In this document: positions 1 to 39,656 of the stretch, piece after piece
Layout of the letters: the number at the start of each line of letters is the position of its first letter
How positions within the stretch are numbered: position 1 is the stretch's first letter
Origin: a virus
Virus record (IMG/VR): IMGVR_UViG_3300031576_000154
Location: 1-39,656 of that record
Strand: one strand, 5' to 3'
Length of the DNA stretch: 39,656 nucleotides
The notes under the pieces: model-generated
Told to the model about the DNA's origin: nothing
Databases searched by the model: none
Seen by the model: the letters and a program-made list of their open reading frames with translations, nothing else
Made by a program: the position numbers and the translations under genes

Positions 1-3000
1 TCTACAATATCTTTTATATCTTGCATAAAAGTTGGTGTACATAGATGTTGGGAAATAATCCAATATTGAGCATCATGTATTTGCCAAGAGAACCCAATAA
101 AAGGGAATTTTTCTGCTAGTAGAACTATAGTTAAATTCCCGAAATCTGATACCCCAGCTTGCATTGGATAATCCAATGCCTCACGTACTACCTTAGGTGG
201 AACCGATGTACCATGATCCTTTGATATCGTCAGGAATCGCCGTGGCCTCCCGGTGAATGTCCGTATGATGCGAGTCGCCTTGACTTGGCGCTCAATGACT
301 TGCCTCCACTTATAGTAGTCTACATCAGCCGTCAGTAAGTTAGCAAGGGCTTGTTGTACCTCGTGCTTACTCAAGCCCATGCGTATGGCCTTCTGTGCTG
401 CTGTATTACCTGCCCCGCCATAGTTCATTTCGAATCTTGCTGACTTACTAAATACCCTTCGTGGGTCACCACTAGATCGTAGATTATACCTAGCACGCCA
501 TGTTTCATTCTCAGGTGCAGTAAAGGGAGCCTTCAAGTTAGGGGGAAGCTGATAGCCAAACATCTTGCACATAGTCCACGTATGCAGGTCTATTCCATTA
601 TCATGGGCTTCCTTGAGGATACGAGAGCCACTATGGAGTTCAAGGAAGTGTAGCTCCATACCTTTCCAGTCCCAGTGTGGCCAGCATTCACCATCATCAG
701 GGATAATAATATCTCGTAGGTCACTCGGTAGCTGAGCAAGAGGCGGGTTGGTGGTAGACCACCGGGCATTCTTCTGTGTGTGAATAGCAAAGTTAGGGTA
801 GACCCTATCAACAATATCTTCCTTAGTAAACCCCTCCTTTTTGATACGCTTACGTGCGGCTTTCTTACGTGTCTCATCATATTCAGTATAGACGCTCTCT
901 ACTAGCCCATAGATATAACTATCCAGTGCATGTTGGGCATCTTGATAGAGTACTCGTGCCTCTAGTATGGGGTCTGCCCCCTGTTCAATACGGTGTAGAG
1001 CAAGTTCAAGTGTGAGTGGTATTTGAGTATTAACATCAGGGCCAACATAGTCACGCAGTATCGCAATGGCATCTTCATCAACAGTTGGGTTTTTGGTCTT
1101 CCTATGGTACTGGATTGGGTAATCTCGCTCACAATAACAATAATAGGCTACTTGGTCATCACTCCCAAGATTGATGGGCTTACCATAATAGGCCTCTGCG
1201 AGAACCTGCGCCTGTCGTACCCTTGCTTCATACTCAATCTTTGCTGCCATGACTCGTGGCTTGTTGACTTTAATACCCCGTTCCATACTACGCAGGAGAA
1301 TAGGTATAAGTGCAACAGATTGTGTCTTATAGACATTATAGGCAGCATGATCCATCTCAAAGGCTTTCTTGAGATGTTCCCATATCATTAGTGGTTCTAG
1401 GACATCACCCCAGTTATAGAGTAAATCAGGGGTATCACTGTCAATAGTCGTGAGCCAACCCTTGTGTATTAGCCAGCGGAGGCTCTCCCACTTCTCGGCT
1501 TCTGGTATATCATTATCACCAAGATGCTTAATCTTGTAGTACTGGCCATAGATACTTGTGAGGAATTCTAGGTCATGGGGCAACTCACAGTAGATGATGG
1601 CGTGGGCCAACATCTGGTCATCAATTTGTTTATAGGTATCATATTGTATACCCGCGCACCGCTTGAGCACTGGCATATCTGCGGCGAAGTTCTGAAAGAG
1701 CACTGGTACGAGGCGTACTAGCTCTGCCAAGTGATGATAGAAACTGGCTCGCATCCAGTTCTCTGCGGTACGACAGTCTAGTTGTAGACCATGAACAGTA
1801 CCACGGGTATCACACCAACCTAGGCCAATAATCGTGAGGAGTGGTTGAGCCACACCAAAGGGTCTACCAATAAACTCAGTATCAATAGCAATGTAGGGGG
1901 CTGAACGTATTGCACTCTTGAACCATTCCAGTATGGCATTCCAGTTATCCGGCGTGGCAATGAGGCGTGATGGTATTGGGTATGGCCATTGTTGGCCTAT
2001 TCGAGGAAACTTCCTCCAGTCTAACTCCGTAATCCAAAATGAGCGTGGGTCTCGAAGAACTGATGCTAAATGTTCGAGAACGAATACAGTAAGCCCCCTG
2101 CCTGTATATATTTGATTGCAGCTTCCAATATTGGTATTGACTCCTCTGACCACCCTACCAACCTGTTGCAGCGGTTGCAAAGTAGGCCCCGAACTTTCAT
2201 AGTTATGTGATTGTGGTCTATTACTAACTTCAACTCCCGCTTGCAAACTGCGCATTGATTGTTCTGTTCGTTGTACATCATTTGAACTTGTGCCCAAGTT
2301 AAGTTGTAGCGGCGTGCCCTCTTGTGAGTACGTTGGTATTCGTTCCAATACAACTTCTTCTTCTCCTTGCTTCGTAAATACCGTTCGTGTTTGTCTTTCG
2401 CTATTTGTTCCTTGTTCCTTAATCTGTATTTCGTTTGGTATTCGCTCTGGTAATTTGGGTGTTTTTCTTTGAACCGTTTCTTGGCTGCCCAATATATTTC
2501 TCGCTGTCTTTCCGTCATTTGCACTAACTTCATCTGTATTAGATAACTCCCTTCTCAAGGGGTATAAAACATGACCACGCCATCTATGTATTGTTGTAGG
2601 TCTACCTGCGCACCATGATGCTGCTATAGCTCCTTCGGCAATAACATTGGTCACTATGCTAGGAATGCGTAGATGGTTAGTAGTACAGTGTTCTATCGCG
2701 GGATAGAGTATATTATCAGGTGGAAGCTTATCAGTCTTTTTACCATGCTCAACCCACCGGCACTTCAATACGTTCGCAATAGAGACATTCTTACCACGTT
2801 CCAATTGTGCGAGTGGAAAGAAATGCTCTGTCTGTAGCTGCCCAGTTGGACCTACGAAGGGCTTCCCCTCACGTTCCTCTTGGGAACCTGGGGCTTGACC
2901 AAGCACTAGGGTGGTGGCGTTAGGAATAAGTTCGTCAGGTACGAAACCAAGGCCATCCCCCCACATGGGACAAGACTTACAAGACTCAGGTTTGTTTTGC

Positions 3001-3002
3001 AC
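1..3002 (-). CDS. Uracil-DNA glycosylase / family A DNA polymerase fusion (C-terminus beyond window)
   Basis: One open frame of 1000 codons runs off the left edge. Residues about 1-320 look like a family 4/5 uracil-DNA glycosylase: Fe-S-type cysteines C8, C11, C81 and C106, GQAPGSQEE near 35-43, KPFVG, NVLKC and, after an insertion, EHLASVLRDP, which corresponds to the family's TYHPxxLLRNP. Then come a 3'-5' exonuclease (DTE at D374, NFAAD, YNWGD) and polymerase motifs A (DWKGMEL, D778), B (K853 in RRVFSKSARF) and C (QIHDA, near 976). It is the replicative polymerase. A glycosylase-like N-terminus on a phage PolA is also known in SPO1-type phages. The GTG start follows GTAGGGG and lies just beyond the stop of the upstream gene. 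Residues about 151-301 are encoded by the sequence that also encodes an HNH nuclease in another frame. Motif C has Ala where Glu is usual. Confidence 0.9.
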   Translation of the reverse strand, partial: MQNKPESCKSCPMWGDGLGFVPDELIPNATTLVLGQAPGSQEEREGKPFVGPTGQLQTEHFFPLAQLERGKNVSIANVLKCRWVEHGKKTDKLPPDNILYPAIEHCTTNHLRIPSIVTNVIAEGAIAASWCAGRPTTIHRWRGHVLYPLRRELSNTDEVSANDGKTARNILGSQETVQRKTPKLPERIPNEIQIKEQGTNSERQTRTVFTKQGEEEVVLERIPTYSQEGTPLQLNLGTSSNDVQRTEQSMRSLQAGVEVSNRPQSHNYESSGPTLQPLQQVGRVVRGVNTNIGSCNQIYTGRGLTVFVLEHLASVLRDPRSFWITELDWRKFPRIGQQWPYPIPSRLIATPDNWNAILEWFKSAIRSAPYIAIDTEFIGRPFGVAQPLLTIIGLGWCDTRGTVHGLQLDCRTAENWMRASFYHHLAELVRLVPVLFQNFAADMPVLKRCAGIQYDTYKQIDDQMLAHAIIYCELPHDLEFLTSIYGQYYKIKHLGDNDIPEAEKWESLRWLIHKGWLTTIDSDTPDLLYNWGDVLEPLMIWEHLKKAFEMDHAAYNVYKTQSVALIPILLRSMERGIKVNKPRVMAAKIEYEARVRQAQVLAEAYYGKPINLGSDDQVAYYCYCERDYPIQYHRKTKNPTVDEDAIAILRDYVGPDVNTQIPLTLELALHRIEQGADPILEARVLYQDAQHALDSYIYGLVESVYTEYDETRKKAARKRIKKEGFTKEDIVDRVYPNFAIHTQKNARWSTTNPPLAQLPSDLRDIIIPDDGECWPHWDWKGMELHFLELHSGSRILKEAHDNGIDLHTWTMCKMFGYQLPPNLKAPFTAPENETWRARYNLRSSGDPRRVFSKSARFEMNYGGAGNTAAQKAIRMGLSKHEVQQALANLLTADVDYYKWRQVIERQVKATRIIRTFTGRPRRFLTISKDHGTSVPPKVVREALDYPMQAGVSDFGNLTIVLLAEKFPFIGFSWQIHDAQYWIISQHLCTPTFMQDIKDIV
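2066..2533 (-). CDS. Endonuclease VII-type HNH nuclease nested out of frame in the polymerase gene
   Basis: 155 residues. The C-terminal half is a zinc-bound treble-clef HNH domain of the recombination endonuclease VII type: CAVC, then VIDHNH with the catalytic His, then RGLLCNRCN. The N-terminal half is rich in Lys, Arg and Tyr, as in DNA-binding arms of such enzymes. The gene lies entirely inside the glycosylase-polymerase frame but is read in another frame, and its stop codon falls within codons for the glycosylase EHLAS motif. A possible Shine-Dalgarno sequence, AAGGGAG, lies 13 nt upstream and is partly paired in a small hairpin. It is probably a selfish homing-type element. The two flanks of the insertion share AGGGRG-YTTA-like sequence. 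Confidence 0.85.
   Translation of the reverse strand: MKLVQMTERQREIYWAAKKRFKEKHPNYQSEYQTKYRLRNKEQIAKDKHERYLRSKEKKKLYWNEYQRTHKRARRYNLTWAQVQMMYNEQNNQCAVCKRELKLVIDHNHITMKVRGLLCNRCNRLVGWSEESIPILEAAIKYIQAGGLLYSFSNI
2549..2561 (-). promoter_or_regulatory. Hairpin over the ribosome binding site of the nested HNH gene
   Basis: On the minus strand CCCTT, loop GAG, AAGGG form a 5-bp hairpin at the left boundary of the insertion. Its 3' arm is the main part of the AAGGGAG sequence upstream of the HNH start, so translating ribosomes on the polymerase frame could open it. The role is inferred. Confidence 0.4.
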
Positions 3003-3009
3003 TAAACCC

Positions 3010-3390
3010 CTACTTTTTCAGGCTCTTTTTCAACCTATCCACCAATACCATGACTCTCTTTGCTGCCTGTTGAGGTGTTGCTCTCATACTGCCTAACGTA
3101 AGTTTGCTTGCCAGTTCAAGTGGTATATGAAACCCATCTGCAAAAGCATATTCGCCAGTATGACCTGTTCGTCTATGTTCTATTTCATAGGATGTAACAT
3201 TATTTATTTCATTGTGGTATCCATATACCGTCCTAAAGCGATGGGGGAAAAGTATAGCAGCATAACCAGCAATACATCCACTCGTCCCACACTTGCTTTT
3301 CTCCCACCAAGCCTCCATATTAAAGTTCTTCTTTGAGGTACGCTTGAGAACCCCTGCAAGTTTGGTGAGGCCCTTGATATCAGGTTTCAC
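3010..3390 (-). CDS. Small phage protein with CGTSGCIAGYA motif, unknown function
   Basis: 126 residues, basic C-terminus. The segment WWEKSKCGTSGCIAGYAA resembles the CGTxxCIAGWA motif seen in many small phage and bacterial proteins of unknown function. At least four other proteins in this window share the looser theme of a central Cys followed by xGA or xGF (9127, 9805, 11766 and 15202). It lies 7 nt upstream of the polymerase start and is probably cotranscribed with it. Confidence 0.7.
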   Translation of the reverse strand: MKPDIKGLTKLAGVLKRTSKKNFNMEAWWEKSKCGTSGCIAGYAAILFPHRFRTVYGYHNEINNVTSYEIEHRRTGHTGEYAFADGFHIPLELASKLTLGSMRATPQQAAKRVMVLVDRLKKSLKK

Positions 3391-3400
3391 GATAACCTCC

Positions 3401-3622
3401 TTATTGTGGTGGCAAACCTACTCGTCTATAGAACACTCTATCACCTTCCCATGAGTCTAGCTCGTAGTCTTCTGCCCAATGTAATGGCTTACTTATATCC
3501 TCTTTCATTATCTCTTTGAAACTAAGTGGGCGCATTCTAGGGAAATGATAAGTAGGTGTAACTTTATTAATTGTTACGACCTCCCCATCCATATATCCAC
3601 CTATAAACTTAGCTTTGTACAT
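3401..3622 (-). CDS. Small hypothetical protein
   Basis: 73 residues starting MYKAKFIGGYMDGEVVTI. The GGYMDGEVV stretch resembles small phage proteins with a G-G-x-x-D-G turn and is otherwise unrecognised. It ends 10 nt before the next leftward gene. No strong ribosome binding site is visible; the start is preceded by the GC-rich palindrome at about 3637-3652. Confidence 0.55.
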   Translation of the reverse strand: MYKAKFIGGYMDGEVVTINKVTPTYHFPRMRPLSFKEIMKEDISKPLHWAEDYELDSWEGDRVFYRRVGLPPQ

Positions 3623-3680
3623 ATATATTATACTTGGGGGAGGCCCCTCCCTTTTAGTACTTTCCTACACTATGATCCGG

Positions 3681-3720
3681 GTTAGGTATTTACACCGTGC
3701 TAGCCTACAGCATACCTAAC
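3681..3720. repeat. 9-bp inverted repeat in an intergenic gap
   Basis: GTTAGGTAT (3681-3689) and ATACCTAAC (3712-3720) are perfect inverted copies 22 nt apart, in the 132-nt gap between leftward genes. It could be an operator or an RNA hairpin for the downstream polymerase operon. Nothing identifies a binding protein. Confidence 0.4.
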
Positions 3721-3754
3721 GTGGCCCTGTATGTACGGTGAGCACTCCCTTATA

Positions 3755-4357
3755 CTAGTACTTCCCAATACCCTGTACAAAGTTCTTTACTTCATAACCA
3801 GCCGCACGATACTCCTTCGCCTGTTCATCATTGACCGCAGTTGTCCACTTGGTAGACCCGTCGATGGCAGGAACCTTGAAGGACTCTGTGATAGTCACTG
3901 CAACAGGAAACTGCGTAAGAACGCCACTCAATTCACCCAACGTCTTTGGGGCATCCTTACCTGCCTTGTAGTTGGGAAACACCGCACGAGTCAGTTGGTC
4001 CCATCGGCTGAACAGCTGGTCCAGCCCCCCAGTAGCAGCGTTACGTTTATCCTCCCAGGACGCCTCAATACGCACGGTAGTAAGCCTCTTGTCCTCACCA
4101 TTGGACAACTCAGCAGTATACTGGACACCCTTCCGCCACTCAGGTTTCACTTCAAGGCTATCACTGAATACTACTGACCAATACTTACCACCCTTCTTAC
4201 TTTCCTTCTCCTCGAAGTACCGTCCCTCATACTTCGTGACCTGGCCCTTATACCGACCAGCGGGGATGGTCTTAAACCGTGCAGCCTCTGCCATTGCACT
4301 ATCGTTTGCAAACTCCTGAAAATAATCTTCAACCTGAAATGTTACTGGTGTTGGCAT
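3755..4357 (-). CDS. Probable single-stranded DNA-binding / replication accessory protein
   Basis: 200 residues. The N-terminal IPAGRYKGQVTKYEGRYF followed by a Gly-Lys-rich turn and WSVVFSD resembles the first strands of the OB-fold in phage ssDNA-binding proteins, with acidic and aromatic residues throughout. An AAGGAGG site lies 6 nt before the ATG. It sits between the polymerase gene and a Sak4-like ATPase gene, a usual place for a phage SSB. The family was not identified, and it lacks the acidic tail typical of SSBs. Confidence 0.45.
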   Translation of the reverse strand: MPTPVTFQVEDYFQEFANDSAMAEAARFKTIPAGRYKGQVTKYEGRYFEEKESKKGGKYWSVVFSDSLEVKPEWRKGVQYTAELSNGEDKRLTTVRIEASWEDKRNAATGGLDQLFSRWDQLTRAVFPNYKAGKDAPKTLGELSGVLTQFPVAVTITESFKVPAIDGSTKWTTAVNDEQAKEYRAAGYEVKNFVQGIGKY

Positions 4358-4368
4358 TACTAGCCTCC

Positions 4369-4563
4369 TTACTTGTTAAATAATAGATCATAGGCCTCGC
4401 GTACTTCACTTTCTGTCAATAGTATCTCTGTTACTGCATTCTCATCGTCCTCCTCTCGTGGGAATGTAAGTGCTACCACATAATCATCATCATTTTCAAG
4501 TGGCCGTATCACGACCTCCTTGCAATTTATATCGAGTCTACTAGTATGGTATAGAAGCGCCAT
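4369..4563 (-). CDS. Small acidic hypothetical protein
   Basis: 64 residues, with acidic runs ENDDDY and REEDDENA and a C-terminal helix LTESEVREAYDLLFNK. No family recognised. It lies between the probable SSB and the Sak4-like ATPase with 1 to 11 nt spacing, so it is translated in the replication operon. Confidence 0.65.
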   Translation of the reverse strand: MALLYHTSRLDINCKEVVIRPLENDDDYVVALTFPREEDDENAVTEILLTESEVREAYDLLFNK

Positions 4564-4564
4564 A

Positions 4565-5290
4565 TTATTTCCAACCTTTCTCTATGGCTTGTTTAATGAC
4601 TGCCCACCCACCAGGACCTTGAGGTAGCTTAATAGCCTCAGTGACCTGGCGAGGAAGACGTTGACGTACAATGATGGTATTGTTTGGAGTCATATTGAAT
4701 GTCCGTTCTATTCCTTCTGGTTTATTAATAGCCTCAATATACCCGACAAAATCGAACCAACCTGCTGATCCTGCTGCCTGTCTTCCTGGTAGGTCTGGTG
4801 TAATATATGTCTTACCTGATAGTTGTTCCACACTTTTATCTGATGGGCAGGTACACATAATTAACTTGGCAGCTCGCCGCAGAGCCATCATGGTATTATA
4901 TGATGTATGGTGTAGATCACCCCATTCATTACTCTCCTTGCGTATCTCAGGTAGCCGGTCTGACCCCACTACCTTCTTCATAATCCACCGTGAGAGTGCA
5001 TGAATAGAATCTACCCCCAGTGCATGAACCTTCTTCTCTTGAAACTCCTTGAGTGCTGCTGTGAAGTCATCGAGTGAGTCAATATGTTCACCAATATCAC
5101 CTAAGCCCATACCTCGTAGTGTCAGGTTACCATCCTCACCCACAATATTGAGGAAGCGTACTGGGCCAAAGGCTGACTCAGTTTTGAGGAAGTCACCGGT
5201 AAGGTAGGTCTTTCCTGAGGCCCTCCCACCATGTACAAGTATAGTGTAGCCATCCAATTCTGCGGTGTCTAGATTGAAGCGTTTTCTCAC
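4565..5290 (-). CDS. Sak4-like RecA-fold ATPase (AAA_24 type)
   Basis: 241 residues. Walker A is HGGRASGKTYL near residue 20 and Walker B is ALGVDSIHAL near residue 95. The order of motifs and the length fit the phage Sak4/AAA_24 family, which acts with a cognate SSB in single-strand annealing and recombination-dependent replication. A GTG start is preceded by AAGGAGAG. Neighbours on both sides are replication or nuclease genes, which supports the assignment. The exact activity, annealing or loading, cannot be read from sequence. Confidence 0.75.
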   Translation of the reverse strand: MRKRFNLDTAELDGYTILVHGGRASGKTYLTGDFLKTESAFGPVRFLNIVGEDGNLTLRGMGLGDIGEHIDSLDDFTAALKEFQEKKVHALGVDSIHALSRWIMKKVVGSDRLPEIRKESNEWGDLHHTSYNTMMALRRAAKLIMCTCPSDKSVEQLSGKTYITPDLPGRQAAGSAGWFDFVGYIEAINKPEGIERTFNMTPNNTIIVRQRLPRQVTEAIKLPQGPGGWAVIKQAIEKGWK

Positions 5291-5349
5291 ATGCTCTCCT
5301 TCCAGTGTGTAATTAGTTCAGTAAGCTTTTTTCTGCGCCGTTCTCCCAT
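5287..5349 (-). CDS. Possible 20-residue basic leader peptide
   Basis: A short frame encodes MGERRRKKLTELITHWKESM and ends overlapping the GTG start of the Sak4-like gene (ATGTGAG). Only an AAAGG at long spacing precedes it. It may couple translation into the ATPase gene or be chance. Confidence 0.25.
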   Translation of the reverse strand: MGERRRKKLTELITHWKESM

Positions 5350-5368
5350 AATAGGACTGTACCTTTTA

Positions 5369-5426
5369 TGGTGTAGAGGGGTGGAGTCGCACCACGACTG
5401 CTCTACAGGCAGCCCCCGCCCTCTAC
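5369..5426 (-). ncRNA. tRNA(Tyr)-like RNA lacking a D-arm, with encoded CCA
   Basis: Minus strand, 58 nt. A perfect 7-bp acceptor stem, GTAGAGG with CCTCTAC, is followed by discriminator A and CCA. A hairpin GGCTGC, loop CTGTAGA, GCAGTC (one G-U) looks like an anticodon arm with U33 and anticodon GTA (Tyr). GTGG, loop TGCGACT, CCAC looks like a T-arm; the loop differs from TTCGACT at one base. Only five bases replace the D-arm, and there is no variable loop. The 5' end overlaps the stop codon of the nuclease gene. It may be a tRNA mimic or decoy, a degenerate tRNA or an RNA processing signal. A working tRNA is doubtful. Confidence 0.5.
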
Positions 5427-6274
5427 GGGTGTACCTCTACTAACTTGCGTCGGTCAGGCACTTGGACATACTTAGTCTGCATAAGCCCCTCGTCCAAATG
5501 AAATATAAAGCAGGCATCATAGAATGAGCACAAACCAAACATATCCTTATGCCGAGTGGCCATTTCCAACTGTGCATTGGGGTTAGCCATCCTACCCCAC
5601 TTGGCCCTTGCACTGGCCAACCATATCTGTTGTGTCTCTGGATGTATTTCATGTGGTATCAAAACCACATGAAATCTTGGCTTGTAGACTACTAGACAGA
5701 GGTACATCCTATGGCATACCTGCTTCTTATACTCACCATAGGCCCACGGATAGTGAAGGAACTGCCAACTAGTTAGGTACTCATCTATGATACGTGATTC
5801 ATACTCGGCACTAAGATTCTGCTTATACTTCACATCTGCTACGGCTAGGACACCATCTTGGTCTAGTCCTCCTAAGTCGATGATACACCGACCATGATCA
5901 GGTAGCCTCTGTTCCACGTCTTGTATAGTCCATCCTTTAAAGGGGTCAGCAGCATGATATTTTGGCAATACTGTGGCAATTCCAGAGGCATCCACAATCT
6001 CCTCGATGGTTGACTCAAAGGACACCCCACACTTGGCATAATGCGTCAGGTCGGTATGGAATAGCATAGTTGCCTCATCCACGGCTTCCTTAGGTGTCTT
6101 CCCCTGGTGTATGGCCGCAGTGCCTACGGCAAAGGCCCTGCCCGCTAACCCACCTATCAGCTTACGATCAGCCTGCTTGGGTACTAGGTGTAGTGTGTTT
6201 TCCAAGTAATCTAACAAGGCACATCTATCCCACACATCTGTTCTGGTTGGTGGGTAGATTGGGAGTTCTGTCAT
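5423..6274 (-). CDS. PD-(D/E)XK nuclease, RecB/Cas4-like
   Basis: About 283 residues. GRCIIDLGGLDQDGVLAVADVKYK gives the catalytic D and DxK, and SWQFLHYPWAYGEYK gives the following Q-x-x-x-Y helix, the layout of RecB/Cas4-type exonucleases. Cysteines near the N-terminus (DRCALL) and C-terminus (CSFYDAC) could bind an Fe-S cluster as in AddB/Cas4 relatives, but a full four-Cys set is not certain. Probable role: DNA end processing in recombination with the Sak4-like ATPase. GAGG lies 5 nt before the ATG at 6274; a GTG two codons earlier is less likely. Confidence 0.75.
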   Translation of the reverse strand: MTELPIYPPTRTDVWDRCALLDYLENTLHLVPKQADRKLIGGLAGRAFAVGTAAIHQGKTPKEAVDEATMLFHTDLTHYAKCGVSFESTIEEIVDASGIATVLPKYHAADPFKGWTIQDVEQRLPDHGRCIIDLGGLDQDGVLAVADVKYKQNLSAEYESRIIDEYLTSWQFLHYPWAYGEYKKQVCHRMYLCLVVYKPRFHVVLIPHEIHPETQQIWLASARAKWGRMANPNAQLEMATRHKDMFGLCSFYDACFIFHLDEGLMQTKYVQVPDRRKLVEVHP

Positions 6275-6334
6275 TGTCACCTCATATTGCGCGGCTCAAT
6301 TTTATCTAACCCTCTCTACCGTTTTTCCAGCCGA

Positions 6335-6394
6335 TTTTCCGCACACCCGCCGCGAAAATTAATTATTTTTAATGTCGAAAAACTGTGCGGAAAA
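6335..6394. repeat. Inverted repeat TTTTCCGCACA / TGTGCGGAAAA
   Basis: Perfect 11-bp arms at 6335-6345 and 6384-6394 flank a 38-nt core containing AAAATTAATTATTTTTAA. The right arm belongs to the 13-mer CTGTGCGGAAAAA, which recurs at about 20077-20089. It may be a binding site for a replication or regulatory protein. Confidence 0.5.
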
Positions 6395-6536
6395 AAGCCC
6401 GAAAAAGTGGTAGTTTGCATGAGCAAACGTAATAGCACAGGTCTGCCCGTTCTACGGGCCACACAAACTCCAACGAAATCACTCATCTCTATTTATACAC
6501 CAACCACCTAATCTATCTATACTATATAGAATATAC

Positions 6537-6559
6537 GCCGCCCGCTTTAGGCGGGCGGC
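6537..6559. promoter_or_regulatory. 9-bp GC-rich hairpin upstream of the helicase-like gene
   Basis: GCCGCCCGC and GCGGGCGGC pair perfectly around loop TTTAG, 32 nt before the ATG at 6592. No T-run follows on either strand, so a classical terminator is unlikely. It may protect the 5' end of an mRNA or block polymerase. Confidence 0.45.
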
Positions 6560-6591
6560 TCCAGTATGTGCCCTACGCGAAAGGTGGTGTT

Positions 6592-7299
6592 ATGATAAGG
6601 ACTGTTATGCTCTCTGATTATGTTACACTAGAGAGACCAAGGTTGAATTGGCTCATCCCAGACATTCTACCTAAGCCTGGAATGGTGCTCCTCCTTGGTG
6701 AGCCATTTGCTGGTAAGTCATTCCTTGCCTTCCAACTTGGCCTCATGTTGGCCCAAGGTGGGTTATTCCTCCACAAGAAGTGCCACCAGTCTAGGGTTCT
6801 CTACCTACAGTTTGACCCTAGTGAACTGATATGGCGGGATCGTATCCTTTCGATCCAACATGCTGGTGTCAATCTAGGTGGGCCATTCTTCATGGTTCAT
6901 CCTGATGATAACCCACGGTCAATGCACATCCTAAGTGCTGAACACCAACGATTCCTACAGGATACACTCACTATTACTACGCCTGATGTTGTGATTGTAG
7001 ACGTACTTCGTGAGATCCATTCCTGTGATGAGCAGGATAGTACTCAAATGAAGCAAGTAGGGGATGCTCTCATGCAGCTATTCCACGGGTATACACTAGT
7101 CATACTGCATCATACCCGCAAGTTTGATAGTGAGAAGCCTATTGAGGTTATCAACTCCTCTCGTGGATCTAGTTATATGACAGGCAAGGCTGATGCTACT
7201 TGGCTCATACATCAAGGGAAATTACACATGGTGAGTAGGTTTGCCTCACCCAGCACACATACTATGGAGCGGCTAACCTGTGGGTTATGGAGGATCTAA
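6592..7299 (+). CDS. RepA/AAA_25-type hexameric helicase-like ATPase
   Basis: 235 residues. Walker A is LLGEPFAGKSFLA, Walker B is DVVIVDVLREIHSCDE, followed by LVILHHTRKF and a Ser-Arg-Gly-Ser sensor-like segment. This order is that of AAA_25/RepA-like RecA-fold ATPases, which unwind or load at replication origins. AAAGGTGG lies 4 nt before this ATG; a GTG at 6568 in frame has no such site. It is the only rightward gene in the left half and faces the structured gap, and its 3' end overlaps the RtcB gene by 4 nt tail to tail. Confidence 0.75.
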   Translation: MIRTVMLSDYVTLERPRLNWLIPDILPKPGMVLLLGEPFAGKSFLAFQLGLMLAQGGLFLHKKCHQSRVLYLQFDPSELIWRDRILSIQHAGVNLGGPFFMVHPDDNPRSMHILSAEHQRFLQDTLTITTPDVVIVDVLREIHSCDEQDSTQMKQVGDALMQLFHGYTLVILHHTRKFDSEKPIEVINSSRGSSYMTGKADATWLIHQGKLHMVSRFASPSTHTMERLTCGLWRI

Positions 7300-8483
7300 C
7301 CTTTGATACAAACACATTGTTTCAATGTAGCTACTATCTCAACTAGATCCTTCTGATTCTCCATTACTTGGTCAATATCCTTATATGACCCAGGTATCTC
7401 GTCAAGTACTCCAATATCTTTTCTACATTCTACCCCTGCTGTCTGCACGAGTATATCAGCTTCCGTAAACCTATGCTTCGCCTGTGTTCGTGACATACAC
7501 CGACCAGCTCCGTGAGAACATGAATGATATGATTCAGCATTGCCAAGTCCCTTGACGATGTAGGAGCGTGTTCCCATTGAACCTGGGATAATGCCAAAGT
7601 CAGATACTCTAGCCCTGACAGCACCTTTTCGAGTGATGATGATATTCTCCCCATAGTGATGCTCCCTACTTGCATAGTTATGGTGACAATTTACCTCAGT
7701 CATTCTCCTGATTGGAAGTCTCCAGTTACCTAATAGTACCTTTGCCATGGCCCTCATAACTTGATTCATCATTATCTCCCGATTCTTCATAGCATAGTCC
7801 TGAGCCCATTGAAGATCACGCCAGTAATCCTTGAACTCTTGGCTATCCTCAACAAGATAGGCAAGGTCAGGATCAGGGAGAGCAATCATATATCGTTTCA
7901 TCAATCCCTTGGCTTTATTGATATAGATATCAGCAATCTCCTTACCTATACCACGCGAACCACTATGGAGCATTATCCATACTCTATCATTTGTATCTAG
8001 GCATACTTCAATAAAATGATTACCACCACCAAGTGTCCCAAGTTGCCTCAGTGTCTTATTGCCCCTATCATGTAGTTCACTTGGTATATTATTGAAGTCA
8101 ACCATACCTGTCCACTCTATTGCCTCAGTAAGAGCCTCCTTATGTGTATTAAAACCTACAGGTACACCCCATTCTATTTCAGCGCGTAGTCCCGCAAGGC
8201 TATCAGGAAGCATATCGGCACTGAAGGGGGTTTCAACAGCCATCATACCACAGCCAATATCTACTCCTACACAGGCAGGCATGACCGCGCCTTTAGTGGC
8301 AACAACGCTGCCAACGGTAGCACCTTTGCCCAAGTGTACATCAGGCATAACTGCTATATGCTTGAAGACACAGGGCATATTTGCAGTATTCACTAATTGG
8401 TCTATAGCTGATGATTCTACCTCATGGATAGGTGACCATAGTTTAATAGGTACTCTTGCTTTGCTAATAACTGATAGACTCAT
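7296..8483 (-). CDS. rtcB: RNA 3'-phosphate/5'-hydroxyl ligase RtcB
   Basis: 395 residues, close to the usual bacterial length. All signature blocks are present: MPDVHLGKGATVGSV, CVGVDIGCGM (metal-binding Cys and Asp), GGGNHFIEV, HSGSRGIG, NCHHNYAS, IIPGSMGTRSY and CSHGAGR, which holds the His that becomes guanylylated. It joins RNA ends left by ribotoxins using GTP and Mn. The enzyme looks intact. It lies in the same leftward cluster as a Ro60 gene, echoing the bacterial rsr-rtcBA arrangement. Repair of host or phage tRNA cleaved by defence nucleases is a plausible role. Confidence 0.95.
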   Translation of the reverse strand: MSLSVISKARVPIKLWSPIHEVESSAIDQLVNTANMPCVFKHIAVMPDVHLGKGATVGSVVATKGAVMPACVGVDIGCGMMAVETPFSADMLPDSLAGLRAEIEWGVPVGFNTHKEALTEAIEWTGMVDFNNIPSELHDRGNKTLRQLGTLGGGNHFIEVCLDTNDRVWIMLHSGSRGIGKEIADIYINKAKGLMKRYMIALPDPDLAYLVEDSQEFKDYWRDLQWAQDYAMKNREIMMNQVMRAMAKVLLGNWRLPIRRMTEVNCHHNYASREHHYGENIIITRKGAVRARVSDFGIIPGSMGTRSYIVKGLGNAESYHSCSHGAGRCMSRTQAKHRFTEADILVQTAGVECRKDIGVLDEIPGSYKDIDQVMENQKDLVEIVATLKQCVCIKG

Positions 8484-8517
8484 AGTGTATACTCTCTGCC
8501 AACAAGGATAATTGGCT

Positions 8518-8697
8518 TCACACTAGTTTCCCCCCATTAGGCCCACATTTACCATTAATATAATCTAACCATCGTGTACGCTTGAATCGTGGATTACGTG
8601 AGGCACAGAACTTAGCAAGAATACCTAGTTGGTATTCTTGCCACGCTCCATAATGTTTGAGGTAGTCAGCTAATGCGATAAAGTCTTTCTTCGTCAC
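8518..8697 (-). CDS. 59-residue conserved phage-type protein
   Basis: The GTG start at 8697 overlaps the stop of the sigma-like gene (GTGA). It encodes MTKKDFIALADYLK, then AKFCASRNPRFKRTRWLDYI, then CGPNGGKLV. This pattern (KDFxxLAdxL, FC..xNPxF...FLxYixGxcGPNGG) is a frequent small phage protein of unknown function. Confidence 0.75.
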   Translation of the reverse strand: MTKKDFIALADYLKHYGAWQEYQLGILAKFCASRNPRFKRTRWLDYINGKCGPNGGKLV

Positions 8698-9143
8698 TTC
8701 TCCTCCTCTAATACCTTCCTCATCTCTTTCAATCCACGCCTAATAACTGTACCTACCGTTTGATTACCAACACCATACTTCGCCGCAATCTCTTCTGTTG
8801 TATAGCCTTCATAAAAGTAGTCATAGATATACTGTTGGCGTAATGGGGAGATCGTAGAAAGGGCCTTTCTAATATCAACTTGTAGAGCAGTATCAAGGGG
8901 CTTATTATCAGGTATAAGTGATTCTTCGATAGGAAGGTAACTACGTACCTCCTGACCACAAGCAATACGCTTATAGACTGACTGGTATATATACCCAAGC
9001 CATTCCTTTAATGGCTTCCCCTGATTTATGGCCTTTAGTATTGCATCATGAAAATAGTCCTCTAGTTCATCAGGACTACGAGCCTTCAGGGCATAGATAG
9101 TATGTAAGGTATCAATAAGCTCATCATCAAGCTGCTTCGACAA
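8694..9143 (-). CDS. Sigma-70-like transcription factor (region 4)
   Basis: About 149 residues. The C-terminal third, STISPLRQQYIYDYFYEGY followed by TTEEIAAKYGVGNQTVGTVI, matches sigma-70 region 4 with its helix-turn-helix. The N-terminal half has a YFHDAILKAINQ segment like region 2 of ECF factors. AGGAGA lies 9 nt before a TTG at 9143; an ATG at 9170 gives a 44-nt overlap with the gene before. It could redirect host RNA polymerase to phage promoters, for example those of the rightward structural block. Confidence 0.7.
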   Translation of the reverse strand: MSKQLDDELIDTLHTIYALKARSPDELEDYFHDAILKAINQGKPLKEWLGYIYQSVYKRIACGQEVRSYLPIEESLIPDNKPLDTALQVDIRKALSTISPLRQQYIYDYFYEGYTTEEIAAKYGVGNQTVGTVIRRGLKEMRKVLEEEK

Positions 9144-9534
9144 GGGTAGTAGTCTCCTGTGGTTGTTCAACTTCTTTAGGTTCTATTGTTGCTACCCAAG
9201 CTGCAATCTGGGGGCGACTCCATTTTTGTATGTCATTAAGCCTCCAAATTATTTTATAACCTTCACATTTGTAGATTGCAAAGCCAAAAGAGCTTAAAAA
9301 TGATACCCTACCGTTAACCCATGGCCATATGCCAATTAGCTGATCATATACGCGATCCCCACGGCAAGCCTTCACCCCTATAGCAAGAAGTGCGGCACCT
9401 AATGCACACTTCGTTGGGCTATCGTAAAAAATACTTTCACTACCAAATCCTTGCTCACTTCCTATACTCCCTAGAAGTATCGCTTCACTAAGTTTCATCT
9501 GATCCTCCTTAATGATAATGTTGTGGTTGTTCAT
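9127..9534 (-). CDS. Hypothetical protein, paralogue of the gene at 9805
   Basis: 135 residues. MKLSEAILLGSIGSEQGFGS, then SPTKCALGAALLAIG and WSRPQIAAWVATIEP, match the protein at 9805-10149 closely. The CALGAAL motif is common in uncharacterised phage proteins. The two copies flank a secreted-protein gene, so a local duplication followed by divergence is likely. Confidence 0.75.
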   Translation of the reverse strand: MNNHNIIIKEDQMKLSEAILLGSIGSEQGFGSESIFYDSPTKCALGAALLAIGVKACRGDRVYDQLIGIWPWVNGRVSFLSSFGFAIYKCEGYKIIWRLNDIQKWSRPQIAAWVATIEPKEVEQPQETTTLVEAA

Positions 9535-9829
9535 CCTTCAAGTCAGACCAACAGGAGTTCTTAGCACGATCCCACAGTTTTAGTATTCGTTCACGTATGT
9601 CTTCTGGGAGACTCATACTATCTATATAAGGATCAACGGCTTTCATGGCTGTCTCCATGAGATGCAAGCAGTTTACATCCTTTGACTCTTCAGAATTACA
9701 AGGGTACCACAGCTCGCTATCTGGTGGTTGGACCCAACAGTAAGGGGGGTAGACAGGTTCTTTCAATCCTTCTGCATAGGATATAGTTGTATAGAGAACT
9801 ATACTTAATATGAGCATACATTTGTACAT
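9509..9829 (-). CDS. Small secreted protein with four cysteines
   Basis: 106 residues from the ATG at 9829, which has GAGG 7 nt upstream. MYKCMLILSIVLYTTISYA is a clear Sec signal peptide. The mature part has four cysteines (YCW, PCN, NCL, SCW), suggesting two disulfides in the periplasm, and ends HYH. It overlaps both paralogous neighbours. No family recognised; an envelope-level role such as superinfection exclusion is only a guess. Confidence 0.65.
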   Translation of the reverse strand: MYKCMLILSIVLYTTISYAEGLKEPVYPPYCWVQPPDSELWYPCNSEESKDVNCLHLMETAMKAVDPYIDSMSLPEDIRERILKLWDRAKNSCWSDLKDEQPQHYH

Positions 9830-10149
9830 GGCATCGCCTCGGTTACGATTGGGTCTTCCCATGGTTCTATTGTTGCTATCCATGCCGCTATTTGTGGGCG
9901 AGTCCAACCTTCATCATTTTTTAACCACAGGCATTTAGGACTATAGCCTTGTTCTTCCAACCAAGGCCATATTTCAAGTAGTAAGATATAAGGTTTATAT
10001 AGGTCATCATGCATACTACATTCCCTACCGATGGCAAATAGTGCAGCACCAATAACACATCGCGTAGGACTTTCTTTATATGCTGTAGTATTACCAGTCC
10101 CTTGTAAAGTGCCTATACTCCCTAATAATATTGCTTCACTTAGTTTCAT
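9805..10149 (-). CDS. Hypothetical protein, paralogue of the gene at 9127
   Basis: 114 residues sharing MKLSEAILLGSIG, SPTRCVIGAALFAIG, IWPW and WTRPQIAAWIATIEPWE with the gene at 9127-9534. Its start overlaps the stop of the Ro60 gene by 4 nt, so translation is coupled. Confidence 0.75.
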   Translation of the reverse strand: MKLSEAILLGSIGTLQGTGNTTAYKESPTRCVIGAALFAIGRECSMHDDLYKPYILLLEIWPWLEEQGYSPKCLWLKNDEGWTRPQIAAWIATIEPWEDPIVTEAMPCTNVCSY

Positions 10150-11519
10150 TGTCCACTCCTTTCATTATAGATAATCCAATCAATTACTCGTTCTGACAAC
10201 CCATTGATACGAGTCCACCCGCCTTTAAGCTCAAGGCCATTGGCATAGGAAGCTATATTTATTAGATAGTTATACTTGCCTTGTAAAGGAGCATTAGACA
10301 ATCGCCTTGCCTTATTATTGTCTGTATCCTGCTCATCTGTAAAGACAACAATACGGTCAAATGGGTTACGTTCTTGACTTTGTATATAGCTAAGTGCTTG
10401 GTGGCAGAATATCCCACCACCGCCCAAAGACTCATAGTTGTAATTGATTGCATCTCGTAAGGCAAAAGCATGCCGAGGTGGAACCTTTTGTGTGTTATGT
10501 ATCTGTATACTATCATCACCTGCTGTGGCATAGATAACTGGCTCTTGGCATACCTCACGTAAGAGCATAGCTAATGCACAAGCTGTATCAATACGTGTGA
10601 CCTCAGACTTACTACTAATACCACTGTGCATAGACCCACTGACATCAATGACGAATAGAGTACGCCCGGTAAGTACTGGGTGGCTTTGTAGTGCTTGAAC
10701 CATAGCATGGCCTAAAGAGTCCTCAAGATCGGGTACAGCCTTAGCTGCACTAATAAACCTGAATGGAAGTACAACAGACTTTGGGGACCACGCAGCTAAA
10801 CGATCTTTTATAAGCTTGAGTTCTACCCCAACTCGCATCATGTTCCGTAGATTCATAAGGAAGGCCATATCACCCAACTTGCCTTCATTTATAAGCCTCT
10901 CCCACGTAGTCTTCTTATCCTTACCTGTAGATAAGGCTACCTCCCACGTATCAGGACTGGTAAGTGTACCATCAACTAACTTCTTCCAAGTGGCCGCTTG
11001 TTCCTCATTGATAGGCTTTGGATGTACCATAAACATCACATCTCGAAGCATAATAGTAGCATCTCTATTCCACTTTGCAAGGTTATATTCATTAAACTTA
11101 GGAAATGCCCTTGCTAGCCCCTTCTTGAGCTGTGCAGCTACCGGCTTGCGTCCATCTTTCCAATAGAGTGATAATAGCTCAGCCATTTCATCAGGACGTT
11201 GTATAACAGTGGCAATGGCAGTTTGAGCCAAGGGTGATTTTAACTTGACAAGTTGAAGTAGCAAGAATAGTGGTACATGGCGCAGCTTAAACTCAGTCCG
11301 TGCTTCTTGTGCGAGAGCTACTATTACTTCTGGTTTTACTTTAGTACAGAGATCAGTTATTCTAGTAGCTATACTATTTCCCTCCTCATAGAAGGTGTCT
11401 TCCCACAATAGACAGGTGGCAACGGTCTTGCGTAGCTCTGCCTCTGCTGTCTGCCGTACTGCATGACCACCACCATGTGTAACAACTGGCTCTGGCTTTA
11501 CTATTTTATTAGTCTTCAA
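10146..11519 (-). CDS. Ro60-like TROVE-domain RNA-binding protein (Rsr)
   Basis: 457 residues. The N-terminal helical region (TVATCLLWEDTFYEEGNSIA, then LRHVPLFLLLQLV and LRDVMFMVHPKP) is TROVE-like, and the C-terminal part is a von Willebrand A domain with an intact MIDAS (DVSGSMHSG) and FTDEQDTDN. Ro60 proteins bind Y RNAs and misfolded RNAs through a HEAT-repeat ring and in bacteria act with nucleases or RtcB. AAGGAGG lies 8 nt before a TTG at 11519; upstream codons overlap an RNA hairpin and are unlikely to be translated. The structured RNA upstream and RtcB downstream fit RNA surveillance or repair. Confidence 0.9.
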   Translation of the reverse strand: MKTNKIVKPEPVVTHGGGHAVRQTAEAELRKTVATCLLWEDTFYEEGNSIATRITDLCTKVKPEVIVALAQEARTEFKLRHVPLFLLLQLVKLKSPLAQTAIATVIQRPDEMAELLSLYWKDGRKPVAAQLKKGLARAFPKFNEYNLAKWNRDATIMLRDVMFMVHPKPINEEQAATWKKLVDGTLTSPDTWEVALSTGKDKKTTWERLINEGKLGDMAFLMNLRNMMRVGVELKLIKDRLAAWSPKSVVLPFRFISAAKAVPDLEDSLGHAMVQALQSHPVLTGRTLFVIDVSGSMHSGISSKSEVTRIDTACALAMLLREVCQEPVIYATAGDDSIQIHNTQKVPPRHAFALRDAINYNYESLGGGGIFCHQALSYIQSQERNPFDRIVVFTDEQDTDNNKARRLSNAPLQGKYNYLINIASYANGLELKGGWTRINGLSERVIDWIIYNERSGQ

Positions 11520-11547
11520 GGGGTTTACCTCCTTTATTAATGGTATA

Positions 11548-11613
11548 GGAGACAGGAACAAGCGACTACAGTGTTTTCAATCCAGAAGTAACTGTAGCCA
11601 ACACCATGTCTCC
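11548..11613 (-). ncRNA. Structured RNA domain 3, Y-RNA-like candidate
   Basis: Minus strand: outer stem GGAGACA/TGTCTCC (7 bp); internal loop TGGTGTT against GCTTGTTCC; inner stem GGCTACAG/CTGTAGTC (8 bp with one G-U); 20-nt apical loop. It ends 29 nt before the Ro60 start. The wobble pair favours transcription from this strand. Architecture is shared with the two domains to its right. Confidence 0.6.
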
Positions 11614-11621
11614 ATGTTATA

Positions 11622-11693
11622 GGCATATAAGAACAAGCTGGTTCAGCGTGGTCTCCTTAGCAGGAAGTAGCTGAGCCATTCACTATATATGCC
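11622..11693 (-). ncRNA. Structured RNA domain 2, Y-RNA-like candidate
   Basis: Minus strand: outer stem GGCATATA/TATATGCC (8 bp, perfect); internal loop TAGTGAAT against AGCTTGTTCT; inner stem GGCTCAGC/GCTGAACC (one C-A mismatch); 22-nt apical loop with a possible TCCT/AGGA pairing. Confidence 0.6.
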
Positions 11694-11707
11694 AGTGTAT
11701 CTAAATA

Positions 11708-11758
11708 GGGCAAGGAACAGGCGAGTCCGGTTAGCCCCGTCCTCTATCACTATTACCC
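11708..11758 (-). ncRNA. Structured RNA domain 1, Y-RNA-like candidate
   Basis: Minus strand: outer stem GGGTAA/TTGCCC (one U-G); internal loop TAGTGATA against GCCTGTTCC; inner stem GAGGACGG/CCGGACTC containing a tandem G-A/A-G mismatch, typical of RNA; loop GGCTAA. It starts 8 nt after the stop of the upstream gene. Confidence 0.55.
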
Positions 11759-11765
11759 ATAGTTA

Positions 11766-12086
11766 TCAGCCCTTGAATATGAATTGTACACCCATCCTTT
11801 CGCCCACCTTTTTAAGTTCCTTTTCACGTGTTACATTATCTATGTCAGGTTGGTCATTAACAACATAAGCCTGACTCAACGCATCCTCATGAGCATCCAC
11901 AAAGTTGTATGCGCGATCACTACTAACACTACATAAAGTAGTTACATTACGAATATTTTTAGGCTTGAACCTAAGCTCCCTTGCAAGGAATCCAATACAA
12001 CACATCTTACCATTCATTAGGAGTAATCGAGAGCCTTCCTGCTGCCCACGAAACCATTTCTTCCTATTTACCTGTACTTTAATCAT
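11766..12086 (-). CDS. Small phage protein with KMCCIGF motif, unknown function
   Basis: 106 residues from the ATG at 12086, which follows GGGAGGA. RKKWFRGQQEGSRLLLMNGK then MCCIGFLARELRF match a common phage family pattern (K-W-x-R-G ... G-x-M-C-C-x-G-F), and the C-terminus VNDQPDIDNVTREKELKK fits it too. Function unknown. It is the last gene of the E2-E1-JAMM operon before the RNA array. Confidence 0.7.
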   Translation of the reverse strand: MIKVQVNRKKWFRGQQEGSRLLLMNGKMCCIGFLARELRFKPKNIRNVTTLCSVSSDRAYNFVDAHEDALSQAYVVNDQPDIDNVTREKELKKVGERMGVQFIFKG

Positions 12087-12087
12087 A

Positions 12088-12906
12088 TTAGTAATATCCT
12101 CCCTCACTCCAATGTCGTATAGCGTCATCATCACTCCAGACGTTGTGCTTACCGCGTTTCTTCTCCCATGCCATTCTATTATCTACTACAATAAGGCCAT
12201 TCTCACTATACCTAGAACCACGAGTATTTGTCTGTACCTCATTAAGAAACTCCTTACCATCACGACCAAAGATGGTAGTGGCTGGTTCAGTCCTAGTAAT
12301 ACCACACGGAGTTGTACAGTCATGTGAAAAGCCAACTCGTGTCTTTGTAGTACGGGGGCATAATCGTAAGCTTATTTGGTCAGATGGTGCACTAAACCCT
12401 GAGACTAATACTTCAGGCCATTCCATTATAGTTGGTGTTGGAATGAGCCGAAATGGTATGATGCCTATACTTCCACAAGGTAATGCAGCTCGGCCCTCAG
12501 CCTTATAACTAAACCCCAGAAGCTGCTCTATGGTAGGACTATCATGATGAGTCTGAGCAACTACTAATGACATTGGAAACCGGGTGTTCAGTGTCTTATC
12601 ATCTGTCACACTAAAGAATGCTCTCATACTATGGTGTGAATGTACAACACCTACAACATCTGGTGTCAATGGTTCCTGTCTTACTAAGGCGCAGGTTGAG
12701 TGGCTACATTCTTGTAATGGGACACGAAGAGAGTTGACCTGTATATCCAATCCATTCTCACTTCGAGTCCCAACTAACAGAGCAATCCACTCTATATTAT
12801 CATATACTGCACCTGCGAGTGTACTAAGTATAGTATGTGATATTTTAATTGTGCCTAACCCACTTATGGTATACGGGCATTGTTCGACAATTGGCACTGT
12901 AATCAT
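12088..12906 (-). CDS. JAMM/MPN metalloprotease (JAB family)
   Basis: 272 residues. VVGVVHSHHSMRAFFSVTDD contains the JAMM signature H-x-H-x10-D, and E in NIEWIALLVG near residue 40 can supply the upstream Glu. Such zinc enzymes cut isopeptide bonds of ubiquitin-like tags or mature their C-termini. The C-terminal half has no recognised domain and ends in an aromatic, charged tail. It directly follows an E1-like and an E2-like gene, the usual company of prokaryotic JAB proteases in ubiquitin-like operons. Confidence 0.8.
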   Translation of the reverse strand: MITVPIVEQCPYTISGLGTIKISHTILSTLAGAVYDNIEWIALLVGTRSENGLDIQVNSLRVPLQECSHSTCALVRQEPLTPDVVGVVHSHHSMRAFFSVTDDKTLNTRFPMSLVVAQTHHDSPTIEQLLGFSYKAEGRAALPCGSIGIIPFRLIPTPTIMEWPEVLVSGFSAPSDQISLRLCPRTTKTRVGFSHDCTTPCGITRTEPATTIFGRDGKEFLNEVQTNTRGSRYSENGLIVVDNRMAWEKKRGKHNVWSDDDAIRHWSEGGYY

Positions 12907-13464
12907 TTATTTCATTGCCTCCTCAATTGATAGTGATGTGGTAAAGTGGGGAACTGGATTATCAAGATATCGCTTGACTGCTTCTGCTCCTATTCCACCG
13001 GCTGCAAAGGACAGTGATAGTGAAGGGACTGCTGTATACCCACCAGCCATAGGCGCTAGCAATGGTAAGCCGGTTGAGACCACAACTGTTGATCCACGGC
13101 CATCATAACTTACTCGTATAATATGTACCCCTTTATTCTTTACGATGGTCCATATACGCCTACGCTTTTCAAGTGGCATATCAGTACAGTCAACAACAGT
13201 GTCACCAGCGTTGAGGTGTAAGAGCCCACTGAACTTTCGGTCTACAAATGAGGGCAGTATTGCATCGGCAAAGACCATACTCAAGAAGCCCCGCAGTAAA
13301 TCAGCCTTCTTAGTAGTTGGTGGAGCCCACGGTAGACGTGCGGCTCCAGCCCCCCCTGTTAAGGTATCATCATCCCAACATTGCAGTAGATTAGGGGGGA
13401 CTACCCGCGATAACCCAACTGTTAGCCAAAACCCGACACCACCAAGCCCAACAATATGTATCAT
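12907..13464 (-). CDS. E1/ThiF-like adenylyltransferase
   Basis: 185 residues. MIHIVGLGGVGFWLTVGLSR is the ATP-binding Rossmann motif, CWDDDTL with the later Arg of AARLPW matches the D-x-D...N..R block, and VVDCTDMPLEKRRRI matches the DxTD...R block of ThiF/MoeB/E1 enzymes. It would adenylate the C-terminal glycine of a ubiquitin-like protein. It is shorter than ThiF (about 250 residues) and lacks the C-x-x-C zinc pairs. Its ATG overlaps the stop of the E2-like gene (ATGA), so the two are translationally coupled. Confidence 0.8.
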   Translation of the reverse strand: MIHIVGLGGVGFWLTVGLSRVVPPNLLQCWDDDTLTGGAGAARLPWAPPTTKKADLLRGFLSMVFADAILPSFVDRKFSGLLHLNAGDTVVDCTDMPLEKRRRIWTIVKNKGVHIIRVSYDGRGSTVVVSTGLPLLAPMAGGYTAVPSLSLSFAAGGIGAEAVKRYLDNPVPHFTTSLSIEEAMK

Positions 13465-13934
13465 AGTTCATCATACTCCTTTACTAGCTCTATCTGCCCC
13501 CAACTCATGAGCTTATTCCTTGCTGGGGTACAATGATGGCCCCAATATATATGAAGCCATCGTGGAATAAACTTTGCCCCCATTGGGGCATCTAGAATAT
13601 TTGGTGTACTTGCAAGGAGAGCGACACCATCGGTATTTTTACCTAAGCATAGATATCCACCACCATTATTATGTGGATGATTAGGGAATACTAATTCCAC
13701 CTTTGTCTTTGCCAAGTCAAGTATCCCAAGTAATCGGTAGTTATTAGGACCATCTAAAAACCATATTGCGTTTGAACGAACAGGCTTTAGACAAAATGGG
13801 CATTTTGACTCAGGCATGACAACTGGAGTTGCAGCCCATTCCCAAGTAGGAGGGGCACTATTTTTTATCATACTAATACTTGCCAAAACAGTATTTAGCT
13901 GCCGTGACAGGGCTAGAAGTCCATAGTTATCCAT
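13461..13934 (-). CDS. E2-like (ubiquitin-conjugating-type) protein
   Basis: 157 residues. NHPHNNGGGYLCLG is the E2 pattern HPN/HPH...G-x-[IL]-C-L, placing a candidate thioester Cys near residue 110, and is followed by WLHIYWGHHC. An N-terminal CPFC may be half of a zinc site. Its stop overlaps the E1-like gene and its start overlaps the gene before by 22 nt. The E2-E1-JAMM order strongly supports the call. In sequence alone the E2 fold is only suggested by this one motif block. Confidence 0.65.
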   Translation of the reverse strand: MDNYGLLALSRQLNTVLASISMIKNSAPPTWEWAATPVVMPESKCPFCLKPVRSNAIWFLDGPNNYRLLGILDLAKTKVELVFPNHPHNNGGGYLCLGKNTDGVALLASTPNILDAPMGAKFIPRWLHIYWGHHCTPARNKLMSWGQIELVKEYDEL

Positions 13935-14419
13935 TTATCATTTACCTCCACTGGGGCACCACTTGGTAGGAGCCATCTTCCATTTAGTTCTGCCGCAATT
14001 TGGTAGTTATCTTGGTCAATAGCAAGACGGGAAGGCGTAGTATAGGATCTCACAACATTGCTATAGGTACCCATTGCTTCCTCTTTAAGAAGTCCTACTA
14101 AGCGTGTTGTGATCTTCGTAACAAGGGTAGCATCATTTGTTGCCCCTGTGTAACTTGCTAGGGCAGCAAGGATCGCAAGCTTTGTAAGTGGGTGTACTGT
14201 ACAGTCACCTGCTAGACGTGGAAGATAGATACTCCCTTCCGCCACTTGCCAGCTCCCGTATATGAGTTGGTGGGGTTGCTCACTAACATATATATATGCT
14301 CGTATCACAGCTGGTAAACCTGTCCCACACATTCGCGGTTCATCAAGAAGCCTATGTAACCATGGTGTTGCAGCAGCAGCGACCGCTGTCGGATTAGGGG
14401 GTACTGAACTAATATACAT
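13913..14419 (-). CDS. Unknown protein of the ubiquitin-like cassette
   Basis: 168 residues from the ATG at 14419, which has GGAGG 5 nt upstream. Features are an Ala-rich helix near the N-terminus, MCGTGLPAVIRAYIYVSEQ, a hydrophobic helix LAILAALASYTG and a C-terminal strand-rich part ending VNDKWITMDF. No family recognised. Its overlap with the E2-like gene implies a function in the same pathway, perhaps as adaptor or substrate-binding subunit. Confidence 0.6.
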   Translation of the reverse strand: MYISSVPPNPTAVAAAATPWLHRLLDEPRMCGTGLPAVIRAYIYVSEQPHQLIYGSWQVAEGSIYLPRLAGDCTVHPLTKLAILAALASYTGATNDATLVTKITTRLVGLLKEEAMGTYSNVVRSYTTPSRLAIDQDNYQIAAELNGRWLLPSGAPVEVNDKWITMDF

Positions 14420-14493
14420 TAGAGCCTCCATTATGTTATGGATTCTTTCTACTATCAATAATAATTAATAGTAGGAAGAGTCTATAAATACAA

Positions 14494-14516
14494 GGGGCGG
14501 GCACTAGGCCCGCCCC
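14494..14516 (-). terminator. GC-rich hairpin, possible terminator or attenuator
   Basis: GGGGCGGGC and GCCCGCCCC form a perfect 9-bp stem around a 5-nt loop. On the minus strand TTGTATTTAT follows, a weak T-rich tail. It lies between the 64-residue gene and the rest of the E2-E1-JAMM operon, so partial termination could set their ratio. Confidence 0.45.
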
Positions 14517-14543
14517 CACCATGGTAGGGGTTACTAGATGAAT

Positions 14544-14738
14544 CTAGTCGCCACCTTGAGCAGATTGGACCGGCCTGACTGTGGGCTCTGCACCCGGAGT
14601 TACAGTTTGTCTTAAGGCTGGGTGGTCATCACTATGGATGGTCAGTTTGCGGCCATCATTAAACGTGATTTCTACCCCTGCCGCCTCTTGAATACCACTT
14701 TTACACAATGTATCCTTGAGGAATTCTTCTAGCGTCAT
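14544..14738 (-). CDS. Small protein ending Gly-Gly-Asp; candidate ubiquitin-like modifier
   Basis: 64 residues. The core GVEITFNDGRKLTIHSDD could form a beta-hairpin, after an N-terminal helix MTLEEFLKDTL. The C-terminus SAQGGD ends in a di-glycine plus one residue, as in precursors of ubiquitin-like modifiers that a JAMM protease would trim. It lies just upstream of the E2-E1-JAMM genes. It is shorter than typical beta-grasp modifiers (about 75-95) and the fold is unproven. The stop codon sits in a 6-bp hairpin (ACTAGA/TCTAGT). Confidence 0.5.
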   Translation of the reverse strand: MTLEEFLKDTLCKSGIQEAAGVEITFNDGRKLTIHSDDHPALRQTVTPGAEPTVRPVQSAQGGD

Positions 14739-14769
14739 ATTTTCACCCCCTCCCCACGGTATAGTGTTA

Positions 14770-14937
14770 TCAAAATGTCTTGTATAAGTCTATTAGTATC
14801 AATAGCATTATTATAATAATAACTATGATACCAAAGGCTGTACCGACGATTACCCCACCATCAATGAAGGTTAATCCATCAAGGTATGATGATTTTGTTC
14901 GCCTATGTTTTCGTACACTTGGCTCATTTTCATTCAT
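14770..14937 (-). CDS. 55-residue single-pass membrane protein
   Basis: MNENEPSVRKHRRTKSSYL is a charged N-terminus followed by a long hydrophobic segment (VIVGTAFGIIVIIIIMLLIL) and the tail IDLYKTF. By the positive-inside rule the basic N-terminus would be cytoplasmic. No family recognised. Confidence 0.6.
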   Translation of the reverse strand: MNENEPSVRKHRRTKSSYLDGLTFIDGGVIVGTAFGIIVIIIIMLLILIDLYKTF

Positions 14938-14970
14938 TTTTAATGTTTAGCCTGTATGGAAAACCACGTA

Positions 14971-15192
14971 TTAGAGTGGTAGTATAGTAGGGCATTTAGT
15001 CACTGCTCCTATCCATGCCTGCTCAAGTATCTTGATAAGATGCTCCTCATGAGCAACTTGGACTTTTTGAACAGCTTGTTTATGTTCAATCATTGGTTCC
15101 AAGCGTACTGAGAAACCACAGGCACATAGCCCGTTAACAGTAAAGCCCTGTGGGCTCAAATATGTGAAGGTATCGAGTCTATGGCTAATCAT
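14971..15192 (-). CDS. Small hypothetical protein with CACG motif
   Basis: 73 residues. VNGLCACGFSVRLEP looks like half of a zinc knuckle, followed by a predicted helix AHEEHLIKILEQAW and another Cys near the end. Its start is 10 nt from the preceding leftward gene. Function unknown. Confidence 0.55.
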   Translation of the reverse strand: MISHRLDTFTYLSPQGFTVNGLCACGFSVRLEPMIEHKQAVQKVQVAHEEHLIKILEQAWIGAVTKCPTILPL

Positions 15193-15201
15193 TGAGTTTC
15201 T

Positions 15202-15633
15202 CTAAGCGTTGACGTTCTCTAGCTGTTGCACATCATTATTGATACACTTGTTGGATACGTCTGTTGATTCTACTGAGCATGGATGTGGTGGAACTTGGAG
15301 CTCGAAGTCTCGTGCTATACGAATAAACTCTATTTCCATCCATTCTAACCAAGGTGTGGTAGTTATCATTGCATCATGGGCTTTTTGTAACTCCATAAGT
15401 AAGTAAATATTTATAGACCTCAAAGATGGTGTCATAGTCACGACAACGTAAAGTGATACATCTTCCATATGTCTAGAATATTCACGATCTGGTATTAATG
15501 CCCCCACAATACACTTTCGAATACCATCTGGATGCCTATATAGACACTTTAGTTCAGGAAATGATAATCTACTTGGTATACCCTGTGTCCTAGTATGTTG
15601 GACAGCTATTGTAAATGCTTCTTGGTTGGTCAT
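15202..15633 (-). CDS. Phage protein with RKCIVGALIPD motif, unknown function
   Basis: 143 residues from the ATG at 15633, which has AGGAGG 8 nt upstream; an earlier in-frame start lacks this. CLYRHPDGIRKCIVGALIPD then REYSRHMED match a widespread phage family pattern (C-x-Y-R...G-R-x-C-x-V-G-A-L-I-P-D). It belongs to the loose Cys-x-x-G group repeated in this genome. Confidence 0.75.
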   Translation of the reverse strand: MTNQEAFTIAVQHTRTQGIPSRLSFPELKCLYRHPDGIRKCIVGALIPDREYSRHMEDVSLYVVVTMTPSLRSINIYLLMELQKAHDAMITTTPWLEWMEIEFIRIARDFELQVPPHPCSVESTDVSNKCINNDVQQLENVNA

Positions 15634-15650
15634 TACAGTACCTCCTGTTG

Positions 15651-15794
15651 TTATACTCCCCCCCACTCATCAATGATTCTTACAAGCCACGCTGGCGTGT
15701 ATGCTGAGATATAGATAGTTTTGGCAGATCTGAACCATCCAGTAGGTGAACCAACGGCTGGTACATGAAGGATTGCGATAGGGGTATATCTCAT
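15651..15794 (-). CDS. 47-residue hypothetical protein
   Basis: AGGAGG lies 5 nt before the ATG, which overlaps the stop of the zinc-ribbon gene upstream (ATGA). It starts MRYTPIAILHVPAVG and contains ISAYTPAWLVRIIDEWGG. No family recognised; the ribosome binding site and overlap make it credible. Confidence 0.6.
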   Translation of the reverse strand: MRYTPIAILHVPAVGSPTGWFRSAKTIYISAYTPAWLVRIIDEWGGV

Positions 15795-15928
15795 TTGGCC
15801 CTCCTGAGTCTCTCTACAATTTGACTACCACCACACACCCAGCATCTATAATGCTCCATATATCGCCATACTGTTTGTGTATGACAGTGAGCACATAGAT
15901 GAATTGAGTGGATACGTAGATAGTCCAT
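15791..15928 (-). CDS. 45-residue zinc-ribbon protein
   Basis: Two knuckles, LCAHC and RCWVC, 14 residues apart make a small zinc ribbon, followed by a basic C-terminus ERLRRAK. It may bind nucleic acid or RNA polymerase. It is coupled to the next gene by an ATGA overlap. Confidence 0.6.
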   Translation of the reverse strand: MDYLRIHSIHLCAHCHTQTVWRYMEHYRCWVCGGSQIVERLRRAK

Positions 15929-15942
15929 ATATTACCAGATGT

Positions 15943-16071
15943 TTAAGAGCTCACCCGCTGAACTATAGGGTCTCTATAGTCTTGATAGCCGGTATCTCCT
16001 TCTTCCCACCCCCTGGTATCATATACTATCCAAGAATAGAGTATTAAAACCAGATAGAGTATAAGTATCAT
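15943..16071 (-). CDS. 42-residue membrane-anchored peptide
   Basis: MILILYLVLILYSWIVY is a hydrophobic N-terminal segment followed by a charged, Asp/Glu-rich tail. GAGG abuts the ATG, so initiation may depend on coupling to the zinc-ribbon gene it overlaps. No family recognised. Confidence 0.4.
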   Translation of the reverse strand: MILILYLVLILYSWIVYDTRGWEEGDTGYQDYRDPIVQRVSS

Positions 16072-16258
16072 CCTCTACACTATGTCTGGTTCTCCTATCA
16101 GTGTTCACCTTTCGCTCAGCTAATGTGAGCCGTCTATTCCTCAGGATATGTAAGTCAATATAATTCCCACAGTTGACACAGTGATAGGCTGCTCCCTCAT
16201 GGGTGATACATTGAAAGCCTATATCTCGTACTAAATAACCTTTGCATCTGGGGCATAT
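16019..16258 (-). CDS. Zinc-ribbon protein with no ordinary start codon
   Basis: About 79 residues. ICPRCKGYLV and HCVNCGNYIDLHILRNRR match a common small phage and bacterial zinc-ribbon family, whose members start MxCPRC. In this frame a TGA lies four codons before the ATA at 16258, and no ATG, GTG or TTG lies between. GAGGT sits 6 nt upstream of the ATA. Either ATA or ATT initiates, or a base is missing in the sequence. The coding nature is clear from the motif. Confidence 0.6.
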   Translation of the reverse strand: MCPRCKGYLVRDIGFQCITHEGAAYHCVNCGNYIDLHILRNRRLTLAERKVNTDRRTRHSVEDDTYTLSGFNTLFLDSI

Positions 16259-16282
16259 GGGAATACCTCATGTGGTTATATA

Positions 16283-16606
16283 GGTAAGTAACTAGCGCGC
16301 TAGGTCAACCTTACTTACCCTGTAAAGCTAGCAGACTAGTTATGGTTGCAACCAATGGTTGACTCCCTATCAGCTAGCTCAATGAAGGGCCTAGTTGGTC
16401 TCAACTGTATACAAGTCATAGTTTGTCTACAGTAACTCGATGGTCTAGACTGTAACCACTTTGACGCTAGGCCCATTCGAGGTTATAAGCTGCACCCCAG
16501 CATTATTTAGGATATGTGCCATTACTGGGACTTCAAGCAGCCCTAGCTTATAACCTCTAGGTGAGACTAGATTACTTCTCTAGTTCAGTAGTAGCCTGCC
16601 TCACTT
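16283..16606. ncRNA. Array of five back-to-back hairpin domains
   Basis: 342 bases without a gene hold five domains each closed by a long stem: GGTAAGTAA/TTACTTACC (16283-16319), AGCTAGC/GCTAGCT (16326-16379), GGGCCTAG/CTAGGCCC (16387-16474), GAGGTTATAAGCT/AGCTTATAACCTC (13 bp, 16479-16557) and AGGTGAG/CTCACTT (16559-16606). Gaps between them are 1-7 nt. Each encloses inner hairpins, for example ACTGTATACAA/TTGTCTACAGT and ACTAGA/TCTAGT, or 12-nt palindromes. Arms differ in sequence, so structure is what is repeated. Flanking genes are leftward. No tRNA cloverleaf was found. Confidence 0.65.
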
Positions 16607-16789
16607 GCGTCTTGGGCTCAATTGACAGGCAATAATAAAATTATGTTCACTGGGGTATGCTACTGTCATCTCAAAGCCTATACGTTTACTCTCGTGTTGG
16701 CACTCTTCTAAGGTACTATAGGTATTTAGGATAGTGACCTTATTGAATCCTGGCGCTATATTTAAGAGAATAAGGATTAAGTACCACAT
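16601..16789 (-). CDS. Small N-anchored protein, paralogue of the gene at 37556
   Basis: 62 residues. MWYLILILLNIAPG is a short hydrophobic N-terminus (signal or anchor), followed by YSTLEECQHESKRIGFEM and AYPSEHNFIIACQL. The protein at 37556-37744 shares the pattern Y-x-T-x-E-E-C-Q-x-E-x-x-R-I-G-F-E-M ... A-Y-P ... I-A-C, so the two are duplicates. The two cysteines may pair in the periplasm. GGAG lies 7 nt before the ATG. Function unknown. Confidence 0.7.
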   Translation of the reverse strand: MWYLILILLNIAPGFNKVTILNTYSTLEECQHESKRIGFEMTVAYPSEHNFIIACQLSPRRK

Positions 16790-16909
16790 AGAATCACTCC
16801 AAGTCTTGCCTTCTCCTGGGGATGTATGATATACTATACTATCTCCCTGTAAGGATAAACCAGAGCCTGCGATACCACCTACAAGTACATTGTCTAGCTA
16901 GATTAGGTG

Positions 16910-17188
16910 TCATAGTAGCCGGTCTCCTGGTAAGGGTCTATCACTACAATACATTCGCCTCATTCGTTTCTGTTCATCTAGTGTTGTCTCCATACCTGAA
17001 TGGATAGGCATACAAAATGCAAGGGCAGGTGATAACTTAGTATGCAAGATAATAGACCTAGTGGCTATATACATCCTGCTAGTGCGCGGTACCTGCGGGC
17101 CTACTAGTAACCTATCCTTATTAGGGATAAGTATATCTAGCTTCCACCTATCCCCTGTCTCGTGAATCATGCCCGTGTTTTTTGCCAA
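16910..17188 (-). CDS. Hypothetical protein
   Basis: 92 residues from a TTG, or 86 from the ATG at 17170. It contains HETGDRWKLDILIPNKDRLL, RMYIATRSIILHTKLS and a C-terminal helix TTLDEQKRMRRMY. No family recognised. The start is uncertain: GGGGGG lies 8 nt before the TTG. Composition looks coding, but the neighbourhood is rich in structured non-coding DNA. Confidence 0.45.
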   Translation of the reverse strand: MAKNTGMIHETGDRWKLDILIPNKDRLLVGPQVPRTSRMYIATRSIILHTKLSPALAFCMPIHSGMETTLDEQKRMRRMYCSDRPLPGDRLL

Positions 17189-17305
17189 GACTCAGGCCCC
17201 CCAAAATACCCGCTAGAATCGCCGTGCTTGCCCCAGGATCAATTTTGCTGCCCCGTCCCGGTGCCAGGTCGCGCTCGTGATTTTTGCATCGCCTAGGCCA
17301 ATTTT

Positions 17306-17417
17306 GGAGGGCCTACCGCGTCCCGATGGGTTAGGGCATCGGGAAAGTACCCTGCTACTTGCTGTCATCGAGTGACAGTAGTAAGCCCTCCACAAGGCCC
17401 AGTAGGTAGACTACTGG
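17306..17417. ncRNA. Multi-hairpin region downstream of a leftward gene
   Basis: GGAGGGC (17306-17312) and GCCCTCC (17385-17391) can close a domain holding CCCGATG/CATCGGG (17322-17343) and CTGTCA/TGACAG (17362-17378). A separate hairpin CCAGTAG/CTACTGG (17399-17417) follows, and CTAG/CTAG at 17421-17433 overlaps the stop of the gene at 17430. On the minus strand this is the 3' end of that gene, so termination or transcript protection is possible. The build resembles the array at 16283-16606. Confidence 0.5.
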
Positions 17418-17429
17418 ACCCTAGCAAGG

Positions 17430-17753
17430 CTAGAGGATAGTCTCAGACTCAAATGAGTCTGCCACCTCACTTCCCTCGCCCATGAGTGTGAATGAAAACT
17501 TATTGAACCTTGCACTGTACTTGCCCACCGTTGCCTGTCGTGGGGTCAGATTGTACGTGACACCCCCAGACTCAGTACATCGTACTGGTCTTGCAATGTA
17601 CTCCTTACCCCCTACTATCACCTTCAAACCAGTGGGAAAGCCCTTAGACTCCACTGCCTCGATTGCACCTGCTTTCTGTTCGGCTGAGAACTTCCTACGC
17701 TCATCAGCAGTCATACCTGCCCAATCACTTGCTGTCTTAGCCAATAGACTCAC
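17430..17753 (-). CDS. Hypothetical protein
   Basis: 107 residues from GTG, or 104 from a TTG at 17744, which has better spacing to AGAGGGGG. It contains a helix MTADERRKFSAEQKAGAIEA followed by a strand-rich domain (GLKVIVGGKEYIARPVRC, GKYSARFNKFSFTLMGEG). No family recognised. Confidence 0.65.
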   Translation of the reverse strand: MSLLAKTASDWAGMTADERRKFSAEQKAGAIEAVESKGFPTGLKVIVGGKEYIARPVRCTESGGVTYNLTPRQATVGKYSARFNKFSFTLMGEGSEVADSFESETIL

Positions 17754-17777
17754 CCCCTCTCAATAGGCCGCTATAGG

Positions 17778-17924
17778 TTATGCTAGTGTTGCCTCTACTG
17801 CCTCAGTGATCTGCTTAGTAGCCTGTTCTAGCAGGTCAATCTGTACCTCTACAGGCATGTGAGTTAGAGAGACAAGGAACACTCTCAAGCTAGGTTGCAC
17901 TGCCCTGTCTAGTACTGGATACAT
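17778..17924 (-). CDS. 48-residue hypothetical protein
   Basis: It starts MYPVLDRAVQPSLRVFLV and ends with a helix EQATKQITEAVEATLA. GAGGT lies 6 nt before this ATG; another ATG four codons earlier (17936) is possible. It is the most upstream gene of the leftward block, 254 nt from the first rightward gene. Confidence 0.5.
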   Translation of the reverse strand: MYPVLDRAVQPSLRVFLVSLTHMPVEVQIDLLEQATKQITEAVEATLA

Positions 17925-17936
17925 GCTATACCTCAT

Positions 17937-18178
17937 TAGCCCCCACAACAGCGCGTGTTGTGAATTAGCATGCCACGCATGCCAGTGAGCGGGAAAGTCT
18001 TGGCCTTAGCCATATGCGATCCCGCTTCGTTGCCAGGATGAACTGCAAACCGCGGGCCAGATTTTTGTGGTTTTGTAACTCATTGATTTTGTACAAATTA
18101 TGGTTTTGTTGGGAGCAACTTTCATGCCAGTGTTTTTCACCACAATTGTAACTTTTTTACCACAGGAGTGTTAGAAAA
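17937..18178. promoter_or_regulatory. Divergent control region between the leftward and rightward blocks
   Basis: About 240 bases without a gene. It contains ACAACA/TGTTGT with inner GCGCG (17944-17960), two direct copies of GCATGCCA, two copies of TGGTTTTGT about 36 nt apart and an AT-rich stretch before the first rightward gene. Promoters for both directions should lie here. No convincing sigma-70 consensus pair was found, which fits use of the phage sigma factor. Confidence 0.45.
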
Positions 18179-18595
18179 ATGATACACGCCACAGCTCGGC
18201 CAAACATTTCATGGGTGGATCTTCAGCAGCGGCGCACCAGGCAACGGCAAAGCTCGCAGCGATATCAGCAAGCTCGGAGTTACCTACGGGCTTGCACCAG
18301 GGCAAATATCACTATAGAAGAATACCGAGCTAAATTATCTAGCCAGGATGGGAAGTGTGCAATATGTGGTATTGAACCATTAGCAGATGATGGAAAGCTC
18401 ACGTTGTTTTTAGACCATGACCATAAACGCCAACGAGCACGTGGGTTCTTGTGTAATGGCTGTAATACAGCAATAGGTATGTTTCGTGAGGATCGAGATG
18501 CAATGAGGCAAGCTATTTTGTATCTTGAGGATTGGGCTAATACCTTTGAGAGCACAGACGTTTATCAGACTTGTCCACTAACCATTAACCCTTAG
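18179..18595 (+). CDS. Endonuclease VII-type HNH nuclease
   Basis: 138 residues. An Arg/Gln-rich N-terminus precedes CAICGIEPL, LFLDHDHK and RGFLCNGCNTAIGMF, the zinc-bound HNH core of the endonuclease VII family; it is related to the enzyme nested in the polymerase gene. AGGAG lies 11 nt before the ATG. It may be a free-standing homing endonuclease or a resolvase-like enzyme. It lies at the head of the rightward block. Confidence 0.85.
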   Translation: MIHATARPNISWVDLQQRRTRQRQSSQRYQQARSYLRACTRANITIEEYRAKLSSQDGKCAICGIEPLADDGKLTLFLDHDHKRQRARGFLCNGCNTAIGMFREDRDAMRQAILYLEDWANTFESTDVYQTCPLTINP

Positions 18596-18601
18596 GTGAT
18601 T

Positions 18602-19195
18602 ATGCCCAAGTCGCAGCGCAAGCCTACTAGTAAACCAGTAGTGGATAATACTATTGCACAATTGACACAGGTAGCCCAATCTATGCTTGAACCAGTAAGT
18701 AATACACCCGTACCGTCCACGATCCCCCCACGCCAGCGACGCCAATTAACCCCTAGTGAACGTAAGCTAGGGGGCAATACCTATAGTACTAAGACCTACG
18801 CACCTACATTTGCACAACCTATAGTAAAGAAAGGTGAAAAGGGTCGTGACACCTGGGCTAATACGGCGTTGGTATTAGTAGATCGTAGCTTGAAGGCTGC
18901 TCAGACCTACGGGAAAAAGGACTTCAATGCTCTCTACAGGCTAGTGCTTAGTGCTGGTATAGCCTTTGATAAGGCATTCCCCCACCAAGTACAACCACTG
19001 GGTAGTAATCTAGTCATACAGTTGTTTGGATCTCTAGGTGCCGGTACTGCCCAACGTATCCTGGAGCCAGCTCACCCGGTCATAGACATTAGGCCGTTAC
19101 CAGTAGCTATAACTACTACCGGCGAGGAGCCCCCCGCCAAGGGGGGCGACCACATAGACTGGGCTAATGAAAATAATGTAGGTAATACCCCTTGA
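18602..19195 (+). CDS. Possible terminase small subunit
   Basis: 197 residues from the ATG at 18602 (AGGTG upstream; a GTG two codons earlier is possible). A Pro/Arg-rich N-terminus is followed by a helical core, VDRSLKAAQTYGKKDFNALY then RLVLSAGIAFDKAF, which resembles the helical, DKA-containing core of some small terminases. Position ahead of the large subunit gene fits, but two kilobases separate them. No helix-turn-helix is obvious. Otherwise unknown. Confidence 0.35.
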   Translation: MPKSQRKPTSKPVVDNTIAQLTQVAQSMLEPVSNTPVPSTIPPRQRRQLTPSERKLGGNTYSTKTYAPTFAQPIVKKGEKGRDTWANTALVLVDRSLKAAQTYGKKDFNALYRLVLSAGIAFDKAFPHQVQPLGSNLVIQLFGSLGAGTAQRILEPAHPVIDIRPLPVAITTTGEEPPAKGGDHIDWANENNVGNTP

Positions 19196-19212
19196 CTTGT
19201 TCTATATAATGG

Positions 19213-19224
19213 TTATCTAGATAA
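19213..19224. repeat. 12-nt palindrome
   Basis: TTATCTAGATAA is a perfect palindrome just after the gene ending at 19195; it may be a protein-binding site. Confidence 0.3.
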
Positions 19225-19282
19225 GAAAACACTTCGTTTACTCTACGTGTTTAAGACTAGATAGTTGTAAGTGGGGGACTAT

Positions 19283-19362
19283 CCTCAGGCAAAACTACCT
19301 ACTTAGTGCTATCTACGGGGCAAACCTTAGGCCACACTACCTACCTAACGCTACCTACGGGG
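19283..19362. repeat. Two 38-nt direct repeats, period 42
   Basis: Copies at 19283-19320 and 19325-19362 share CCTYAGGC, ACTACCTAC, GCTA and CTACGGGG, with differences mostly C/T transitions. They lie in a 418-base stretch without a gene (19196-19613). They may be iterated binding sites near the packaging genes. Confidence 0.65.
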
Positions 19363-19500
19363 AAGGGTACGCCATAAGAATGGCTCCCTCCCCGATACAT
19401 ACTTAGGTATTATCTATTAAGTATATGTTATACCTAGGTAATAGCTACTAAGTATATTGTACTAGGGGGGAGTACCCTTGTTATGGTACCGCTGACCCCC
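19358..19500. other. Tandem hairpins in the gap before the packaging genes
   Basis: A long stem (CGGGGAAGGG with TCCCTCCCCG, and GCCAT/ATGGC around loop AAGA) spans 19358-19394. ATACTTA/TAAGTAT follows at 19399-19424 and TACCTAGGTA, a perfect palindrome, at 19431-19440. GGGGG/CCCCC with inner GTACC/GGTAC spans 19466-19500. No T-run follows the GC stems. Terminator, packaging site or structured RNA are all possible; 19501-19613 holds nothing else I recognise. Confidence 0.5.
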
Positions 19501-19613
19501 TGGAGTATAGTCTATGTACCAAAGCATACAGTGTCAACCTATGTAATTTTTATCAGAAAATATAAAAGGAAATCAACAGGTTAGAGTGACTATAACATTC
19601 TAAGGAGGTTTGT

Positions 19614-19811
19614 ATGGTACTAGGCATAGTTTGGTTGTTCTTTATACTTGGGGCAGGGGCTACCACTAATCACCAAGCGGTGGACAATTTCCCATCACAG
19701 GGGGCATGTGAGGCATTTAGACTTAATGTACAACAGATGTTGGAACAAGGGGCATCACCAGGCAGCCGTGTAAGTGATTGTTTATCAAGGGAGATTACCA
19801 CGCCATCTTAG
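19614..19811 (+). CDS. Small secreted or membrane-anchored protein with two cysteines
   Basis: 65 residues. A perfect AAGGAGG lies 6 nt before the ATG. MVLGIVWLFFILGAGATT is hydrophobic, followed by FPSQGACEAFRLNVQQMLEQ and SDCLSRE. The layout (short anchor, aromatic-x-S-x-x-x-C-E, helix, C) resembles the paralogues at 16601 and 37556, so it may be a distant member. Function unknown. Confidence 0.65.
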   Translation: MVLGIVWLFFILGAGATTNHQAVDNFPSQGACEAFRLNVQQMLEQGASPGSRVSDCLSREITTPS

Positions 19812-19857
19812 AATTATATCGTATACAGTATATTATTCACCCCAAGTCTTATACTAT

Positions 19858-20035
19858 GTACCCAAAGAAAACAGCCACTTATAAAGCCTGTGAGCAAGCT
19901 AGTATGTGTGGCCTACCTATCAGCCGCACCAGCCAGCACACTGCCAAGTACACCAAAAAGTGGAGGGCAAATAGGTCATGGTGGGACCCAGGGCAGGTTA
20001 CTAAACGAAGGAAAAGGAAGATTAGAACAAATTAA
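19858..20035 (+). CDS. Small basic hypothetical protein
   Basis: 59 residues from this ATG (MYPKKTATYKACEQAS), or 85 from a TTG at 19778. It is rich in Lys and Arg and ends KRRKRKIRTN, so nucleic-acid binding is plausible. No good ribosome binding site precedes either start. Confidence 0.4.
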
Positions 20036-20104
20036 TGTAGCCTATTTTCAATGAGTTAATAAATTATAATGTTTGGGCTGTGCGGAAAAACAGCTCTAAA
20101 ACCG

Positions 20105-20139
20105 GTAGAGTATGAATTCTTATTGAATTCCTACTCTAC
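20105..20139 (+). terminator. 15-bp hairpin, possible terminator
   Basis: GTAGAGTATGAATTC and GAATTCCTACTCTAC pair with one mismatch around loop TTATT and are followed by TTT. It lies between two rightward genes. The short T-run makes termination uncertain. The recurring 13-mer CTGTGCGGAAAAA lies just upstream. Confidence 0.45.
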
Positions 20140-20167
20140 TTTAAGTGGGGGTCCTAGGGGGGGGGGT

Positions 20168-20347
20168 ATGGCTAAGAAACCGGTCTATGAGGTGGAGCTG
20201 GATGACTCCGATAATGATGTCGGTGTAGATGAGATATATGCCAAGTACATGGAGGATATTTCAGAGATCTTTGCTCGTGCCTACGATGAGGTAGGGAACA
20301 AGGTACAGGCCCTCGTTGATGATCTTACCATCACACCTGATGACTAA
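20168..20347 (+). CDS. Small acidic hypothetical protein
   Basis: 59 residues starting MAKKPVYEVELDDSD, strongly acidic, with a helical middle YAKYMEDISEIFARAYDEVG. A run of ten G lies just before the ATG and may act as the ribosome binding site. It ends 2 nt before the next gene. Function unknown. Confidence 0.6.
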   Translation: MAKKPVYEVELDDSDNDVGVDEIYAKYMEDISEIFARAYDEVGNKVQALVDDLTITPDD

Positions 20348-20349
20348 CC

Positions 20350-21009
20350 ATGCCACTCGCACCAGATAAGTTCCAACCATCCCAACCAACCTTTGGCTAC
20401 AGTGAGCAACCCAATATCTTTTGGAAAGCTCTCGAAGGTGTAGTCAATAGCCTTCGTGGCATGCACACTTCCAAAGCTAACCTCAGTCTATTCCATGAAC
20501 CAACTGTGACTGCTGGAGCTGGTGTGGAGCAGGGGCTCAATGCGGCAGGTGATGTCATGGCTGACCCACGTAATGCGTGGATGGGCTTTGGCCCATTGGC
20601 AATGTCCAAGTGGGCTCGTGCCGGTAAAGGATTGGGTGGGTGGAACAACTTCCTTATAAAGGAACTTCAGCGTGCCCCTGATATGGGTGGCTTCAATGTC
20701 CCCACTAGTAAGATGCTCCGTGATGACATGATGATGCTTCGAGGCACTGATCTACCTGAAGCCGTGAAGCGGGATGATTATATTTTTGGGAGACGCTTAG
20801 AGAATAAAACTGCTGCCGCCATACAGAATCCCTTCTCCGCCTACCATGATGAAGCCCTCCAGACCCTCCAGAACTCTTCCCCTATTGGGTACGCCCACCT
20901 TAAAGATATTATGAAGGGGCAGGCCGAACTCCAAGGTGAAATGGCTAAGCGGCGAAACCCACTTTTGGGTGGGTCTATTCCTCCTTATTGGTTTACACCA
21001 AAAGAGTAG
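20350..21009 (+). CDS. Hypothetical protein upstream of terminase
   Basis: 219 residues, no family recognised. It has a Gly/Ala-rich region (VTAGAGVEQGLNAAGDVMAD), a helical middle and a Pro-rich end GGSIPPYWFTPKE. Its place between small genes and the large terminase suggests a packaging or virion role. Confidence 0.65.
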   Translation: MPLAPDKFQPSQPTFGYSEQPNIFWKALEGVVNSLRGMHTSKANLSLFHEPTVTAGAGVEQGLNAAGDVMADPRNAWMGFGPLAMSKWARAGKGLGGWNNFLIKELQRAPDMGGFNVPTSKMLRDDMMMLRGTDLPEAVKRDDYIFGRRLENKTAAAIQNPFSAYHDEALQTLQNSSPIGYAHLKDIMKGQAELQGEMAKRRNPLLGGSIPPYWFTPKE

Positions 21010-21016
21010 ACCACTA

Positions 21017-21100
21017 ATGCAACTCTATGACTTCGGCCTAACCATTGGTATCAGCATATTCCTACTAGCCATCGTATTAACAACTAATGACCACCCGTGA
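21017..21100 (+). CDS. Possible 27-residue membrane peptide
   Basis: MQLYDFGLTIGISIFLLAIV is one hydrophobic segment; the frame ends inside the start of the terminase gene. No ribosome binding site is visible. It may be a coupling leader or chance. Confidence 0.3.
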   Translation: MQLYDFGLTIGISIFLLAIVLTTNDHP

Positions 21101-22778
21101 CCGTTCACTCCAAGCTGCCCTTGCCGAGGCTGGTGAGGCCCCTGCTTGGCAATGGGATAAACTTCCTCAGCAGCAAGCCTTCCTCACCTCAACCGACCCC
21201 TTCACTATGTTCAGTGGGGGGTTCGCAAGTGGTAAAACTACTGCCCTCGTTGCCAAGGTTGTCCTACTCCTACTCATCCCCAACAATCTAGGTTATCTCG
21301 GTAGGCTCGATGGTAAGGCCCTCCGTGCTAGTACCATGCAGACTCTCTATGAGATGCTACCTGAGGAGTACCTTGCCCAGCATAATGACCAGAAGGGGTT
21401 CCTTCGGCTCAAGACTGAGTATGGGGGTGGGAAACTCATCTACGGTGACTTCAAGGATCTCAACGATCTCAAGAACATACCACTCGGTTTCTTTGCCATA
21501 GACCAAACAGAGGAAGTACCTGAGGACGTATGGAAGTACCTCGTTGGTCGTCTCCGTCGTAAGAACCCCATCCTCAATAATGGCATGAGGCAGTATTGGG
21601 TCCATGGCCAGTGTCCCAAGTCAGAAAACATACGACACTATGCGCTTCATGGGGATACTCAGTGCCGTCTCTGCCAGCTTTCACTCCCTGCCTTTGATGA
21701 TCGTGTCCCTAAGGGCCAACTCGACCCGACATGGGATCTTGTCTGTTATAACACCTATGGGTTTGGTGCCTGCAATCCAGAAGGCCCTTCACATTGGATC
21801 TTCAAGTACTTTGCTGGTCTCCCAGGTAAGCACGGCCCGTCAGGGCCTGGGAGGTTAGGGTATAAAGCCTACCATGCAACGGCATGGGATGGGTTGAATG
21901 CAGGCTTTGTTACTCGCAAGTATCTCCAAGACATGGAGCAGCTCTACAAGGACCTGCCCCTTATGTGGGAACGATACTTGGAGGGGAAATGGGTAGAAGC
22001 TGAAGGGCTAGTCTACCCCACATGGAAACGTGAGCAGTCTGCTATTCCACGCTATGCCACTAAGCATGATGGTACACCACTCTTTGATAGTAATGATGAC
22101 TGCTACGAATATATTGACCACGGGCTCGCGGCCCCCACTGCTGTAGGCTGGGTCATCATCAAAGAGTGTGACTGTGGATGTGATGCCCTCAATTACTTTG
22201 TCGTGGATGAGCACTACGAGGGGGAGAAGCCTGTCAGCTACCACACTCAACAAATCAAAGCCCACCGTGAGCGCATACCCTACCAAATCAAAGGGACCTA
22301 CCTTGATAGTCAGGCATTCTCTCGTACACTCATAGGCCAACATGGCACACCTCGTGAAGACCAACTGTACTCCGTAGCAGACGAATACATGGACCACGGG
22401 ATCTACCCCGTACCAAACCAAAAGGACTGGGATGCAGGCTATAACAGAATTAATGAGCTTCTTTCTCTTGATGCTACTCATGTGCATCCCGTCACTGGTG
22501 CGCTGGGTGCCCCACACCTATTTGTACTTGACAAGTGTAGTCACTTCATTGAAGAGATAGAAGGCTACAAGTGGAAGAAAGCCAGGAACTCCATTGCGGG
22601 TGACTACCGTGAGGAGCCTGCCGACGGGAACGACCACCACCTCGACGGGCTTAACGGTTTTTTGGCAAGCCGCCCAATGGACGTAAAATGGAGTCCAACC
22701 CCCAAACAAAATAATGATGATGATTGGTTATTTGAAATGGACATACAGCCATTACATAAATCACACATGGGCCTATGA
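21087..22778 (+). CDS. Terminase large subunit
   Basis: 563 residues. Walker A is FSGGFASGKTTAL near residue 45, Walker B is GFFAIDQTEEVPE near 140. The RNase H-like nuclease shows YIDHGLAAPTAVGW, YLDSQAF and DHHLDGLNGFL, giving the acidic triad. It packages DNA at the portal. Between ATPase and nuclease there is a Cys/His-rich insert (QCPKSENIRHYALHGDTQCR then LC) which could bind zinc. The stop overlaps the ATG of an HNH gene (ATGA). Confidence 0.9.
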   Translation: MTTRDRSLQAALAEAGEAPAWQWDKLPQQQAFLTSTDPFTMFSGGFASGKTTALVAKVVLLLLIPNNLGYLGRLDGKALRASTMQTLYEMLPEEYLAQHNDQKGFLRLKTEYGGGKLIYGDFKDLNDLKNIPLGFFAIDQTEEVPEDVWKYLVGRLRRKNPILNNGMRQYWVHGQCPKSENIRHYALHGDTQCRLCQLSLPAFDDRVPKGQLDPTWDLVCYNTYGFGACNPEGPSHWIFKYFAGLPGKHGPSGPGRLGYKAYHATAWDGLNAGFVTRKYLQDMEQLYKDLPLMWERYLEGKWVEAEGLVYPTWKREQSAIPRYATKHDGTPLFDSNDDCYEYIDHGLAAPTAVGWVIIKECDCGCDALNYFVVDEHYEGEKPVSYHTQQIKAHRERIPYQIKGTYLDSQAFSRTLIGQHGTPREDQLYSVADEYMDHGIYPVPNQKDWDAGYNRINELLSLDATHVHPVTGALGAPHLFVLDKCSHFIEEIEGYKWKKARNSIAGDYREEPADGNDHHLDGLNGFLASRPMDVKWSPTPKQNNDDDWLFEMDIQPLHKSHMGL

Positions 22779-23185
22779 AACTAGATTCATTCAAACGTCT
22801 TGCTGATAAGATAATGATTGAGCCACAAGGCTGTTGGTTATGGACTGGCAAACTCCAAGATGGCTATGGAATCACTAGATACACTGGTAAAGCTCGTAAT
22901 GCCCACCGTACTGTTTATGAACTACTAATTGGGAAAGTAGGTGATGGTTTGGTACTAGACCATCTTTGTCGTAGTAGGGCATGTTGCAACCCAGCCCATT
23001 TAGAACCTGTTACTCAATCTGTAAATACTTTGCGCGGAGACCATTGGCAACGCAGGAAATCTTGTTGTATAGCAGGCCATGAATTTTCGGTTAGTAATAC
23101 TTATATTACTAATGTGAAAGCGCGTGTTTGTATTGAATGCCGACGCAGGCGTGATAGGCTACGTTGCCCTAGGAGTAAGCATTAA
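22775..23185 (+). CDS. HNH endonuclease (HNH_3 type)
   Basis: 136 residues. CWLWTGKLQDGYGI, NAHRTVYELLIG, LVLDHLCRSRACCNPAHLEP is the classic HNH_3 layout found in phage homing endonucleases. A second Cys cluster (CCIAGHEFS then CIECRRRRDRLRC) is a C-terminal zinc or DNA-binding finger. It lies between terminase and portal with a 4-nt overlap on the left and 2 nt on the right, a typical insertion position. Confidence 0.9.
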   Translation: MKLDSFKRLADKIMIEPQGCWLWTGKLQDGYGITRYTGKARNAHRTVYELLIGKVGDGLVLDHLCRSRACCNPAHLEPVTQSVNTLRGDHWQRRKSCCIAGHEFSVSNTYITNVKARVCIECRRRRDRLRCPRSKH

Positions 23186-23187
23186 CT

Positions 23188-25317
23188 ATGGCACGTCCAG
23201 TTAAACCACGTAAAGAGCTAGGCGCTCAGTATGGCGCAGGGAATTCACTTGTAGACTCTGACCGCCTGCAACTTCTCCAAGGCTTTATCAAGACACACTT
23301 CAATGCGACTGAACTAGCCCGTGCGAAGTGGCTCCGTGATTACGAAGTCACGGAGGGTAACGGTAAGCAATGGCTTCGCGGGGACCGCGATAAAGTTGAA
23401 AAGACTGGTCGGCCCGCCCTTGAGTTTAATCAAGTCATGCCACAAGTCGAACTCGTCACGGGTATGCAACGTGGGATGAACCTTGACTTCACTGCTCTCC
23501 CCCGTGGCTTGGAAGATCGTAGACTTGGTGAGATCGCTACAGCAAGCCTCAAGGCTGCGAGCGAGTTTGGTCGTGTCCCGCGTATCGATGATAAGGTCTT
23601 TGATGATGGGACGATCTGTGGGCTTGGGGTCTGGGAAGTTCTCCACACCAATGACGATAGTGATGATCTAGTCTGGGGCGATATTGTTGTCTCCCGTATC
23701 AACCCACTTGCCTTCCTATTTGACCCCTGGGCTACAGAACCTGATCTCCAAGATGGGGCCTTTATGGGTAAGGCCATCTGGATGAGCATTGAAGACTTCA
23801 AGGCTCGCTACCCTGGTAAAGAACACCTCGCTCGCCCTGGTGAATGGCTTAGCCGCACTCAGTACTACCTTGCGTCATCCCAACAGCTTGGAACAGGCCC
23901 CAATTTGATTCGTGAACTCTACGACACTGAGACAGGCCGCATACGAGTCCTCCATATGTGGCACAAGGTCCAGACGACCATCCAACTTGTGATCGACACC
24001 GAGACTGGTCAAGTCCAAGAGGTAGCCTCAAAGGATAAGGGTGAGGAAGCCCTAGCCCAACTTGCTGAACTCCATGGTCGTGAAAAGACTGCCAATCTCG
24101 ATATTGTCTCGCAGGATGAAACCAGTATCATCACTGACAAGATGACTGGCCAACCAGTCCCAGACCTTCAATTCGCTGACCCACAGGCTGCCATCGAGTA
24201 TGTCGATAATCTATCGAGGGAAGCTGGCATGGAGATCTACGAGAGATTCTCCGTGGTCAAGCGAAAGGCACGAGTACCTGAATGGACAGAGATGGTCTGG
24301 TGGGAGACACTTGATAGTGGTAAAACACCTCATGAAGATCGTCTGTACCCCTATGTCCCATACATATCTCGTCAGTATAGCGATGACCCTGAGAGTATTA
24401 TGGGTATCGTTCGTAACCTTCATGACCCCCAAGATGAGTACAATAAACGGTATAGTAACATCCTTGCCCACCTCAATAGCAGCGCGCATAGCGGGTGGTT
24501 GAATCGTCGAACTGGTGGAGCCAATAAAACACAGCTTGAGCTCATGGGCTCCAAGCCTGGTATCGTCGTAGAGTTTGCCTCCCTTGCCCCCACCCAGATC
24601 AAGCCAGTAGAAATGTCCTCAGGACACTTTGCCATGCTCCAACATGGTGAACGCTCGATACTACGCATAAGTGGTGTCAATGCAGAGCTAGTGGGGCAGA
24701 CAACCCAAGCAACTGTGAGTGGTCGTGCTATTCGTGCCCGTCAAGAAGGTGGTGCAACAATTCTCAAACCACGTTTCCGTAACTTTGAGGAAGCCCGACT
24801 TGATCTTGCTCGTATGCTCCTAAGCCGTGTCCAACAGTACTACCCGGTTGAAAAGATCCGTCGTATCATTGGTGTGACTGAGTTGAGTACCCCACTCGGT
24901 GGGAATGGCCAGCCACTCTTCAGTAACCCCATTAGCGGGCAACCCATCCCTGATGATGATGTTATCAATATGCTCAAAGCCATGAAGAGTACCAAGTTTG
25001 ATCTGGTCCTTCGGTTGTCCCCTGGTACCGCAAGTGAGCGACAAGCCCAGTTTGAGCAGGGTGTCCAACTCGCAGGATTGATTACCTCCAGTGGTCGGCC
25101 ACTTGGCCCCAATACCATGCAGGCGATGATTGACCTTGCTGAGATGCCCACCCGCTTGGCTGAAGGACTCAAGCGTGATAGTGAGCAACCCGTCACTCCA
25201 GGTATTACTGAACCTGGGGGGCAAAATAAACAAGTCCAAGGCATGATTGGGAATCTCAAGTCAGGTAGTGCAAGTGGGTCCTCAATTGAAGCAGGTATGA
25301 CACAGGCAGGGGTCTAA
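23188..25317 (+). CDS. Portal protein (P22 type)
   Basis: 709 residues. The N-terminal FNQVMPQVELVTGMQRGMN, the FDDGTICGLGVWEV and WGDIVVSRINPLAFLFDPWA blocks and the length fit P22-like portal proteins, which form the dodecameric ring for DNA packaging and ejection. It follows the terminase and precedes scaffold and capsid as expected. The C-terminal 150 residues are Gln/Gly/Ser-rich. Confidence 0.9.
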   Translation: MARPVKPRKELGAQYGAGNSLVDSDRLQLLQGFIKTHFNATELARAKWLRDYEVTEGNGKQWLRGDRDKVEKTGRPALEFNQVMPQVELVTGMQRGMNLDFTALPRGLEDRRLGEIATASLKAASEFGRVPRIDDKVFDDGTICGLGVWEVLHTNDDSDDLVWGDIVVSRINPLAFLFDPWATEPDLQDGAFMGKAIWMSIEDFKARYPGKEHLARPGEWLSRTQYYLASSQQLGTGPNLIRELYDTETGRIRVLHMWHKVQTTIQLVIDTETGQVQEVASKDKGEEALAQLAELHGREKTANLDIVSQDETSIITDKMTGQPVPDLQFADPQAAIEYVDNLSREAGMEIYERFSVVKRKARVPEWTEMVWWETLDSGKTPHEDRLYPYVPYISRQYSDDPESIMGIVRNLHDPQDEYNKRYSNILAHLNSSAHSGWLNRRTGGANKTQLELMGSKPGIVVEFASLAPTQIKPVEMSSGHFAMLQHGERSILRISGVNAELVGQTTQATVSGRAIRARQEGGATILKPRFRNFEEARLDLARMLLSRVQQYYPVEKIRRIIGVTELSTPLGGNGQPLFSNPISGQPIPDDDVINMLKAMKSTKFDLVLRLSPGTASERQAQFEQGVQLAGLITSSGRPLGPNTMQAMIDLAEMPTRLAEGLKRDSEQPVTPGITEPGGQNKQVQGMIGNLKSGSASGSSIEAGMTQAGV

Positions 25318-25318
25318 T

Positions 25319-25429
25319 ATGAAGATACCGCGTAGTATGGGGTATGAGGCAACAAGTGTGAAGGTACGAAAGACGACAGGTAAGAAGATGAGCAAGATGG
25401 TGAAGTCAATGGGTTATGGTTCTAAATAA
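25319..25429 (+). CDS. 36-residue basic protein
   Basis: MKIPRSMGYEATSVKVRKTT then a Lys/Met-rich part ending KSMGYGSK. No clear ribosome binding site; the start lies 2 nt after the portal stop, so translation may be coupled. The C-terminus resembles that of the protein at 25981 (MGYGK). Confidence 0.5.
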   Translation: MKIPRSMGYEATSVKVRKTTGKKMSKMVKSMGYGSK

Positions 25430-25441
25430 TGGGAGGTTACT

Positions 25442-25579
25442 ATGCCAGGAGCAGGCTATCCAAAGGATCGTGTCGCGTCAACAAAGTATGAGAAGGGTGG
25501 AGTGTCACAGGGCAATCCACAGAAGCCTGTAAGTGGAAGTGAAGGCTTCAAGCCCAAGCGAGCTGGTAAGGGTAAGTAA
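25442..25579 (+). CDS. 45-residue basic protein
   Basis: GGGAGG lies 5 nt before the ATG. MPGAGYPKDRVASTKYEKGG then a Gly/Lys-rich tail ending KRAGKGK. Probably disordered; possibly DNA-binding. Function unknown. Confidence 0.55.
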   Translation: MPGAGYPKDRVASTKYEKGGVSQGNPQKPVSGSEGFKPKRAGKGK

Positions 25580-25587
25580 GTCATCTA

Positions 25588-25971
25588 ATGCTGAATCTCT
25601 TGAAAGATACCAAACCATACGAGCGGTTTCACCTCCAATTAGGCGAACCCACTCCTCATGTTTGGCGAAGTTGGTTTGGTATTGTAAAGTATGTTACATG
25701 GAGTAACGTGTTCATGGAGGATGGGAGAGCTGGCTCCTTTCAGTCTTGGTGGGTGTTTGGGAATGCTATCCACTGGTACACAGGAAATGTGAAATGTGAT
25801 GGTACGCGGACTCGTTGGTATTGGAGAGGTCAGTTAGATAATGGGGTGCCTCCATTATATACACCCGACCCAGTACAGTATGTAATGACCACAACCCCAA
25901 AGGAAATGTTCTCAGTTAGGTTCTTCGTCAAACCTAGTGTTCCCACATGGGATGTCATGGGTAATTCATAA
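25588..25971 (+). CDS. Hypothetical protein
   Basis: 127 residues rich in Trp and Tyr (SFQSWWVFGNAIHWYTG, RWYWRGQLDNG), suggesting a compact beta domain; no family recognised. It lies in the row of small genes between portal and scaffold. Confidence 0.6.
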   Translation: MLNLLKDTKPYERFHLQLGEPTPHVWRSWFGIVKYVTWSNVFMEDGRAGSFQSWWVFGNAIHWYTGNVKCDGTRTRWYWRGQLDNGVPPLYTPDPVQYVMTTTPKEMFSVRFFVKPSVPTWDVMGNS

Positions 25972-25980
25972 GGACTATTG

Positions 25981-26139
25981 ATGCCTTCCGTAAGTGAAAA
26001 ACAGATGGGCTTCATGGGTGCCGAGCTTAACCGTAAGCGTAAGGGTAAGAAGACGCGCACAGGAATGAGTGAGACTCAACTACGTGAGTTTGCCAGTAAG
26101 GTAAAGTCTAATGGTAAGATCATGGGCTATGGCAAATAG
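25981..26139 (+). CDS. Small basic phage protein (DUF3008-like)
   Basis: 52 residues. MPSVSEKQMGFMGAELNRKR, TGMSETQLREFASKV and a Lys-Gly tail fit the pattern of a small family common in phages (P-x-x-S-x-x-Q...FMG...K-R-G ... MS-x-x-Q-L-x-E-F-A). AAGGA lies 6 nt before the ATG. Function unknown. Confidence 0.65.
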   Translation: MPSVSEKQMGFMGAELNRKRKGKKTRTGMSETQLREFASKVKSNGKIMGYGK

Positions 26140-26154
26140 AACCATGGAGACTTC

Positions 26155-26574
26155 ATGGATGATGAGGCCCTTGAGTGTGAACTCCATAAGCAGCTTGCCT
26201 ATTGGCAACGTATTCTATACCTCCAAGATTGGACTGTGGAACTACGGATTGTCCGTCAGTGGGAGATGGCCGATAATCAAACCCTAGCCCAATGTGAACA
26301 ACATCTCCAACGGAAGGACGCCATTATCTACGTCCTTCATCCACAAGATCTCCCAGGGTTGAGTAGTCGGTTCCTCAACGGTGAGGAGTGTGACTACGAT
26401 ATCTCCCTCGTGCACGAACTCCTCCATCTCCACTTTGCCCCATTCCGCAATGAGAATGATACAACGGTCCACGAACAAGCCATTAATGCTATTAGTCGTG
26501 GCCTAGTCAAGGTTCGGAGGAATAAAGATACTGACTGTCTACCCACTGTGGCAAAGACAGAAGGATATTTGTGA
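26155..26574 (+). CDS. Zincin-like metallopeptidase
   Basis: 139 residues. LVHELLHLHF is an HExxH zinc-binding helix, and the later E in TTVHEQAINAISR can be the third ligand. The N-terminal WQRILYLQDWTVELRIV and the strand IIYVLHPQDL fit small phage zincins. It may process scaffold or capsid proteins, being just upstream of them, but no substrate can be read. Its stop overlaps the next gene (ATGA). Confidence 0.7.
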   Translation: MDDEALECELHKQLAYWQRILYLQDWTVELRIVRQWEMADNQTLAQCEQHLQRKDAIIYVLHPQDLPGLSSRFLNGEECDYDISLVHELLHLHFAPFRNENDTTVHEQAINAISRGLVKVRRNKDTDCLPTVAKTEGYL

Positions 26575-27140
26575 TGACATTTAGATGTTTGCGATGCAAA
26601 CTTGATAAAGATATTGCTAACGCTAGGCGCGATTGCTCATATGCACGGGGGTATCGCCACCTATGCCATGCTTGTGATGCATTGTTACAGCGCGAGCGTA
26701 GAAAACATTCGCATGGTATTTATAATGATGGTAGTGTAAAGAAGGGTGGCAGTAAAAACTTAAAGTCCTTAAACCCATCTAGGTACCCAATACTTACTGA
26801 AGCAGATGCGCAGTACTTGGCGGGGTTGTTTGATGGTGAAGGCCATGCTGGTGTGCATGGGAGGCCACGCCTAATGGTTAAGATGGGGGACAGAGACCCA
26901 ATAGATTTCTTTACACTATGTCTTGGTGGGTCAAGATCAATATCAGATGACAATCGTGGTACCACCCAAGGCAGACCTCGTAAGCGGATGTATGGTGTGT
27001 CAATTAACAGATTGGCTGAATTAGCTCGCGCAGTGCCTATTTTACATACGTATTGCAAAAACGAATCTAAAATTAACCAATTAGAAACGTGTTTAAGGTG
27101 GTTAAAGAGTTATAAGTACTGTGCTGATATACGGGCGTAA
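26571..27140 (+). CDS. LAGLIDADG-type homing endonuclease
   Basis: 189 residues. YLAGLFDGEGHAGV is a clear single LAGLIDADG motif near residue 85, so the enzyme would act as a dimer. The N-terminus holds a zinc-finger-like CLRCKLDKD with YRHLCHACDALLQ. It lies between the zincin and scaffold genes with an ATGA overlap at its start. No sign of an intron or intein around it. Confidence 0.85.
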   Translation: MMTFRCLRCKLDKDIANARRDCSYARGYRHLCHACDALLQRERRKHSHGIYNDGSVKKGGSKNLKSLNPSRYPILTEADAQYLAGLFDGEGHAGVHGRPRLMVKMGDRDPIDFFTLCLGGSRSISDDNRGTTQGRPRKRMYGVSINRLAELARAVPILHTYCKNESKINQLETCLRWLKSYKYCADIRA

Positions 27141-27200
27141 TTGGCCGTCGCCGGGCCTCAGGGGGTCGCCACCCAGTGGGCGTTGAAGGAAGGTATTGCA

Positions 27201-28160
27201 ATGGAATTAGAAGTACAAAAGACTGACGAGAAGGTTGAGTCCAAGGGTGAGGAATTAAACCTTAAAACCTTGTTCGGCAACTCGGAGGACAAAGAGACTT
27301 CAGATAAAACGGACGATAAATCAGATGACAAATCTACCTCGTCGTCGGAGGAATCTGAAGGTGATGACCCCAAAGAGCTACAGGCCAAGTTAGAGGCACT
27401 AACCAAAGAACTAAGCCGAGTCCGTAAAGGGAAGGCTGAGTCAAGTGCTGAAGTCCAGGAGGTGCGTGAACAACTCGCCAACCTCCAAGGCCAGCTCGAA
27501 GTCATGTCAAAAGGTAGCTCATCTGATAAAACAGGTGAGAACCGTTTGGCCAAGTACACTGATGAGCAACTGCTTCAGGGCCAAACTGAGTGGGAAGACA
27601 ACCTCTATGATGAGCGCATGGCAGCGCGGCAAGCACGAACTGAGAATGATGAAGCTGCATATACGAAGGCCAAGCGTAATGAAGGGGTTGCCAAGACGAC
27701 ACTCAATTCCATTCGCAAAGAATTGTTAGAGCGATCCAAACGTGTAGGGGCGGAACAGGCCAAGGCACAGACTGAAGCGAGTGAACTCGTCCAAGAGATT
27801 GCTGGTCTGTATGAAGAGGCCTATGAAGCCTTCCCAGGACTGAAGGAAAAGGGCAGTGATATTTGGAATGCTGGCAATGAAGTCTATAATCGTCACCCCA
27901 AGTTGATGAAACAATTGGGGCCGATGGCGGAGTTAGTTGCTACTGCCCTCGCTATTACTGAGAATCCTAAGTTGATTCCTGGTGGTGGCGCTGCCAAGGT
28001 CAAGGAAGCACGGAAGGACTTGCTTACTGAAATCAACGCGCAAGCTGAAAAATCGTTTATCAAAGGAAAGGGGACACCTAACAAGAAGGTGGCTCCTGAC
28101 TTTGCTGCGATGCCCCGCAATGAGTTTGAGAGTTTGATCCACAAACTTAAGCAGGGTTAA
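27201..28160 (+). CDS. Capsid scaffold protein
   Basis: 319 residues from the ATG at 27201, which has GAAGGAAGG upstream. It is acidic and helical: Asp/Ser-rich N-terminus (DKTDDKSDDKSTSSSEESEG), a coiled coil at about 55-105 and a basic C-terminal end. This composition and the place directly before the capsid gene are those of scaffolding proteins. Confidence 0.8.
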   Translation: MELEVQKTDEKVESKGEELNLKTLFGNSEDKETSDKTDDKSDDKSTSSSEESEGDDPKELQAKLEALTKELSRVRKGKAESSAEVQEVREQLANLQGQLEVMSKGSSSDKTGENRLAKYTDEQLLQGQTEWEDNLYDERMAARQARTENDEAAYTKAKRNEGVAKTTLNSIRKELLERSKRVGAEQAKAQTEASELVQEIAGLYEEAYEAFPGLKEKGSDIWNAGNEVYNRHPKLMKQLGPMAELVATALAITENPKLIPGGGAAKVKEARKDLLTEINAQAEKSFIKGKGTPNKKVAPDFAAMPRNEFESLIHKLKQG

Positions 28161-28171
28161 AGGAGACGACT

Positions 28172-29179
28172 GTGGCCAATTTAACGACAAGCTTCACTGA
28201 CGGCACCGCTAGTGATGCGACGCAGAGTTTATTTAATACCCTTCTGCTTCGGCGTGGGGTTCCCATGTTGATTCACCAAGTAGGTGTCAAAATGTACCCC
28301 TTGGCGAGACGCAGTGGGAAGACGATGATCTGGCGTCGGTTCGAGGAACTCGCAGTGGCGACTACGCCATTAGCCGAGGGAATCAACCCTGCTGGTAAGT
28401 CAAAGACCAAAACTGATGTGTCAGCGACCATTCAGCCTTTTGGTGACTTCATTGAAGATAGTGACATGGTACTTTCCACCCAACCCGACCCGCATGCGAT
28501 TGAGAATGTGGAGCTATTGGGTGAGCAAACTGGTCGCACGATGGATCAGTTGTACCGTGATACGTGGGCTAATTTTACTAACACTACGTTCGTCAATGGT
28601 ACTACTACATTGACTGTGACCCAGATCATCGATAGAAACGACTTGGATCGTGCGTACCGTGCCCTCATGGTTCGCAACGCCTTGAAGTTTACGCCGATGA
28701 TTATGGCCAGTCAGAACGTGGGTACCACTCCGATCATGCCTGCCTACTGGGCTATGTGCCACGAGGATGTAGCCTTTGACTTACGGCACTTGGATGGGTT
28801 CGTCCTTGTGAGTGAATATGCAGGCCATAATGGTGTCATGGAGGGTGAGTTTGGTGCTGATAAGAATGGCGTCAGGTTCCTTTCCAGCTCACAGGGGTAC
28901 GTCCTTCTTGGGTCAACCGGTGTGACTGCGGCAGCTACTGACATTAAGAATACCGGTGGGTTTGCTGATATTTATAGTGTCTTCATCGTAGGCCGTGACT
29001 TTGGTGGTGGGATCAATCTTGCTGGTAACAATGCAAGAGTGATTACACAACCACTAGGATCAGGTGGAGCCAATGACCCACTTGAAATGAGACAGACCAT
29101 GGGTTGGAAGCTGTATGATGCTCGTAATGTCCTGAACCAAAGTTTTGGGCAGGAGATTCAAACTGGAGCTTCACTATAA
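28172..29179 (+). CDS. Major capsid protein (N4-gp56 family)
   Basis: 335 residues. WRRFEELAVATTPLAEGINP, the following AGKSKTKTDVSATIQPFGDF and ENVELLGEQTGRTMDQLYRD are the signature blocks of N4-gp56-type HK97-fold capsid proteins. GTG start with AGGAG 8 nt upstream. It is probably the most abundant virion protein. Confidence 0.9.
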   Translation: MANLTTSFTDGTASDATQSLFNTLLLRRGVPMLIHQVGVKMYPLARRSGKTMIWRRFEELAVATTPLAEGINPAGKSKTKTDVSATIQPFGDFIEDSDMVLSTQPDPHAIENVELLGEQTGRTMDQLYRDTWANFTNTTFVNGTTTLTVTQIIDRNDLDRAYRALMVRNALKFTPMIMASQNVGTTPIMPAYWAMCHEDVAFDLRHLDGFVLVSEYAGHNGVMEGEFGADKNGVRFLSSSQGYVLLGSTGVTAAATDIKNTGGFADIYSVFIVGRDFGGGINLAGNNARVITQPLGSGGANDPLEMRQTMGWKLYDARNVLNQSFGQEIQTGASL

Positions 29180-29224
29180 TCTAGTATAGTGTAGAGGAGC
29201 GGAGGGCGCTAACACGCCCTCCGC
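29172..29224 (+). terminator. Hairpin pair after the capsid gene
   Basis: CACTATA/TATAGTG (29172-29191) overlaps the capsid stop, and GCGGAGGGCG/CGCCCTCCGC (10 bp, 29199-29224) follows. No T-run is present, so it may protect the capsid mRNA 3' end or weakly terminate. Confidence 0.5.
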
Positions 29225-29233
29225 GACCACCTG

Positions 29234-29518
29234 ATGTCAAAAGACCTAGGTATTCAATTTTATTGCGTAACACTGAATGGGGTCATCCTGCGAAGGGGCT
29301 TCATGGGTGTGACGGGTAAGCGTAGTGCTGAAGCAATGGCAGAGCGTTGGCAGGGGTCACATAGTCAAGGGAAAGGTCTATTAAAACACAAGGACCGTGG
29401 TGACTATGTGGAAGTAAAGCGTGACCATGCCATGGAGCATGACTATGCAGAGCGAGTCAGTACCGCTCAGCGTGGGAACCCACAGCGGGTGGTTGTTGAG
29501 TACAATACGGAGGGATAA
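29234..29518 (+). CDS. Hypothetical virion-region protein
   Basis: 94 residues starting MSKDLGIQFYCVTLNGVIL; basic middle (GSHSQGKGLLKHKDRGDYVE), no family recognised. It begins 10 nt after the capsid hairpin, and its stop overlaps the next start. Confidence 0.6.
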   Translation: MSKDLGIQFYCVTLNGVILRRGFMGVTGKRSAEAMAERWQGSHSQGKGLLKHKDRGDYVEVKRDHAMEHDYAERVSTAQRGNPQRVVVEYNTEG

Positions 29519-29793
29519 TGAAGAAAGTACGGATACGCAATATCGATTATGCTTTAACTGGTTCAGTTGATATAAAGAACCAGAAGCCCATTACCTATCG
29601 GCTTGAGCCTAATAAGTGGACTGATGTACCTGATGAAGTCTATGACCAGCTCAAGCACAAGTTTGGTAATGCAAGGTTTTCAGATGCCCCCAATAGCCTG
29701 CCAGGGCCTGATGGGAATTATTATGGGTATAGCGGCCAAACAAGACCAGAACAAACGAACTCTCAATATTTAATAGAATTTAGTAATGGCTAG
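29518..29793 (+). CDS. Hypothetical virion-region protein
   Basis: 91 residues. MKKVRIRNIDYALTGSVDIK then ITYRLEPNKWTDVPDEVYDQ gives a strand-rich start; the C-terminal third is Gly/Tyr/Gln-rich. The position after the capsid gene fits a head-completion or decoration protein, not proven. Confidence 0.6.
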   Translation: MKKVRIRNIDYALTGSVDIKNQKPITYRLEPNKWTDVPDEVYDQLKHKFGNARFSDAPNSLPGPDGNYYGYSGQTRPEQTNSQYLIEFSNG

Positions 29794-29798
29794 TGGTC

Positions 29799-29950
29799 TG
29801 AACCAGTAACATTTAAGATAGGTAGGTCGTCCCCGTAAGGGACAAGGCGTCCATCTCCCACGAGGAACTGGCCTGGGGGAGCGCCTGTAACACACAGTGC
29901 TGGTTCATAACTTATAGTGGGAACTCTCCACCTAGAGAGACCCTTACAAG
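29799..29950 (+). ncRNA. Structured 5' leader of the gene at 29960
   Basis: 166-base gap. TGAACCAG (29799-29806) and CTGGTTCA (29900-29907) can close a domain holding GTCCC/GGGAC (29829-29843) and GGCG...CTCCC with GGGAG-CGCC (29846-29885). A stem GGG-CTCTC/GAGAG-CCC follows, then CCCTT/AAGGG, whose 3' arm is part of the AGGGAG ribosome binding site. This looks like a regulated leader; no known riboswitch was recognised. Confidence 0.5.
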
Positions 29951-29959
29951 GGAGTTTTT

Positions 29960-30280
29960 ATGGCTAATGCAATTCGTGTTGCAGATACTGTTCGTGGGCC
30001 GTTTGTTGGCAGATACACTGGTACGACTGCTGCACAGAATATACATATTGGTTTCAAACCTGGGTATATTCGCGCATGGAACCGCACAGATGGTGATACT
30101 GAATGGGTCTGGTCAAAGGATGACTTGGCCAATGTTGAAGTCATTACAACCGCTGTTGCATCATCTGCTATTGCGGTTACCCAAGTTGATAATGGTACAG
30201 TCCTTGGATTTGGCTTGCCATCTAATGCAGTGGTAAATGAAGATACTAAAGTCTATGTGTTTATCGCCTTTCCTGAATAA
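29960..30280 (+). CDS. Probable head decoration or structural protein
   Basis: 106 residues, beta-rich (TTAAQNIHIGFKPGYIRAW, KVYVFIAFPE), with AGGGAG before the ATG. It resembles small phage surface proteins in composition only. It lies after the structured leader. Confidence 0.5.
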   Translation: MANAIRVADTVRGPFVGRYTGTTAAQNIHIGFKPGYIRAWNRTDGDTEWVWSKDDLANVEVITTAVASSAIAVTQVDNGTVLGFGLPSNAVVNEDTKVYVFIAFPE

Positions 30281-30307
30281 TTTAACTGAAAGGAAAGGAG
30301 AATACAC

Positions 30308-30973
30308 ATGCCTAATTTTGTACAATCACATAATCGTCTGAAACATGATTCACATGTCGTGTGGCGGCCTGGGCGGATTTATATTCCTGCGTGGCAGTTT
30401 GCTGGTCTGGACTACGAAATCACCACCGCTACGGATATCAAGTCCATGAGCACAGGTGCGGCCAACGATACGTCAATTATCGAGATCAATACTTCCGGGG
30501 TCACTGCCTTAAACTTGACGGCCAACGCGAATGCAGTCGATCATTTTATGGCAATCCCTGGTGACATGGATCTCAGCCAGCCCCTTTATTTCAGTGTGGT
30601 CTGGACTGCGAACAATACATCCGGGTCAGCAACAATGGCTGTTCTCTATAAGCCCTATGTGAAGGACACGACTGTATTAGGGTCTGCGCCCGCGGCAACT
30701 GCCTTGAGCACAGCTATTCCGCTCAAGAATATGGCAGGTGTTGCATTCACAGTAATGGTAACTGATGAAGGGAAGCTGAATGGTGGTGTCTTACCTGAGA
30801 CTACGGAGTACCTCCAATTGGGGGTCAGCCGTACCACAGTTGCGACGATTACCACCGTGTCGTTTATTGGCCTGAACATTCGGTACACCCCGAAGCGATT
30901 CTGGGGGCCTGATGGAATGGGCCATGAAGCGAAGGCACCGACCTTCATAGGTGGAAAGACTTACGCGAACTGA
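30308..30973 (+). CDS. Virion structural protein
   Basis: 221 residues with GGAAAGGAG upstream. Thr/Ala-rich beta composition (YFSVVWTANNTSGSATMAVL, YLQLGVSRTT) is typical of tail or decoration proteins. No specific family recognised. Confidence 0.55.
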   Translation: MPNFVQSHNRLKHDSHVVWRPGRIYIPAWQFAGLDYEITTATDIKSMSTGAANDTSIIEINTSGVTALNLTANANAVDHFMAIPGDMDLSQPLYFSVVWTANNTSGSATMAVLYKPYVKDTTVLGSAPAATALSTAIPLKNMAGVAFTVMVTDEGKLNGGVLPETTEYLQLGVSRTTVATITTVSFIGLNIRYTPKRFWGPDGMGHEAKAPTFIGGKTYAN

Positions 30974-30991
30974 TCCTTAATCTATAGCCTG

Positions 30992-31041
30992 CTGTAGCGG
31001 GAGGTTGCGTGTGAGCATTCCTCCCGCTTCCGCTACAGGAG
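30992..31041 (+). promoter_or_regulatory. Long hairpin abutting a ribosome binding site
   Basis: AGCGGGAGG (30996-31004) pairs with CCTCCCGCT (31020-31028); alternatively CTGTAGC (30992-30998) pairs with GCTACAG (31032-31038). The latter arm runs into AGGAG of the next gene (ATG 31049), so two exclusive folds could affect its translation. Confidence 0.45.
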
Positions 31042-31048
31042 TATAATT

Positions 31049-31870
31049 ATGCACGGATGGAATGATGGGGAATATAGCCGTTGGGTAGGGGTAGACGCCG
31101 CTCCAACAGCATTGATTGATGGTGGTAATCCTAACTCAAATACTCATGTATTGTTTTCACAAGAGCGTAGCGCAACTGGTGGGATTAGAGTACAGCTTGC
31201 CTATACGTCCTTACAGAATCGTAGTGGTAGTGTCGTCCAGTGTGGTGTTGGTGTGCGCTTAGACAAGGCTATATGGAAAGCTGGACAATGGGTTAATTCC
31301 ACAACCACCTTTACAAATGATACAACTGATTTTCAATCTGCGGCTGCAAGTGACGCGGCCTTAGAAACACTGACTGTAAATGATGGGTTCCTTGTTTCGA
31401 GCCCACGACTATTCAATGGGCTTTCAATTGATGTGGGAACAGCCTCCACTGGCTCACCTATTAGAGTCCTTGAATACAGTACGGGGACATCTACATGGAC
31501 TTCGGTAACTAACTTCATTGGCTTTGCTGGGTCAGCGGCTAATTATACCACAGGGGAAAATGTTCTTGTGTGGGTTCCCCCCGCTAATTGGTCTGTAATG
31601 GCATCTGGGCACGGGACTGGTGTACCTATAGGCGAGTATGGTATCCGCGTGCGTGCTACAACTGCGCCAACTCTTGCTGGGGTAGCATCAACGATGTCTG
31701 TCCATCGCCTCTACTTTCTTATTGAAGGGTTGGCTGATAATAACGTATACGAGGTGCCACTTGGTGGAATGTACTTCCCAATGGAATTAGCTGGTGATTC
31801 TTTAGTTAGTTATATTAGCGTACTGAATAACCAGAATAGGGTAACTGCTTTAGTTAGGACACGAGGCTAA
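31049..31870 (+). CDS. Virion or tail protein
   Basis: 273 residues starting MHGWNDGEYSRWVGVD; Thr/Ser/Gly-rich and beta-rich, with YSTGTSTWTSVTNFIGFAGS. No family recognised. It precedes the signal-peptide genes of the tail region. Confidence 0.55.
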   Translation: MHGWNDGEYSRWVGVDAAPTALIDGGNPNSNTHVLFSQERSATGGIRVQLAYTSLQNRSGSVVQCGVGVRLDKAIWKAGQWVNSTTTFTNDTTDFQSAAASDAALETLTVNDGFLVSSPRLFNGLSIDVGTASTGSPIRVLEYSTGTSTWTSVTNFIGFAGSAANYTTGENVLVWVPPANWSVMASGHGTGVPIGEYGIRVRATTAPTLAGVASTMSVHRLYFLIEGLADNNVYEVPLGGMYFPMELAGDSLVSYISVLNNQNRVTALVRTRG

Positions 31871-31871
31871 T

Positions 31872-33200
31872 ATGCGGAAATACCTTGTTGGTCTTTTACT
31901 AAGTCTCACTTTGGCTACTACTACCTATGCTGGTATCTTTAACCCAGGTGGTGGGGGTGGAGGAGGTAGCAATCATGATATGCTATCTTCTACGCATAGT
32001 GATACTACACCTGCGGCTGGCGTCAATGGGGATATCATTAGGTTCAATTCCACCTGGCAACGGCTTGGTATAGGTTCTGCTGGCCAGTGTCTTATTGTAA
32101 GTGCTGGCTTACCAGCTTGGGGGGCATGCCCATCAGGTGCTATTACTATTGGGTCTACTACAGTAACGGGTGGCACGGCTTCTTCGTTTCTCTATGTAGC
32201 AGCGGGGCCTGTCTTACAGCAGGTGTCACTAACAGGAGCAGTATTAGGTAATGGTGCTTCAGCCCCAACAGCTTATGCCGGTGTAACGTGTACAAACCAA
32301 TTACTCTCTGCACTATCAACTGCTATTGCTGGGACATGTACAACTGTCACATCAGCCTACGTTAATACTTCTATATGGATTGGTTCTGTTTCTAGTGGTC
32401 TGTTAAAGGCAGCGAGCCAAGGGGTAGTTGCACAAGCTATCCCTGATACAGATTATGTTGATGTCCAAAAACATTTGGTCAATGCTCAGACAGGTACGAC
32501 CTATACAGTCCTAACTGGTGATCGCGCCAAGCTAGTCACACATTCTAACGCCTCGGCTATTGCGGTGACACTCCCACAAGCTGGTGGCTCTTTTCCTGCT
32601 GGTTGGTACTACTGGGCGCAAAACCGTAGTACTGGTATTGTTACTATAACTCCTACTACTTCAACAATTGATGGGGCTAGTTCTATAATTCTTGGGTTAA
32701 ATCAAGGAGTACTTATTGTTAGCGACGGAACTAACTATTTTACGAGTCGTGGTATTGGCGGGGCACCAGTAGATGCTACTTATATAACACAGACAACTAA
32801 TGGAACGTTAACTAATGAACAGGCATTATCTGCCCTTGCTACTGGTTGTCTCAACGTAACAACTGGTACTGGTGTTGTCGGTTCAACTGGTGTAGCTTGT
32901 GGTGGGGGAGTCCATGTAGTAACAATAGTTAATGCAGGCAATGATCCTTATACTACTTTGGCTGGAGATGAAGTACTTGAGTGCGACACGACTGCGGCCA
33001 ACAGGACTATCAACCTTATCTCTGTAGTCACTCGTAAGGGGAAGCATTACTGGATCAAGAATCTTGGTACCAACCAATGTCTCATTGATGGGTCGGGGAC
33101 CCAGACAATAGATGGGGGCACTACTGCAACCTTAACTATTCAGTATGAAGCTATAGAGCTTGTTGGTAATAATGGTGAGACTGGTTGGAATATATTCTAG
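31872..33200 (+). CDS. Fibre-like virion protein with signal peptide
   Basis: 442 residues. MRKYLVGLLLSLTLATTTYA is a Sec signal peptide, followed by a poly-Gly linker and Thr/Gly/Ala repeats of the kind seen in tail fibres, and a C-terminal domain (HYWIKNLGTNQCLIDGSGTQ) like those in many phage fibres. A signal peptide on a virion protein is unusual. Confidence 0.6.
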   Translation: MRKYLVGLLLSLTLATTTYAGIFNPGGGGGGGSNHDMLSSTHSDTTPAAGVNGDIIRFNSTWQRLGIGSAGQCLIVSAGLPAWGACPSGAITIGSTTVTGGTASSFLYVAAGPVLQQVSLTGAVLGNGASAPTAYAGVTCTNQLLSALSTAIAGTCTTVTSAYVNTSIWIGSVSSGLLKAASQGVVAQAIPDTDYVDVQKHLVNAQTGTTYTVLTGDRAKLVTHSNASAIAVTLPQAGGSFPAGWYYWAQNRSTGIVTITPTTSTIDGASSIILGLNQGVLIVSDGTNYFTSRGIGGAPVDATYITQTTNGTLTNEQALSALATGCLNVTTGTGVVGSTGVACGGGVHVVTIVNAGNDPYTTLAGDEVLECDTTAANRTINLISVVTRKGKHYWIKNLGTNQCLIDGSGTQTIDGGTTATLTIQYEAIELVGNNGETGWNIF

Positions 33201-33208
33201 GAGGCTGT

Positions 33209-33733
33209 ATGGGAACGTGGAAAGAGCGGGCTAAGGGTGGGCTATTAGCCCTATTTGCCATATTTATTTTAATGGGTGCTTACTCGCCTGGCTCTACCAT
33301 TGATAATGATGATGGATCATTTGCATCTGGGCAGAATAATATAGCCTTAACGATGAATCTTCCATATTCATTTGATGGAACCAACTTTACAAGAGCGGGT
33401 TGTACTTCTAATCAGTTAATCTCTGGAGCATCTACTAATGCCACAAGTGTTAAAGCATCAGCAGGGATAGTATATGCAATTTACGCTACTAACTCAAATG
33501 CCGCTTTTCGCTACTTGAAGTTGTATAACAAAGCATCAGCTCCCACAGTAGGTACAGATACCCCGCAGAATGTTTTTGGTTTGCCCGCCACTGGTGGTGG
33601 TACTATAGGTATTCCACAGACTGGAATAAACTTTGCGACAGGAGTTGCTTTGGCTACTACAACCGGGGCTGCAAATAGTGATACTGGTGCAGTAGCTGCT
33701 AATGAGATATTAGTGATGTTGTGTTACAAATAG
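33209..33733 (+). CDS. Secreted or anchored tail-region protein
   Basis: 174 residues from the ATG at 33209, which has AGGAGG 5 nt upstream. MGTWKERAKGGLLALFAIFI is an N-terminal anchor or signal, then a beta-rich body with LYNKASAPTVGTDTPQNVFG, a pattern frequent in phage virion proteins of the fibre region. It overlaps nothing after the fibre gene stop. Confidence 0.6.
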   Translation: MGTWKERAKGGLLALFAIFILMGAYSPGSTIDNDDGSFASGQNNIALTMNLPYSFDGTNFTRAGCTSNQLISGASTNATSVKASAGIVYAIYATNSNAAFRYLKLYNKASAPTVGTDTPQNVFGLPATGGGTIGIPQTGINFATGVALATTTGAANSDTGAVAANEILVMLCYK

Positions 33734-33766
33734 TAGTAACAGTACAAACCCCAGGAGTAATGACTT

Positions 33767-34567
33767 ATGTGCTCGCTCCGTAGCCTCTTACTCGCGCTTG
33801 TTGTCCTTGCCTCATTACTCCTGCCTATGCGGGGGTGGGCTGCGCGGCAAACGAATGGGACGAATCAGAGTTTACAATCCGCCAGTAGCATCAACCTTAC
33901 TGCCTATACCCAAGTGGCGCTGGCCTTCTGGCTCTGGTGGGATAGCTTTGCAGATGATGATGACTTGGCCTTTGAATTTGGGGATGGGACGGGGGATCGA
34001 GTATTTTTGGACCCAAATAGTTCAGGGTTTGGTGGGGGGATTGCGTACGTCCACCATACTGGTAATGTTGGAAATGCGATCAGATCATTTCCGCGTTGGG
34101 GCGCAGCGGGTTGGCATCAATTTGTAATTAACTTAGACATCGCCCAAACGGGAGCTGCTGAAATTGTTTCGGTCTATGTAGATGCAACTTCACAAACTTT
34201 GACAACACAAGCTGACAACGATAACACAGGCACCTACCCCAACCGTGTCCTCAATCTTATGTCGCGCAATAATACCACGCTTTTTGCCGCTGGCCGTATT
34301 GCAGAATTTGGGGTCTATGGTGGAATCAATCTCACTCAGACAGATGTAACGAATCTCCAAACGCAACTTCCAAACCAAGTCCAAGCAGGTTCGTTGGTTC
34401 ATTATTGGAAAGTGTGTGGCGTAGATTCGCCTGAAACTCCTACCGTAGATAGTATAAATCTTACCGTCAATGGGGCGACACAAGTTGCGCATCCGAGTGC
34501 GGTTTCTTCGTCATGCAATGCGGCAGGATCGTCATCGTCCCTCTCACTGATAGGAGTTGGCCGTTAA
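33767..34567 (+). CDS. LamG-like (concanavalin A fold) protein with signal peptide
   Basis: 266 residues. MCSLRSLLLALVVLASLLLP is a Sec signal. The body shows LamG features: VALAFWLWWDSFADDDDLAF, a middle GWHQFVINLDIAQT and VYVDATSQTL, ending with FGVYGGINLTQTDVTNLQ. It probably binds glycans. Two cysteines near the C-terminus may pair. Confidence 0.65.
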   Translation: MCSLRSLLLALVVLASLLLPMRGWAARQTNGTNQSLQSASSINLTAYTQVALAFWLWWDSFADDDDLAFEFGDGTGDRVFLDPNSSGFGGGIAYVHHTGNVGNAIRSFPRWGAAGWHQFVINLDIAQTGAAEIVSVYVDATSQTLTTQADNDNTGTYPNRVLNLMSRNNTTLFAAGRIAEFGVYGGINLTQTDVTNLQTQLPNQVQAGSLVHYWKVCGVDSPETPTVDSINLTVNGATQVAHPSAVSSSCNAAGSSSSLSLIGVGR

Positions 34568-34569
34568 AT

Positions 34570-36402
34570 ATGATGTTAATGAAATTAGTCATCTTTCTGA
34601 TTATCGCTGGTATTGGAGTACTAGTCATGTCATCGAGTGGAATGACAGCCTGTACGGGTGCCAGCCCAACCTGGCTCACGACACCAGATCAGTCGAGTGT
34701 TCAAACCTGTGTCAATAGTGCTGCTACTGGTGACACGGTGCTCGTCTCAGATGGTAGCGCAACATGGACATCCAGAGTTAATTTTCCTTCAGTGGCATTT
34801 ACATTTAAAACAGCGACAACGCCTACAATGGATTCAGAGGGCAGGCCAACCAACTGTCCAGTAACTATTACGGATAATACAGACTACACCGGTGCTGGTA
34901 CGTGGAGCCTTATTGTTTGGCCTACAGCAAGCTCTGGGTTACATCGTATCAGTGGGTTTTGCTTTGACGGAAACGCGACAGGGGCAGCTGATCCATCGAA
35001 TCGAGGAATGCTGGCCTTTAATGGAGCAACCGATAGTTTTCGTTTTGACCATAATCGCGTTACTACTGAACGTACTGCTGCTGGGTTCATACGTGGCTAT
35101 CTACGTGGTGTCTTTGACCACAACGTATTAACGCTTCATCAATTCAAGTTTGGTTTTTACACCTTTCACGATTCCTGGAACAACAACGCGAATGGGTGTG
35201 GTGCAGTGGCCAATGGGTGCGGGGATGCTTCATGGGCTGCGCCATCAACGGTAGGCACTGCAAGTTCATTATATTTCGAGGACAACCTGTTCGTTGATGA
35301 GGGCACAGGCTTTACCTATGGATCTGATGGATGGGGAGGTGCTAGAGCGGTGTATCGGTTCAATCAGCTCAATAATGTAGTATTGAGTTTTCATGGTACG
35401 GAATCGTCTGGTCGTACACGTGGTGTTCGACAGTTAGAGTACTATCGTAATAGTATCCACTTTACCGCGGTCATTTCAGACCCCATGTCAACTCGCGGTG
35501 GCACTGGTCTCGCATTTCATAATTTCAGCACCACATCGGGAGGTGGGTTTCTAACCCGTCCATTTGCATTTTCCAATTACCGATCTGGCTGTCCTAATGG
35601 TGCAAGCGATTGTAATTCTTTATGGTGGCGATGTGATCTTGTCACACTGGGAGCTGGAAACCTTACTTCATCTGGAACGACGGCAACAGTGCAATACAAC
35701 GGGGCGGCTCCAGTTGCTGGGCAGAACTCATCGTTTGTAAAAGTTGTTGGGGCTAATGAAGCAAACTACAATGGGACGTTTTTGATTACTGGTGTGTCAG
35801 GTACCACCTTTACCTACACCATGCCAGGAACAGCATCAAGCCCAGCTACTGGTACTATTACAGTGTCGTCACCTTGGGATCAAAATAGTGAAAGTAATGG
35901 GTATCGGTGCTTGGACCAACCTGGCGCTGGGCAAGGTGATCTTATTGGGTCTGGTGCCGATCCTACACCAAGAGTATGGCCTAATCAGATTTTAGATCCG
36001 TGGTATGTTTTTAGCAACTACCTAAATGGAGCAAAACAAACAACTGGCGGGGCCTTCCCAGCAGTTGTAGTGCTTAATCGTGATCTCTATGAACACGTTG
36101 CCTCATTCAATGGAACGGTGGGTGTCGGAGAGGGACTACGAGCTTCACGTCCTGCTGGGTGTACGACTGGCGTGGCATATTGGTCTACAGATGGAGGAAG
36201 CAACTGGAACACATCAACGACAGAAACCCATTCAAGTACGCCAGGTGAGGATGGTGGGCTCGATAAATGTACTGCCACGAATACGTGGACCAATGATGCC
36301 TATGTCCCTTATACGTATCCCCACCCATTACAAGGTATAGTAATAGCGGTAAAGACTGGCCGAATAGGTGGCCGTGCAGGAGGTGGTACTAGAGTTCAGT
36401 AG
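34570..36402 (+). CDS. Pectate-lyase-like beta-helix protein with signal peptide
   Basis: 610 residues from the ATG at 34570. MKLVIFLIIAGIGVLVMSSS is the hydrophobic N-terminus. The body has repeated strand-turn units with asparagine ladders (ISGFCFDGNATGAADPSNRG, FDHNRVTTERTAA, GVFDHNVLTLHQF), typical of right-handed parallel beta-helices such as tailspikes. Several Cys pairs. Likely receptor-binding or polysaccharide-degrading. Start could also be the third ATG at 34579. Confidence 0.65.
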   Translation: MMLMKLVIFLIIAGIGVLVMSSSGMTACTGASPTWLTTPDQSSVQTCVNSAATGDTVLVSDGSATWTSRVNFPSVAFTFKTATTPTMDSEGRPTNCPVTITDNTDYTGAGTWSLIVWPTASSGLHRISGFCFDGNATGAADPSNRGMLAFNGATDSFRFDHNRVTTERTAAGFIRGYLRGVFDHNVLTLHQFKFGFYTFHDSWNNNANGCGAVANGCGDASWAAPSTVGTASSLYFEDNLFVDEGTGFTYGSDGWGGARAVYRFNQLNNVVLSFHGTESSGRTRGVRQLEYYRNSIHFTAVISDPMSTRGGTGLAFHNFSTTSGGGFLTRPFAFSNYRSGCPNGASDCNSLWWRCDLVTLGAGNLTSSGTTATVQYNGAAPVAGQNSSFVKVVGANEANYNGTFLITGVSGTTFTYTMPGTASSPATGTITVSSPWDQNSESNGYRCLDQPGAGQGDLIGSGADPTPRVWPNQILDPWYVFSNYLNGAKQTTGGAFPAVVVLNRDLYEHVASFNGTVGVGEGLRASRPAGCTTGVAYWSTDGGSNWNTSTTETHSSTPGEDGGLDKCTATNTWTNDAYVPYTYPHPLQGIVIAVKTGRIGGRAGGGTRVQ

Positions 36403-36420
36403 ATATTATTAGGAGGTCTT

Positions 36421-36627
36421 ATGAGTGAGCATCCCATTCAATTGACGATCAATCGGTTAAAGGACCTTGACAAACATGGTGAGGTTATCCCGCAGGGGAG
36501 GCTCTTACTGCTTGTCGAGTCACTATTCAAATATGTCTATCCACTCGCTGGAGAACTGGCCAAACTGGATAGCCGTGTCCGTAAGGTCGAGAAAACCAAA
36601 CCAACCTATACACCACCGAGGGGGTAG
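36421..36627 (+). CDS. Small helical protein
   Basis: 68 residues with AGGAGG before the ATG. A predicted coiled coil (GRLLLLVESLFKYVYPLAGE then LAKLDSRVRKVEK) and Pro-rich end. It may be a tail or lysis accessory protein; no family recognised. Confidence 0.55.
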   Translation: MSEHPIQLTINRLKDLDKHGEVIPQGRLLLLVESLFKYVYPLAGELAKLDSRVRKVEKTKPTYTPPRG

Positions 36628-36628
36628 T

Positions 36629-37027
36629 ATGTTGAAGGTTATGTCACTGGGGCTTTTAATCTGCTTGGGTGTAACAGCGTGTACGAGCGTCGCTAATCTG
36701 GGGAATGGGCGCTATGCTGTGCCCACTGCTGCGGAAGTGCGTTCTCCATTTGGGAGTAATATCGCCTTTGGGAAATTGGAGAATTGTCTAGGCGTGCAAG
36801 AGAGCCCCGGTGCAACAATGGTGTATACAGATTGCCACACTATTCGTGATTGGTCTGAAGCCCTTGCCACGCAAGGACAGGGAGGGCAAATACTCGGAGG
36901 TGCCGCGGCTGGAACTGGTGCTGCGGTTGGCGGTATGATGGTTGACACTGGGGCTAATGTCGGGCAGAATGTCCTACAGAATGTTACACAGTCAGTTGTT
37001 ACATCAGGTAAGGGTGGTCATCATTAA
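36629..37027 (+). CDS. Lipoprotein
   Basis: 132 residues from the ATG at 36629. MLKVMSLGLLICLGVTACTS carries a lipobox (VTAC). Two further Cys lie in LENCLGVQE and YTDCHTIRD, and a Gly-rich hydrophobic stretch (GGAAAGTGAAVGGMM) resembles the glycine-zipper of envelope lipoproteins. It may act in superinfection exclusion or lysis. Confidence 0.65.
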   Translation: MLKVMSLGLLICLGVTACTSVANLGNGRYAVPTAAEVRSPFGSNIAFGKLENCLGVQESPGATMVYTDCHTIRDWSEALATQGQGGQILGGAAAGTGAAVGGMMVDTGANVGQNVLQNVTQSVVTSGKGGHH

Positions 37028-37042
37028 GGATTAGAACCTACG

Positions 37043-37543
37043 ATGGACCAGCGGCTTGATCGTCTTGATGGACTTCATGGGTGTATACGCCAACCAGCGT
37101 TGATACTCATTGAGCAGTGTTGGGTTAAATTACAACGAAAGCTTCTCGTTGTGCAGGGGTGGCGGTCATTACCTGAGCAAGCACTTATTTATCAAAAGGG
37201 ACGTACCTTCAATCGTGACACAAATGAGTGGGAGATTAGTGACCCACCCCTGGTCGTCACACGAGCCAAGCCGGGGTTCTCGGCCCACAATGTGATTGAT
37301 AAACATGGTGGTCGTGCATCGATGGCAGTTGATGTCATTCCATTAACAGTTGATGGAAAGCCAGATTGGCAAGTGAATGATAAGTTTTGGGCGGCATTAT
37401 ATGAGATAGGGTGGAAAGTAGGACTTGACCCACTTGGTGATCCAATTGGCAGTTATCTTGCCGGTGATAAGGGGCACTTTGAGGAGCCCGGTTGGCATCA
37501 TAAGCTCAATGGGCTTGATTTACGACAACCCGTCACGGCATAG
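37043..37543 (+). CDS. Endolysin, M15-type peptidase
   Basis: 166 residues. LLVVQGWRSLPEQALIYQKG, KPGFSAHN, SMAVDVIPL and DKGHFEEPGWH are the blocks of VanY/M15 peptidases (zinc ligands His, Asp, His), as in phage L-alanyl-D-glutamate endopeptidase endolysins. It cleaves peptidoglycan cross-links at lysis. It has no signal peptide, so it needs a holin. Confidence 0.85.
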   Translation: MDQRLDRLDGLHGCIRQPALILIEQCWVKLQRKLLVVQGWRSLPEQALIYQKGRTFNRDTNEWEISDPPLVVTRAKPGFSAHNVIDKHGGRASMAVDVIPLTVDGKPDWQVNDKFWAALYEIGWKVGLDPLGDPIGSYLAGDKGHFEEPGWHHKLNGLDLRQPVTA

Positions 37544-37555
37544 AATGGGGGTCAC

Positions 37556-37744
37556 TTGTGGGTTCTACTCATTATATTTCTCAATTATAACACAGGACTT
37601 GAGAAGTCTACAGTCCTAGAAAAGTATAACACCTTTGAGGAATGCCAGATTGAACGAAATCGCATCGGCTTTGAGATGGCAGCAGCCTACCCATATGACC
37701 GTGATTTTGTCATTGCCTGTGAATACCGGGGGGTCAAAGCATGA
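37556..37744 (+). CDS. Small N-anchored protein, paralogue of the gene at 16601
   Basis: 62 residues from TTG with GGGGGT upstream. MWVLLIIFLNYNTG is hydrophobic; YNTFEECQIERNRIGFEM and AYPYDRDFVIACEY match the protein at 16601-16789 over the full length. Its place between endolysin and holin genes suggests an envelope role. Confidence 0.7.
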   Translation: MWVLLIIFLNYNTGLEKSTVLEKYNTFEECQIERNRIGFEMAAAYPYDRDFVIACEYRGVKA

Positions 37745-37830
37745 GTATCCTTGACCCAATGTCAATTGCCATCGTTGTAGTGATTGCCATTATGCTAGTT
37801 GTGACGTGGTTCGTAACGCGAGAGTTATAA
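37741..37830 (+). CDS. 29-residue membrane peptide
   Basis: ATG overlaps the stop of the previous gene (ATGA). MSILDPMSIAIVVVIAIMLV then VTWFVTREL is a single membrane span. Likely part of the lysis cassette. Confidence 0.5.
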   Translation: MSILDPMSIAIVVVIAIMLVVTWFVTREL

Positions 37831-37845
37831 CCAAAGGAGGTTTGT

Positions 37846-38043
37846 GTGACTAATGATACAAAGGTAAGTTGGTTCGGTTTGTTACAGGCAGTCGGTATTG
37901 CGGTGATTGACTTCTACAGTACCGCGAATGTGGATGGTAGTGTGAATTGGGCCAACCCAATCTTCTACGTTGGACTCGTTGTTGCAGCCTTGGTCGCTGT
38001 GAAAGCCTACTTCACAAATAAACCTGATGCCCCGAAAGTCTAA
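37846..38043 (+). CDS. Probable holin
   Basis: 65 residues, GTG start with AAAGGAGG upstream. Two hydrophobic stretches (SWFGLLQAVGIAVIDFY and IFYVGLVVAALVAVKAYF) with a polar turn and a charged end (TNKPDAPKV) fit a small holin. Position after the endolysin supports it. Confidence 0.55.
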   Translation: MTNDTKVSWFGLLQAVGIAVIDFYSTANVDGSVNWANPIFYVGLVVAALVAVKAYFTNKPDAPKV

Positions 38044-38132
38044 TGGCTCTTGACGATATACCTGGGGCAGCCAATACATCAAGTTCTGCCACTTCATCGA
38101 GTCTTGCCATCTCTGGTGGGAAGGGGCACTAG
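38043..38132 (+). CDS. Possible 29-residue Ser-rich peptide
   Basis: MALDDIPGAANTSSSATSSS then LAISGGKGH; the start overlaps the holin stop (TAATG). It is low-complexity with no family and could be chance. Confidence 0.35.
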   Translation: MALDDIPGAANTSSSATSSSLAISGGKGH

Positions 38133-38140
38133 GTCTGTCC

Positions 38141-38371
38141 ATGGCATGGTCTACTGCAATCAGTGAAGTCTTTAGTGTTATTAACAAGGGGTTTACCCGT
38201 TGGTTAGGGACACAAACCAGCGAAATGGATAAGTTGGAGGCACAGATTGAACATGCAGCCATGGAGAAACGGAAAGCACTGGATGCCCACCCTCCTGATT
38301 TGGCTGCTGCTAATCGGTGGGCTAGTGAGCTTGCCCGCCTGCACGACACCATTGCCGCCAAGCGGGGATGA
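38141..38371 (+). CDS. Coiled-coil protein of the lysis cassette
   Basis: 76 residues. MAWSTAISEVFSVINKGFTR then a helical, charged region MDKLEAQIEHAAMEKRKALD. No membrane span is obvious. A lipoprotein gene starts within it in another frame, as outer spanin genes do inside inner spanin genes, but the absence of an anchor argues against a classical Rz. Confidence 0.5.
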   Translation: MAWSTAISEVFSVINKGFTRWLGTQTSEMDKLEAQIEHAAMEKRKALDAHPPDLAAANRWASELARLHDTIAAKRG

Positions 38372-38561
38372 TGGCCGAGGGTGCTATATTGCGGTGGTCA
38401 CAGAGGATCTCCTTCCAGTGGTCCAAGTGTGGGAACCCAAAGCGCAAGTTGGAGACCTTCTCATATCACGGGCCTGTGATGAATCTTTGACCAATCTGAT
38501 TCTCAACAGTGCCAGGAGGATGACCCACGGTCCCGTAGATGCCCATTCCGGGTCAAATTAG
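38283..38561 (+). CDS. Lipoprotein nested over the preceding gene; outer spanin candidate
   Basis: 92 residues from the ATG at 38283. MPTLLIWLLLIGGLVSLPAC has a lipobox (LPAC), followed by a Pro-rich TTPLPPSG like Rz1 outer spanins. About 63 codons extend beyond the overlapping gene, which supports real coding. It is longer than most Rz1 proteins and has further Cys (GRGCY, RACDE). Confidence 0.55.
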   Translation: MPTLLIWLLLIGGLVSLPACTTPLPPSGDDGRGCYIAVVTEDLLPVVQVWEPKAQVGDLLISRACDESLTNLILNSARRMTHGPVDAHSGSN

Positions 38562-38640
38562 ACCTATTGTACGGGTATTCCAGGGATTATTATTGAGTGC
38601 CTGATGGTTGCTATGGACTCGGCTATTTCTAATGTCCGCG

Positions 38641-38661
38641 CACCTATTTTAGGGGTGTTTT
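38641..38661 (+). terminator. Possible rho-independent terminator after the lysis cassette
   Basis: CACC and GGTG pair around a T/A-rich loop and are followed by TTTT. The stem is short. It lies in the 167-base gap 38562-38728, which otherwise holds an AT-rich stretch with TATTATAT that might be a promoter for the next tail gene. Confidence 0.35.
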
Positions 38662-38728
38662 AACCCACCATTCTATCTAAGCTATTATATGATTTCTTTA
38701 CATTCTTATAGAATAAAGGGTATAGACC

Positions 38729-39511
38729 TTGGCTGATACAAAAATAAGTGGTGCAACCGCGGTCGTAACACCTGCGTCAGCAGACGAGTACGCTACCAAC
38801 CAAGCTGGAGCCTCCAAGCGCACCAACTTGGGGCAGATCAAAACCTTTGTTACCACTGACCCAGACTTTGCCGCTGGTAGTGCTACAGCAGGGACATGGC
38901 CAAATCTTGCCAGCGGCACTCTACTGACCACTGCCGAAGCAGGCGCAATCGAGCGTGATACCAACTGCTTTTACTTGACCACAGACGCAGGCAACCGTGG
39001 CTATGTACCAGTTGTCCATATTATTCGTGCTGATACCACACGTACGTACACCAGCAATACGTCTTCTCAGCCCATCTTTAATGTACCAACCAATGGTACA
39101 CTCACATTAGAGCTTGGGGCCTATCGGTTTGAGTCTCTTTTGATATTCACAGCAATGGAGGCGGCGGGAGCGAGTAATCGAAGTATTGACATGTTGGGGG
39201 CTGGCACGGCAGTTGTTGGGTCTTGGCTGTGGATGCTTCAGGGTATAGATAACGCTGCCAGTACAGGATTACAGGATTTGGACTCACCGTTTTTAGTCAC
39301 GAACGTTAGTGCCGCTTCCTGCGTGACAGGTGTAGCGGCTGCTACCTTGCGTGTGCATTTAAAAGGAACCTTCGAGGTCACAACGGCTGGCACCATCATC
39401 CCGTCCACAACGATGGTCGTTGCCGCTGCGTCTATTCTTTCAGTCGGGTCATTTCTAGAAGTTTGGCGTATCGGTAGCACCTCAATGACCAGTGTTGGAC
39501 AATGGACGTAA
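38729..39511 (+). CDS. Tail fibre or virion protein
   Basis: 260 residues from TTG, with AAAGGG 8 nt upstream. MADTKISGATAVVTPASADE then YATNQAGASKRTNLGQIKTF is a common N-terminal module of phage virion proteins. The rest is a beta-rich Thr/Ala domain. No catalytic motif. Confidence 0.65.
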   Translation: MADTKISGATAVVTPASADEYATNQAGASKRTNLGQIKTFVTTDPDFAAGSATAGTWPNLASGTLLTTAEAGAIERDTNCFYLTTDAGNRGYVPVVHIIRADTTRTYTSNTSSQPIFNVPTNGTLTLELGAYRFESLLIFTAMEAAGASNRSIDMLGAGTAVVGSWLWMLQGIDNAASTGLQDLDSPFLVTNVSAASCVTGVAAATLRVHLKGTFEVTTAGTIIPSTTMVVAAASILSVGSFLEVWRIGSTSMTSVGQWT

Positions 39512-39524
39512 CACGGAGGACCCT

Positions 39525-39656
39525 ATGCCGGACATTGTAATATTTATCGAAAAGACGGACGATGATGCTGGAGTAGGACAATACCGACTGAGTTGCTTTG
39601 CCAAAGCCAACGGTTTTAGTACGGCAGGGTATACGGTTGATATTTCCTATGGTATG
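39525..39656 (+). CDS. Start of a further tail-region gene (cut by window)
   Basis: GGAGG lies 5 nt before the ATG. The visible 44 codons read MPDIVIFIEKTDDDAGVGQY and onward without stop. Too short to classify. Confidence 0.55.
   Translation, partial: MPDIVIFIEKTDDDAGVGQYRLSCFAKANGFSTAGYTVDISYGM

What the first reader, a model, noticed from the sequence alone, without database searches (positions are those of the whole stretch)
12088..14738. Phage ubiquitin-like conjugation cassette: candidate modifier, unknown, E2, E1, JAMM
E2-like HPH...CLG, ThiF/E1-like and JAMM genes overlap or abut in one operon, headed by a small protein ending in GGD and an unknown 168-residue protein. Prokaryotic operons of this make-up are known (for example PRTRC and bacterial Bil/Bub systems, the latter antiphage). 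Their presence in a phage suggests the phage tags host or its own proteins, or counters host tagging.
Basis: partly seen in the sequence, partly recalled or inferred. Interest (0 to 1): 0.85.

Follow-up and report, generated by a model that had tools for sequence, protein, structure and literature searches.

The report
Phage-borne ubiquitin-like protein-tagging operon
A phage known only from metagenomic sequence carries a compact set of genes that looks able to make, attach and remove a small ubiquitin-like protein tag, and many other uncultured phages carry a version of it, so this chemistry is not only a bacterial defence against phages.

Summary
The five minus-strand genes are real and stay together in related phage contigs (all five found in L133 and L134; the same five slots in L135 and L136). 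E1 and JAMM are secure: profiles of them with their relatives match ThiF/Uba1/Cap2/BubCD (E to 3e-18) and AMSH-type deubiquitinases (E 3e-4), with catalytic residues invariant. The E2 call rests on an invariant HPH...C-x-G site and operon position; a middling structure model neither confirmed nor refuted it. The 64-residue first protein is a good modifier candidate: its tail VQSA[QE]GG is conserved up to the glycines and variable beyond them (D, M, LR), as expected of a trimmed precursor. It lacks about 40 N-terminal residues (apparent first beta hairpin) present in L135/L136; its fold could not be modelled. A JAMM scan found 37 further viral contigs (some near-identical) with Ubl-E2-E1-JAMM, several in T4-type phages, mostly just behind a possible sliding-clamp gene. 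New variant of a known kind.

The parts
14544..14738 (-). candidate ubiquitin-like modifier, 64 aa, precursor ending ...RPVQSAQGG|D
   Evidence: orthologues in L133, L134 (74% identical) and a longer relative in L135 (phmmer 2.8e-4); tail conserved to GG then variable in sequence and length; strong GGGAGGGGGTGA ribosome site before ATG
14493..14517 (-). terminator/attenuator-like stem-loop directly after the modifier gene (10 bp, 9 G-C)
   Evidence: stem-loops of different sequence at the same place in L133 and L134, z -3.1, -3.1, -6.5
13913..14419 (-). protein of unknown function, 168 aa, always between modifier and E2 in this clade
   Evidence: L133/L134 phmmer 8e-40/7e-31; position-matched, weakly similar proteins in L135/L136 with shared W...G..V.V..W end; no family match
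13461..13934 (-). E2-like protein, 157 aa; putative active-site C96 in HPH-x7-C-L-G; CPxC...H.C zinc-knuckle-like residues
   Evidence: 16 invariant columns in five relatives, incl. H86 P87 H88 G92 C96 G98 and C45 C48 H133 C135
12907..13464 (-). E1-like (ThiF/MoeB type) adenylating enzyme, 185 aa, no separate catalytic-cysteine domain
   Evidence: profile of window protein plus 5 relatives hits ThiF 3.4e-18, Uba1 1.9e-15, Cap2 9e-14, BubCD 9e-9; G6 G8 G9 G11 D31 D33 R43 K53 D92 D95 invariant
12088..12906 (-). JAMM/JAB metallopeptidase, 272 aa
   Evidence: Prok-JAB 1.1e-6; profile hits AMSH-like sst2 2.9e-4; E39 H89 H91 S99 D102 invariant
11766..12134 (-). 122-aa protein overlapping the JAMM 3' end; kept next to the cassette in L133 and L134, function unknown
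   Evidence: phmmer 3e-24 and 2e-22
10146..11561 (-). TROVE (Ro60-like) RNA-binding protein next downstream; possible functional partner, not shown
   Evidence: PF05731 3.8e-20; a TROVE gene also follows the JAMM gene in L148, L158, L164, L173, but is absent from L134's record

Best explanation
A phage-encoded, reversible ubiquitin-like conjugation system. Proposed cycle: the JAMM peptidase trims the modifier after its C-terminal Gly-Gly (inferred from the tail pattern); the E1-like enzyme adenylates that glycine with ATP (inferred from homology and conserved nucleotide-site residues); since it has no catalytic-cysteine domain, the modifier passes from the adenylate to Cys96 of the E2-like protein (inferred); the E2, perhaps with the unknown 168-aa protein, attaches it to target proteins (inferred, targets unknown); JAMM also removes it. 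A stem-loop after the modifier gene would let the modifier be made in excess over the enzymes (inferred). Shown here: gene order, conservation, E1 and JAMM homology, active-site invariance, precursor-like tail. Most likely use: modifying phage or host proteins during infection.
For: Same cassette in four related phage contigs; all have P22-type portal matches, two over the cut-off. E1 and JAMM homology. Tail conserved to GG, variable after. 37 further viral contigs with the order Ubl-E2-E1-JAMM, whose Ubl profile matches SUMO (4bkg, 2.7e-5). Of 120 viral stretches fetched by a JAMM motif alone, 102 have an E1-like gene within 3 kb on the same strand, none on the other.
Against: E2 fold not confirmed: model pLDDT 68.6, no E2 among Foldseek or VIA matches; no Pfam E2 match. 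Modifier fold unknown: pLDDT 42.9, no significant profile link to the other cassettes' Ubls. Window-clade and T4-type E2s are not linked significantly. The E1 lacks the Asn of the usual N-x-x-R motif. No activity data of any kind.
Confidence: 0.7

Rival explanations
1. Sulfur-carrier pathway: the small protein is thiocarboxylated by the E1 like ThiS/MoaD and gives sulfur to a cofactor, tRNA or other acceptor; JAMM trims the precursor; the 157-aa protein is a metal-binding accessory, not an E2.
For: E1 is nearest to ThiF/MoeB and is minimal in size; JAMM-ThiS-E1 sulfur operons exist (PMC1779556); E2 fold unproven.
Against: No sulfurtransferase, rhodanese or biosynthetic gene was recognised beside the cassette; the HPH...C site is invariant.
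Confidence: 0.12
2. Counter-defence: the phage uses JAMM, or the whole set as a decoy, to strip or divert ubiquitin-like tags of host systems such as Bil, Bub or CBASS.
For: Those systems act against phages (PMC10097602; Bil/Bub recalled and cited in PMC11354881).
Against: A pure stripper would not need a modifier, E1 and E2, yet all are kept in L133 and L134. No host system is known for this phage.
Confidence: 0.1
3. A defence system carried by the phage against competing phages (superinfection exclusion), tagging parts of an incoming phage as Bil does.
For: Gene content like Bil/Bub; phages are known to carry defence genes (own knowledge).
Against: No PADLOC match for any window protein. In T4-type relatives the cassette lies in what looks like the replication region, not a defence island (inferred).
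Confidence: 0.15

Closest known systems
Ubl/JAB/E1/E2 operons of bacteria, class 6d (Iyer et al. 2006, PMC1779556), which I equate with PRTRC from memory
   Same: [quoted passage not shown] weak PRTRC_A similarity of JAMM
   Different: 6d E2s lack the upstream histidine, which is HPH here; scores far below PRTRC cut-offs; the extra 6d protein is alpha-helical, relation to the 168-aa protein not shown; phage genome
BilABCD and Bub (type II BIL) antiphage systems
   Same: modifier, E2, E1 and JAB DUB; modifier with residues beyond the terminal glycine trimmed by the DUB in Bil (PMC11354881); E1 profile reaches BubCD
   Different: BilA has two Ub-like domains, the window protein has 64 residues; bacterial systems act against phages, this is in a phage; extra 168-aa gene; Bil gene order differs (own knowledge)
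CBASS Cap2/Cap3
   Same: E1/E2 chemistry and JAB peptidase; E1 profile hits Cap2 (9e-14)
   Different: Cap2 fuses E1 and E2 and uses the CD-NTase itself as the conjugated protein (PMC10097602, PMC10449767); no CD-NTase or fusion recognised here
Lambda/T1 tail-assembly TAPI/TAPK
   Same: phage Ub-like protein with JAB peptidase (PMC1779556)
   Different: no E1 or E2, and in tail genes; here the cassette is on the opposite strand to the structural genes

Membership tests
E1-like / ThiF superfamily | Rossmann GxGGxG with ATP-site Asp, Arg, Lys, Asp | tested here: met
   the Asn of N-x-x-R is absent
JAMM/JAB peptidase | Glu, HxH, Ser, Asp zinc-site motif | tested here: met
E2 (UBC-like) | His-Pro-x motif shortly before a catalytic Cys | tested here: met
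   H86 P87 H88 ... C96 invariant
E2 (UBC-like) | UBC fold | tested here: inconclusive
   model pLDDT 68.6, helix-strand order compatible, no E2 among matches
Ubiquitin-like modifier | C-terminal glycine, exposed by trimming | tested here: met
   GG in window, L133, L134; AG in L135, L136; variable residues after; trimming itself not tested
Ubiquitin-like modifier | beta-grasp fold | tested here: inconclusive
   model of L135 relative pLDDT 42.9; no significant profile link
PRTRC system | PRTRC_A and PRTRC_ThiF models above cut-off | tested here: not met
   PRTRC_A 22.8 of 101.8 bits; no ThiF model match for the window E1
BilABCD | modifier with two Ub-like domains | tested here: not met
   64-aa protein, cannot be extended in L133/L134
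Known defence systems in PADLOC 2.0 | model match | tested here: not met
   none for the five proteins

The most novel reading that the evidence does not exclude
The window clade uses a cut-down ubiquitin-like modifier of about 62 residues that has lost the first beta hairpin yet is still activated by E1/E2 and released by JAMM, and in T4-type relatives the system modifies the replication clamp encoded next to it, a phage parallel to PCNA modification.
Probability: 0.1. Interest if true: 0.92.

Novelty: new variant of a known kind. Interest (0 to 1): 0.75.

Why it matters
Bacterial ubiquitin-like conjugation is mostly discussed as antiphage defence. Here phages of at least two portal types carry modifier, E2-like, E1 and JAMM genes themselves, and the modifier and T4-type E2 families have no Pfam or PHROG match. 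If active, this would be protein tagging run by a phage during infection, open to direct test, and would widen the picture of where ubiquitin-like systems evolved. No description of such a phage cassette was found in the open papers searched; subscription papers and preprints were not covered.

Tried and rejected
Single-protein scans of viral contigs with E1 or E2, and of GenBank phages with E2, found no relatives; the E1's one GenBank phage hit was weak and lies under a tape measure gene (E 0.4). TROVE relatives L003-L012 hold no cassette. An E1-profile scan added no new member of the window clade. Foldseek and VIA gave no E2 for the E2 model. hhalign between the window-clade E2 core and other HPH...CLG proteins gave 1.9e-6, but both sets were cut around the same motif, so I do not count it. 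Pup-like reading (64 aa ending GG-x): rejected, since relatives end GGM and GGLR and the partners are E1/E2/JAMM. No Y RNA or other Rfam family near the TROVE genes (one sub-threshold hit). Other E1 hits in the phage collection (MoeB, ThiF) carry bacterial-looking names and were not pursued.

Full report
What is there. The window is an IMG/VR virus record of 39,656 bases with terminase, P22-type portal (8.6e-80) and head genes, so a tailed phage. On the opposite strand to those genes lie the five ORFs reported, 12088-14738. The JAMM protein passes the Prok-JAB cut-off; the others have no convincing single-sequence family match. The next genes downstream are a 122-aa protein and a TROVE protein; an RtcB ligase follows further on.

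Relatives. Single-sequence scans failed. Dulem virus 41 gave a first lead: a JAMM-motif protein beside an annotated ThiF protein and a protein with H-x-H...C-L-G. A DNA pattern for HSH[HN]xMxxFFSxxD was then scanned in viral contigs and stopped at 120 stretches; 102 of these have an E1-like gene within 3 kb on the same strand and none on the other strand. A JAMM alignment gave 44 viral loci, L133-L176. L133 and L134 hold homologues of all five window proteins; L135 and L136 hold E2, E1 and JAMM homologues, and proteins in the modifier and unknown slots that align with the window's. Records of all four have P22-type portal matches, over the cut-off in two. The E1 of this clade found no further members.

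E1 and JAMM. A profile of the window E1 and five relatives hits ThiF at 3.4e-18, yeast Uba1 at 1.9e-15, Cap2 at 9e-14 and BubCD at 9e-9. In the window clade the glycine motif, D31, D33, R43, K53, D92 and D95 are invariant, while the Asn of N-x-x-R is missing and no cysteine is invariant; a separate E1 thioester is therefore unlikely (inference). The JAMM profile hits AMSH-like sst2 at 2.9e-4, and E39, H89, H91, S99 and D102 are invariant.

E2-like protein. Sixteen columns are invariant in five relatives, including HPH, the following C-x-G and C45, C48, H133, C135. In L135 and L136 this protein has a long C-terminal tail with many CxxC pairs. AlphaFold on five sequences gave pLDDT 68.6 and pTM 0.61, with a helix, strands, the active-site loop, then helices, an order compatible with UBC; but the loop is low in confidence, and neither Foldseek nor the VIA second look listed an E2. 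The E2 label thus rests on motif, invariance and context.

Modifier candidate. Tails: window RPVQSAQGG-D, L133 RPVQSAQGG-M, L134 KAVQSAEGG-LR, L135 RPVHQAQAG-I, L136 TPVYQAKAG-F. Conservation stops at the glycine, the pattern of a trimmed precursor (inference). The window, L133 and L134 forms begin where the apparent helix begins; in L133 and L134 only five codons without a start separate the preceding stop from the ATG, so the missing N-terminal part is really missing. The L135 form was modelled with pLDDT 42.9 only; its strand-strand-helix-strand order is compatible with a beta-grasp but not evidence. A stem-loop follows the modifier gene in window, L133 and L134, with different sequences at the same place.

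The wider group. In 37 viral contigs among L137-L176 (some near-identical, one with a split E2) the order is Ubl, E2, E1, JAMM (the profiles were built from these loci, so membership is by position first). Their Ubl profile matches SUMO (4bkg 2.7e-5); their E2-like proteins share F-x-HYH...C with C invariant and match nothing in the PDB. Five of 22 records tested have a T4-type portal over the cut-off. In 32 of the 37 a 245-aa protein is encoded upstream of the Ubl; its best PDB matches are archaeal sliding clamps but weak (0.44), so 'clamp' is a lead only.

TROVE. Seven of 44 cassette records have a TROVE match; in four related loci it directly follows JAMM. With the window that is two independent cases (window E1 26% identical to theirs); no control frequency was measured, so the link is suggestive.

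How it likely works: see best explanation. Shown: genes, order, conservation, homology of E1 and JAMM. Inferred: every catalytic step, the E2 role, trimming, and use in infection.

Comparison. It works like the free-standing Ubl/E2/E1/JAB operons described by Iyer et al. (PMC1779556) and like Bil/Bub, but fails PRTRC model cut-offs and the two-domain modifier feature of Bil. A jumbo-phage survey that covers TROVE and RtcB does not mention JAB, ThiF or Ub-like proteins (PMC7824862).

Noticed in passing
window 10146-11561 and 7296-8483; L148, L158, L164, L173 downstream of JAMM: TROVE (Ro60-like) gene next to the cassette, with an RtcB RNA ligase nearby in the window; TROVE also follows JAMM in four T4-group loci.
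   Followed up: partly
L137-L177, about 240 codons upstream of the Ubl gene: A conserved 245-aa protein, possibly a sliding clamp, lies directly upstream of the Ubl in 32 of 37 cassette contigs.
   Followed up: partly
L135 4530-5366; L136 4448-5413: E2-like proteins with a C-terminal tail of many CxxC pairs, perhaps a zinc-binding E3-like part; absent in the window protein.
   Followed up: no
L142 and L143 3187-4932: Two E2-like genes in tandem in one cassette.
   Followed up: no
L164 5077-5745: A reverse-strand ORF that reads like a GIY-YIG homing endonuclease sits between E1 and JAMM; not checked against a family library.
   Followed up: no
L002 (Dulem virus 41) 4267-7697: A GenBank phage with a related but rearranged set: JAMM, ThiF and a larger H-x-H...C-L-G protein.
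   Followed up: partly
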